Positions 1 through 30,537 of a DNA stretch of 30,537 bases are shown here, piece after piece. Both the position numbers and the translations under genes were made by a program. The stretch covers positions 1-30,537 of the IMG/VR virus record IMGVR_UViG_3300005290_000045. One strand, given 5' to 3'. The stretch comes from a virus. Positions within the stretch are counted from its first letter, which is position 1. Each line of letters begins with the position of its first letter. The notes under the pieces are model-generated. The model was not told the origin of the DNA. It worked only from the letters and a program-made list of their open reading frames with translations, and made no database searches.

Positions 1-35
1 GTTAGGGCGATGCCTTCACTTACAGACACTGCCAT
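1..35 (-). CDS. Possible 5' end of a CDS leaving the left edge
   Basis: On the minus strand an ATG at 35 (with an in-frame GTG at 29) follows a run of seven G, and the frame stays open to the window edge, giving residues MAVSVSEGIAL. The G-run sits one base before the ATG but seven bases before the GTG, so the GTG (starting MSVSEG) is the better-spaced start. It lies downstream of the other minus-strand genes of this operon. Only eleven codons are visible, so function and even reality are uncertain. Confidence 0.3.
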   Translation of the reverse strand, partial: MAVSVSEGIAL

Positions 36-86
36 GCCCCCCCACTGCGGCGCTGACTTTCGCTAACCGCACATCCTGTTCAGCGG

Positions 87-308
87 TCAGCGGTCAGCGT
101 CCGGCTGCGCCACGTTCTTCCCGTCATTGTCCGCACAATTCTCTGCGGCTGCGGCTGCGGCCAGCTGCTGCACCAGGACTATCCACGCCTGCCGCTGGTG
201 GATGCGCCGTGCCCGTTCTGCCGGTGGCAGGCGCAGCGCACGGCTGCGTTCATGGAAGGTGATGTCGTCCTGTATGAACTGGACCAGCTGCTGCAGTTCA
301 TCCTGCAT
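87..308 (-). CDS. Small helical protein, function unknown
   Basis: This encodes 73 residues if it starts at the ATG at 308, preceded by AAGGAG five bases upstream, which is the best ribosome binding site in this stretch. The frame stays open upstream to 419, but those extra residues cross a G-tract region and have no good ribosome binding site. The protein is rich in Gln, Ala and Arg and looks almost wholly helical, with a poly-Ala stretch near residue 50. It is the last complete gene of the leftward operon. I do not recognise a family. Confidence 0.6.
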   Translation of the reverse strand: MQDELQQLVQFIQDDITFHERSRALRLPPAERARRIHQRQAWIVLVQQLAAAAAAENCADNDGKNVAQPDADR

Positions 309-418
309 CTGCACTCCTTCCGCACCCGTGGTGGTAAGTGCCATTTTTGTGGGAGACATACCCATGCCGGTGGCTATGCCCCCCCTTCCTGGTAGCAGGT
401 GCCCCCTGCGCTGCGGCA

Positions 419-448
419 CCCATGCCCCCTACTGCCCCCATGCCCCAC
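419..448 (-). other. Potential G-quadruplex (minus strand)
   Basis: Read on the minus strand there are four G-runs of 4, 5, 5 and 3 bases separated by loops of about 3, 5 and 3 bases. This satisfies the canonical G-quadruplex pattern. Further G-runs lie on both sides (about 380-386 and 474-479). It lies between two small genes of the leftward operon, so the transcript carries the G-rich strand. Confidence 0.45.
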
Positions 449-480
449 GCTGCTGCGCCGTGCGCAGGTGGTGCCCCCCT

Positions 481-624
481 TCATTCCAGTGGTGGCAGGC
501 CAGCGTCACGCACCTTCTGCCGTTCCTGCTCTGCACGCCGTGCCTTCTGGTGGCCAGCTGACACCACGGACAGCAGCAGCGCCGCTGCCACTATCAGGAC
601 GCAGGCAATCAGCAGCACGGTCAT
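481..624 (-). CDS. Small single-pass membrane protein
   Basis: The ORF is 47 codons and starts at an ATG whose ATGA overlaps the stop of the upstream cupin gene, which suggests translational coupling. Residues 2-22 are a strongly hydrophobic helix rich in Leu, Val, Ile and Ala. The rest is a charged helix rich in Arg, Gln, Glu and Lys, ending GLPPLE. The arrangement of N-terminal membrane anchor and cytoplasmic coiled tail resembles phage spanin- or Rz-like and other small inner-membrane proteins, but no specific family is recognisable. Coupling and codon usage support it being real. Confidence 0.65.
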   Translation of the reverse strand: MTVLLIACVLIVAAALLLSVVSAGHQKARRAEQERQKVRDAGLPPLE

Positions 625-1040
625 TCACACGCTGGGTGGAACGTCCACGGCTGCAGGTATGGACCCACCATGAACAGGGTCCAGCAGTCTGGCGTCAGCA
701 GTTCAATACGGTGCTGGTCATCTGCCGTGAACACGTTCACGCTTCCAGGTTCATAGTCACGCACGGTGCTGACACCAGCCGTGCAGCGGTGTTCACGGTA
801 TGCGCCAGCCAGTATCAGAGACAGACCCCATGCCCATGGATGGGAATGCACTTCACCATCAGGGTCTGATGCCAGGAAGTGGTGTAGGTACATAGTGGAC
901 TTGGCCTGCTTGGTCAGCGGGTTCCAGCCGATAATGAAGTAGCGCAGCAGGTATGGCTTCCCTTGTGGCTGGATCTGCTGGGCGAATGTCTGCTTGGTGA
1001 TGCCTTCACACCAGCGCCGCATGTCCTGGTCATTCACCAT
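621..1040 (-). CDS. Cupin-fold protein
   Basis: The product is 139 residues from the ATG at 1040, which overlaps the HNH gene stop by 11 bases. The centre carries a cupin-like metal site: HH at 53-54, then H65-S-H67-P-W69 (pattern HxHPW), followed by the strand residues LSLILAGAYREH, and a later conserved His at 110. Small cupins of this HxHPW type are frequent phage accessory proteins of unknown role. It is not a TET/JBP-like dioxygenase by motif, since no HxD pair is visible. It is coupled downstream to the small membrane protein. The fold call is fairly firm, the substrate unknown. Confidence 0.65.
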   Translation of the reverse strand: MVNDQDMRRWCEGITKQTFAQQIQPQGKPYLLRYFIIGWNPLTKQAKSTMYLHHFLASDPDGEVHSHPWAWGLSLILAGAYREHRCTAGVSTVRDYEPGSVNVFTADDQHRIELLTPDCWTLFMVGPYLQPWTFHPACE

Positions 1041-1374
1041 GTCCCTGTTCTCTCTGTGTCTTCTCTGTGTGATGCACCTTGCACAGACCCTGCAGGTTAT
1101 GCCGTGACCAGAACAGCAGCGGGTCACCGTGGTGCGGCGTGATGTGGTCCACGTCCACCGCTGCGGTCACTCTGCCTGCTGCACGGCAGTCCACGCACAG
1201 TGGCTGGTCACGCAGTACCTGTGACCGCAGACCCCATACCGGATGACGCCAGCGTGCAATGCGGTACCACGCACGCCACGGCTGCAGCTGGTCCCGTGTC
1301 TGGTCATGCGCAGCGCACGGTCCAAGGACTGGGCATCCTGGGGCACGGCACGGTGGCAGTGGTGCGCTGGGCAT
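1030..1374 (-). CDS. HNH endonuclease
   Basis: This is a 114-residue protein. The C-terminal half has a Cys pair (CVDC at 61-64), the HNH core VDVDHI with His 78, the central HNL Asn near 94, and the LCKVHH segment at 98-103 that completes the metal site. It starts at an ATG forming TGATG with the stop of the upstream gene; a GTG at 1377 is an alternative. Small HNH proteins in HK97-type phages often stimulate terminase cleavage at cos, but those usually lie beside the terminase. Here it is far from the terminase at 25.5-29.4 kb, so packaging is only one possibility and a nicking or restriction role is another. Confidence 0.85.
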   Translation of the reverse strand: MPSAPLPPCRAPGCPVLGPCAAHDQTRDQLQPWRAWYRIARWRHPVWGLRSQVLRDQPLCVDCRAAGRVTAAVDVDHITPHHGDPLLFWSRHNLQGLCKVHHTEKTQREQGHGE

Positions 1375-1868
1375 CACCTGTGGCCACGCAGCAGGTGCTG
1401 TTCCAGTCCATAGGTAGGGCCGTGCCCTAAGTCCTTTAGCCGTTCTGGTGTCAGTAGTTCAGACGCCAGCGCATACCCAGTAAAGGAGAAGTCCGGCCAG
1501 TCCACAATCATCAGCACGTAAGTATCAGCGGCCAGCAGCTGCTTATGATGCACGGCCAATAGCCGACCGTGCTGGTGCTGCGTGGCTTTCACGTCAATAG
1601 TCTCGCCAAAGTGTGAACAGCAGTCTGCTGTGCCACGGCGTGGCGTGATGTCAAAGTCTGGATACAGATTGAATTGCTTGCATAGTGCCATCTCAGCGCC
1701 ATAGCCATTGACGTTGACTACTTCGGATGACTGGTGCGGCGTGATACGTGTGTTAGGGAACCGCAGCCGCTGGCAGACTTCATTTCGCTGTTTTCCCATC
1801 CAGCGTGCGATACGCTGTTCCTGTTCATTCAGGGTGATGCGCGGTCTGCCGTTGCCATTCATACCCAT
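1374..1868 (-). CDS. PD-(D/E)XK nuclease-like protein
   Basis: The 164-residue product has an N-terminal helical stretch followed by a core with the spacing of a PD-(D/E)XK nuclease: Glu59 in GYGAEMAL, Asp82 in GTADC, then Asp92-x-Lys94 in ETIDVKAT. The middle segment VLMIVDWPDFSFTGYA is typical of the last strands of these folds. It overlaps the HNH gene by one base. Such proteins occur in phage accessory modules, and whether this one cuts DNA is not shown. The start at 1868 lacks a strong ribosome binding site; an ATG at 1862 is an alternative. Confidence 0.6.
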   Translation of the reverse strand: MGMNGNGRPRITLNEQEQRIARWMGKQRNEVCQRLRFPNTRITPHQSSEVVNVNGYGAEMALCKQFNLYPDFDITPRRGTADCCSHFGETIDVKATQHQHGRLLAVHHKQLLAADTYVLMIVDWPDFSFTGYALASELLTPERLKDLGHGPTYGLEQHLLRGHR

Positions 1869-1881
1869 GGCTTTATCTGAC

Positions 1882-2256
1882 TCACACCAGCACGGGATCA
1901 GGCAGCGGCACGGCTGTCCATGTGGGACGCCACAGGTGCAGCACGTTTGGGTGCATGTTCACGTAGTCCGCACGGCGTGGATGCAGCTGCATCACCGCAT
2001 CGTCGTCGTCCCAAAATAGATCCTTCACGTGACACATCTCCCGCCAGTTTGGCGTGCGTGTCTGCGTGCCACGGCGTGCATGCACACTGACGTGTTCCCA
2101 GCCAGCGCCGTCACTCGCCAGCATGAACAGGTTCCATCCAGGTTCAACAGACGGCACAGCGAACGCGCCGTTATTGCCATCCGTCCTGTCAGACAGCAGC
2201 TGCTGCGGTGCCGCTGCAGCCAGTGTCAGCCGTGCAAGTTCAGGCACGTGAAACAT
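1882..2256 (-). CDS. Phage-conserved protein, DUF7694-like
   Basis: This encodes about 124 residues from the ATG at 2256, with GGAAG just upstream; a GTG at 2262 overlapping the previous stop is the alternative. The second half has a distinctive signature: WEHVSVHA, then TPNWREMCHVKDLFWDD, then a VMQLHP block, YVNMHP, and LHLWRPT. From memory this matches a family widespread in phages and bacteria that I believe is named DUF7694. Its function is unknown. It sits between a small basic protein and the nuclease-like gene. Confidence 0.75.
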   Translation of the reverse strand: MFHVPELARLTLAAAAPQQLLSDRTDGNNGAFAVPSVEPGWNLFMLASDGAGWEHVSVHARRGTQTRTPNWREMCHVKDLFWDDDDAVMQLHPRRADYVNMHPNVLHLWRPTWTAVPLPDPVLV

Positions 2257-2258
2257 GG

Positions 2259-2405
2259 TCACTTCCGTGGTCTGTGTTTGCGCCCAGTGGCTGCGTGGTG
2301 CTTGGCACCGCTGTCTGCTTCCATGGTCGCCTTCCTGATGTCCTCACTGTTGATGTCTTCAAGGGCAGTCCGAATGGCGTTATAGACACCACGCTGCCGC
2401 CCCAC
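2259..2405 (-). CDS. Small basic protein
   Basis: This 48-codon frame opens at a GTG at 2405 and stops at 2259 in a GTGA overlap with a potential start of the next gene. It fills what would otherwise be a 150-bp gap in a gap-free operon. The product begins VGRQRGVYNAIRTALED, is highly charged and ends in a basic cluster (GRKHRPRK). No membrane segment or metal motif is seen. No family is recognised. The lack of a clear ribosome binding site lowers confidence. Confidence 0.5.
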   Translation of the reverse strand: MGRQRGVYNAIRTALEDINSEDIRKATMEADSGAKHHAATGRKHRPRK

Positions 2406-2415
2406 ACGCTTGCAG

Positions 2416-2682
2416 TCAGTCCAGCTTCTTCACCACTGGCGCATAGTCCAGTGGTTCACCCACTGCCGCAGACAGCGCACTGACCAGCATGGCAATGTGG
2501 ACATACAGCTGACGGCGTGGTGTCCGTGCCGCACGCACTTCATCCGCATAGAAGTGCAGGATGATGCGAGCCATGGCCCCATAGTCCTGGTCCAGCCGTG
2601 CAGCCGTGATGTGTCCCAACAGTCTGGTGTCATCCGTGGTGCTGCCGGTATCTAGTGGCTGTCTGTTGCCGTGGCGTGTCAT
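2416..2682 (-). CDS. Small helical protein, function unknown
   Basis: The 88-residue protein starts at an ATG in an ATGA overlap with the upstream zinc-protein gene. It is mainly helical, with an amphipathic middle (residues 35-60) and a short C-terminal tail ending VVKKLD. There is no metal motif and no membrane helix. Codon usage agrees with its neighbours. I do not recognise it. Confidence 0.65.
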   Translation of the reverse strand: MTRHGNRQPLDTGSTTDDTRLLGHITAARLDQDYGAMARIILHFYADEVRAARTPRRQLYVHIAMLVSALSAAVGEPLDYAPVVKKLD

Positions 2683-2870
2683 GTGGGCAGTCCTGCCTTC
2701 CGCAGCAGCGGCAGCACGTCCACCTGACGCACGCTGCGCTGCTTCTTCTGCTTATCCTTGGGTGGCTTCAGCGTCAGCCTGCCACCACAGTCCGTGAACG
2801 GGCAGCGGTCATACACATCCAGACACGCTTCAGTCCACTTGGTGTGGCAGGTATTGCAGAACAGGGTCAC
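2679..2870 (-). CDS. Small zinc-ribbon protein
   Basis: This is a 63-residue protein with CxxC at Cys5-Cys8 (FCNTC), then Cys23 and Cys28 (CPFTDC), followed by GGRLTLKPPKD and a basic C-terminal tail. The Cys pairs suggest a zinc ribbon for nucleic-acid or protein contact. It starts at a GTG in a GTGA overlap with the previous stop, with GGGAGA eight bases upstream. Such short zinc ribbons are common in phage early operons, and no specific function can be given. Confidence 0.7.
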   Translation of the reverse strand: MTLFCNTCHTKWTEACLDVYDRCPFTDCGGRLTLKPPKDKQKKQRSVRQVDVLPLLRKAGLPT

Positions 2871-3529
2871 GGCTGTTCTCCCGCGTCATCACGCTTGCGC
2901 AGCCACAGCAGCAGCGCCGCACCGCTGATGTCCGGCGCATCACCACTGGTGTCCGCAGGTGGCGTGGCTGTTCCAGGTAGCACGTCCACGTCAATGTCAC
3001 CCTTGGCACGCATGCTGGTCAGAGACTCCACCACGATGGGCAAGTTCACCGGACCATGCGCACGCAGCGGTGCGGCCAGTGCTTCCTGCATGGTGGCCAT
3101 CTGTGAAGTCAGTGGTGCCACAGCCGCGTCAATCATGGCCTGCACCTGTTCTTCAGTGATGCCAGCCGGTGGCTGCGTGCCGCTGCCGCTGTCACCCGGC
3201 GTCACCACAGGTGGACCACCCAGGTCACGCCATTCCCACAGCAGTGTTCCTGGTGTCGGGCCATCACGCAGCGGACTGACCGGGTGCGAGTAGTACCCAA
3301 GTTCATCAGGCGCAGCGGTGGGCAGGAACATCCGGCCAGCAATGCGGCCATCCGTGCCTATCTGCTGCGTCAGTGCGTGATGGGGCATGGATGCGTCTGG
3401 CACCTGATACTGTGGCAGTCCTGCTGGAATAGTGCTGGCACCCAGCACCGCTTCATAGTCATCCGCAGGTTGACCGGGTGACTTCTGAATGACCGAGAAG
3501 AAGTACAGCCCGTAGTCTTGAATATTCAT
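2867..3529 (-). CDS. Hypothetical phage protein, 220 aa
   Basis: The start is the ATG at 3529, preceded by AGGGGAGAAC, a good ribosome binding site. The N-terminal third is mixed strand and loop (MNIQDYGLYFFSVI...). The middle is a Pro/Gly/Thr-rich linker (about 95-125), followed by the helical segment GITEEQVQAMIDAAV near 125-140, a pattern seen in phage structural and adaptor proteins. The C-terminus is disordered, then has a short hydrophobic stretch (ISGAALLLWLRKR) that could be a membrane-proximal helix. I do not recognise the family. Its place among accessory genes is unusual if it is structural. Confidence 0.65.
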   Translation of the reverse strand: MNIQDYGLYFFSVIQKSPGQPADDYEAVLGASTIPAGLPQYQVPDASMPHHALTQQIGTDGRIAGRMFLPTAAPDELGYYSHPVSPLRDGPTPGTLLWEWRDLGGPPVVTPGDSGSGTQPPAGITEEQVQAMIDAAVAPLTSQMATMQEALAAPLRAHGPVNLPIVVESLTSMRAKGDIDVDVLPGTATPPADTSGDAPDISGAALLLWLRKRDDAGEQP

Positions 3530-3539
3530 GTTCTCCCCT

Positions 3540-3707
3540 TCAGATCAGCAGTCCTGCCCAGCGCAGGACAATGAACACGGCAATGACCAGGAACACCAAA
3601 TCAATCAGCAGCAGCACCCGTGGTGGATGTGATGCTGACGTGAACACGGTGCGCAGCGCGAACCACAGCACCACCAGCAGCAGCAGTGTGAACAGCAGCG
3701 TGATCAT
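3540..3707 (-). CDS. Small two-helix membrane protein (holin-like size)
   Basis: This 55-codon ORF starts with an ATGA overlap to the stop of the upstream zinc protein and ends just before the next gene's ribosome binding site. Two hydrophobic segments are evident: residues 2-22, and residues 32-54 (starting VLLLIDLVFLVIAVF), separated by a short polar loop with Ser, His and Pro. Length and topology are compatible with a small holin or another inner-membrane effector. No endolysin gene is adjacent, so a holin role is only an inference. Confidence 0.7.
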   Translation of the reverse strand: MITLLFTLLLLVVLWFALRTVFTSASHPPRVLLLIDLVFLVIAVFIVLRWAGLLI

Positions 3708-3943
3708 TGCGGTCTTCTCCCGTATGCGGATGACTGCAGCAGCTGCTGCTGCGCCATCTGTGCGCAGAACGTGGCGGCGCAGCGCCAGCCACAGAATGTG
3801 GCATCAAGTCCACAGTCACAGTCTTCCGTGGTGACTGGTTCCACCCATCGGACTTCCATCCAGTCCAGCGGCAGCGCCGCGTCTTCCGGCAGGTCCAGAC
3901 TGCGGCCACAGTGGTCACACGTCAGGTGCATCAGTCTGCCCAT
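3704..3943 (-). CDS. Small Cys-rich zinc-binding protein
   Basis: This encodes 79 residues from the ATG at 3943; a GTG one codon upstream is possible. GGAAGGGGG lies five bases before the ATG. Metal ligands appear as CDHC (Cys9, Cys12), CDC (Cys42, Cys44) and CxxxC (Cys51, Cys55), an arrangement typical of a treble-clef or double zinc ribbon. The tail is Gln-rich. The gene is coupled by ATGA to the downstream two-helix membrane protein. Function unknown. Confidence 0.7.
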   Translation of the reverse strand: MGRLMHLTCDHCGRSLDLPEDAALPLDWMEVRWVEPVTTEDCDCGLDATFCGWRCAATFCAQMAQQQLLQSSAYGRRPQ

Positions 3944-4050
3944 CACTGCCCCCTTCCACTAACATCCGGCGCACAGGTTCCCCATGCGGCTGTCCGTCCT
4001 GCCGAGAGCCAGACAGACACATACTGTGCGCCAGAACCGTGGCGGCCACG

Positions 4051-4326
4051 TCAGTCACGTGGCACAGCCGTGTTCCGTGCAATGTAGCGGCGCAGACCGG
4101 CACGGGTGAACTTCACCAGCCTGCCCACCCTGACGTATTCAATGCGGCTGCGTGATACCCAATTGAACAGGGTGCCACGCTTCACGCCGAGTATCTCAGC
4201 TGCCTGATCCACGTCTAACAGCCGGTCATCATCCGCACTGCTGGTGGTGCGTGGGAGAAGTACTGGCCTGATGTCAGCGGCTGCAAGTTTCGGCATGGTC
4301 CTGGTTCCCTTCTTCCGTGTCTTCAT
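4051..4326 (-). CDS. Excisionase-like helix-turn-helix DNA-binding protein
   Basis: The 91-residue protein has a C-terminal domain that fits the MerR-like HTH_17/excisionase family: LLDVDQAAEILGV, then KRGTLFNWVSR, then the wing IEYVRVGRLVKFTRAGLRRYI. This family includes phage Xis proteins and small regulators. I chose the ATG at 4326 because AAGGA stands five bases upstream, though this overlaps the previous gene by 53 bases; the ATG at 4296 is the alternative and keeps the whole domain. With an integrase in the same window, an excision role is plausible but unproven. Confidence 0.75.
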   Translation of the reverse strand: MKTRKKGTRTMPKLAAADIRPVLLPRTTSSADDDRLLDVDQAAEILGVKRGTLFNWVSRSRIEYVRVGRLVKFTRAGLRRYIARNTAVPRD

Positions 4327-4516
4327 GTGCTTCCTTCCGCAGCAGCTGCAGCGTGGACGCCACACGCTTCAGCGCCACAGCCACGTCACGCAGCGTGTCC
4401 CGTTCACGGCTGGTCAGCGGCAGGTGTGCATCATCAGCCGTGTCCAGCATGGCCACTGCCCGTGTCATCAGCACGGCGCTGCGCCGTTCCACGGCGGTCA
4501 TGGGTGCGTGTCTCAT
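4274..4516 (-). CDS. Small helical protein, function unknown
   Basis: This 80-residue protein is coupled to the upstream coiled-coil gene by an ATGA overlap. It consists of two likely helices (about residues 8-27 and 34-65) with a Glu/Asp-rich tail. The last 17 codons also encode the start of the excisionase-like gene in another frame if the upstream start of that gene is used. No recognised motif. Confidence 0.6.
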   Translation of the reverse strand: MRHAPMTAVERRSAVLMTRAVAMLDTADDAHLPLTSRERDTLRDVAVALKRVASTLQLLRKEAHEDTEEGNQDHAETCSR

Positions 4517-4749
4517 CGCAGTGATTCTTCCGTGCGTTCAATGGTCAGCAGCAGCCGCTGCATGGCAGCCGTGTGCTGGCGTATTTCATGGGTCAGCGCA
4601 GCGTGAAACATATCCAGCAGCTGCGTGCGTGCCTGCAGATCAGTCACTTCCGCAGTCAGTGCCTGCACCACTGCTTCCGCTGCAGCGCACCGTGCTTCCA
4701 CGGTCTTCAGCCGTCCACTTGGCGTGTGGTCTTCTTGCAGGTCAGTCAC
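4513..4749 (-). CDS. Small coiled-coil protein
   Basis: The product is 78 residues with heptad-like Leu/Ala/Val spacing from about 15 to 75 and many Glu, Gln and Arg residues, so a long coiled coil is likely. It starts at a GTG overlapping the previous stop by eight bases, and its end overlaps the next gene. Probably a small oligomeric accessory protein; the family is not recognised. Confidence 0.6.
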   Translation of the reverse strand: MTDLQEDHTPSGRLKTVEARCAAAEAVVQALTAEVTDLQARTQLLDMFHAALTHEIRQHTAAMQRLLLTIERTEESLR

Positions 4750-5215
4750 GCTGCACGTCCTGTGGTGTCTCTGCCCGTGCCTTCTTCTGCCGGTGAAGCG
4801 TGCGCAGCTGTTCTATCAGCGCCACCGTGGCGTATCGCTCCCGTGTGGTCATCAGCTGTGGTTCTGCGGATGGCATGGCCTTCATGGGTGGTGGCGTGCC
4901 GAACCGCTGCCGCAGCTGGGACAGTGCTGCCCGTGCTTCTTCCGTGGTCAGTGGCTGCACCTGCGGCTGTTCCTGGTGCGGCGCTGCTGGCAGTGGTGAT
5001 GGCCGCTGGCCTTGCAGCGCACGGTCCACCTGCGTCATGGCATCCGACAGCAGTGACAGCGGCTGTGGATACGTCAGACCCAGCTGGATGACGCGGCACT
5101 TGATACGTTCCCGCCATTTGGCGTCGTCCATGGACAGGTCTGCTTCTAGTAACTGGCGTGCTATAGCGCACAGCTGCCGCAGCTGCACTGGCTTCCGCTG
5201 GTGGAAGGACTGCAT
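4742..5215 (-). CDS. Hypothetical protein, 157 aa
   Basis: It starts at the ATG at 5215, with AAGGAG nine bases upstream; the frame is open further upstream, but that part has no ribosome binding site. The N-terminal half is helical (FHQRKPVQLRQLCAIARQ...), followed by a Pro/Gln-rich linker at about 78-98 and a C-terminal helical region rich in Arg, Leu and Glu. It is the first gene after the only sizeable gap inside the leftward operon, so it may have its own promoter. No family recognised. Confidence 0.65.
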   Translation of the reverse strand: MQSFHQRKPVQLRQLCAIARQLLEADLSMDDAKWRERIKCRVIQLGLTYPQPLSLLSDAMTQVDRALQGQRPSPLPAAPHQEQPQVQPLTTEEARAALSQLRQRFGTPPPMKAMPSAEPQLMTTRERYATVALIEQLRTLHRQKKARAETPQDVQRD

Positions 5216-5391
5216 TGCGTTCTTCTCCTTCAGCGTGTGCATTCCCGGCGTCTGCGTCGGGTAGGTATTTACTGGTTGTACGGATCAGCAATGGCTTCTC
5301 TACTTAAAGCTGGTTCTGTCTAGTACTTCTTCTTAGTACCTGTACCTTGCCAATGTGTAAGACCCCTTACATTGTCCGCTTTCGTATGAAG
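5216..5391. promoter_or_regulatory. Intra-operon gap with inverted and direct repeats
   Basis: This 176-bp gap is more AT-rich than its surroundings. It holds a perfect six-base stem (5356-5361 with 5366-5371, TGTAAG/CTTACA), a five-base inverted repeat GTACT/AGTAC (5323-5327, 5335-5339), and the first of two copies of CCGCTTTCG (5376-5384; the second, at 5397-5405, overlaps the end of the next gene). No convincing -35/-10 pair was found on the minus strand. The features suggest a regulatory site or processing point separating the recombination/replication genes from the accessory genes. Confidence 0.4.
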
Positions 5392-5751
5392 TCATTCCGC
5401 TTTCGCCTTCCGGTATTGCGCCATGTACTTGCGGCTGCGCTCACGCCTAACCCGTTCCGCTGCAGCAGTTGGGTTGTATTCATGGAAGTCATGGATTTGA
5501 TAGCCACCCTTCACCTTTCGCCATAGCCTGACACCACGTGCGCACATGGCTTCAGCGACCAAACTGCACTTTGAAATGGCACCACAAGACGCCACTGCCT
5601 TCAGCGGGATGAACCCGTCAGTCAGGTGCTGGCGTGCGTAAGCGATGCCCCATAAGTGAAGGTGGATGATAGTGGATGAACCACGTGCGCCTAGACGTGC
5701 GCCAGCCTTCATTACCTTTGGGTGCGTCAGCAGACTGTCGTGGACAACCAT
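5392..5751 (-). CDS. Replication-organiser-like DNA-binding protein
   Basis: The protein has 119 residues from the ATG at 5751, preceded by AGGTG six bases upstream; a GTG at 5760 coupled by GTGA to the previous stop is the alternative. The opening MVVHDSLLTHPKVMKAG and the later HLWGIAYARQHLTDGFIP, then GGYQIHDFHEYNPT and a basic Arg-rich tail, follow the N-terminal winged-helix pattern of phage replication initiators and DnaD/O-like proteins. It is shorter than a full replication initiator, and no helicase-loader domain is present. It lies just after the recombination genes. Confidence 0.6.
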   Translation of the reverse strand: MVVHDSLLTHPKVMKAGARLGARGSSTIIHLHLWGIAYARQHLTDGFIPLKAVASCGAISKCSLVAEAMCARGVRLWRKVKGGYQIHDFHEYNPTAAAERVRRERSRKYMAQYRKAKAE

Positions 5752-5756
5752 CCATG

Positions 5757-6287
5757 TCACCTATCTGTCAGCAATGTGTCAGCAATTTGTTTTGTGCCGT
5801 CCCGAAATATCAGGGACTGCCAGACACGCAGTGGACGCCTGTGGTGCGCTGGTCTGCGTGACTCTAATCTGTCTCCAGTCAATCGGATAAGGCCATCACG
5901 GGCAGCTGACCGAAACACGCCACCCAGCGCAGACGGATTGCACCGCTGCACGGCAGCCGCACCAAGTTCCGCCCACAGATCGTCACTGGTCAACAGCGGC
6001 TGACGGCGTGCGATGACGTAGATGCCACGCACCATGTCCATCTTCCAGTCATCAGCGGCACGGTCACCGGACTGCTGGCAGCCAGCGTCTGACAGCTGCG
6101 CCGCACGTGCGGCGTCCAGCACGGGTTCATCAGCCGCAGCGTGGATGCGCAGTCCTGGTGTCCAGTGTTCCTGCCCGGTGGCAGGGTCAGCATCCATGTG
6201 CGCTTCCACGTGTCCCTGCTTCCCGTCACAGCGGTGACCGGGACCAGGACGTGCGCCACCACAGAACAGGCAGTGTGCTTCTTCCAT
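5757..6287 (-). CDS. Winged-helix protein with N-terminal zinc motif
   Basis: This 176-residue protein begins HCLFCGG and later has a Cys in HRCDGK, suggesting a small zinc-binding N-terminus. The C-terminal half (about 85-165) contains PLLTSDDLWAELG, then NPSALGGVFRSAARDGLI and ESRRPAHHRRPLRVW, a winged-helix pattern seen in phage proteins near replication genes. It follows the Sak4-like gene by one base. A role in replication or gene control is an inference from the fold and neighbours. Confidence 0.6.
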   Translation of the reverse strand: MEEAHCLFCGGARPGPGHRCDGKQGHVEAHMDADPATGQEHWTPGLRIHAAADEPVLDAARAAQLSDAGCQQSGDRAADDWKMDMVRGIYVIARRQPLLTSDDLWAELGAAAVQRCNPSALGGVFRSAARDGLIRLTGDRLESRRPAHHRRPLRVWQSLIFRDGTKQIADTLLTDR

Positions 6288-6288
6288 G

Positions 6289-7233
6289 TCATGCCTTCAC
6301 GCTGCGGCGCTGCGCCAGTTTCTTCATGCGCACGGCATACGCAGCACGCAGTGATGCCATGGCTTCTGCGTCCAGTCCTTCAGCGGTCTTCAGCTGTTCG
6401 CCCACGTACTTCAAGCCAGTGGCCGTGGTGGCATCCAGTACCTTCTTCAGCCACTGCTGTTCCAGGTTCACGGTGACCGGCGTGCTGCCACCTGCTGCCC
6501 ATGCGGCCAGCTGCACGCCGGATGACTCAGTGATGGGTTCATTGGCAGGGAACAGCGCACGGTGCTGCTCCTGTAGCTTGATAGGCAGCGGCACACCAGG
6601 ACGGTCTGCCATCAGCAGGAAGGACGCGGTTAGTTCATAGGGCAGGTTCTTTTCACTGATAGGCACCCAGCCATTCAGCCCGGTCAGCGTCTGCTTCTCT
6701 CTGACTTCCCATGTGCCTTTGTCCGTGCGGACCATTTCGATCTTGGGTTCCGCACGGAAGCACAGAATTAGGTGCGGTCTGACCTGCAGCAGCTGCTGCA
6801 TCATCCGTTTGTGCGCCATCTTCGGCTTTATCCAGCTGGCCATCTTGCAGGCTTCCCGCTTCTTCCAGTCCGTGCCTGCCATCCGGTCCAGTTCATCTTC
6901 CTGCTGGTCCAGCACGCCACCATCACCAGCCCATTCATGTGACATTGAATCCACCACGATGACTGCGTAGTCACGGGCAGCGGCAGCGGTGATGGCTTCC
7001 GCATAGCGGTCTGGTGTGAACGGCGCACGCAGGTCACCGTGGTCAAAGCGGAAGCGGTCAGCGTAGTGCTTCGCTCTGCCTGCTTCCGTGTCAATGACGC
7101 AGAACGGCGCAGCGCCGCTGATACCGGCAGCCAGCCGCATGGCGGTGAACGTCTTGCCGCTGCCGCTGCTGCCGGACAGGCCAATCAGCAGGCCGACGTT
7201 TTCGCGTGTGGCTGGCCGGAAGTCAAAGGCCAT
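6289..7233 (-). CDS. Sak4-like RecA-fold ATPase
   Basis: This 314-residue NTPase has a Walker A GSSGSGKT at 21-28 and a Walker B AVIVVDS at 90-96, followed by SHEW. The DWKKREACKMASWIKPK and ILCFRAEPK segments match phage AAA/RecA-like ATPases of the Sak4 type, which promote single-strand annealing or strand exchange in phage recombination. It lies two genes downstream of a PD-(D/E)XK exonuclease, the usual arrangement of a two-component recombination system. The core domain ends near 230, followed by a helical tail rich in Ala and Lys. Confidence 0.85.
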   Translation of the reverse strand: MAFDFRPATRENVGLLIGLSGSSGSGKTFTAMRLAAGISGAAPFCVIDTEAGRAKHYADRFRFDHGDLRAPFTPDRYAEAITAAAARDYAVIVVDSMSHEWAGDGGVLDQQEDELDRMAGTDWKKREACKMASWIKPKMAHKRMMQQLLQVRPHLILCFRAEPKIEMVRTDKGTWEVREKQTLTGLNGWVPISEKNLPYELTASFLLMADRPGVPLPIKLQEQHRALFPANEPITESSGVQLAAWAAGGSTPVTVNLEQQWLKKVLDATTATGLKYVGEQLKTAEGLDAEAMASLRAAYAVRMKKLAQRRSVKA

Positions 7234-7450
7234 AGTCAGTCACCCAGCCGGACACGTGCAGCAGCAGCAGCGCCATCTTCAGCACCCGTGCCTTCAGCGT
7301 GGCTGGTTCGCCAGACTTGGCAATGAAGGCACGGCCACGTGTCCACGCTGCACAGTGCAGCGCATGCTGCAGGGACTGGCAGCGTGCCACCAGCTGCACA
7401 CGTCCGGCGCACAGCTGCATCACCAGGAACTTCCTGCTGCAGCTGGTCAT
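7223..7450 (-). CDS. Small protein between the recombination genes
   Basis: The 75-residue ORF is coupled by ATGA to the exonuclease stop, with AAGGAG just upstream, and its end overlaps the ATPase start by 11 bases. It carries several Cys residues, but no regular metal motif, and a Leu-rich segment near the C-terminus. Nothing else fills this 214-bp interval. Family not recognised. Confidence 0.55.
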   Translation of the reverse strand: MTSCSRKFLVMQLCAGRVQLVARCQSLQHALHCAAWTRGRAFIAKSGEPATLKARVLKMALLLLHVSGWVTDYGL

Positions 7451-8319
7451 CGCATCTCCTTCTCAAGCCATTCCGCTTCGTGCCACGGTGGCAGGGTGGC
7501 ATAGCACGTCTGGCGTGGGTATCCAGTCCAGTCACCGGACTGTAGGCACCGCTGCCAGATGTCCAGCGCATAGATGCACTTCTTCTCAGCCAGCAGTAGC
7601 GCATCAGGACCGAGACTGATCACGGACAGCGCATAGGGTGGGAAAGTCTCCTGCACGCAGAAGCGGAAGGTGGCCACGTGGCCGGTCAGCACCTGCACGC
7701 CACGCAGATACCACGCAGCCTGCAGATCCCAGCCGCTGCTGAACATGGACCGGGACCAGCTGTCTGGATTGGCGCTGGCGCTGGTGGTTTTGTAATCGTC
7801 CACTGATAGCGGCGTCTGCCGCAGCCAGTCCAGACGGGCACGGCACCAGACGCCGGATGGTTCCTGCCAGATCAGCGTGCGTTCAGGTTCACCGTTCAGG
7901 AACATGGCGCTGCCACCATCACGGTGCTGCGCCAGCTGCAGCCGTGCAGCCACCATCATGGCCTGCAGGTCCAGCCAGCGTGCGGCCAACAGCGGCGTCA
8001 GTCCGTCTGCCCGTGCTTTGTCCCGTGCATCCTTGGCCGCATTCGTGCGCCAGTCCTTGGCATCAATGACCGCCACGGCAGCCGTGCCTTCCAGCAGCAT
8101 GGCGTGCGCTGCGGTGCCCATGTCATACGCATCGCAGTTCTCGTCCGCTGCATCCAGGTTCAGCCGTGGATGCGCCTGCCGTGCGTGCGCCGCCGATGAC
8201 TGGCAGATGCGCTGCGCAATGGAACTGGACAGTGATGGCGCTGGGCATGGGTCAGCGTGATAGACGCTGGCCGGAATGTCATAGACACCAGCTTCAAGGA
8301 CAAGCCGACCGTCAGCCAT
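7447..8319 (-). CDS. PD-(D/E)XK exonuclease (DUF3799/exodeoxyribonuclease VIII-like)
   Basis: This 290-residue protein matches the phage PD-(D/E)XK exonuclease pattern. An N-terminal YHADPCPAPSLSSSIA motif precedes a helix; then come GTAAHAMLLEG (His72), a core with Asp164 (ARLDWL) and Asp175-x-Lys177 in VDDYKTT, and a late helical WDLQAAWYL segment with the conserved Gln. The family degrades one strand of duplex ends to feed annealing proteins, and the Sak4-like ATPase downstream fits. It is the first gene of the leftward operon, and the tandem-repeat array lies 35-100 bases upstream of its start. Confidence 0.85.
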   Translation of the reverse strand: MADGRLVLEAGVYDIPASVYHADPCPAPSLSSSIAQRICQSSAAHARQAHPRLNLDAADENCDAYDMGTAAHAMLLEGTAAVAVIDAKDWRTNAAKDARDKARADGLTPLLAARWLDLQAMMVAARLQLAQHRDGGSAMFLNGEPERTLIWQEPSGVWCRARLDWLRQTPLSVDDYKTTSASANPDSWSRSMFSSGWDLQAAWYLRGVQVLTGHVATFRFCVQETFPPYALSVISLGPDALLLAEKKCIYALDIWQRCLQSGDWTGYPRQTCYATLPPWHEAEWLEKEMR

Positions 8320-8353
8320 ACCGCACCACCGTTCTGAAAATCTGAAAACTGCG

Positions 8354-8420
8354 GTGAACTGTGGTGAACGTCATACGTGCCACAGTGAACGTCAGTGAAC
8401 GTGGGTGAACTTGAGTGATT
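8354..8420 (+). repeat. Tandem 10-bp GTGAAC repeat array
   Basis: Five copies of GTGAAC and one GTGATT start at 8354, 8364, 8385, 8395, 8405 and 8415, so spacings are 10, 21, 10, 10 and 10 bases. All copies therefore lie on one face of the helix. The unit is about GTGAACGTSR. Related triple arrays occur at 12997-13022, 13152-13177 and 13215-13240. The array covers the expected promoter of the leftward operon, as expected for an operator with several protein monomers or dimers side by side. Confidence 0.75.
8370..8399 (-). promoter_or_regulatory. Candidate leftward early promoter
   Basis: On the minus strand TTCACT (8399-8394) and TATGAC (8375-8370) are separated by 18 bases, each matching four of six consensus positions. 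The -35 hexamer is itself one of the array repeats, so binding to the array would cover the promoter. The predicted start would lie about 45 bases upstream of the exonuclease ATG. The match is modest and the call rests partly on position. Confidence 0.35.
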
Positions 8421-8602
8421 TTCGTAAGCGTCAGGCGGGGAAGGAAGGACGGTGCTGCAGGTGCAGCTGGTGCGGCTGTGCGCAGGTGGACCCTTCAAAC
8501 GCCGGACAAAGACAGCGCCGCAGCTGGGAGACTGCAGCGGCAGAATCGCAACGATACGGCTGCCACGGCGCACGGTCAAGCGCAATCGGCAGCGCCGCAG
8601 GG

Positions 8603-8622
8603 TAATGGACCAAGGTCCATTA
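8603..8622. promoter_or_regulatory. Palindromic operator candidate
   Basis: TAATGGACC and GGTCCATTA form perfect nine-base arms around a two-base AA centre. A second, partial copy with the same core (ATGGACCAAGGTC) occurs at 8678-8690, and a half site GGTCCAT at 8739-8745. Repetition of the core in a non-coding control region suggests a dimeric repressor site. Confidence 0.5.
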
Positions 8623-8677
8623 TCCCGTTCGATATGGATCAGGCTGGCAGGTTGGCACCCGTGTCCGTGTCCGTCTG

Positions 8678-8690
8678 ATGGACCAAGGTC
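8678..8690. promoter_or_regulatory. Second copy of the TGGACC operator core
   Basis: The core ATGGACCAAGGTC is identical to the centre of the palindrome at 8603-8622, but here the outer arms are not conserved. It lies about 75 bases downstream of the first copy and about 90 bases upstream of the rightward promoter. Confidence 0.45.
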
Positions 8691-8727
8691 GTATTGACGG
8701 CGCTGGCCGTTTTTGCTAGGAATAGCG

Positions 8728-8768
8728 AGCACAATGGGGGTCCATCCAGGAATGCCCCCCATTGTGCT
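8728..8768. promoter_or_regulatory. 13-bp perfect inverted repeat upstream of the rightward promoter
   Basis: The arms AGCACAATGGGGG (8728-8740) and CCCCCATTGTGCT (8756-8768) are perfectly complementary across a 15-base spacer. The right arm ends on the first base of the -10 hexamer, so the repeat occupies the place of a -35 element. It could be an activator or repressor site; it is not followed by a T-run, so a terminator is unlikely. Confidence 0.55.
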
Positions 8769-8773
8769 ATACT
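8765..8773 (+). promoter_or_regulatory. Rightward promoter with extended -10
   Basis: TGCTATACT is an extended -10 (TGn plus TATACT, five of six consensus bases). No good -35 hexamer stands 16-18 bases upstream, as is usual for extended -10 promoters. Transcription would begin near 8780, about 36 bases before the GTG of the first rightward gene. Confidence 0.65.
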
Positions 8774-8805
8774 GTTAACTCATTGAAACGGCAGACGGTT
8801 AACAG
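8772..8805. promoter_or_regulatory. GTTAAC inverted-repeat operator candidate
   Basis: CTGTTAAC (8772-8779) and GTTAACAG (8798-8805) are perfect inverted copies around an 18-base centre. The left arm overlaps the end of the -10 and the likely transcription start; the right arm touches the AGGAG ribosome binding site. A third copy of GTTAACAG is at 9549-9556 upstream of the integrase. This suggests a common regulator for the first rightward gene and the integrase. Confidence 0.5.
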
Positions 8806-8815
8806 GAGAACGATA

Positions 8816-9277
8816 GTGATTCACTTTGTAAACGCAGGCAGGCAGGTGGCACCGTGTGGTGCCAATCAGGGACAGAAGCTGCGAGCACGGCTGGTGCTCA
8901 CGGAAGACACGCAGAAGGTGTCATGTGGGAAGTGTCTGCAGTACCTGCGCAAGCGTGCAGCGGCTGCGCAGGCTGACGCTGATGCGCTGCGCAGCTGCAC
9001 TGGCAGTGTGGCAGTGACGCTGACTGACGGACCCATCACGGTGACCAGCACGGCGCTGACCGTGGCGCAGCGCCGTCAGCGGCTGACCGCAGCAGGCATC
9101 ATCATCCGCAAAACGGATGAAGGTGAGTACCGGGTGAACTACCGTGGCGCATCTGAACGCTATGCGGCGTATGAGTCAGACATGCTGGCAGCGGTGGAAA
9201 CTGGCGAAGCCATGAACAGGCAGCGGCCAGAAGTCATCAAGGCAGACATCAGGGTGAAGACAGGAGAACAGCGGTGA
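8816..9277 (+). CDS. Zinc-motif protein, first gene of the rightward operon
   Basis: This is a 153-residue protein from the GTG at 8816, with AGGAG seven bases upstream; the frame is open to 8762, but that part overlaps the promoter. The N-terminus has His3, Cys14, then CGKC at 37-40 followed by LQYL, a zinc site seen in small phage proteins. A middle strand-rich part is followed by LTVAQRRQRLTAAGI, which could form a helix-turn-helix-like unit, and a helical C-terminus. As the first gene behind the regulated promoter it could be a regulator, but no known repressor family is recognised. Confidence 0.7.
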   Translation: MIHFVNAGRQVAPCGANQGQKLRARLVLTEDTQKVSCGKCLQYLRKRAAAAQADADALRSCTGSVAVTLTDGPITVTSTALTVAQRRQRLTAAGIIIRKTDEGEYRVNYRGASERYAAYESDMLAAVETGEAMNRQRPEVIKADIRVKTGEQR

Positions 9278-9501
9278 AGCAGATGACCAGGAAGAAGAAG
9301 ACCGCAGGAACAGTGGGACGCACCGTGCGTCCCACACGTGCGTATACCCGTGGCTTCACGCCACACGGTGACGGCGTGGAATTTAAGGTGCGCCGCATAC
9401 CGTCCACGTTCTGGAAGCAGGTGCAGGCGAAGGCGAAGCGTGAAGGTGTCAGCGTGCGTGGGATGTTCCTGACCACCATGCAGCAGTTTTTGGAGCAGTG
9501 A
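9274..9501 (+). CDS. Ribbon-helix-helix-like protein
   Basis: The product is 75 residues. It starts at a GTG in a GTGA overlap, with AGGAG seven bases upstream. A basic N-terminal tail (KKKTAGTVGRTVRPT) precedes a C-terminal unit, VEFKVRRIPSTFWKQVQAKA plus a second helix (GVSVRGMFLTTMQQF), that fits the strand-helix-helix pattern of Arc/MetJ-type DNA-binding proteins. Lying between the switch region and the integrase, it is a good candidate for a regulator of either. Confidence 0.65.
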   Translation: MKQMTRKKKTAGTVGRTVRPTRAYTRGFTPHGDGVEFKVRRIPSTFWKQVQAKAKREGVSVRGMFLTTMQQFLEQ

Positions 9502-9548
9502 ACAGCTGGGTGCAGCCTGCCGGGAAGCAGACCGCACCCATTCCCCCA

Positions 9549-9576
9549 GTTAACAGCAGCAGGCGACCATGGTCGC
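9549..9576. promoter_or_regulatory. Operator candidates upstream of the integrase
   Basis: The 90-bp gap before the integrase holds GTTAACAG (9549-9556), a third copy of the motif at the rightward promoter, and a perfect 14-bp palindrome GCGACCATGGTCGC (9563-9576) only 15 bases before the start codon. Binding at either site would block translation initiation or local transcription of the integrase gene. Confidence 0.5.
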
Positions 9577-9591
9577 AGATAGGGTCTGACA

Positions 9592-10806
9592 ATGAAAGTG
9601 TTTTTGCGGTGCAAGTGCGGTGAACGGGACAAGCGTGCAGCAGGGTGCAAGCACTGCTGGGCAGCGCAGTTTAAGTTCAAAGGTGGGAACCCCATCCCGG
9701 TGCAGACGCCGCACACCAATAAGCTGGACGCAGAACGGTATGCGGACAAGGTGCGCACGCACTGGATCAAACGTGAAACGGGTGACCCTTACGACCGGGA
9801 ATTCATGGCGCTGCATGAAGGGAAGCCGTTGACCACTGGTGGCCTGCAGGTCATCCAGTGCCGTGACCAGTACCGGGAAGCGTGCAGGCAGGAGATCACA
9901 GCAGAAACCAGGGACCGCTATCTGCGCATCCATAACACCTTTATTGCGGTGGTCGGCGCAGATACCCTGATGCACACGCTGACGCCTGCAGACGTACACC
10001 GCTGGCGCATGGAACGGGTGGACAGCGGCGTGTCACGGGACACAGTGAATTCTGAACTGGCTGGTGTCCGGGTGCTGTTCAAGCACGCTGGCCTGTCACA
10101 CACCATCTTCGGGAAGACGGCGCTGGTGAACGGGCAGAAGGTGGCAGGTATCAGGAACTGGGAACCACAGAAGAAGGAGCGGAAGCACAGACCGCTGACC
10201 GCTGAAGAACAGGCGCAAGCATACGCCTGCCTGCCGCACCCGTACGACATCATCGCAAGGGTCACCCGTGAAGTGACGGCGCGACTGTCTGAAGTCTTCC
10301 CGCTGCAGCGCCGCCACGTGGGTATTGCCACTGACGCTGATGGCACGCAGTACGGCTGGGTGACTAAGAAGCTGAAGGGTGGTGATGGTGACAGGTCCAC
10401 CATCCCGCTTGACCTTGCGAAGACGCTAATGGCGCTTGCGTCCAAGTCTGATGCGCTGCTGTTCCCCACTGTGTATAACCCAGCACGCACGCTGATGCAG
10501 AACTCCAAACGGATCAGCGATAACTTCTGCAATTACTTCAAGCGCATCGGCCTGCAGTGTTCACACCATGCGTTCAGGCACACAGCCATTACGGCCATGA
10601 TGGACCGTGGCAACGTCAGTGACCTGACCATTGCCCAGCACGCTGGCTGGAAGTCCACACGTCAGATCCCAACGTACGGGCACGTATCAAAGACAGCATC
10701 ACGGCTGGCCGTGGACGGGAATGCAGCGGAAGTGGCTGCCATCCTGAAGAACGTGAAGCGCACGCCACTGACCACGAAACCGCAGAAGCGGAAGGTGGCC
10801 GCATGA
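9592..10806 (+). CDS. int: Tyrosine recombinase (phage integrase)
   Basis: This 404-residue integrase has a short N-terminal Cys/His cluster (CKCG near 7-10, CKHCW at 19-23), an arm/core-binding helical region to about 190, and a C-terminal catalytic domain. Catalytic residues are readable: Arg231 (TARLSEV), Lys262 in the LKGG turn, His326-x-x-Arg329, His350 (AQHAGW) and the nucleophile Tyr362 (PTYGHV). The ATG has a modest AGGG eight bases upstream. The family integrates and excises temperate phage DNA at attP/attB. The Cys cluster at the very start is less common and may bind zinc. Confidence 0.95.
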   Translation: MKVFLRCKCGERDKRAAGCKHCWAAQFKFKGGNPIPVQTPHTNKLDAERYADKVRTHWIKRETGDPYDREFMALHEGKPLTTGGLQVIQCRDQYREACRQEITAETRDRYLRIHNTFIAVVGADTLMHTLTPADVHRWRMERVDSGVSRDTVNSELAGVRVLFKHAGLSHTIFGKTALVNGQKVAGIRNWEPQKKERKHRPLTAEEQAQAYACLPHPYDIIARVTREVTARLSEVFPLQRRHVGIATDADGTQYGWVTKKLKGGDGDRSTIPLDLAKTLMALASKSDALLFPTVYNPARTLMQNSKRISDNFCNYFKRIGLQCSHHAFRHTAITAMMDRGNVSDLTIAQHAGWKSTRQIPTYGHVSKTASRLAVDGNAAEVAAILKNVKRTPLTTKPQKRKVAA

Positions 10807-11309
10807 AGACAGCAAAACAAAAGGAGACAGCAGACATGCTATTGAACAGCAGCAGCGGCGTGGCGTTTGAACTACGGGCAAACGTCGCCATTCGCATTCT
10901 GGTGGAACGTGTGGAACTTGAGCAGACGCCGCACCTGACGCTGGACCAGGACGGTATGCGCCGGAAGCAGTGGCAGACCATTGCGGCTGCGGCGCTGGAT
11001 CAGTATCTGCCGCCTGCGTCACGGTCACTGCCTGCCGTGAAGGTGAAACGGAAGTACACCAAGCGGAAGCCAGCGGAAGTCCCTGCCAAGGGTCACGTGA
11101 TTAACGCAGCTGACGCTATCCAGACCCAGCTGTCACGTGCGAGTTCGGCGCTGCCACCCAAGCAGTGCGTCTACTGTGGCAAGGACTTCAAGCCACTGCC
11201 GCAGCACTACGCACGGCAGGTCCACTGCGGCAGACAAGCGTGCAAGCGGAAGAAGATGGCGCAATCAAAGCGTGAACATACAGCACGGCAGAAGGGTGGT
11301 GACGCATGA
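10803..11309 (+). CDS. Protein with C-terminal zinc motif
   Basis: The 168-residue protein starts with an ATGA overlap to the integrase stop. Residues 15-75 are probably helical; a very basic linker follows (VKRKYTKRKP near 81-90). The C-terminus has CVYCGKDF (Cys122, Cys125) and HCGRQAC (His141, Cys142, Cys147), a likely zinc finger. The basic stretch plus zinc finger suggests nucleic-acid binding. Family not recognised. Confidence 0.65.
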   Translation: MKTAKQKETADMLLNSSSGVAFELRANVAIRILVERVELEQTPHLTLDQDGMRRKQWQTIAAAALDQYLPPASRSLPAVKVKRKYTKRKPAEVPAKGHVINAADAIQTQLSRASSALPPKQCVYCGKDFKPLPQHYARQVHCGRQACKRKKMAQSKREHTARQKGGDA

Positions 11310-11635
11310 AGCGGTGGACAGTCCGGCCACCCAAGCACCGACGCATCGCGCCACGGCTGGCGTCTGGTGACCACCGCATACCGTCAGGGAACGGTCTGCC
11401 GCCAGCGGTCAAGTACGCCATCCAGTCCATTGCCAATGCGGAAGGCAGGTCATTCAGCTGGGTGGTCGAGGAGATATTGATTGACTGGGCACGCAATGAC
11501 GCACGGCTGCGGTCACGGTTGAAGGCAGATGACGTGGCCTACCAGCCACGGAAGGCAGACGCCGCACAGCAGGAACGTGAACACGCTGAAGACGCACGGC
11601 TGAAGGCAGCAGCGCATGCACGGAAGGCCAGCTGA
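11306..11635 (+). CDS. Possible ribbon-helix-helix protein
   Basis: This is a 109-residue protein coupled by ATGA. After a basic N-terminus, the segment GLPPAVKYAIQSIANAE followed by RSFSWVVEEILIDWARN has the two-helix pattern of RHH (Arc/CopG-like) proteins. The rest is a charged helical tail rich in Ala, Arg and Glu. The preceding strand is less clear than in the other RHH candidates of this window, so the fold is tentative. Confidence 0.55.
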   Translation: MKRWTVRPPKHRRIAPRLASGDHRIPSGNGLPPAVKYAIQSIANAEGRSFSWVVEEILIDWARNDARLRSRLKADDVAYQPRKADAAQQEREHAEDARLKAAAHARKAS

Positions 11636-11636
11636 T

Positions 11637-11963
11637 ATGGCTATCTTCTTCCCTGCTGACGCTGCGCCACGTCCAGTGTCACCACCAGATGGACGCACGG
11701 CGTTCACGCTTCAGGAACTGCAGCGGTTCGTGGGTGGGTTCATTGAAGCGGTGGGACTGAACGTGCTGGTCCAGCCTGACGGTACGCCCGTGGTGCTGTT
11801 CGTCAATCAAGACGGGAAGCGTGGCCCAGCGGCACCCGTGAACAGGTACGCCACGGCGCTGACACGCATGGCGCTGGTGCCGGGTGACGTGATTGTGGGT
11901 GACGCCATTCTCTGCACGCTGGCGGAAGCTGGCGAGACTGACGCAGGTGACGCTGATGGCTAA
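11637..11963 (+). CDS. DUF3846-like protein
   Basis: The protein has 108 residues from the ATG directly after the previous stop. It shows the pattern I associate with DUF3846: TLQELQRFVGGFIE, then VVLFVNQDGKRGPAAPVNRYATAL, then a VIVGDAILC ending. DUF3846 proteins are common in phages and mobile elements; some are described near antirestriction genes, but the function is unproven. It overlaps the next gene by eight bases. Confidence 0.65.
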   Translation: MAIFFPADAAPRPVSPPDGRTAFTLQELQRFVGGFIEAVGLNVLVQPDGTPVVLFVNQDGKRGPAAPVNRYATALTRMALVPGDVIVGDAILCTLAEAGETDAGDADG

Positions 11964-12171
11964 GAAGACGCCGCTGCACTTCACGGTGACTGACCGGCGC
12001 ACCATTCTGCTGGCGCTGCGTGCTGCCATCCGCTATCAGGACATGCTGATTGACGCCAGCTGGCCGGATGAAGGTGACCCAGCGCCAGACCAGCAGGAGA
12101 ACATCAGCAGAGCAAAACGGTACATCGTCCGGTTTACACAGCTGGTGACACGCATGGAAGGTGACAGCTAA
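11956..12171 (+). CDS. Small helical protein, function unknown
   Basis: This 71-residue protein starts at the ATG at 11956, inside the end of the DUF3846-like gene; the frame is open further upstream, but that would overlap more. The sequence has a strand-like start (LHFTVTDRRT) and two helices around an acidic Asp/Pro/Glu loop. It ends in a TAATG overlap with the next gene. Not recognised. Confidence 0.6.
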   Translation: MAKKTPLHFTVTDRRTILLALRAAIRYQDMLIDASWPDEGDPAPDQQENISRAKRYIVRFTQLVTRMEGDS

Positions 12172-12479
12172 TGACCAGCGCACGCAGCCGTCAGTTCACC
12201 CACCTGCAACAGCGCACGCTGGAACGGCTGCAGGCACACGTTCCAGCTGGCTGCCCACTGACCGTGCAGCGGCTGGACGCTGCTGCGGCAGGCTGGGCGA
12301 CTGGTGGCTTTAAGGTCACTGGTCCCGGCTGTGAGTGCATCAGCCGTGCGCAGGTTGTTCTGGCATTCATTGACGGGTTCGTGGCTGCGTGGCAGTCCAT
12401 GCACCCGTCACTGGAAGACCAGCTGCAGACGCTGCGCCGGGTGCGTGAAGCAGCGCAGAAGGCAGGACTGGAACCATGA
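12171..12479 (+). CDS. Small protein, function unknown
   Basis: This 102-residue protein shares one base with the previous stop (TAATG). It has an N-terminal helix, a loop with WATGGFKVTGPGCECISR, and C-terminal helices rich in Leu, Gln and Arg. Two Cys residues lie close together (CEC) but no full metal site is visible. It is coupled by ATGA to the next gene. Not recognised. Confidence 0.6.
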   Translation: MTSARSRQFTHLQQRTLERLQAHVPAGCPLTVQRLDAAAAGWATGGFKVTGPGCECISRAQVVLAFIDGFVAAWQSMHPSLEDQLQTLRRVREAAQKAGLEP

Positions 12480-12679
12480 CGGAACTGGACATCATCGCAG
12501 CGGCAGTGGACCGTCTGCTGATGCACATGACCACCCGTGACCTGCTGGTCCTGCGCACGGCACTGACGCTGGACAGGCAGCACGCAGCCACGCCAGACAC
12601 GGTGCTGTTCTGCGATGACCGCATAGCACGGATAGACCGCATCCTGCAGGCACGTGCCGTGCGGCAGGAAGACGGCTGA
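12476..12679 (+). CDS. Small helical protein ending the rightward operon
   Basis: The 67-residue protein starts in an ATGA overlap. It looks like three short helices (IIAAAVDRLLMHM, LLVLRTALTLDRQH, IARIDRILQARAV). A hairpin with a short T-run follows 35 bases after the stop, which marks it as the last gene of the transcript. Not recognised. Confidence 0.6.
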   Translation: MTELDIIAAAVDRLLMHMTTRDLLVLRTALTLDRQHAATPDTVLFCDDRIARIDRILQARAVRQEDG

Positions 12680-12713
12680 CGGATAGACGCACGGGCAGCT
12701 GACCGCCTGACAG

Positions 12714-12751
12714 GACGCCGGACACGGGCACCCACCCATGTCCGGCGTTTC
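12714..12751 (+). terminator. Hairpin terminator of the rightward operon
   Basis: ACGCCGGACA and TGTCCGGCGT (12715-12724 and 12739-12748) form a perfect ten-base GC-rich stem, followed by TTT. The T-run is short but the stem is strong, and it stands just after the stop of the last tightly packed rightward gene. Confidence 0.6.
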
Positions 12752-12854
12752 GCTGTACGGTAGGCTGCTGGTCGCCAGCGGCTGCGTGCGCCACGGATCA
12801 CGGCAGCTGACATGGTTCTGACTGCGTGGCTGGTGGCCACGCCGGGAGACACGC

Positions 12855-12995
12855 ATGGTGCTAGGCAGCACGCTGCTGGTCTGGTGGTGGCCGGACTGGC
12901 ACGGGTTCAGGTTCCACCGCTGGGAAGGACCGCTGGGGAATACGTACCGCTGGAGTCTCCTGCTTGGGTGGCTGGAACTGCGCAGGCTGCGCTGA
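12855..12995 (+). CDS. Small Trp-rich protein
   Basis: This 46-codon ORF starts at an ATG with GGGAGA about six bases upstream. The product is rich in Trp, Leu and Arg: it begins MVLGSTLLVWWWPDWHGF and continues with GPLGNTYRWSLLLGWLE and a basic end. It resembles small Trp/Arg-rich phage proteins I have seen before, but I cannot name a family. A longer frame (12812-13042) overlaps it but has a poorer start. It stands alone after the terminator and ends just before a repeat array. Confidence 0.5.
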   Translation: MVLGSTLLVWWWPDWHGFRFHRWEGPLGNTYRWSLLLGWLELRRLR

Positions 12996-12996
12996 C

Positions 12997-13022
12997 TTCA
13001 CCCAGCTTCATCCAGGTTCACC
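12997..13022 (+). repeat. Triple 10-bp TTCAC repeat array (1)
   Basis: TTCACC, TTCATC and TTCACC start at 12997, 13007 and 13017, an exact 10-base period. The motif is the reverse complement of the GTGAAC repeat at 8354-8420. It begins right after the small Trp-rich ORF. Confidence 0.65.
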
Positions 13023-13151
13023 GGGCGCGAATTGAACGGTAGTGCATTAGGTAATCATGGCCGGAAGGCACACGCAGAATGTGCCCGTATTCATTGGGTG
13101 AAGTGCATGTATACGGAAGTTCAGAAGGAACTACCGCAGCATGCTACTGGG

Positions 13152-13177
13152 GTGAACGTCAGTGAACCCCAGTGAAC
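13152..13177 (+). repeat. Triple 10-bp GTGAAC repeat array (2)
   Basis: GTGAAC starts at 13152, 13162 and 13172, an exact 10-base period. Together with the TTCACC array at 13215-13240, it makes a large inverted arrangement centred near 13196, with 37 bases between the two arrays. Confidence 0.7.
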
Positions 13178-13214
13178 GTGGTGCCCGAATTCATTGACGT
13201 TTCTGCGTGCTGAC

Positions 13215-13240
13215 TTCACCCACGTTCACCCTGATTCACC
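13215..13240 (+). repeat. Triple 10-bp TTCACC repeat array (3)
   Basis: TTCACC starts at 13215, 13225 and 13235. It is in inverted orientation relative to the array at 13152-13177 and is followed six bases later by a GTAATCAT copy. Confidence 0.7.
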
Positions 13241-13421
13241 CAGCCGTAATCATAGCGGTAAGCACAGGGTAATCATGGAACGGCCCTGTGATAGCGTGCG
13301 CACCCGGCAGCGCAGTCACGCTGTGGCGGCGCTGGGTAATCCTGCTCAGTCCCTGCAGCCGCTGGGTGCTTGCATTCGGGCACCCAGCCACGGTGGTGCT
13401 GGCTGCGCTGCCGTTCTGCCT

Positions 13422-13661
13422 ATGGTCACCACGCTGCTGCTGCTGTCCATCATCCTGAACCTGTTGGCGTCTGCCGTGAACGTGCTGACCGTCAGGCGCA
13501 CCAGACGTGTGGCTGACCGCCTGAAGCAGACCGCTGCCCGTGCCATCGGCTTCACCATGTTTGTGGCTGGCTGTGAAGACCTGCCGCCAGACCTGCGCGA
13601 TCTTGCACGCACGGCGCTGCCACCAGACATTCAGCCACCCACGTCAGGAACGGTTCACTGA
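13422..13661 (+). CDS. Small membrane-anchored protein
   Basis: This encodes 79 residues from the ATG at 13422. Residues 1-24 form a hydrophobic helix (begins MVTTLLLLSIILNLLAS), followed by a basic stretch (VRRTRRVADRLKQ), a second moderately hydrophobic part (AIGFTMFVAG) and a soluble C-terminus ending in Pro-rich sequence. No good ribosome binding site is seen, and the same frame is open upstream, so the start is uncertain. It shares one base with the next start (TGATG). Confidence 0.55.
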   Translation: MVTTLLLLSIILNLLASAVNVLTVRRTRRVADRLKQTAARAIGFTMFVAGCEDLPPDLRDLARTALPPDIQPPTSGTVH

Positions 13662-13903
13662 TGCAGACTACCCGTGTTCCAGGTTCGCGCTGCCACGTGT
13701 GCGGCAAGCGCCACAGCGCAGCCACAGCCACCCAGCGCCAGACGGATCAACCGTCACCGGGTGACTATGCCGTGTGCTTCTACTGTGGTGCAGTGGAACG
13801 GTTCACGGACACGCTGCAGCTGGTGCCCGTCACGCTGGACGCAGACACGCCAACAGAAGTGCTGCGGCTGGTGCGCGCCATCAAAGCACGGACGCGGCAC
13901 TGA
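13661..13903 (+). CDS. Small zinc-ribbon protein
   Basis: The 80-residue protein has two CxxC pairs, CHVC at 11-14 and CFYC at 39-42, about 25 residues apart, a classical zinc-ribbon spacing. A strand-rich part and a final helix with basic end (LVRAIKARTRH) follow. It is the last plus-strand gene before the convergent late operon, whose last stop lies 11 bases downstream. Function unknown. Confidence 0.7.
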   Translation: MQTTRVPGSRCHVCGKRHSAATATQRQTDQPSPGDYAVCFYCGAVERFTDTLQLVPVTLDADTPTEVLRLVRAIKARTRH

Positions 13904-13928
13904 CACGCAGCTGTCAGACGCCAGTGCC
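13896..13928. terminator. Convergent hairpin, possible bidirectional terminator
   Basis: CTGACA (13900-13905) pairs with TGTCAG (13912-13917) around a six-base loop, and the outer GGCACTG (13896-13902) can alternatively pair with CAGTGCC (13922-13928). The structure covers the stops of both converging genes. No T-run follows on either side, so termination may need Rho or may be partial. Confidence 0.45.
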
Positions 13929-14186
13929 AAGCAGCTGCTTTATCCAGCTGGATGCCTGCAGCTGCGCCGCCATGGCAGGCAGGTCACCCACAAAAAAACC
14001 TTTGATTGCGTTCACTTCATCTTGCGTCAGGCCCAGCGTGATCAGGTCAGCATCAGGCCATGACTCCAGCTGCGCCTTCATGCCCATGCCTTGTTCCACG
14101 AACTCGGTGATCATGGCCGCCACATGGCCTGCTGAATTCTTCAGGTCCGCTGCCGTGAACTGCTTCCCCGCTTGAACAATGGCCAT
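13914..14186 (-). CDS. Last late gene, small tail-region protein
   Basis: This 90-residue protein opens MAIVQAGKQFTAADLKNSAGH, with a middle ITLGLTQDEVNAIKGFFVGDLPAM and an end SWIKQLLGTGV. I have seen this pattern in short proteins at the end of siphophage tail operons, function unknown. AAGGGAAC stands upstream of the ATG. It follows the minor tail gene after a 20-base gap and ends at the convergent hairpin. Confidence 0.6.
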   Translation of the reverse strand: MAIVQAGKQFTAADLKNSAGHVAAMITEFVEQGMGMKAQLESWPDADLITLGLTQDEVNAIKGFFVGDLPAMAAQLQASSWIKQLLGTGV

Positions 14187-14206
14187 CAGTGCGTTCCCTT
14201 CTGAAG

Positions 14207-14695
14207 CTAGATTTCGTAGATGATCTGGCCACGCACATACAGGCCAGTGGTGACCGGAAACTGCTGTCCACCCACACGGGAGATAGTCAGCACGTTATTT
14301 GCTGGCGGGATAGTGGCTGCCGCTATTTCATACGCCCCATTCAGGAAGATAGGTATGGCATTCGCTGGTGTCCCTGCCCATATAGTGGACACCACCGGCA
14401 GCTGGACATGGATGGCAGCCGTGGCTGCTGACAGCGCCGACGCCTCAATAGATACTTGCATCCGCATGGCGTGCAAGTCTCTGCGGTACTTCACATACGC
14501 ACCAGCGGAAGACCAGACGCCAGCGTCACTGTAAAGCGCAGGCGTAAAGCCTATCCATGCAGACTCCAGCCGCGCCAGTTCACTATCCACGCTGTCCAGC
14601 AGGTTTTTAATATCTGCTTTGTCCCACACGCTGCCGACCGTGTTCGTACCGTCATCATCCACCAGCGCATTGAACCAGGTACGATCTAAGGCCAT
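14207..14695 (-). CDS. Minor tail protein, possibly receptor-binding
   Basis: This 162-residue protein shares a TAATG junction with the hub gene. The start MALDRTWFNALVDDDGTNTVGSVWDKADI is helical; then come LESAWIGF, a strand-rich part with repeated Tyr/Val/Thr, and a jelly-roll-like C-terminus ending with VRGQIIYEI. Proteins of this size right after the hub are often tail-tip or receptor-binding subunits. The role comes from position and strand pattern only. Confidence 0.55.
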   Translation of the reverse strand: MALDRTWFNALVDDDGTNTVGSVWDKADIKNLLDSVDSELARLESAWIGFTPALYSDAGVWSSAGAYVKYRRDLHAMRMQVSIEASALSAATAAIHVQLPVVSTIWAGTPANAIPIFLNGAYEIAAATIPPANNVLTISRVGGQQFPVTTGLYVRGQIIYEI

Positions 14696-17085
14696 TACAG
14701 TGCCCCACCTTCTCTGCCCCGCAGACGCCGCAGCAGGTCCGCAAACGTAAACAGCTTGCTGCTGGCTTCCACGCTGCGCTTGGCCAGCACCCTGCCAAGT
14801 CCACCAGTGATGGCAATTTCGCTGAACGTCACACGCTGAATGCGGAAGGTGCCGCTAATGGGTGGCGTCGTTAATGTCACCGTGATCAGGCGGCCCACTT
14901 CACAGGATGTGTCACGGGTATCAAAGCGCAGCGTGCGCCGTGGGTCTTTGCGGTCAGCTAATAGTGCTTCGGTATATTCCTGCAGTTCACGCAGCGTCAT
15001 CCGTGAATCAGAGTAGGGTTCTTCCACCACGCCGTCAGCACGCACGCCACCCAGCCGTGCGGCCAGCGCATCCTGCGCGGCCACGTCTTCCACTTCAAGA
15101 CGGATGGCCACATTGTCACCCTTGCGGACGCTGCGTGTCAGGCCGACCACACCGACCAGTCGTGGCTGCACCAGCACCTGTGCCCCATACCGCACCGTGG
15201 CTGACAGCGCACCAGGACCACTGGCAGGCAGTCCGGTCAGCGTGCCAGCGCCGATGCCTGTGTACTGAATGACCATGTTCCCCACACGTGCCCAGCCAGC
15301 GCCGCCGTCATTCTCGAATGGCGCGGTGCCTGAGACTGGCAGCACCGTGGACCCTGCCACCACCTGCTGTGCCGTGTCAGATGGAATGGCTGACGTATCA
15401 GCGGTCGGTGCGTTTGCACCTAGCGTGGCATCAGCAGCACGGTCTATATACGCGGTATCAGTGGCGTTCAGCGTGGCCAGCAGCTTCAGCTGCGTGCCTG
15501 CTGCCGCTGTGCGGTATAGCTTGCGCGCAGTCACGGCAGGTAACGCTGACTTAGGAAGCTGGTTCAGGTACAGCGAGTCATACGGCGGTCCTGGCGTTTG
15601 TGGATGTATGCCACCACCACCTGCTATGGTGTCACTGTCAGACCAGACCGGCGAGATTGTCACCCATTCGTTGTAGACAATAGACTGCGGGACATCCAGA
15701 TGCCCCGCGCCATAGTAGACCGCCCCGAACGGGTCAGGGTTATTCTGCGGTGCCGTGCGGTCAATCCATATCTGCCGATACCGTGCTGTTGGTGCCACGC
15801 CACCAGGGTGCAAGGCAGGGTAGTAATAGATGCCCAGCGGTGACAGCGCCGTGGGTCCAACATACAGCTGCCAGTACTTACCAGTCCACACCACGCCAGT
15901 GGGATTGCTGATGCCGTAAGACGGACCATCGAACGGAAAGGTAATCCGTAGATAGTAGATGCCGCCAATCACAGGCTGATTGATGTCACCCGGTGACGGA
16001 CCATATGCGGCGTCACGGATGGTCGGCTGTACTGGATTTGGTGGCATGGCACCAGAGGCAGCGCCGCTGGCTGTTGGTCCCGGCAAAGTCTCACCGCTGG
16101 CAGTCAGGAACGACACGGCGTACTTATAGACACCACCCGGCACTAGTGATGACGCACCACCTGCCTGCGTGATGACCGGCGCATTGCTCGGCGCATTACC
16201 GCTGCCCACCAGCGCACCGACCGCACCTAGTCCACGCACGCCTGCATACGTCAGCCGCATGGCGTTCACTTCCGCCAGACCACCTGACAGGCTGTACCAA
16301 TTTTGCTGGTCACCCAGGTCTATCGGCACTTCCGTGGCGTTAGCAGGCAAGTCCACGGCAGCGCCAGCACCCATGCCACGGCCAATGACACGGGTGACCA
16401 CCTGTGACAAGTCTTCCGTCAGCTGGTGGTCACTGGACGTGTGCCCAGCTGCGTCCGTGATGCTGTTGGCATTCGTCACTTCCTGCGTGAACACGTGCAG
16501 GCCGTTCTGATAATCCAAATACCAATAGGCACCAATACGTTCACAGATGGCCGTCAGGCAGGCGGCCACCGTTTCATTGGTGAACGTGATCTCGTCAATG
16601 ATGGTGTTCGGGATACTGACATAGGTGTAATAGTCAATGCCACGGGTGAACCGCACTATCAGGTTCGCAATGACTTCCTTCGCACCCGCACCGATATACC
16701 GTTCCAGCACACGCTGCCTGTTCAATAGCCATGTGGGATCTATGCCTGCCAGATCCCACGCCACGTTCTGGTGCTTGGATTCATACCGCACGGTGGTCTG
16801 TAGGATGTGGCCACCGAACAGCTGCTGCGCCGGACTGCGGTCCCCGTCATAGATGTCCAGCTTCTGGCCAGCCACTGGCGTGAACCCATGGCAGCTGACA
16901 GCCGCTGTGTCCACCACGTCATTCAGCGCATGCTGGATGGCGGCACCTTCAATGCGCAGGTTCCGTGACCTGTCCACGCCACCGACGCTGCCGCTGACAA
17001 TAGACTCGTAGTAGTTCAGCCGTGCGGCGTTCAGCCGCATGACGTTCAGCCGTGCGCAGCCGGGAATGTGTGCGTGTGACGCCAC
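14695..17085 (-). CDS. Tail hub / tail-tip protein
   Basis: This 796-residue protein lies directly after the tape measure. The first 300 residues have a strand-rich hub-like pattern (phage_tail/GP27-like by context). From about 300 to 560 lie Gly/Pro-rich, Tyr-rich segments that resemble fibronectin-like or adhesin domains. A C-terminal region (about 640-790) has a second compact domain and ends with a basic helix. It starts with a GTG immediately after the tape-measure stop. It probably forms the distal tail tip that plugs the tube and contacts the host; the domain limits are estimates. Confidence 0.7.
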   Translation of the reverse strand: MASHAHIPGCARLNVMRLNAARLNYYESIVSGSVGGVDRSRNLRIEGAAIQHALNDVVDTAAVSCHGFTPVAGQKLDIYDGDRSPAQQLFGGHILQTTVRYESKHQNVAWDLAGIDPTWLLNRQRVLERYIGAGAKEVIANLIVRFTRGIDYYTYVSIPNTIIDEITFTNETVAACLTAICERIGAYWYLDYQNGLHVFTQEVTNANSITDAAGHTSSDHQLTEDLSQVVTRVIGRGMGAGAAVDLPANATEVPIDLGDQQNWYSLSGGLAEVNAMRLTYAGVRGLGAVGALVGSGNAPSNAPVITQAGGASSLVPGGVYKYAVSFLTASGETLPGPTASGAASGAMPPNPVQPTIRDAAYGPSPGDINQPVIGGIYYLRITFPFDGPSYGISNPTGVVWTGKYWQLYVGPTALSPLGIYYYPALHPGGVAPTARYRQIWIDRTAPQNNPDPFGAVYYGAGHLDVPQSIVYNEWVTISPVWSDSDTIAGGGGIHPQTPGPPYDSLYLNQLPKSALPAVTARKLYRTAAAGTQLKLLATLNATDTAYIDRAADATLGANAPTADTSAIPSDTAQQVVAGSTVLPVSGTAPFENDGGAGWARVGNMVIQYTGIGAGTLTGLPASGPGALSATVRYGAQVLVQPRLVGVVGLTRSVRKGDNVAIRLEVEDVAAQDALAARLGGVRADGVVEEPYSDSRMTLRELQEYTEALLADRKDPRRTLRFDTRDTSCEVGRLITVTLTTPPISGTFRIQRVTFSEIAITGGLGRVLAKRSVEASSKLFTFADLLRRLRGREGGAL

Positions 17086-18633
17086 TTAGAAGCGAACCCC
17101 CTGCATACGCATCTCGGTCACCAGCTTGCCTGCTATGTCATTGGCGTCCGTGCTGTTCACGTTCACGTTCAGGGTATTGCCCCACGCTGCACCAGCGGCA
17201 GGTGCTTCAGTGGCCATGCGGTTCCGCTGCTGCGCCTGATACCCAGTCATGGCACCACCCTGCATGCCGACAAAAATGCCAGCGTCCTGGTATGCCTTCA
17301 TCAGTTCAGCGCCAGCCGTCATGGACTCCCATGCGCTGCGGTTCACGCTGCCAAAGTCACGCATAGCCACGGTCATCCGCTCCACCGCTGCGGTGGTCTG
17401 GTCCGTGGCTGCCTTCCCTTTGTATTGCCCGTCAATATATTCCTGCGCCATGCGCTGCGTTTCGGCTTCATAGTCAGCCGCTGCCTTCTTTGCGTCTTCG
17501 ATTCCCTTCAGGATGTGGTCAATGCTCACGTCAAACTTGGTGCCGACATTGCCCCATTCAGAACCCAGTCCACCCGTCACGGTGCCAATGGACACGGTGG
17601 CGCTATACAGCTTATTCAGTTCCGGTGGCGCTTCCTTGCCCATACGCTTATAGGCTTCAATGGCCAGACCTACTTCCGTGTTCAGTTTGGCCTGTTCTTC
17701 CGTGGTCATCTTGGTCAGGTTCTGGATGCCACCCAGCGCCAGCTGATATTCGTTGGCCTTGGTGATGTGCTCGGTGCCGAACATCTGATCACGCAGCTTC
17801 TTCTGCGCTTCCGCTGCGGCTTCCGTCTTCCTGGTGGCTTCATCCTGCGCAGCGGTCTGGTCCTTGGTCTTGGCCAGATAGAAGGTGATAGCGGCTTCCG
17901 ACATCTTGTATTCACGGGACAGGTCCGCCACCGTGGCTGTGTGGTTATCAATGGCCGCAGACATGGCTGGCAGTTCAGCCCGGTGCTGGCGAATCTCCTT
18001 CTCCCACAATGCCTGCCGGTGGATGGCGTTATCCATTTCCTTTGTGCCACCCTTCACCGCGTCATAGTTAATCTTCATCGCTTCCGTCAGGTCAGTGATG
18101 GTCCGGCCAGATGTCTTGCTGGCCTTAGCCAGCACTTCCTGCTTATTGGCCAGTGTCTCTGCCTGTATGGCGTTCATGCCCCATGATTCATAGATCCGAT
18201 CCCACGTGTCCGCCATGCCGGTGAACTGCATGGACCATTTGCCGAACTCCCATGCGGCAATGGCAGCGGCCAGCACCGCACCTGCCGTGCCCAGCGCACC
18301 CAGTGAACTGACACCTTTAGTGGCCACGGTACTTAGTTCTTCCAGTGCGGCCACCGGCTTGCTGATGCTGAATCCCAGTGCGTTCATGGACGCATCTACG
18401 GAGCGCAGACCGCTGGTCAGCTTTGGCAAGCTGCCTGCGCCTGCTTTAGCGCCCATACCTTCCAGCGCCGTGGCTGCCTGCTCTGCGCTGACCGTGGTCC
18501 GGCTGGCCATGTCAGCCACGCTGTTAGACGTGGCGTCTGCTTCATCATGGATAGATGTCAGCGCAGCGGCTGCCTTATTGGACTCCTGCACAAAGTCTGA
18601 GAAGTCAGCATCGAAGGTGGCGGACAGTGCCAT
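17086..18633 (-). CDS. Tape measure protein
   Basis: This 515-residue protein follows the tail chaperones, as in other siphophages. It is mostly helical, with coiled-coil regions in the first 110 and from about 150 to 470 residues, and one hydrophobic segment near 115-140 (LGTAGAVLAAAIAAWEFG). At about 1.5 angstrom per residue it would set a tail of roughly 75-80 nm, short for a siphovirus. No lytic or peptidase domain is visible. Its ATG lies three bases after the end of the frameshifted chaperone, which suggests coupling. Confidence 0.85.
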   Translation of the reverse strand: MALSATFDADFSDFVQESNKAAAALTSIHDEADATSNSVADMASRTTVSAEQAATALEGMGAKAGAGSLPKLTSGLRSVDASMNALGFSISKPVAALEELSTVATKGVSSLGALGTAGAVLAAAIAAWEFGKWSMQFTGMADTWDRIYESWGMNAIQAETLANKQEVLAKASKTSGRTITDLTEAMKINYDAVKGGTKEMDNAIHRQALWEKEIRQHRAELPAMSAAIDNHTATVADLSREYKMSEAAITFYLAKTKDQTAAQDEATRKTEAAAEAQKKLRDQMFGTEHITKANEYQLALGGIQNLTKMTTEEQAKLNTEVGLAIEAYKRMGKEAPPELNKLYSATVSIGTVTGGLGSEWGNVGTKFDVSIDHILKGIEDAKKAAADYEAETQRMAQEYIDGQYKGKAATDQTTAAVERMTVAMRDFGSVNRSAWESMTAGAELMKAYQDAGIFVGMQGGAMTGYQAQQRNRMATEAPAAGAAWGNTLNVNVNSTDANDIAGKLVTEMRMQGVRF

Positions 18634-18636
18634 GTG

Positions 18637-19139
18637 TTATGTCCGTGCGCCGTGGCGCAGTTCATCCGCGATGATGGAATAGACGTGCGTGGGTAGCGTC
18701 TGCACTGTGTCCCAGGTCAGTCCGGTCAGCCGACAGACTGCAAGGTCATTGCTGATGATGCGTCTGTAGAATCGGTTTTTTTTAGTGCGTCAGCGGCAGC
18801 GTCAATGGCTGCGTCATGTGCCTGCACCGCACGCTTCACTTCCAGCGCCACGGGAATGCGCAGGTTATTGAACACGTCCTGCAGTTCATCCTGTGGCAGA
18901 CCCTGAATGTCAATGCGCTGGCCGCTGCTGTCCGTCAGCGTCCAGTCCACCAGATAGGCCATGACCATGGCATCGCCGGTCTTCAGCATGTCCCGTGACA
19001 GCGTGCCGTCTGCTGACTCTCTGTAGACACGGGCAAGGTAGGCCATGTGCTGGCCGTGGTTCAGTTCCGCATGCACCGTGATGCTGCGGCCATTGGACAG
19101 CGGCAGCACCGTGGTGCGTGGCGTGACGACATCAGACAT
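18637..19139 (-). CDS. Tail assembly chaperone G-T (frameshift product)
   Basis: The chaperone mRNA contains CTA AAA AAA ACC in frame (eight A, template T at 18776-18783). A -1 shift after the second AAA would re-read the last A as AAC and continue for 46 codons to a TAA at 18637. The predicted extension begins NRFYRRIISNDLAVCRLTGL and later has TWDTVQTLPTHVYS, the typical pattern of the T domain that binds tail tube protein. The fusion is about 167 residues. This is the standard G/G-T arrangement before the tape measure gene. Confidence 0.8.
18726..19139 (-). CDS. Tail assembly chaperone G (unshifted)
   Basis: The unshifted product is 137 residues. The start is an ATG with AAGGAAGG seven bases upstream. 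It has a strand-rich N-terminus (TTVLPLSNGRSITVHAEL), helices with YLARVYRES and a VALEVKRAVQAHD segment, and an Asp/Ala/Lys end. It ends with a TGA 51 bases after the A8 run. Position between tube and tape measure genes, plus the frameshift, identifies it as the tape-measure chaperone. Confidence 0.8.
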   Translation of the reverse strand: MSDVVTPRTTVLPLSNGRSITVHAELNHGQHMAYLARVYRESADGTLSRDMLKTGDAMVMAYLVDWTLTDSSGQRIDIQGLPQDELQDVFNNLRIPVALEVKRAVQAHDAAIDAAADALKKTDSTDASSAMTLQSVG

Positions 19140-19143
19140 GCAC

Positions 19144-19434
19144 TTACCTTCCTTCAGGTGGACCCAGCGCCGCCGTCAGTGACGCACCTTGCACCAGCAG
19201 TGTCTTCGGCAGGACAGGGAAGCACCACAGGCCAGCCGGTCTGGCTGCCCGTGGTGCCGTGAATAACAGTGGCAGCTGCCGCAGGCGGAAGGTGTCCGCA
19301 CGGTCAATGCGTGCGGACAGCGTGAACTGGTTCTGCTCGTCCTTGGTCAGTGTCCACTGGCTGAGAACAGCGGCGTTACTGCCTGACCACAGGATGGACC
19401 CACGCTGCCCACGCATAACCAGCGTGCGGAACAC
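19144..19434 (-). CDS. Small conserved tail-region protein
   Basis: This is a 96-residue protein between the tail tube and chaperone genes, starting from the GTG at 19434 (TAAGG seven bases upstream). It has a strand-rich pattern: ILWSGSNAAVLSQWTL, a LTKDEQNQFTLSARI strand pair, then LPLLFTAP and a final loop ending LGPPEGR. I have seen similar small proteins at this place in siphophages but cannot name the family. Confidence 0.6.
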   Translation of the reverse strand: MFRTLVMRGQRGSILWSGSNAAVLSQWTLTKDEQNQFTLSARIDRADTFRLRQLPLLFTAPRAARPAGLWCFPVLPKTLLVQGASLTAALGPPEGR

Positions 19435-19442
19435 GGTGAACC

Positions 19443-19898
19443 TTACGCCGCCCTGTCACGGTCAGCACGGGCACGTGCCATGGCTGACGTGGGCAGTGTC
19501 CACGGACCAGCAGCCATGAAGGTGCCTGATAGTGCTGGCGCACCTTCCACATCCGTGTCAAGTTCAGCGTCCATATACGCCAGACCCTTGAACGCATACG
19601 GCGTGGCGGTGCTGGGATCATTGCTGTGCGGGATCAGTTCCAGATAACCCGGCGCAGTCAGCGCACTGGCTTCAATCAGTGACATATCTTCACTATTCCA
19701 GAAGCCACCCAGGTCGCCGGACACGTCACGCATACCGGGAATATAGACGCGATTGGTGTCTTGGAAGCAGGTCACATTTATCTTCTCAGTGGCCAGTGAC
19801 AGCTTCCAGGATTTGATAGAGACAAGCGGCATGGCAGACACGCCACCCACGCCAGTGGCGTCCCACTTCACCAGACCGTCACGACCTGCGAGTATCAT
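19443..19898 (-). CDS. Major tail tube protein
   Basis: This encodes 151 residues from the ATG at 19898, preceded by AGGAGAA; the longer frame upstream overlaps the previous gene. The content (ILAGRDGLVKWDATGVGG, then IKSWKLSLATEKINVTCF, then RDVSGDLGGFWNSED and an end around TFMAAGPWTLP) follows the beta-rich tail tube pattern of siphophages. It overlaps the previous stop by ATGA and lies after the tail terminator, the expected place. No extra Ig-like domain is present. Confidence 0.8.
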   Translation of the reverse strand: MILAGRDGLVKWDATGVGGVSAMPLVSIKSWKLSLATEKINVTCFQDTNRVYIPGMRDVSGDLGGFWNSEDMSLIEASALTAPGYLELIPHSNDPSTATPYAFKGLAYMDAELDTDVEGAPALSGTFMAAGPWTLPTSAMARARADRDRAA

Positions 19899-20341
19899 TG
19901 TGCTTCTCCTATTGGTGTGACCTGCACCCGGTAATGGCCACCGTGATGCTGCCATCGGATGGTCTGGTCTACTGTGTCAGTCTCAGGGTACCGAATCCGT
20001 TCCGTGCGCACCGTGGACAGCCAGCCGTATCCAGGTATCTGCAGCGGCTGGTCTTCTAACAGTTCATCAATGCGCTGCGCTGCGTCATCCGCATTGCCCG
20101 TGGCGCTGTCCAGCATCACGGCACGCACCAGATAAGTGGTGTCTTCAATGGCACGGCGCAGCTGCGGCGCTGCCGCGAACTGTGCCTGATCAAAGGACGC
20201 CACCAGCGTGACCAGCACAAAGTTCCGCCTGCTCTGTGGCGCAGTGCCAAAGTAAACGCCACCGGGACACAGCGCCAGCAGTGCGGCGTCAGCGGCCAGC
20301 ACGCTGACAAGCGCCGTGTCCACAGATACGGACTTAGGCAC
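19895..20341 (-). CDS. Tail terminator / head-tail completion protein
   Basis: The 148-residue protein starts MPKSVSVDTALVSVLAAD, followed by PGGVYFGTAPQ, FVLVTLVAS and a strand pattern ending in VDQTIRWQHHGGHYRVQV. This suits the tail-terminator family (DUF3168/gpU-like). It lies between the HK97 gp10-like protein and the tail tube, where terminators are always found. It overlaps the tube start by ATGA. Confidence 0.7.
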   Translation of the reverse strand: MPKSVSVDTALVSVLAADAALLALCPGGVYFGTAPQSRRNFVLVTLVASFDQAQFAAAPQLRRAIEDTTYLVRAVMLDSATGNADDAAQRIDELLEDQPLQIPGYGWLSTVRTERIRYPETDTVDQTIRWQHHGGHYRVQVTPIGEAQ

Positions 20342-20771
20342 TGCCGGTCACCTTCAGTCCTTCCGCACGCAGAATGGCTCTGTACTGCGGCTGCAGTTCA
20401 CGGTTCGCACGCAGGATACGTGGCCAGAAGATGTTCAGGCCAAACATCTGCCCACGGTCACCGTGTTCTGGACCCCATGACGTGTGCCGCTGCACCGTGC
20501 CGTGTTCAATCAGGTGCGCCACGGGTGAACCCACCACCACGGTGGCAATGGCTTGCGCCAGCCGCTTTGCGCCGGTCTTCTTCCCACGTTCCACACGCAC
20601 GCTGCGCTTCAGGTTCCCTGTCCGGCGTGGATACTGCGCTTTGATGTCAGCGGCAGCTTCCTTGGCCGTGGCGTTCACCACGTCCAATGCCTGCATGGCC
20701 ATCCGGTTCGGCAGCTGCAGCAGGTTCTGCTGTTCCTGCTTCAGTCCTTTGATCACCAGCTGGTTCTTCAC
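20334..20771 (-). CDS. HK97 gp10-like head-tail protein
   Basis: This is a 145-residue protein with a helical N-terminus (ALDVVNATAKEAAADIKAQ), then the family-typical PRRTGNLKRSVRVERGKK, an AIATVVVGSPVAHLIEHGT segment and a C-terminal helix. The TGNLKRS and AHLIEHGT stretches are hallmarks of HK97 gp10-like putative tail-completion proteins. It sits between the head-tail joining protein and the terminator. Confidence 0.85.
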   Translation of the reverse strand: MKNQLVIKGLKQEQQNLLQLPNRMAMQALDVVNATAKEAAADIKAQYPRRTGNLKRSVRVERGKKTGAKRLAQAIATVVVGSPVAHLIEHGTVQRHTSWGPEHGDRGQMFGLNIFWPRILRANRELQPQYRAILRAEGLKVTGSA

Positions 20772-21127
20772 GGGTGCAGTTCCGCACAGACCAGCGTCAG
20801 TTCACGCCGTGCCGTATCAGGGTCACGCATGCTGATCACCTGAAATGTCCGCTCGCCACGGTCAGGGTCTTGATACCGCAGCCGTGTCTTCAGCGTCACC
20901 TGTGGGTGATAGAACAGGCCAATGGTGAACAGTGACTGGCCGATGACCGTGCCACCGGCAGCGGCTGCCGCTTCCTGGTCCGCCTGTGATGCAGCGTCTA
21001 TGCGCACCCACATCTGCGCCGGGTTCAGCGGCTGCCAGTCGTCCGTGAATCCACCAGTGCCGTCCGCCACGGGTTCACCTGCACTTTCCAGGTTCACCAG
21101 CTTGTCCAGCTGTCCAGCGGTAATCAC
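20768..21127 (-). CDS. Head-tail joining protein (SPP1 gp16-like)
   Basis: This 119-residue protein opens MITAGQLDKLVNLES, followed by DGTGGFTDDW, a WVRIDAAS strand and a late YQDPDRGERTFQVISM segment. This is the typical beta-barrel pattern of phage head-tail joining proteins (stoppers, Phage_H_T_join). It is coupled by ATGA on both sides and lies after the gp6-like adaptor. Confidence 0.8.
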   Translation of the reverse strand: MITAGQLDKLVNLESAGEPVADGTGGFTDDWQPLNPAQMWVRIDAASQADQEAAAAAGGTVIGQSLFTIGLFYHPQVTLKTRLRYQDPDRGERTFQVISMRDPDTARRELTLVCAELHP

Positions 21128-21474
21128 GCCAGCACCGGATCTGTGTAGCGCCGCAGCAGGCCAATGACCACAGGTGGCAAGTCTTCACCGGGATTGCGTG
21201 GCGCAGAGTAGATGGCCGCACCCACGTCATCACCACGGAAGCGCCACAGGTCCGTCAGCATCAGCAGCACCGCTGCCTTCACATCCGCTGGCGTGCTGGT
21301 GGCGTCCGTCCACGCTTCCGCATTCGTGCTGCCGAAGCCAGACTTGCGCACCCAGCGCAGCACCGCAGCTTCCGCACCTTCCGTCTTCAGCGTCAGGTCA
21401 GCTTCACCCGGTGACCCGTCAGCGGTGGTCAGCCGCAGATGACCCTTCACTTCCTGCAGCGTCACCAGCGTCAC
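21124..21474 (-). CDS. gp6-like head-tail adaptor
   Basis: This 116-residue protein begins MTLVTLQEVKGHLRL, followed by DLTLKTEGAEAAVLRWVR and PADVKAAVLLMLTDLWRFRGD, a helical pattern of HK97 gp6-like connectors that form the ring under the portal. The end LPPVVIGLLRRYTDPVLA is also typical. Position after the portal agrees. Confidence 0.85.
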   Translation of the reverse strand: MTLVTLQEVKGHLRLTTADGSPGEADLTLKTEGAEAAVLRWVRKSGFGSTNAEAWTDATSTPADVKAAVLLMLTDLWRFRGDDVGAAIYSAPRNPGEDLPPVVIGLLRRYTDPVLA

Positions 21475-21992
21475 CGGCCAGCGTCCTTGCCATCACGGCC
21501 ACACTTCACCTGCAGCGTCCACCCAGCAGCGCCGTCACCAGGACGTGCAGACGTGGCCGCATTGCAGTGCCACTGACTGCCACGGTGCGTGACCTGATCA
21601 CCCGGCGTGTACGCTTTGCCGTCTTCATAGGTGCCGCAGTACTGCGGCGTATTCAGGCGCAGCGTGCCGATGGTCTTGACCTGTTCCCCACGCCGGAAGG
21701 CCAGGGTGACAAGTCTGGCGTCAGTGGGGTCTTGCACTGCCGTCATCTCGTCACAGGAGAAGCCATCTGAACCCGCTGCGCCATCCTTGCCCGGTGGTCC
21801 CGGAATGTATGCCCGTGTTTCCATGACGGCTGTGCGTTCACGCAGCAGCGTCACGGCAGGTTCTACACCTGCCAGCCGTGCATCCAGCGCGGCGCACCGT
21901 TCGGTCAGCATGGCGTTCTGCGCCAGCACGGGTGCCAGCGCCGCACGGATGGTCATGGCAATCAGATCAGCCACTGCCGCAGTGCTACCCAT
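21471..21992 (-). CDS. Head-fibre candidate with collagen-like and carbohydrate-binding parts
   Basis: This encodes 173 residues from the ATG at 21992, with a G-rich site (AAGGGGG) eight bases upstream. Residues 10-60 form a coiled coil, residues 65-74 contain GPPGKDGAAG repeats of collagen type, and about 120-165 (YEDGKAYTPGDQVTHRGS, Trp141, Trp158) is a small carbohydrate-binding-like module of CBM5/12 type. It lies between portal and adaptor genes, so it is probably displayed on the capsid or at the connector. The trimeric coiled-coil/collagen plan suggests a fibre. The sugar target is unknown. Confidence 0.65.
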   Translation of the reverse strand: MGSTAAVADLIAMTIRAALAPVLAQNAMLTERCAALDARLAGVEPAVTLLRERTAVMETRAYIPGPPGKDGAAGSDGFSCDEMTAVQDPTDARLVTLAFRRGEQVKTIGTLRLNTPQYCGTYEDGKAYTPGDQVTHRGSQWHCNAATSARPGDGAAGWTLQVKCGRDGKDAGR

Positions 21993-23391
21993 GCAACGTG
22001 CCCCCTTCATCAAATGCCTTTGTCAGCAGGCCAGCCAGCGCAGACACATCCAGGTCACTGTCTTCTTCTTCAGCGGCAGGTGCGGCTGGCGCAGCTGGCT
22101 TCACAAACGGCTGGTTGGCATCACGTTCAGCCAGCGCCGCCAATGAGAACATCTGCTGCTGTGCCATGGGACTGCCACCACCGGGCACAGTGCCCATACC
22201 AAAGTACTTCTTCCGTGCTTCATCCGGTGACAGCACGCCACCACTGACTGCATCAGTGGCTGCCTTTGTCCTGGTGGCTGTGTCCATCCACAGCAAGTCA
22301 TCAATGTCGAACTCGGTGCCGTAGATATGATCCGGCACCGTGGTCAGTCCTAGTCCGTCATCCAGTGATAGTTCCAGCGCCACAATCAGTGACTGAAGGC
22401 ACTGACTATAGTATTGCTGCATCAAAGGTTCTGAATTGGCGTACGGGACTGGATGACCACCGCTGTCAATCAGCGCAGCCGGGACATGGAAGCAGGCGCA
22501 GATCGTTTCCGTGGTCCACTTCAATTGCTCTATCAGCTGCGCATCCACGGCATTCACCGCCATGGGTTCATACTTCAGACCATCACCCAGCACGGCCACT
22601 TTGCCGACGTTTGCGCCGGTATAGTTCTGATCCCAAAATAGCTTCAGCCGGTCAGCGGTGGTCTGGTCTATAGAACCCGGCGCAGTCAGCACGCCACCCG
22701 GATTGCTGCCGTTACCAAAGAAGTTCGTGGAATTGTCTTGTATCTTCAGACCCTGCAGCGCCACCAGTCCGCAGGCATAGATGGGTGACACGCCAATCAG
22801 CGGATGAAACAGCGGCACCATGGGGTCATGGATGACTTCACGGGCAGGCACAGCCACACCTTCCTGCGGCACACCTGCCAAGTCACTGCGCTGCAGCTGA
22901 TAGAAGACGCTGCCATCCGGCGCAATCAGCACGGTGACTGACTGTGGGTCCAGTCCGTACAGCGCCACCACCACGCCACGGCTGTCACGCTGCTTCAGGA
23001 TGTAGGCATTGCCAAAGCGCAGCTTGCTGACCAGCCAGTATTCGATGAATTTGTTTATCAGCTGGTAGCGGTTCGGCTTGCGCAGCACCGGACTGAAGGC
23101 AGGTGATGCAGTCTCTGACCAGATACCTGCGGCGTCCATCTCCACCAGCCGCAGGCGCAGCTTCCCCACGTCCTGCGCAATCAGCGTGGTGCAGGAGAAG
23201 ACAGCCGCGTATGACATGGCTGTCTGACCTGTGACTAGTTCATCGTTCTTCTGCCACGCACCAGGATAGTGGTCACGGACAATGACAGGGAACCATCCGC
23301 CACTGCCCGTGCCCCGTGTCACGGGCACGGCAGCTGCCGCAGCAGTAGCAGCCGCACGTGTCCGTGACAGTTCCATGCCGAACAGGCGCAT
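21985..23391 (-). CDS. Portal protein (HK97 family)
   Basis: This 468-residue portal shows family motifs: YAAVFSCTTLIAQDVGKL near 60-75, PNRYQLINKFIEYWLVSKL, GNAYILKQRDSRG, then HDPMVPLFHPLIGVSPIYACG, and NFFGNGSNPGGVL. The C-terminal 80 residues are Ala/Pro/Glu-rich and probably disordered. It starts just after the capsid gene and is followed by the fibre-like gene with an eight-base overlap. The portal forms the dodecameric ring through which DNA passes. Confidence 0.92.
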   Translation of the reverse strand: MRLFGMELSRTRAAATAAAAAVPVTRGTGSGGWFPVIVRDHYPGAWQKNDELVTGQTAMSYAAVFSCTTLIAQDVGKLRLRLVEMDAAGIWSETASPAFSPVLRKPNRYQLINKFIEYWLVSKLRFGNAYILKQRDSRGVVVALYGLDPQSVTVLIAPDGSVFYQLQRSDLAGVPQEGVAVPAREVIHDPMVPLFHPLIGVSPIYACGLVALQGLKIQDNSTNFFGNGSNPGGVLTAPGSIDQTTADRLKLFWDQNYTGANVGKVAVLGDGLKYEPMAVNAVDAQLIEQLKWTTETICACFHVPAALIDSGGHPVPYANSEPLMQQYYSQCLQSLIVALELSLDDGLGLTTVPDHIYGTEFDIDDLLWMDTATRTKAATDAVSGGVLSPDEARKKYFGMGTVPGGGSPMAQQQMFSLAALAERDANQPFVKPAAPAAPAAEEEDSDLDVSALAGLLTKAFDEGGTLHG

Positions 23392-23394
23392 GCG

Positions 23395-25296
23395 TTATGC
23401 CTGCGCTGTGCGGCGTCCGGCCTGCGGCGTTTCAGCCTGCGCTTCCACACCTGACGGCGCTGGGTAAGCAGCGGCTGTCAGGTACTTCACGGCATTGGCG
23501 TTTGCACGCTTCCAGTTCACGAACCGCTCGGCGCGCAGACCTACGCAATTGTTTTGCCACAGGGACACCAGCACGGTGGTGGCGTCTGCCGGTGACATGG
23601 GTGCGCTGTCCATCTGAATGCTCGCCTCGCGGCTGGCGTCGATGGTGACGCCACCATCATCCGCATACAGGATCAGTTCCGGCTGCAGCGCGATGACTAG
23701 TGCCTGCGCTGCCATGCTGGTAATGAAGTTCAGACCCTTATATGTGCCACCTTCCAGACCCACACCAGGGAACACCGGACTGCCATCCAGGTTCGTCCTG
23801 AAGGACAGCGACAGCGCATTGGTGGGTGACAGGATGATATTGACGCCACCCACGGGAATGTTATTGCTGGCGAAGTGGCCAATCAGCGCCATGATGTCAG
23901 CCAGTGGATTGGCTGTGGCCGCTGCGGTCGGCGCACCATTGGTGATGCTGGCCGGATTCACACCAGCCACGGCAGCCACTGCCGGATCAATGAACTGCTG
24001 ATCCAGGAACTGCGCAATGCCTGCCACCATGTCCTTCCGCACCAGTGCTTCTGCGGATGGATTGGACAGCCGCACCAGTTCTTCCGTCAGCACAATGATG
24101 CCAGCGGCCTTGCTGACGGTCAGTGCTTCTGAACTGAAGGCCAGCTTTGAGACTGGCTTCGGCTTTGTTTCTCCGACCCAGGAATATGTACCACCAGCTG
24201 TCTGACTGGGCACCTTGGTATTGAACGGCACCTGCCGCAGTCCACTGATCTTGCCCAGGATGGTGGCTGGCCGCAGCAGTTCCAGGAAGTCATCAGCGAT
24301 GTTCTGATTGATCAGCGGCGCTGCCCACGTGGCATCGGTGGTGGTGCCTGCGGCAATGGCTGCCTTCAGGTTCAGCGCCACTTCAGGCGTGCTGTCATTC
24401 CACCGCTTGGCGTACTCGGCTGCTTCCCACAGATTGCCATTGCAGACCAGTTTGGCGCACGCCATGCGGATGAACGCCGTACCCTTCGGGATCAGTGACT
24501 TGACCTGCACCACAGGTGTCTGCGGCTGCAGCTGCGGCACCACCACTGGACGTGCGGCGCTGGCGTTCAGTGCTTCCATCTCGCGCAGCCGGGTGATGTG
24601 TCCGTCCAGTGACTTCACTTCCGCACTGTGTCCGTCATACACCTTGGTCTCGTCCGCTGACAGCGTGGTGCCTGCGTCACTCGACTTGGCCATCAGATCC
24701 TGCATGGACGTGATGACGGCGGCACGCTTGGCTTCATGCTGCGTGATCTGTTCTGCGTATGTCTGATTCATGGGTGGCGTGTTCCTGACACGCACGGTCG
24801 GCAGGTCCGCAGCGCCGGACTGGTCATGGCTTAACGCAGCCGATTTGATATTGGTGATGGTGGCCTGCACGTTCATCGGGATGGTGACGGCTGACAGTTC
24901 AGCCCATACCCACCGCTTGATATGCAGTCCACCGGACTTGATAGGTGCAGCTTCCAGTGGTGACCAGCCGACAGACAGACCACGCACCAGCCGTGACTTC
25001 ACGGACTGCCACGCTTCATCCAGTCTGTCCTTCAGCGTCCCAGGTTCAGTGACCTGCGCGAACTTGGCCGTGATGTGGATACCGTCAGGCATCACCCGTG
25101 CGGCAGTGACTTCACCCACCGGCTGCGCCTGCTGGTGCTGCCACAGCAGTGGCATGGGTAGCGTGAACTGTGCGCCACCGGGTTCCATCACGTCACCACG
25201 CCGGTCAGTGGCTGGCGTGGATGCAATGCCTTCAATGACACGCTGGTCAGCGTCGAAGGACTTGATGTCTAGAACGGCGTAAGCACGATCCAGCAT
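23395..25296 (-). CDS. Fused prohead protease-scaffold-major capsid protein
   Basis: One uninterrupted 633-residue ORF covers three functions. Residues 1-175 are a HK97-type prohead protease, with candidate catalytic His54 (LLWQHQQ) and Ser108 (VRGLSVGWSP). From Met176 (MNQTYAEQITQHEAK) a helical delta/scaffold-like region runs to about 250, and then the HK97-fold capsid domain to the end. The Met176 ATG has AGGA twelve bases upstream, so separate internal initiation is conceivable but weak. The protease would cut itself and the scaffold away during maturation. Portal and terminase lie on the two sides. Confidence 0.88.
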   Translation of the reverse strand: MLDRAYAVLDIKSFDADQRVIEGIASTPATDRRGDVMEPGGAQFTLPMPLLWQHQQAQPVGEVTAARVMPDGIHITAKFAQVTEPGTLKDRLDEAWQSVKSRLVRGLSVGWSPLEAAPIKSGGLHIKRWVWAELSAVTIPMNVQATITNIKSAALSHDQSGAADLPTVRVRNTPPMNQTYAEQITQHEAKRAAVITSMQDLMAKSSDAGTTLSADETKVYDGHSAEVKSLDGHITRLREMEALNASAARPVVVPQLQPQTPVVQVKSLIPKGTAFIRMACAKLVCNGNLWEAAEYAKRWNDSTPEVALNLKAAIAAGTTTDATWAAPLINQNIADDFLELLRPATILGKISGLRQVPFNTKVPSQTAGGTYSWVGETKPKPVSKLAFSSEALTVSKAAGIIVLTEELVRLSNPSAEALVRKDMVAGIAQFLDQQFIDPAVAAVAGVNPASITNGAPTAAATANPLADIMALIGHFASNNIPVGGVNIILSPTNALSLSFRTNLDGSPVFPGVGLEGGTYKGLNFITSMAAQALVIALQPELILYADDGGVTIDASREASIQMDSAPMSPADATTVLVSLWQNNCVGLRAERFVNWKRANANAVKYLTAAAYPAPSGVEAQAETPQAGRRTAQA

Positions 25297-25324
25297 GTGG
25301 TGTGCTGGACACTGTGCGCCGGGT

Positions 25325-25507
25325 TCAGCGGGAAGGCGACTTTAAGGTTCTAAAGTCCAAAGCAGAGCGGACCAGCGCAGGCAGAGACTGCTTCTGCTGC
25401 AGTGCCTGCCGTGCCAGTGCGTCATACCTGCGTGACGGCAGCCGGATGGTGACGCACACGCTGCGGTCAGTGGCGTCTATGGGTGGTCTGCCGATGCGCT
25501 TCTTCAT
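25325..25507 (-). CDS. Ribbon-helix-helix protein between terminase and capsid
   Basis: This is a 60-residue protein starting at an ATG (a second ATG one codon upstream) that overlaps the terminase stop. It begins with a basic KKRIGRPPID tail, then the strand SVCVTIRLPSR, helix YDALARQALQQ and helix LPALVRSALDF, the clear RHH (Arc/CopG) pattern. A DNA-binding protein inside the head gene block is unusual; it could regulate late genes or be a genome-associated protein. It is followed by a 28-base gap before the capsid start. Confidence 0.75.
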   Translation of the reverse strand: MKKRIGRPPIDATDRSVCVTIRLPSRRYDALARQALQQKQSLPALVRSALDFRTLKSPSR

Positions 25508-27036
25508 CACGGATGGCTGCCAAAGATGAACGCCTGATATGCCTTTGGCGCTGGTGCGGTCTGCCGTTCCATCCGGTCCACGGCCATGACCAGTGCGGCC
25601 ACCGTGTCTATGCGTGCGGTACTCAGCTTCTTCGATGGCTTGATATTCCCGGCGCTGTCAGTCTCCACGGCCACGTTCCCCACGTGGTGCCGCAGCACCG
25701 GGTGACCGTCATGGTGCAGCGTGCCACCCAGCACGGCACGTTCCACGGACTTGGTGGGTGCGGATAGATTAGCGAATCCCTGACGGATAGGCACGCACGT
25801 GAAGCCGTCCTGGTCCTTCAGCCGCGTCACCAAGTCCGTAGCATTCCACGGGTCATACGCCACATCCTTCACGTCACTGTCTTCTGCCCACGTGTTCAGT
25901 TCCGCACGCACCCGTTCATAGTCCACGATGCTGCCGTCTGTGATGATCAGGTGTCCTTCATCACGCCATTGTTCATACGGCAAACGGTCACGCAGTCCAC
26001 GTTCACGCAGTCTGTCTCCAGGTAGGAAGGCAGCCACACGCACGCTGAAGCCAGTGCCGTCAGCGTCAGGATAGACAGCCACCATGGCGGTGATGTCTGT
26101 GGTGGTGGACAAGTCTAGACCCACGTAGCAGGGACCAGACCACAGACGTGGCCGCTGACGGCAGGCGTCCCACGCTTCCACGGGTATCCAGCGTGATGCC
26201 TGCTCAGTCCACTGATTCAGGTACAGCCTGCGAAAGACGTTTTCCTGTGCAGGTATCTCCTGCGCACGGGCAGCCATGGTGCGCATTTCATCAATACTGC
26301 GGAAGTCACCCAGTGCGGGATTGCAGCTGCGCCAGACCTTTTCACTGCGCCAGTCAGCATCAGCGGCAGCTTCAAAGATGACCGGCAGGAAGGATGGATC
26401 CAGTGCCGGGTTCTGCAGCACGTTCTTCGCGTGTGCGTACAGTTCCCACAGGATGCTGTGACGGTCATAGCCAGCGGTGCTGATGGCAATGACCAGCGGC
26501 TGCGCACGTGCGCCAGTGGATGACGCCAGCACGTCCCACAGTTCACGGCTGGGTGCCGCATGCAGTTCATCGTAGATGACGCGGCTGGCGTTGAAGCCGT
26601 GCTTTGAATAGGCTTCTGCGCTGATGGCTCTGTAGATACTGCCGGACTTGCGGTGGACTATGCGCTTCTGGCTGTCCAGAATTTCACACTGCGCCAGTAG
26701 TTCACTGTCATTCCTGATCATCTGCGCAGCCACATTGAAGACCAGCGCCGCTTGGTCTTTGTCCGCTGCCGCACTGTAGACTTCTGCGCCTGCTTCCTGG
26801 TCGAACAGCAGACCATCCAGCGCCAGTGCTGCGGCAATCTCTGTCTTGCCATTCTTCCTTGGCATCATCAGCAGCATGGTGCGGTACACACGCCTGCCGC
26901 TGCGGTCAGTCTTGAACAGTGGCCGGATGATCTGCTTCTCCTGCCATGGCCGCAGCTGGAAGGACTGGCCAGCGAACGGACCCTTGGTGTGGGTCAGCCT
27001 GTTGATGATGGCGACTTTGCGTTCAGCGTGTGTCAC
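25507..27036 (-). CDS. terL: Terminase large subunit
   Basis: The 509-residue protein has an ATPase domain with Walker A PRKNGKT at 59-65 and Walker B VIYDE at 153-157, followed by a nuclease domain with GLDLST (Asp308) and later acidic residues around DVKDVAYDPWN. The type matches HK97-like Terminase_1. The start is a GTG without a strong ribosome binding site. The enzyme cuts concatemeric DNA and drives packaging through the portal. The small subunit lies about 2 kb upstream, separated by the ParB-like and glycosyltransferase genes. Confidence 0.95.
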   Translation of the reverse strand: MTHAERKVAIINRLTHTKGPFAGQSFQLRPWQEKQIIRPLFKTDRSGRRVYRTMLLMMPRKNGKTEIAAALALDGLLFDQEAGAEVYSAAADKDQAALVFNVAAQMIRNDSELLAQCEILDSQKRIVHRKSGSIYRAISAEAYSKHGFNASRVIYDELHAAPSRELWDVLASSTGARAQPLVIAISTAGYDRHSILWELYAHAKNVLQNPALDPSFLPVIFEAAADADWRSEKVWRSCNPALGDFRSIDEMRTMAARAQEIPAQENVFRRLYLNQWTEQASRWIPVEAWDACRQRPRLWSGPCYVGLDLSTTTDITAMVAVYPDADGTGFSVRVAAFLPGDRLRERGLRDRLPYEQWRDEGHLIITDGSIVDYERVRAELNTWAEDSDVKDVAYDPWNATDLVTRLKDQDGFTCVPIRQGFANLSAPTKSVERAVLGGTLHHDGHPVLRHHVGNVAVETDSAGNIKPSKKLSTARIDTVAALVMAVDRMERQTAPAPKAYQAFIFGSHP

Positions 27037-27090
27037 GTGTCCACTGACACGGCAGGGAAGTCAGCCAGTGGGGAAACTGGCCTGATAAGT

Positions 27091-27975
27091 CTACTTTGTC
27101 AGCGCCGTCTTCCGCTTCAGCACCATGCCGTATTCATTGGGTCCGTTAGGCAGCTGCACGCCACGGCGCAGCACCAGCTTCTGCCGGAACTGCCGGTAGT
27201 TCACGTGATGGTGCCAGCGGCCAAAACGCCAGACCAGCCGTGCGCAGTCAGGGTGCAGCTGCACCACCATCTGCGACTTCGGCAGCGTGCCTTCCTGCAG
27301 ATAGAAGTCAGACGTATTGCCACCCATCACCACCTGCGTGCGCACCTTGTCCTGCAGGAAGGCATTGAACAGCACCGTGACCCAGCCTGCCTTCAGCATG
27401 CGCAGTGACAGGTCCGTGTCTTCGTTGTACCTGCCACGCCAGCGGTATGGCACGTCATTCCGTATCAGATTGCAGCTGTAGATCCGTGTGTTCAGCCTGA
27501 AGGGTGGGTGGGCAATCTTGCGTGGTGTCAGTGATTCGTAGTTCGGACCAGCCATGCTGACGTTGGCATACCGCAGGCAGAAGTCTTCCATGGCACGCAG
27601 CGTGGCACCATCCGTGACCCACGCTTTGACGTTCTGGTTCAGTCTGTAGAAGTGGTAGATATTGTCATCCATCACCCAGTGCCACGGCGCACCAGCGGCA
27701 GTGGCGTGGTCCCATGCAAAGTTCCGTGCGGCACCTGGTCCACGTGACTTGCTGTCTCCCAGGTCATCGCAGGTGTCATATCGCTGCTGATACTCAGACG
27801 GCAGCACCAGCAGCCGTGACTGGTCACAGTCCATGGCATACAGGTCACGTTCCTGTTCTTCCACAATCACCTGATACGGCGTGCGCATGGCATCCAGCGC
27901 ACGGATGGTGAGTCTGCGCCGGAAGTCATGCCTACCCTTGCTGACAATGTAGACAGGGAACCGTGGCTGCATCAT
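27091..27975 (-). CDS. TET-associated-type glycosyltransferase (TAGT-like)
   Basis: This encodes about 294 residues (from the ATG at 27975; alternatives are 27972 and TTG 27990). The start FPVYIVSKGR, then VIVEEQERDLY, GAARNFAWDHA, WVMDDNIYHFYR with a DD pair near 108-109 (numbered from the TTG), RIYSCNLIRND, the RGRYNEDTDLSLRML block and GGNTSDFY follow the TET-associated glycosyltransferase family as I recall it. These enzymes attach sugars to hydroxymethylated bases in phage DNA. No TET/JBP dioxygenase or DNA methyltransferase is recognisable in the window. Glycosylation of another target remains possible. Confidence 0.8.
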   Translation of the reverse strand: MMQPRFPVYIVSKGRHDFRRRLTIRALDAMRTPYQVIVEEQERDLYAMDCDQSRLLVLPSEYQQRYDTCDDLGDSKSRGPGAARNFAWDHATAAGAPWHWVMDDNIYHFYRLNQNVKAWVTDGATLRAMEDFCLRYANVSMAGPNYESLTPRKIAHPPFRLNTRIYSCNLIRNDVPYRWRGRYNEDTDLSLRMLKAGWVTVLFNAFLQDKVRTQVVMGGNTSDFYLQEGTLPKSQMVVQLHPDCARLVWRFGRWHHHVNYRQFRQKLVLRRGVQLPNGPNEYGMVLKRKTALTK

Positions 27976-27980
27976 TGGGT

Positions 27981-28175
27981 ATGTCAACAAAGACCAGACG
28001 CGGCACGCATTACCGTGACATCACTGTTGGTCTGACCGCTGCGCAATATGCCTACCTGCAGGCGGAAGCGGTGGCACGCACCACCAGCATTGCGCAGCTG
28101 GTGCGGGAAATACTGACGGAGTACCTGCCACCGCTGATGGACGCACCAGCCACGCCACGACGCCGGGTGCGTTAA
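27981..28175 (+). CDS. Antisense ribbon-helix-helix protein within the late operon
   Basis: This is a 64-residue protein on the plus strand, the only such gene in the minus-strand late block. The content (THYRDITVGLTAAQYAYLQ, then TTSIAQLVREILTEYL and a basic tail) fits the strand-helix-helix of RHH proteins. Its ATG lies five bases from the glycosyltransferase start on the other strand, and its stop TAA shares the palindrome GTTAAC (28171-28176) with the stop of the ParB-like gene. This packing means it reads divergently from the glycosyltransferase and convergently to the ParB gene. A weak ribosome binding site lowers certainty. Confidence 0.65.
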   Translation: MSTKTRRGTHYRDITVGLTAAQYAYLQAEAVARTTSIAQLVREILTEYLPPLMDAPATPRRRVR

Positions 28176-28798
28176 CTGCCAGCGTCTTCCGTGTGGTCAT
28201 AAAAGACCGGCACTGGATGGTTCAGCAGTCCGTCTGCGTCACGTGGCCACCACATACCGTGCGCCTTGTCCGGCAGCGGACCCACCAGCGCACTGAAGGC
28301 ATCAACAGCCGCTTGGTCACGGAAGTGGATGGTCAGCGTGCGGAAGCCATTGGCGTCCGGCTGGCGGAAGTCCGGCATACCGGACCAGTCACCATCAGAC
28401 GTAGTGCCCAGCAGCACTGCTTCTTCCTGCTCGGTGAAGAACGGCTGCAGCGGCAGGTCAGCGTCTGCGTCTGCACGCAGCTGGTCCACGTCCCACTCGG
28501 CCAGTTCCGCTGACCGATTGTCATAGATGGCCAGCGCACGCTTCTGTTCTGCGCTCAGATTGCTACGCCGCACGGCAATGATGGTGCTGCCGTCAGCGTC
28601 CACCACCTGCACCTTCTGCATGCCTGCGGCAGCCGCTGCTTCCACCACGCCGTTCCCTGCCAGGACTTCACCGTGTTCATCAATCACGATGGACCGGGCA
28701 GCACCCACGTCACGCAGTGCGTCCGTCAACATCTCCACATTGCGTGGCGTGCGCTTGCGCCTGTTGGCCGGATCTGGCGTCAGGTCTTCCAGGTTCAT
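28172..28798 (-). CDS. ParB-like nuclease-domain protein
   Basis: The 208-residue protein starts in an ATGA overlap, with GGAAGG upstream. The ParB/sulfiredoxin-like fold shows in VEMLTDALRDVG, IDEHGEVLAGNGVVEAAAAAG (ParB GxxxxGxxR-type loop, here with Val instead of Arg at the usual position) and LSAEQKRALAIYDNRSAELAEWD. The C-terminus (DWSGMPDF then RTLTIHF) is typical of phage-encoded ParB relatives often found with DNA methylases or modification genes. Here it sits next to the glycosyltransferase. Its activity is not known. Confidence 0.75.
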   Translation of the reverse strand: MNLEDLTPDPANRRKRTPRNVEMLTDALRDVGAARSIVIDEHGEVLAGNGVVEAAAAAGMQKVQVVDADGSTIIAVRRSNLSAEQKRALAIYDNRSAELAEWDVDQLRADADADLPLQPFFTEQEEAVLLGTTSDGDWSGMPDFRQPDANGFRTLTIHFRDQAAVDAFSALVGPLPDKAHGMWWPRDADGLLNHPVPVFYDHTEDAGS

Positions 28799-28971
28799 GG
28801 CCGTGCCTTCCGTGCGCACCAGTGCGCCAGTGCTTTGTCAATGGCGTTCCGATAGCCAAAGTCCACCAGGAAGGTGAAGCCTGCACGTTCCAGATAGTTC
28901 ATGGCCAGTGCTTCACGCCATGACACCTGCAGGTTAATCAGTGCGGCTGTCTCCTGCCACTGATACGTCAT
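28795..28971 (-). CDS. Small protein downstream of the small terminase
   Basis: This is a 58-residue protein from an ATG at 28971 in an ATGA overlap with the small terminase. It is mostly helical (TAALINLQVSWREALAM, then FGYRNAIDKALAHWC) and ends with a basic RKARP. It is coupled at both ends. Function unknown. Confidence 0.6.
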   Translation of the reverse strand: MTYQWQETAALINLQVSWREALAMNYLERAGFTFLVDFGYRNAIDKALAHWCARKARP

Positions 28972-29450
28972 AGCAGTCCTGCCCACTTGGACTTCTGCGG
29001 CGCTTCCATCTGCGGCAGCGTGGACATGCGTGACCGGCCACTTGGTGTCAGGCCGAGTTCGGTCCACAGGTGACGGCAGTGGGTCAGCGCACGGTCAGAC
29101 ACCTTCAGGTATGGATTCACGGCAGGCACACCAGTGTGCAGCTTCACCACCATGCCCAGTGTGTGAATGCGGTGCTGCGCTTCCAGATAGCGTGACCACT
29201 GCTGGCACAGCGCAATCAGTGCCCCACGTTCCACGTGGCTGATGATCCCGCAGGTGCGCAGGATAGGCACCACACGTGCCCATTCCGTGATGGCACGGCT
29301 GTCTTCTCGTAGTTCTGGTGGTGGTTCATCAAAGTCCGCAGACACTGGTGGCAGCTGCGGTTCGTCTTTGCGTGGTGCCTTCAGCTTCCCACGCAGCACC
29401 TTCATGCGTGTGGGTGCCGGACGCCTGCCGCTGTTCCAATTACCGGCCAT
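28968..29450 (-). CDS. terS: Terminase small subunit (P27 family)
   Basis: This encodes 160 residues from the ATG at 29450, which overlaps the previous stop by 11 bases; the frame is open further upstream, but the family normally starts with this motif. N-terminal RRPAPTRMKVLRGK, a Pro-rich loop, the helix AITEWARVVPILRTCG, then DxxALIALCQQWSRYLEA-like helices and the C-terminal LGLTPSGRSRM are hallmarks of the P27 small terminase. It recognises the packaging site and hands DNA to the large subunit. Confidence 0.88.
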   Translation of the reverse strand: MAGNWNSGRRPAPTRMKVLRGKLKAPRKDEPQLPPVSADFDEPPPELREDSRAITEWARVVPILRTCGIISHVERGALIALCQQWSRYLEAQHRIHTLGMVVKLHTGVPAVNPYLKVSDRALTHCRHLWTELGLTPSGRSRMSTLPQMEAPQKSKWAGLL

Positions 29451-29721
29451 AGCGTCCACCAGTCCGCACGGCCACCCTGTCCCGTGACTCTGCGCAGGTG
29501 GACCAGTGAACGGCGCTGAAGTCCACCACGCTGACAAAGGTGCCGTCAGTGCGTTCATAGACACGCTGGATCAGCACGGGCAAGGTCAGCGGCACCTTCT
29601 TCCCCTTCAGCGTGGTCACCCATTCCACGTTCTTCCGGCATGTCTCTGCACGGCAAACGCCGTATGCCGGTGGCGTGGAACGGATGACCGCAATGGCGTT
29701 GCAGTCCGTGTCTTCCTTCAT
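29440..29721 (-). CDS. Small zinc-binding protein before the small terminase
   Basis: This 93-residue protein has Cys23-x4-Cys28, then the conserved-looking VEWVTTLKGKKVPLTLP and, near the end, His72-x3-Cys76 (HWSTC). The C/C...H/C arrangement suggests a zinc site. I have seen this pattern (TxxGKxxPL followed by a HxxxC) in phage proteins. It overlaps the small terminase start by 11 bases and is coupled upstream by ATGA. Confidence 0.65.
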   Translation of the reverse strand: MKEDTDCNAIAVIRSTPPAYGVCRAETCRKNVEWVTTLKGKKVPLTLPVLIQRVYERTDGTFVSVVDFSAVHWSTCAESRDRVAVRTGGRYGR

Positions 29722-29936
29722 GGTTCACCATCCTTCACAAACGTCACCCTGCCAGCTTCACCGATGATAGTCACCTTTGCCAGCAGCGTGATGCGCACCT
29801 GCGTCAGTTCACCCACGTGCGCCGCGATATCCACGCCACGCACGTGCCGTGACACGTCCACGTCATCCAGCATCAGCGTGCAGTCATGGCCGTGCGGCTG
29901 CAGTACCAAGCACAGGGTGGGAACATCAGCATTCAT
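29718..29936 (-). CDS. Small phage protein, beta-rich
   Basis: This 72-residue protein starts in an ATGA overlap. It has strands HDCTLMLDDVDVSRHVRGVD, then LTQVRITLLAKVTIIGEA, and an acidic end. Small proteins with a DVSxxVRGV segment occur in many siphophages of unknown function. It is the second gene after the start of the late operon. Confidence 0.6.
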   Translation of the reverse strand: MNADVPTLCLVLQPHGHDCTLMLDDVDVSRHVRGVDIAAHVGELTQVRITLLAKVTIIGEAGRVTFVKDGEP

Positions 29937-30337
29937 GTGGACTCCTGATGATCAGCCGCACGGCGCTGCTGTGCCGTGTGCAGGGTGGAACCCAGGTATG
30001 TGGCCACTGCGCCAGACATCGCACCACCGATGGCCGAAATCATGTTGGCGCTGTGGTCACTGATTGGACCGCCATAGACCGCAGCCACCAGCAGCGCACC
30101 GCACCAGCCAGTGGCCAGACCGCACGCCAGGACAAAGGCACAGCGGCCAGCCCATTCACGTGTGTCCGCACGGTGCGGTCGGCTGCGGTTATCTGCGGTC
30201 ATCTGCGGTGAACAGGTCACGCTGTCCTGTGGTCCGTGCGGCGTCATGGCGCTGACCAGCCGCTGACCGTGGCGTGTCTCCAGACTGAAGGCAGCACCAT
30301 GGCCGGTGGTACGCTGGCAGAACCAGTGGCCACCCAC
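29933..30337 (-). CDS. Small membrane protein at the start of the late operon
   Basis: From the GTG at 30337 the product is 134 residues; starts at 30247 (ATG) and 30202 (ATG) are also possible, and the frame is open further upstream. The N-terminal part is soluble with a GGHWFCQRTTGHG segment. Two hydrophobic stretches near 69-89 (AFVLACGLATGWCGALLVAA) and 100-118 (MISAIGGAMSGAVATYLG) suggest two membrane helices. The small size and topology would suit a holin-like protein, but no lysin is nearby. Another frame (30189-30425) is open, but its codon use is poorer. Confidence 0.5.
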   Translation of the reverse strand: MGGHWFCQRTTGHGAAFSLETRHGQRLVSAMTPHGPQDSVTCSPQMTADNRSRPHRADTREWAGRCAFVLACGLATGWCGALLVAAVYGGPISDHSANMISAIGGAMSGAVATYLGSTLHTAQQRRAADHQEST

Positions 30338-30537
30338 ACGTGAAGCAGAACAGCGGCTGGCCAGCTGAATCCGTGACGGATGTTCTGATTACGTTGTTCA
30401 CCGTAATGGCTGAATAGTATGGCAATTCATTGGCAATTCTGCGTGTTTTGACTTACCGATGGAATTGCTCAACGTTTTGACGCCGTTTTGGTGCAAAAAC
30501 GCCTGTAAATCTTTCAAAAACACTGAAAATGTGCGCC
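30338..30537. promoter_or_regulatory. AT-rich region upstream of the late operon with repeats
   Basis: This 200-bp edge is clearly more AT-rich than the rest. It contains two tandem copies of TGGCAATTC (11-base period), GTTTTGAC at 30445-30452 and 30474-30481, and a six-base inverted repeat CGTTTT/AAAACG (30484-30489, 30496-30501). The plus-strand TTGACT at 30448-30453 could be a -35 for a promoter running out of the window, but no good -10 was found. It probably holds the late promoter and operators, although neither hexamer pair is convincing on the minus strand. Confidence 0.45.

What the first reader, a model, noticed from the sequence alone, without database searches (positions are those of the whole stretch)
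27091..27975. DNA-hypermodification-type glycosyltransferase without its usual partners
The protein has the pattern of TET-associated glycosyltransferases (SKGR start, DDN, NEDTDL, GGN). Known systems need a base methyltransferase and a TET-type dioxygenase to make the hydroxylated base. Neither was recognised in the window. Either they lie outside, the host supplies the substrate, or this phage uses a different route. The ParB-like gene next door could be part of the same module.
Basis: partly seen in the sequence, partly recalled or inferred. Interest (0 to 1): 0.8.

Follow-up and report, generated by a model that had tools for sequence, protein, structure and literature searches.

The report
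Phage DNA-glycosyltransferase with unrecognised partner domain
The gene is a genuine member of the TAGT sugar-transferase family that phages use on modified DNA, and its usual partner in this branch is not an oxidising enzyme but a small, so far unnamed domain carried by the neighbouring ParB-like gene, which suggests a different and still uncharacterised way of putting sugars on a phage molecule, most likely its DNA.

Summary
In detail: window 27091-27975 (-) is an intact TAGT glycosyltransferase (Pfam PF20691, 145 bits; all invariant motifs kept), and no TET, C5-methyltransferase or dCMP-hydroxymethylase is in the window. The inference 'missing partners' is only half right. In this branch of TAGTs the lack of TET is the rule (0 of 47 records; positive control rang), and the real partner is a ~65-residue 'W.GMPEF...KTKSIWFP' domain with no Pfam, PHROG or NCBIfam model. 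It lies just upstream of TAGT in 79 of 81 loci, and a TAGT-blind search for it finds TAGT nearby in 112 of 115 hits. In the window it forms the C-terminus of the ParB-like gene 28172-28819 (-). Natural WGMPEF-TAGT and ParB-WGMPEF-TAGT fusions exist. Relatives insert sulfotransferase, FkbM methyltransferase, radical-SAM or second glycosyltransferase genes between the two. TET-dependent TAGTs form a separate branch with the order ParB-TET-TAGT. Best reading: a TET-independent, ParB-guided glycosylation module whose acceptor is probably DNA but unproven. Solitary TAGTs were already known; the partner domain, fusions and cassettes appear new. New variant of a known kind.

The parts
27091..27975 (-). 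TAGT glycosyltransferase (GT-A fold), catalytic motifs intact
   Evidence: PF20691 145 bits; phrog_842; invariant residues; leave-one-out profile 486 bits; fold of a close relative
28172..28819 (-). ParB-like protein whose C-terminal end is the WGMPEF partner domain
   Evidence: phrog_620 ParB E 1.3e-22 and ParB part of phrog_498 DNA methyltransferase E 7.7e-21; PADLOC MTase_II N-terminus E 3.1e-7; C-terminal domain by alignment and profile
28238..28393 (-). WGMPEF partner domain of TAGT (here WSGMPDF...MWWP)
   Evidence: profile built without the window finds only this place in all window frames, i-Evalue 6e-15; upstream of TAGT in 79 of 81 loci; fused to TAGT in other phages
28475..28807 (-). 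ParB-like N-terminal domain, probable DNA-targeting part
   Evidence: phrog_620 residues 5-115; same domain heads ParB-TET-TAGT operons and ParB-WGMPEF-TAGT fusions L114, L237
27976..28171 (.). 196-bp gap between the two genes, covered by a small ribbon-helix-helix-like ORF on the other strand (27981-28175 +); in most relatives the two genes overlap or touch
   Evidence: weak PHROG match only

Best explanation
The two neighbouring genes form one glycosylation module. The WGMPEF domain is a non-catalytic docking subunit that packs on the TAGT enzyme. The ParB-like domain fused to it targets the pair to phage DNA. The TAGT domain (GT-A fold) transfers a sugar from a host nucleotide-sugar to an acceptor, most likely a base in phage DNA shortly before packaging. 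In related phages inserted enzymes then decorate or extend that sugar. Shown by sequence: TAGT identity, the strict WGMPEF-TAGT linkage, natural fusions, absence of the known hydroxylating routes in relatives, tailoring cassettes. Inferred: docking role, targeting role of ParB, DNA as acceptor. Unknown: which atom of which base (or other group) receives the sugar, and how it becomes reactive.
For: TAGT. WGMPEF gene upstream on the same strand in 79 of 81 loci, 76 of them within 14 nt of the TAGT match; of the other two, L023 has too little upstream sequence and L027 is fused to a second TAGT-like domain. TAGT-blind scan for DNA encoding WxGMPEF: of 115 domain hits, 82 directly before TAGT, 8 in the same ORF, 20 with TAGT 0.6-1.2 kb on (a few are second weak hits in one ORF), 2 (L155, L187) with TAGT directly upstream, 3 near contig ends. 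Triple fusions ParB-WGMPEF-TAGT in two unrelated contigs. AlphaFold2: the domain alone pTM 0.53, in a natural fusion the whole is pLDDT 91.8, pTM 0.89 with the WGMPEF blocks at 90-98. Invariant residues of the domain are W, M, P, F only, fitting packing rather than catalysis. ParB also heads ParB-TET-TAGT operons and DNA methyltransferases (phrog_498). The module sits between terminase genes in the window and before terminase in many relatives. Tailoring genes between WGMPEF and TAGT: FkbM methyltransferase, Sulfotransfer_3 (2), Gly_transf_sug, Radical_SAM (2), Methyltransf_23; nucleotide-sugar genes in L187. Best-studied homologue (T6 TAGT) acts on DNA (PMC13216743).
Against: No enzyme that would create a hydroxyl on a base was found in the clade: TET 0/47, 2OG-FeII_Oxy_3 0/51, dCMP-hydroxymethylase-type only in large T4-like, Kuja-like and one other record, C5-MTase 3/53. 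The complete 233-kb genome of Aeh1 has the fused WGMPEF-TAGT but no TET, C5-MTase or clear hydroxymethylase (PMC2993671 also reports no gene 42). PMC2993671 says T4 relatives lacking the modification genes probably carry no major modification, on restriction sensitivity of some of them. Half of the relatives have no ParB next to TAGT. In the window a 196-bp gap separates the genes. Tailoring of the sugar would fit a glycoprotein just as well.
Confidence: 0.58

Rival explanations
1. The acceptor is not DNA: the module glycosylates a virion or host protein (or another polymer), with WGMPEF and ParB serving as substrate adaptor.
For: No base-hydroxylating enzyme in the clade; sugar-tailoring cassettes; closest solved folds include the collagen hydroxylysine galactosyltransferase COLGALT1 and the wall teichoic acid enzyme TarP (weak, TM about 0.3-0.4).
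Against: The family's characterised members act on DNA (PMC13216743); ParB domains recur with TET and DNA methyltransferases; fold matches are to GT-A enzymes in general and do not tell the acceptor.
Confidence: 0.22
2. It is a conventional hydroxymethyl-base glycosyltransferase whose hydroxylated base is supplied by the host or by a phage gene outside the contig or not yet recognised.
For: The window may be incomplete; T6, PTm1 and Kuja do have thymidylate-synthase-superfamily genes that could make a hydroxylated pyrimidine.
Against: Absence is repeated in 46 other records including long ones and the complete Aeh1 genome; no conserved third gene follows the module around; TET-linked TAGTs are a separate, distant branch.
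Confidence: 0.15
3. The window copy is a decaying passenger gene with no present function.
For: Inserted small ORF separates the two genes, and the WGMPEF domain of the window is among the more divergent (28% to L061).
Against: Intact frame and every invariant catalytic residue; shortest end branch in the tree (0.048); GC like neighbours.
Confidence: 0.05

Closest known systems
T2/T6 beta-1,6-glucosyl-alpha-glucose transferase (T6 TAGT, PF20691)
   Same: Same Pfam family and GT-A fold; made without TET
   Different: T6 uses hmC from dCMP-hydroxymethylase plus alpha-GT; no WGMPEF or ParB; T6 TAGT scores only 39 bits to PF20691 and lies on a very long branch
TET-dependent TAGT systems of mycobacteriophage-type phages (order ParB-TET-TAGT-PIG-L; L277, L274, L271)
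   Same: ParB-like gene heads the module; TAGT family
   Different: They have a TET gene directly before TAGT and no WGMPEF; here the WGMPEF domain stands where TET stands
Solitary TAGTs counted in RefSeq/GenBank phages (288 of 753, PMC13216743) and the Aeh1 glucosyltransferase flagged by Iyer et al. 2013 as acting on an unknown base (cited in PMC8056088)
   Same: Almost certainly include this branch; the Aeh1 protein is a WGMPEF-TAGT fusion
   Different: In the papers read here, neither the partner domain nor the ParB link nor the tailoring cassettes is described (Iyer 2013 and Pyle 2024 could not be read)
Rac-type prophages of E. coli (ynaK ParB + TAGT before terminase)
   Same: ParB gene overlapping a TAGT gene, ahead of terminase; in 1572 of 5426 E. 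coli genomes, 885 with at least 80% of the pair
   Different: TAGT only 24% identical, no WGMPEF seen; MG1655 keeps only the first 86 residues of ynaK and has lost the TAGT

Membership tests
TAGT (PF20691) | Profile match above the curated cut-off over the whole domain | tested here: met
   145.1 bits against 27.5, positions 1-204 of 205
TAGT (PF20691) | GT-A fold with conserved DDN and NED motifs | tested here: met
   Residues invariant in 58 relatives; model of a relative (L189) matches GT-A enzymes and TAGT models
TAGT (PF20691) | Transfers a sugar to a modified base in DNA | not testable with these tools
   Needs biochemistry
TET-dependent DNA hypermodification system | TET/JBP dioxygenase gene with TAGT | tested here: not met
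   0 of 47 records incl. window; Nigel control rings at 4e-8
TET-dependent DNA hypermodification system | C5-cytosine methyltransferase | tested here: not met
   None in window; 3 of 53 records
T-even type hmC glucosylation | dCMP-hydroxymethylase (thymidylate synthase superfamily) | tested here: not met
   None in window; T6 control rings
ParB/Srx-fold phage DNA-modification companions | ParB-like N-terminal domain | tested here: met
   phrog_620 E 1.3e-22; no Pfam match at E 0.1
WGMPEF-TAGT branch | WGMPEF domain encoded next to TAGT | tested here: met
   Leave-one-out profile i-Evalue 6e-15; 79 of 81 loci

The most novel reading that the evidence does not exclude
WGMPEF-TAGT glycosylates DNA without any prior hydroxylation (for example directly on an exocyclic amine), at sites chosen by the ParB part, and in relatives the sugar is then sulfated, methylated or extended: a new chemical class of sparse, sequence-directed DNA glycans.
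Probability: 0.18. Interest if true: 0.92.

Novelty: new variant of a known kind. Interest (0 to 1): 0.62.

Why it matters
It turns the open question of what the many solitary TAGTs do into a defined two-part system with an identified partner domain, natural fusions to express, and easy laboratory material (Aeh1, Rac-type prophages). If the acceptor is DNA, phages have a route to sugar-coated DNA that needs none of the known hydroxylating steps; if it is not, a widely used annotation (beta-glucosyl-HMC-alpha-glucosyltransferase) is wrong for this whole branch.

Tried and rejected
Cupin 'cysteine dioxygenase-like' gene at 621-1127 (-) as an alternative hydroxylase: found in the window only, 1 of 51 records. 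Other 2OG oxygenases (PF13640): 0 of 51. ParB as the constant partner: only about half of the loci have it; the constant part is WGMPEF. Fold of the WGMPEF domain alone: no meaningful PDB match. PDB sequence search with the TAGT profile: nothing. YdaY of E. coli K-12 as a TAGT remnant: no similarity. Iyer 2013 is not held in the library and Pyle 2024 turned up only as a citation, so prior mention of this domain there cannot be excluded.

Full report
OBSERVATION. The window is a 30.5-kb linear virus contig of a temperate tailed phage: integrase-like gene, recombination genes, terminase, portal, capsid. The reported gene is real. Frame 27091-27990 (-), with the start at 27975 favoured by relatives, matches Pfam TAGT with 145 bits over the full domain and keeps every residue that is invariant among 58 relatives, including the DDN, NED and GGN motifs.

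MISSING PARTNERS. No TET/JBP, C5-methyltransferase, dCMP-hydroxymethylase-type enzyme or 2OG-FeII oxygenase of the PF13640 type was found in the window. The same holds for its closest relatives: TET 0 of 47 records, with Mycobacterium phage Nigel ringing as positive control and T6 ringing for the hydroxymethylase. Most records are fragments, but the complete 233-kb Aeh1 genome gives the same picture, apart from a true thymidylate synthase and one weak partial hit. Petrov et al. (PMC2993671) also list Aeh1 and 65 as lacking genes 42 and 56. So lack of TET is a property of the branch, not an accident of this contig.

THE REAL PARTNER. Clustering all ORFs within 6 kb of TAGT in 80 IMG/VR relatives plus the window shows one companion only: the gene directly upstream, present in 79 of 81 loci. 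What is constant in it is a C-terminal ~65-residue stretch, W.GMPEF....F.N.EDV..F..L..Q..T.KTK.IWFP. In 41 loci it is a stand-alone small protein; in 38 it has a long N-terminus, usually ParB-like. It usually overlaps the TAGT start by 2-14 nt, or touches it. It has no Pfam, PHROG or NCBIfam model. A search that knows nothing of TAGT, a DNA pattern for WxGMPEF over IMG/VR, gives 115 domain hits: 90 directly before or fused to TAGT, 20 with TAGT 0.6-1.2 kb downstream, 2 with TAGT directly upstream (L155, L187), and 3 at or near contig ends. Some of these contigs are the same as in the first set, and a few hits are second weak hits in one ORF, so the counts are not all independent. Even the two distant relatives that first seemed to lack it (L253, L255) have divergent versions.

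FUSIONS. WGMPEF is fused to the N-terminus of TAGT in Vibrio phages 1.076.O and 1.124.O, Aeh1, Kuja (twice), PTm1 and several metagenomic contigs. ParB-WGMPEF-TAGT triple fusions occur in L114 and L237. These join exactly the parts that the window keeps as two genes. AlphaFold2 gives the WGMPEF domain alone only pTM 0.53, but a natural fusion (L189) pLDDT 91.8 and pTM 0.89 with high confidence through most of the WGMPEF part. I read this as tight docking; contacts themselves were not available. The only invariant residues of the domain are W, M, P and F, so it is unlikely to be an enzyme.

TAILORING. In about twenty loci a gene is inserted between WGMPEF and TAGT. These include FkbM and other methyltransferases, two sulfotransferases, two radical-SAM enzymes, sugar-binding DXD glycosyltransferases and a second TAGT-like protein. 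L187 adds UDP-glucose dehydrogenase, epimerase and cytidylyltransferase genes. The product is therefore a sugar that is often decorated or extended. The window itself has none of these next to the module and would rely on host nucleotide-sugars (inference).

WHY DNA IS THE LIKELIEST ACCEPTOR. T6 TAGT acts on phage DNA (PMC13216743). ParB-like domains recur with DNA-modifying enzymes: the window protein matches the ParB part of a phage DNA methyltransferase family and of a PADLOC type II methyltransferase. ParB also stands at the head of ParB-TET-TAGT operons. The module lies among packaging genes in the window and before terminase in Rac-type prophages and many relatives. Against this stands the missing hydroxylation step. 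A sparse, site-directed modification would reconcile targeting by ParB with DNA that looks unmodified to restriction enzymes, but that is speculation.

RELATION TO KNOWN TAGTs. A tree separates WGMPEF-linked TAGTs (one compact set holding the window), TET-linked TAGTs (100/98) and T6 on long branches; the E. coli Rac TAGT is too divergent to place. Thus the window is a TAGT, but fails the tested features of both characterised TAGT systems: no TET or methyltransferase, and no hmC synthesis. Solitary TAGTs have been counted (288 of 753 phages, PMC13216743), and Aeh1's enzyme was flagged as acting on an unknown base (PMC8056088, citing Iyer 2013). The partner domain, fusions and cassettes were not found in the papers I could read; Iyer 2013 and Pyle 2024 were not available.

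E. COLI LINK. The Rac-type pair ynaK (ParB) and TAGT is present in 1572 of 5426 complete E. coli genomes at least in part, 885 covering at least 80% of the pair. In MG1655 ynaK is truncated to its first 86 residues and the TAGT is gone. This gives convenient laboratory material.

VERDICT. Observation confirmed; interpretation partly supported. New variant of a known kind; the acceptor is the open question.

Noticed in passing
window 621-1127 (-): Cupin-type 'cysteine dioxygenase' (phrog_4786), next to an HNH nuclease gene; found in no TAGT relative searched.
   Followed up: yes
window 27981-28175 (+) and 25325-25510 (-): Two small ribbon-helix-helix-like ORFs: one inside the gap between ParB-WGMPEF and TAGT, one between terminase and capsid.
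   Followed up: partly
window ends (1 and 30537): HNH (1030-1377) normally neighbours the small terminase subunit (28968-29564), so the two contig ends may adjoin in a circularly permuted genome.
   Followed up: no
L058:7352-8866, L025:1269-2759, L116, L154: A second, distant TAGT-like glycosyltransferase (start IYIPTV.R, DDD motif) is fused to ParB-WGMPEF or inserted before TAGT.
   Followed up: partly
L281 (E. coli MG1655 Rac, ynaK): ynaK of K-12 is a remnant of an intact ParB+TAGT pair that many E. coli Rac-type prophages still carry.
   Followed up: partly
L090:626-1744: The TET/JBP gene of Mycobacterium phage Nigel falls in a PHROG named queuine tRNA-ribosyltransferase, probably a wrong name.
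   Followed up: no
L277, L274, L271: TET-linked TAGTs are followed by a PIG-L type de-N-acetylase gene, suggesting an N-acetylated sugar that is then deacetylated (Pfam tested in L277, the others read by eye).
   Followed up: partly

Follow-up and report, generated by a model that had tools for sequence, protein, structure and literature searches.

A short plus-strand gene with a ribbon-helix-helix (RHH)-like product lies between two minus-strand genes of the late operon, encoding a ParB-like protein and a TET-associated glycosyltransferase (TAGT), in a 30,537-base virus record (IMG/VR IMGVR_UViG_3300005290_000045; hereafter the window). Judged by comparison with related loci, this gene is an insertion that splits a normally overlapping pair. 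We consider it probable that it is an accessory, moron-like gene for a small DNA-binding protein acting in trans. With intact relatives to compare against, it is a clean before-and-after example of how an accessory gene lands between two overlapping genes, and it illustrates that a compact antisense placement need not imply local regulation. The locus is laid out as follows.

25507-27036, minus strand: terminase large subunit (TerL; Pfam and PHROG scans), downstream border of the cargo slot.
27091-27975, minus strand: TAGT gene, 294 aa from ATG 27975.
27963, plus strand: GTG, an alternative in-frame start of the RHH-like gene that would yield 70 aa.
27976-27980: five-base spacer between the divergent start codons of the RHH-like and TAGT genes.
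27981-28175, plus strand: RHH-like gene, 64 aa, from ATG 27981 to TAA 28173-28175.
28171-28176: GTTAAC holding both stop codons, ParB TAA 28172-28174 (minus strand) and RHH-like TAA 28173-28175 (plus strand).
28172-28798, minus strand: ParB-like gene, 208 aa (phrog_620, E 5e-22).
28968-29564, minus strand: terminase small subunit (Pfam and PHROG scans), upstream border of the cargo slot.

The TAGT gene is identified by Pfam (PF20691, E 3.2e-42, 145.2 bits against a cut-off of 27.5) and by PHROG (phrog_842, E 9.2e-46); the ParB-like gene has no match in the Pfam scan. Two features of this arrangement had been described in a first-pass annotation and hold as described: the RHH-like and TAGT starts are five bases apart (ATG 27981 and ATG 27975), and the RHH-like and ParB stops overlap in one GTTAAC. 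The spacing becomes 8 bases if TAGT begins at its next Met, 27972, which is conserved in L004.

Relatives of the RHH-like gene are known in the viral collection from three lineages: the window (with a 100% identical fragment, L002), L004, and L003. L002 and L177 share a sample number, and wherever they were compared with the window the identity is 100%; they are therefore not independent of it. Over 45 shared codons, the plus-frame differences at codon positions 1/2/3 number 4/3/31 between the window and L004 (pN/pS 0.18), 4/0/25 between the window and L003 (pN/pS 0.11), and 4/3/16 between L004 and L003 (pN/pS 0.22). The five remaining frames all have either a stop in one or more lineages or a pN/pS above 1.4. 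The minus frame with common third positions also has a low pN/pS, but it carries stops in every lineage, and the stop-free minus frame has a pN/pS of 1.5–2.1. Because the differences fall at its third positions and the other frames have stops or high pN/pS, the plus frame is the coding frame, and the RHH-like gene is genuine and under protein-level selection. The earlier view of ORF 27981-28175 as a plus-strand gene between two minus-strand genes thus stands on a codon-position bias seen in all three comparisons. Minus-strand coding, which that annotation had allowed for as a contrary outcome, is rejected by the same test.

The ParB–TAGT junction was measured across 87 TAGT loci, with five duplicates left out (L001, L005, L089, L175, and L176). 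An adjacent ParB match was present in 75 and absent from 12, and in five of the 75 no start was found. In 68 of the 70 measured loci, the gap is at most 3 bases, such that the genes overlap or abut, mostly at −4 to −17. Gaps of −388 (L138), −80 (L090), and −38 (L030) depend on an automatically chosen start; read directly, L138 gives −4. Direct reading also shows a 4-base stop/start overlap in L009, L129, L130, and L058, of which L009 and L129 were among the loci lacking an automatic start, and a 14-base overlap in L006. Gene overlaps of a few bases usually signal translational coupling. The junction is open only in L002, which represents the window lineage (196 bases), and in L004 (112 bases), where an RHH-like relative occupies the same place and starts 3 bases from TAGT. 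The interpretation as an insertion follows because only these RHH-bearing junctions are open. The comparison with related phages proposed in the first-pass annotation accordingly bears out its description of a compact inserted moron, absent from this junction in all the closed loci. In L004, the ParB frame continues for about 80 bases antisense to the RHH-like gene before stopping, as expected after loss of the old ParB stop. In the window, the ParB frame stops exactly at the RHH-like stop.

A third copy lies elsewhere, in L003.

5995-6180 of L003, antisense: RHH-like relative, 78–85% identical to the window copy, tail-to-tail with a minus-strand tail-module gene.

One alignment, of 65 residues, gives 78% identity with the window copy, and a separate one 81%. 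The L003 copy is 6 bases from the end of the tail-module gene (90 aa), a homologue of window 13914-14186; on its other flank, a minus-strand DUF7694 gene lies 151 bases away. Neither TAGT nor ParB adjoins the L003 copy. The syntenic tail genes of L003 and the window are 77, 66, and 53% identical, and alignment reveals no evident similarity of L003 to the other copies outside the RHH-like frame. Since so close a relative sits at a different junction, the gene is best described as having relocated, through an insertion in either lineage. As the L003 contig breaks off short of the terminase region, L003 may have another copy at a ParB–TAGT junction beyond the contig end. A profile search did not find the gene in the 17 loci compared. 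No relatives were found in phages, plasmids, or GTDB genomes, nor in 297 genomes of one phylum, a search run without a positive control. A literature search at listing level recognized no paper dealing with it.

The encoded protein is short and basic-tailed, with a putative strand-helix-helix pattern, and is probably an RHH DNA-binding protein by profile and model comparisons. It resembles the CopG/Arc-type repressors (PF01402) in size, in this pattern, and in that two of the three members match RHH_1 weakly (13.8 bits for the L003 copy and 13.1 for the L004 copy). It differs from them in that the family scores below the curated cut-off of 20.5, the window protein having no RHH_1 match in Pfam and no direct RHH profile match over cut-off. 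PHROG scans return weak regulator matches. The AF2 model of the window protein is poor, a single long helix, and matches no PDB structure; there is no PDB sequence relative either. A second RHH family, RHH2, is encoded at window 25325-25510, between TerL and the capsid gene, and its model resembles CopG/Arc/MatP-type folds: most of the PDB structures that it matches are RHH proteins (AmrZ, CopG, Arc, and MatP), with all matches at E >1. The RHH-like profile matches RHH2 with a score of 20.87 over 35 columns spanning the strand-helix-helix; 1 in 200 column shuffles scores as high. A comparison with four RHH_1 proteins from a single genome aligns only 13 columns, at a score that none of 200 shuffles reaches. 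Unlike the RHH-like gene, RHH2 is on the sense strand of the late operon, at a fixed place and in many relatives, where it is found by similarity (47 tblastn rows).

These observations suggest a history in which an ancestral ParB–TAGT pair would have been translationally coupled until the RHH-like gene, inserted in the opposite sense, uncoupled it. On the simplest account, the protein would be a small repressor that dimerizes, binds a short operator, probably controls its own, so far unseen, promoter, and acts in trans on a site in the genome of the phage or of its host. If TAGT is affected at all, whether by the loss of coupling, by a roadblock, or possibly by antisense pairing, this would be a side effect of the landing site. 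No Shine-Dalgarno sequence precedes ATG 27981, and the TAGT start is likewise without a recognizable ribosome site. Since many genes of this phage do carry one, TAGT expression may have suffered from the insertion. Orientation against the late operon would permit expression in a lysogen while the late genes are silent. A phage moron is an accessory gene that has inserted between two genes adjacent in relatives. The RHH-like gene is likewise accessory, on the opposite strand, and inserted between genes contiguous in relatives. It differs from morons in having no promoter or terminator of its own that we could find, and in a base composition like that of its home phage. Indeed, it bears no mark of recent acquisition, because its GC3 resembles that of each home phage (0.656 in the window against 0.686 for TerL; 0.918 for the L003 copy, in a locus of 66.7% GC). 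The gene therefore joins known kinds, the moron-like accessory gene and the RHH-like phage protein; it is ordinary in kind and unusually clean in anatomy.

The leading alternative is local: the protein could bind near its own start, which abuts that of TAGT, and so repress or tune TAGT and the downstream late genes. The five-base spacing in the window speaks for this, as does the position kept in L004. However, the L003 relative is next to neither TAGT nor ParB, and in a repeat search and a motif comparison the three loci have no inverted repeat near the RHH-like start and no upstream motif in common. The longest words that L003 has in common with the other two copies upstream, a candidate operator, are 7 and 8 bases, lengths also attained in 65 and 26 of 100 shuffles. 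We regard such a regulator as unlikely. Dedicated control of the glycosyltransferase/ParB pair, which the first-pass annotation had offered as the gene's possible purpose, likewise appears unlikely because of the L003 position. The promoter that the same annotation gave the gene did not materialize: no sigma-70-like site occurs in 26900-29700, where the sigma-70 type was scanned. In that interval, the two terminator-like sites on the plus strand lie at 28401 and 29285, and none at the end of the gene.

A little less probable still is a variant whereby the RHH gene would move as a bare antisense frame into tight late-operon junctions, and splitting the coupled ParB–TAGT pair would bring an otherwise constant DNA-modification module under the control of the RHH gene, through uncoupling together with antisense or roadblock effects. 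If a local effect of this kind were true, it would offer a route to separate control of DNA hypermodification. No Shine-Dalgarno sequence precedes ATG 27981, and the TAGT start is likewise without a recognizable ribosome site. Since many genes of this phage do carry one, TAGT expression may have suffered from the insertion.

Antisense control, in which the RHH-like transcript would pair with the ParB–TAGT message and lower its use, seems to us improbable. It would suit the fully antisense placement that the gene has within a minus-strand operon both in the window and in L004, and the L004 ParB frame does read into the RHH-like gene. Selection, however, acts on the protein frame, and from its tail-end position the L003 copy would have nothing to pair with beyond the end of a gene or a read-through transcript. 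Antitoxins are common among RHH proteins, and this one could be an antitoxin itself or what is left of a type II toxin-antitoxin pair; we give this little credence, as Pfam and PHROG scans of the neighbors (TAGT, ParB-like, DUF7694, and the tail-module gene) reveal no toxin family. Finally, an open frame that arose by chance in an ordinary spacer, which would fit the lack of a detected promoter or ribosome site and the silence of Pfam on the window protein, is refuted by the codon-position bias and conservation across three lineages and has almost no probability left.

The GTTAAC at the two stops had also been given weight in the first-pass annotation, and a meaning for this element is not supported: it is missing at the RHH-like stop in both L004 and L003. 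Four copies occur in the window against 1.63 expected, a count reached by 5 of 100 shuffles. A functional palindrome is rejected on these grounds, the count being near chance.

The module that received the RHH-like gene seems itself to be exchangeable. L087 is a near relative of the window (TerL, capsid, and portal 83, 82, and 86% identical) in which the interval between the terminase genes matches none of ParB, TAGT, and RHH; ParB–TAGT is therefore itself cargo. Among 80 TerL-anchored loci, 18 have a ParB match, accompanied by TAGT in 4, by a Mom relative in 3, and by neither in 11; 61 have none of ParB, TAGT, and Mom, and many of these are fragments. L089, a copy of L004, has TAGT and a ParB match too short for the cut-off used. 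In L113 (1854-2597), L121, and L125, the partner of the terminase-region ParB is a Mom-like DNA-modification gene and not TAGT (in L113, Mom PF25680, E 9.3e-49, lies beside ParB). Because the partner changes in this way, the terminase region looks like an exchangeable DNA-modification slot. Pairs of this kind, ParB–TAGT and ParB–Mom, make up the sort of module into which the RHH-like gene has gone; they are its surroundings and distinct from the gene. In PMC13216743, TAGT of T2/T6 is described as adding glucose to already glucosylated cytosine, and solitary TAGT is counted in 288 of 753 phage genomes; TAGT is also treated in PMC13390438.

The carrier phages are temperate-looking in gene content. 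An integrase-family match is over cut-off in L003, and in the window it reaches E 0.00013 and 22.2 bits, below the cut-off of 27.1. In L003, the DUF7694-type gene occurs in two copies, 66-455 and 5457-5846, flanking the integrase. Elsewhere in the window, an array of GTGAAC-type repeats at 8340-8430, some about 10–11 bases apart, lies before a minus-strand PDDEXK gene (start 8319) and is possibly a regulatory region. Region 8600-8820 contains a palindrome at about 8600-8625, part of which recurs at 8678, and a 20-base inverted repeat at 8728-8768; two GTTAAC lie 24 bases apart at 8774 and 8798. This region is a possible control region of the plus-strand operon.
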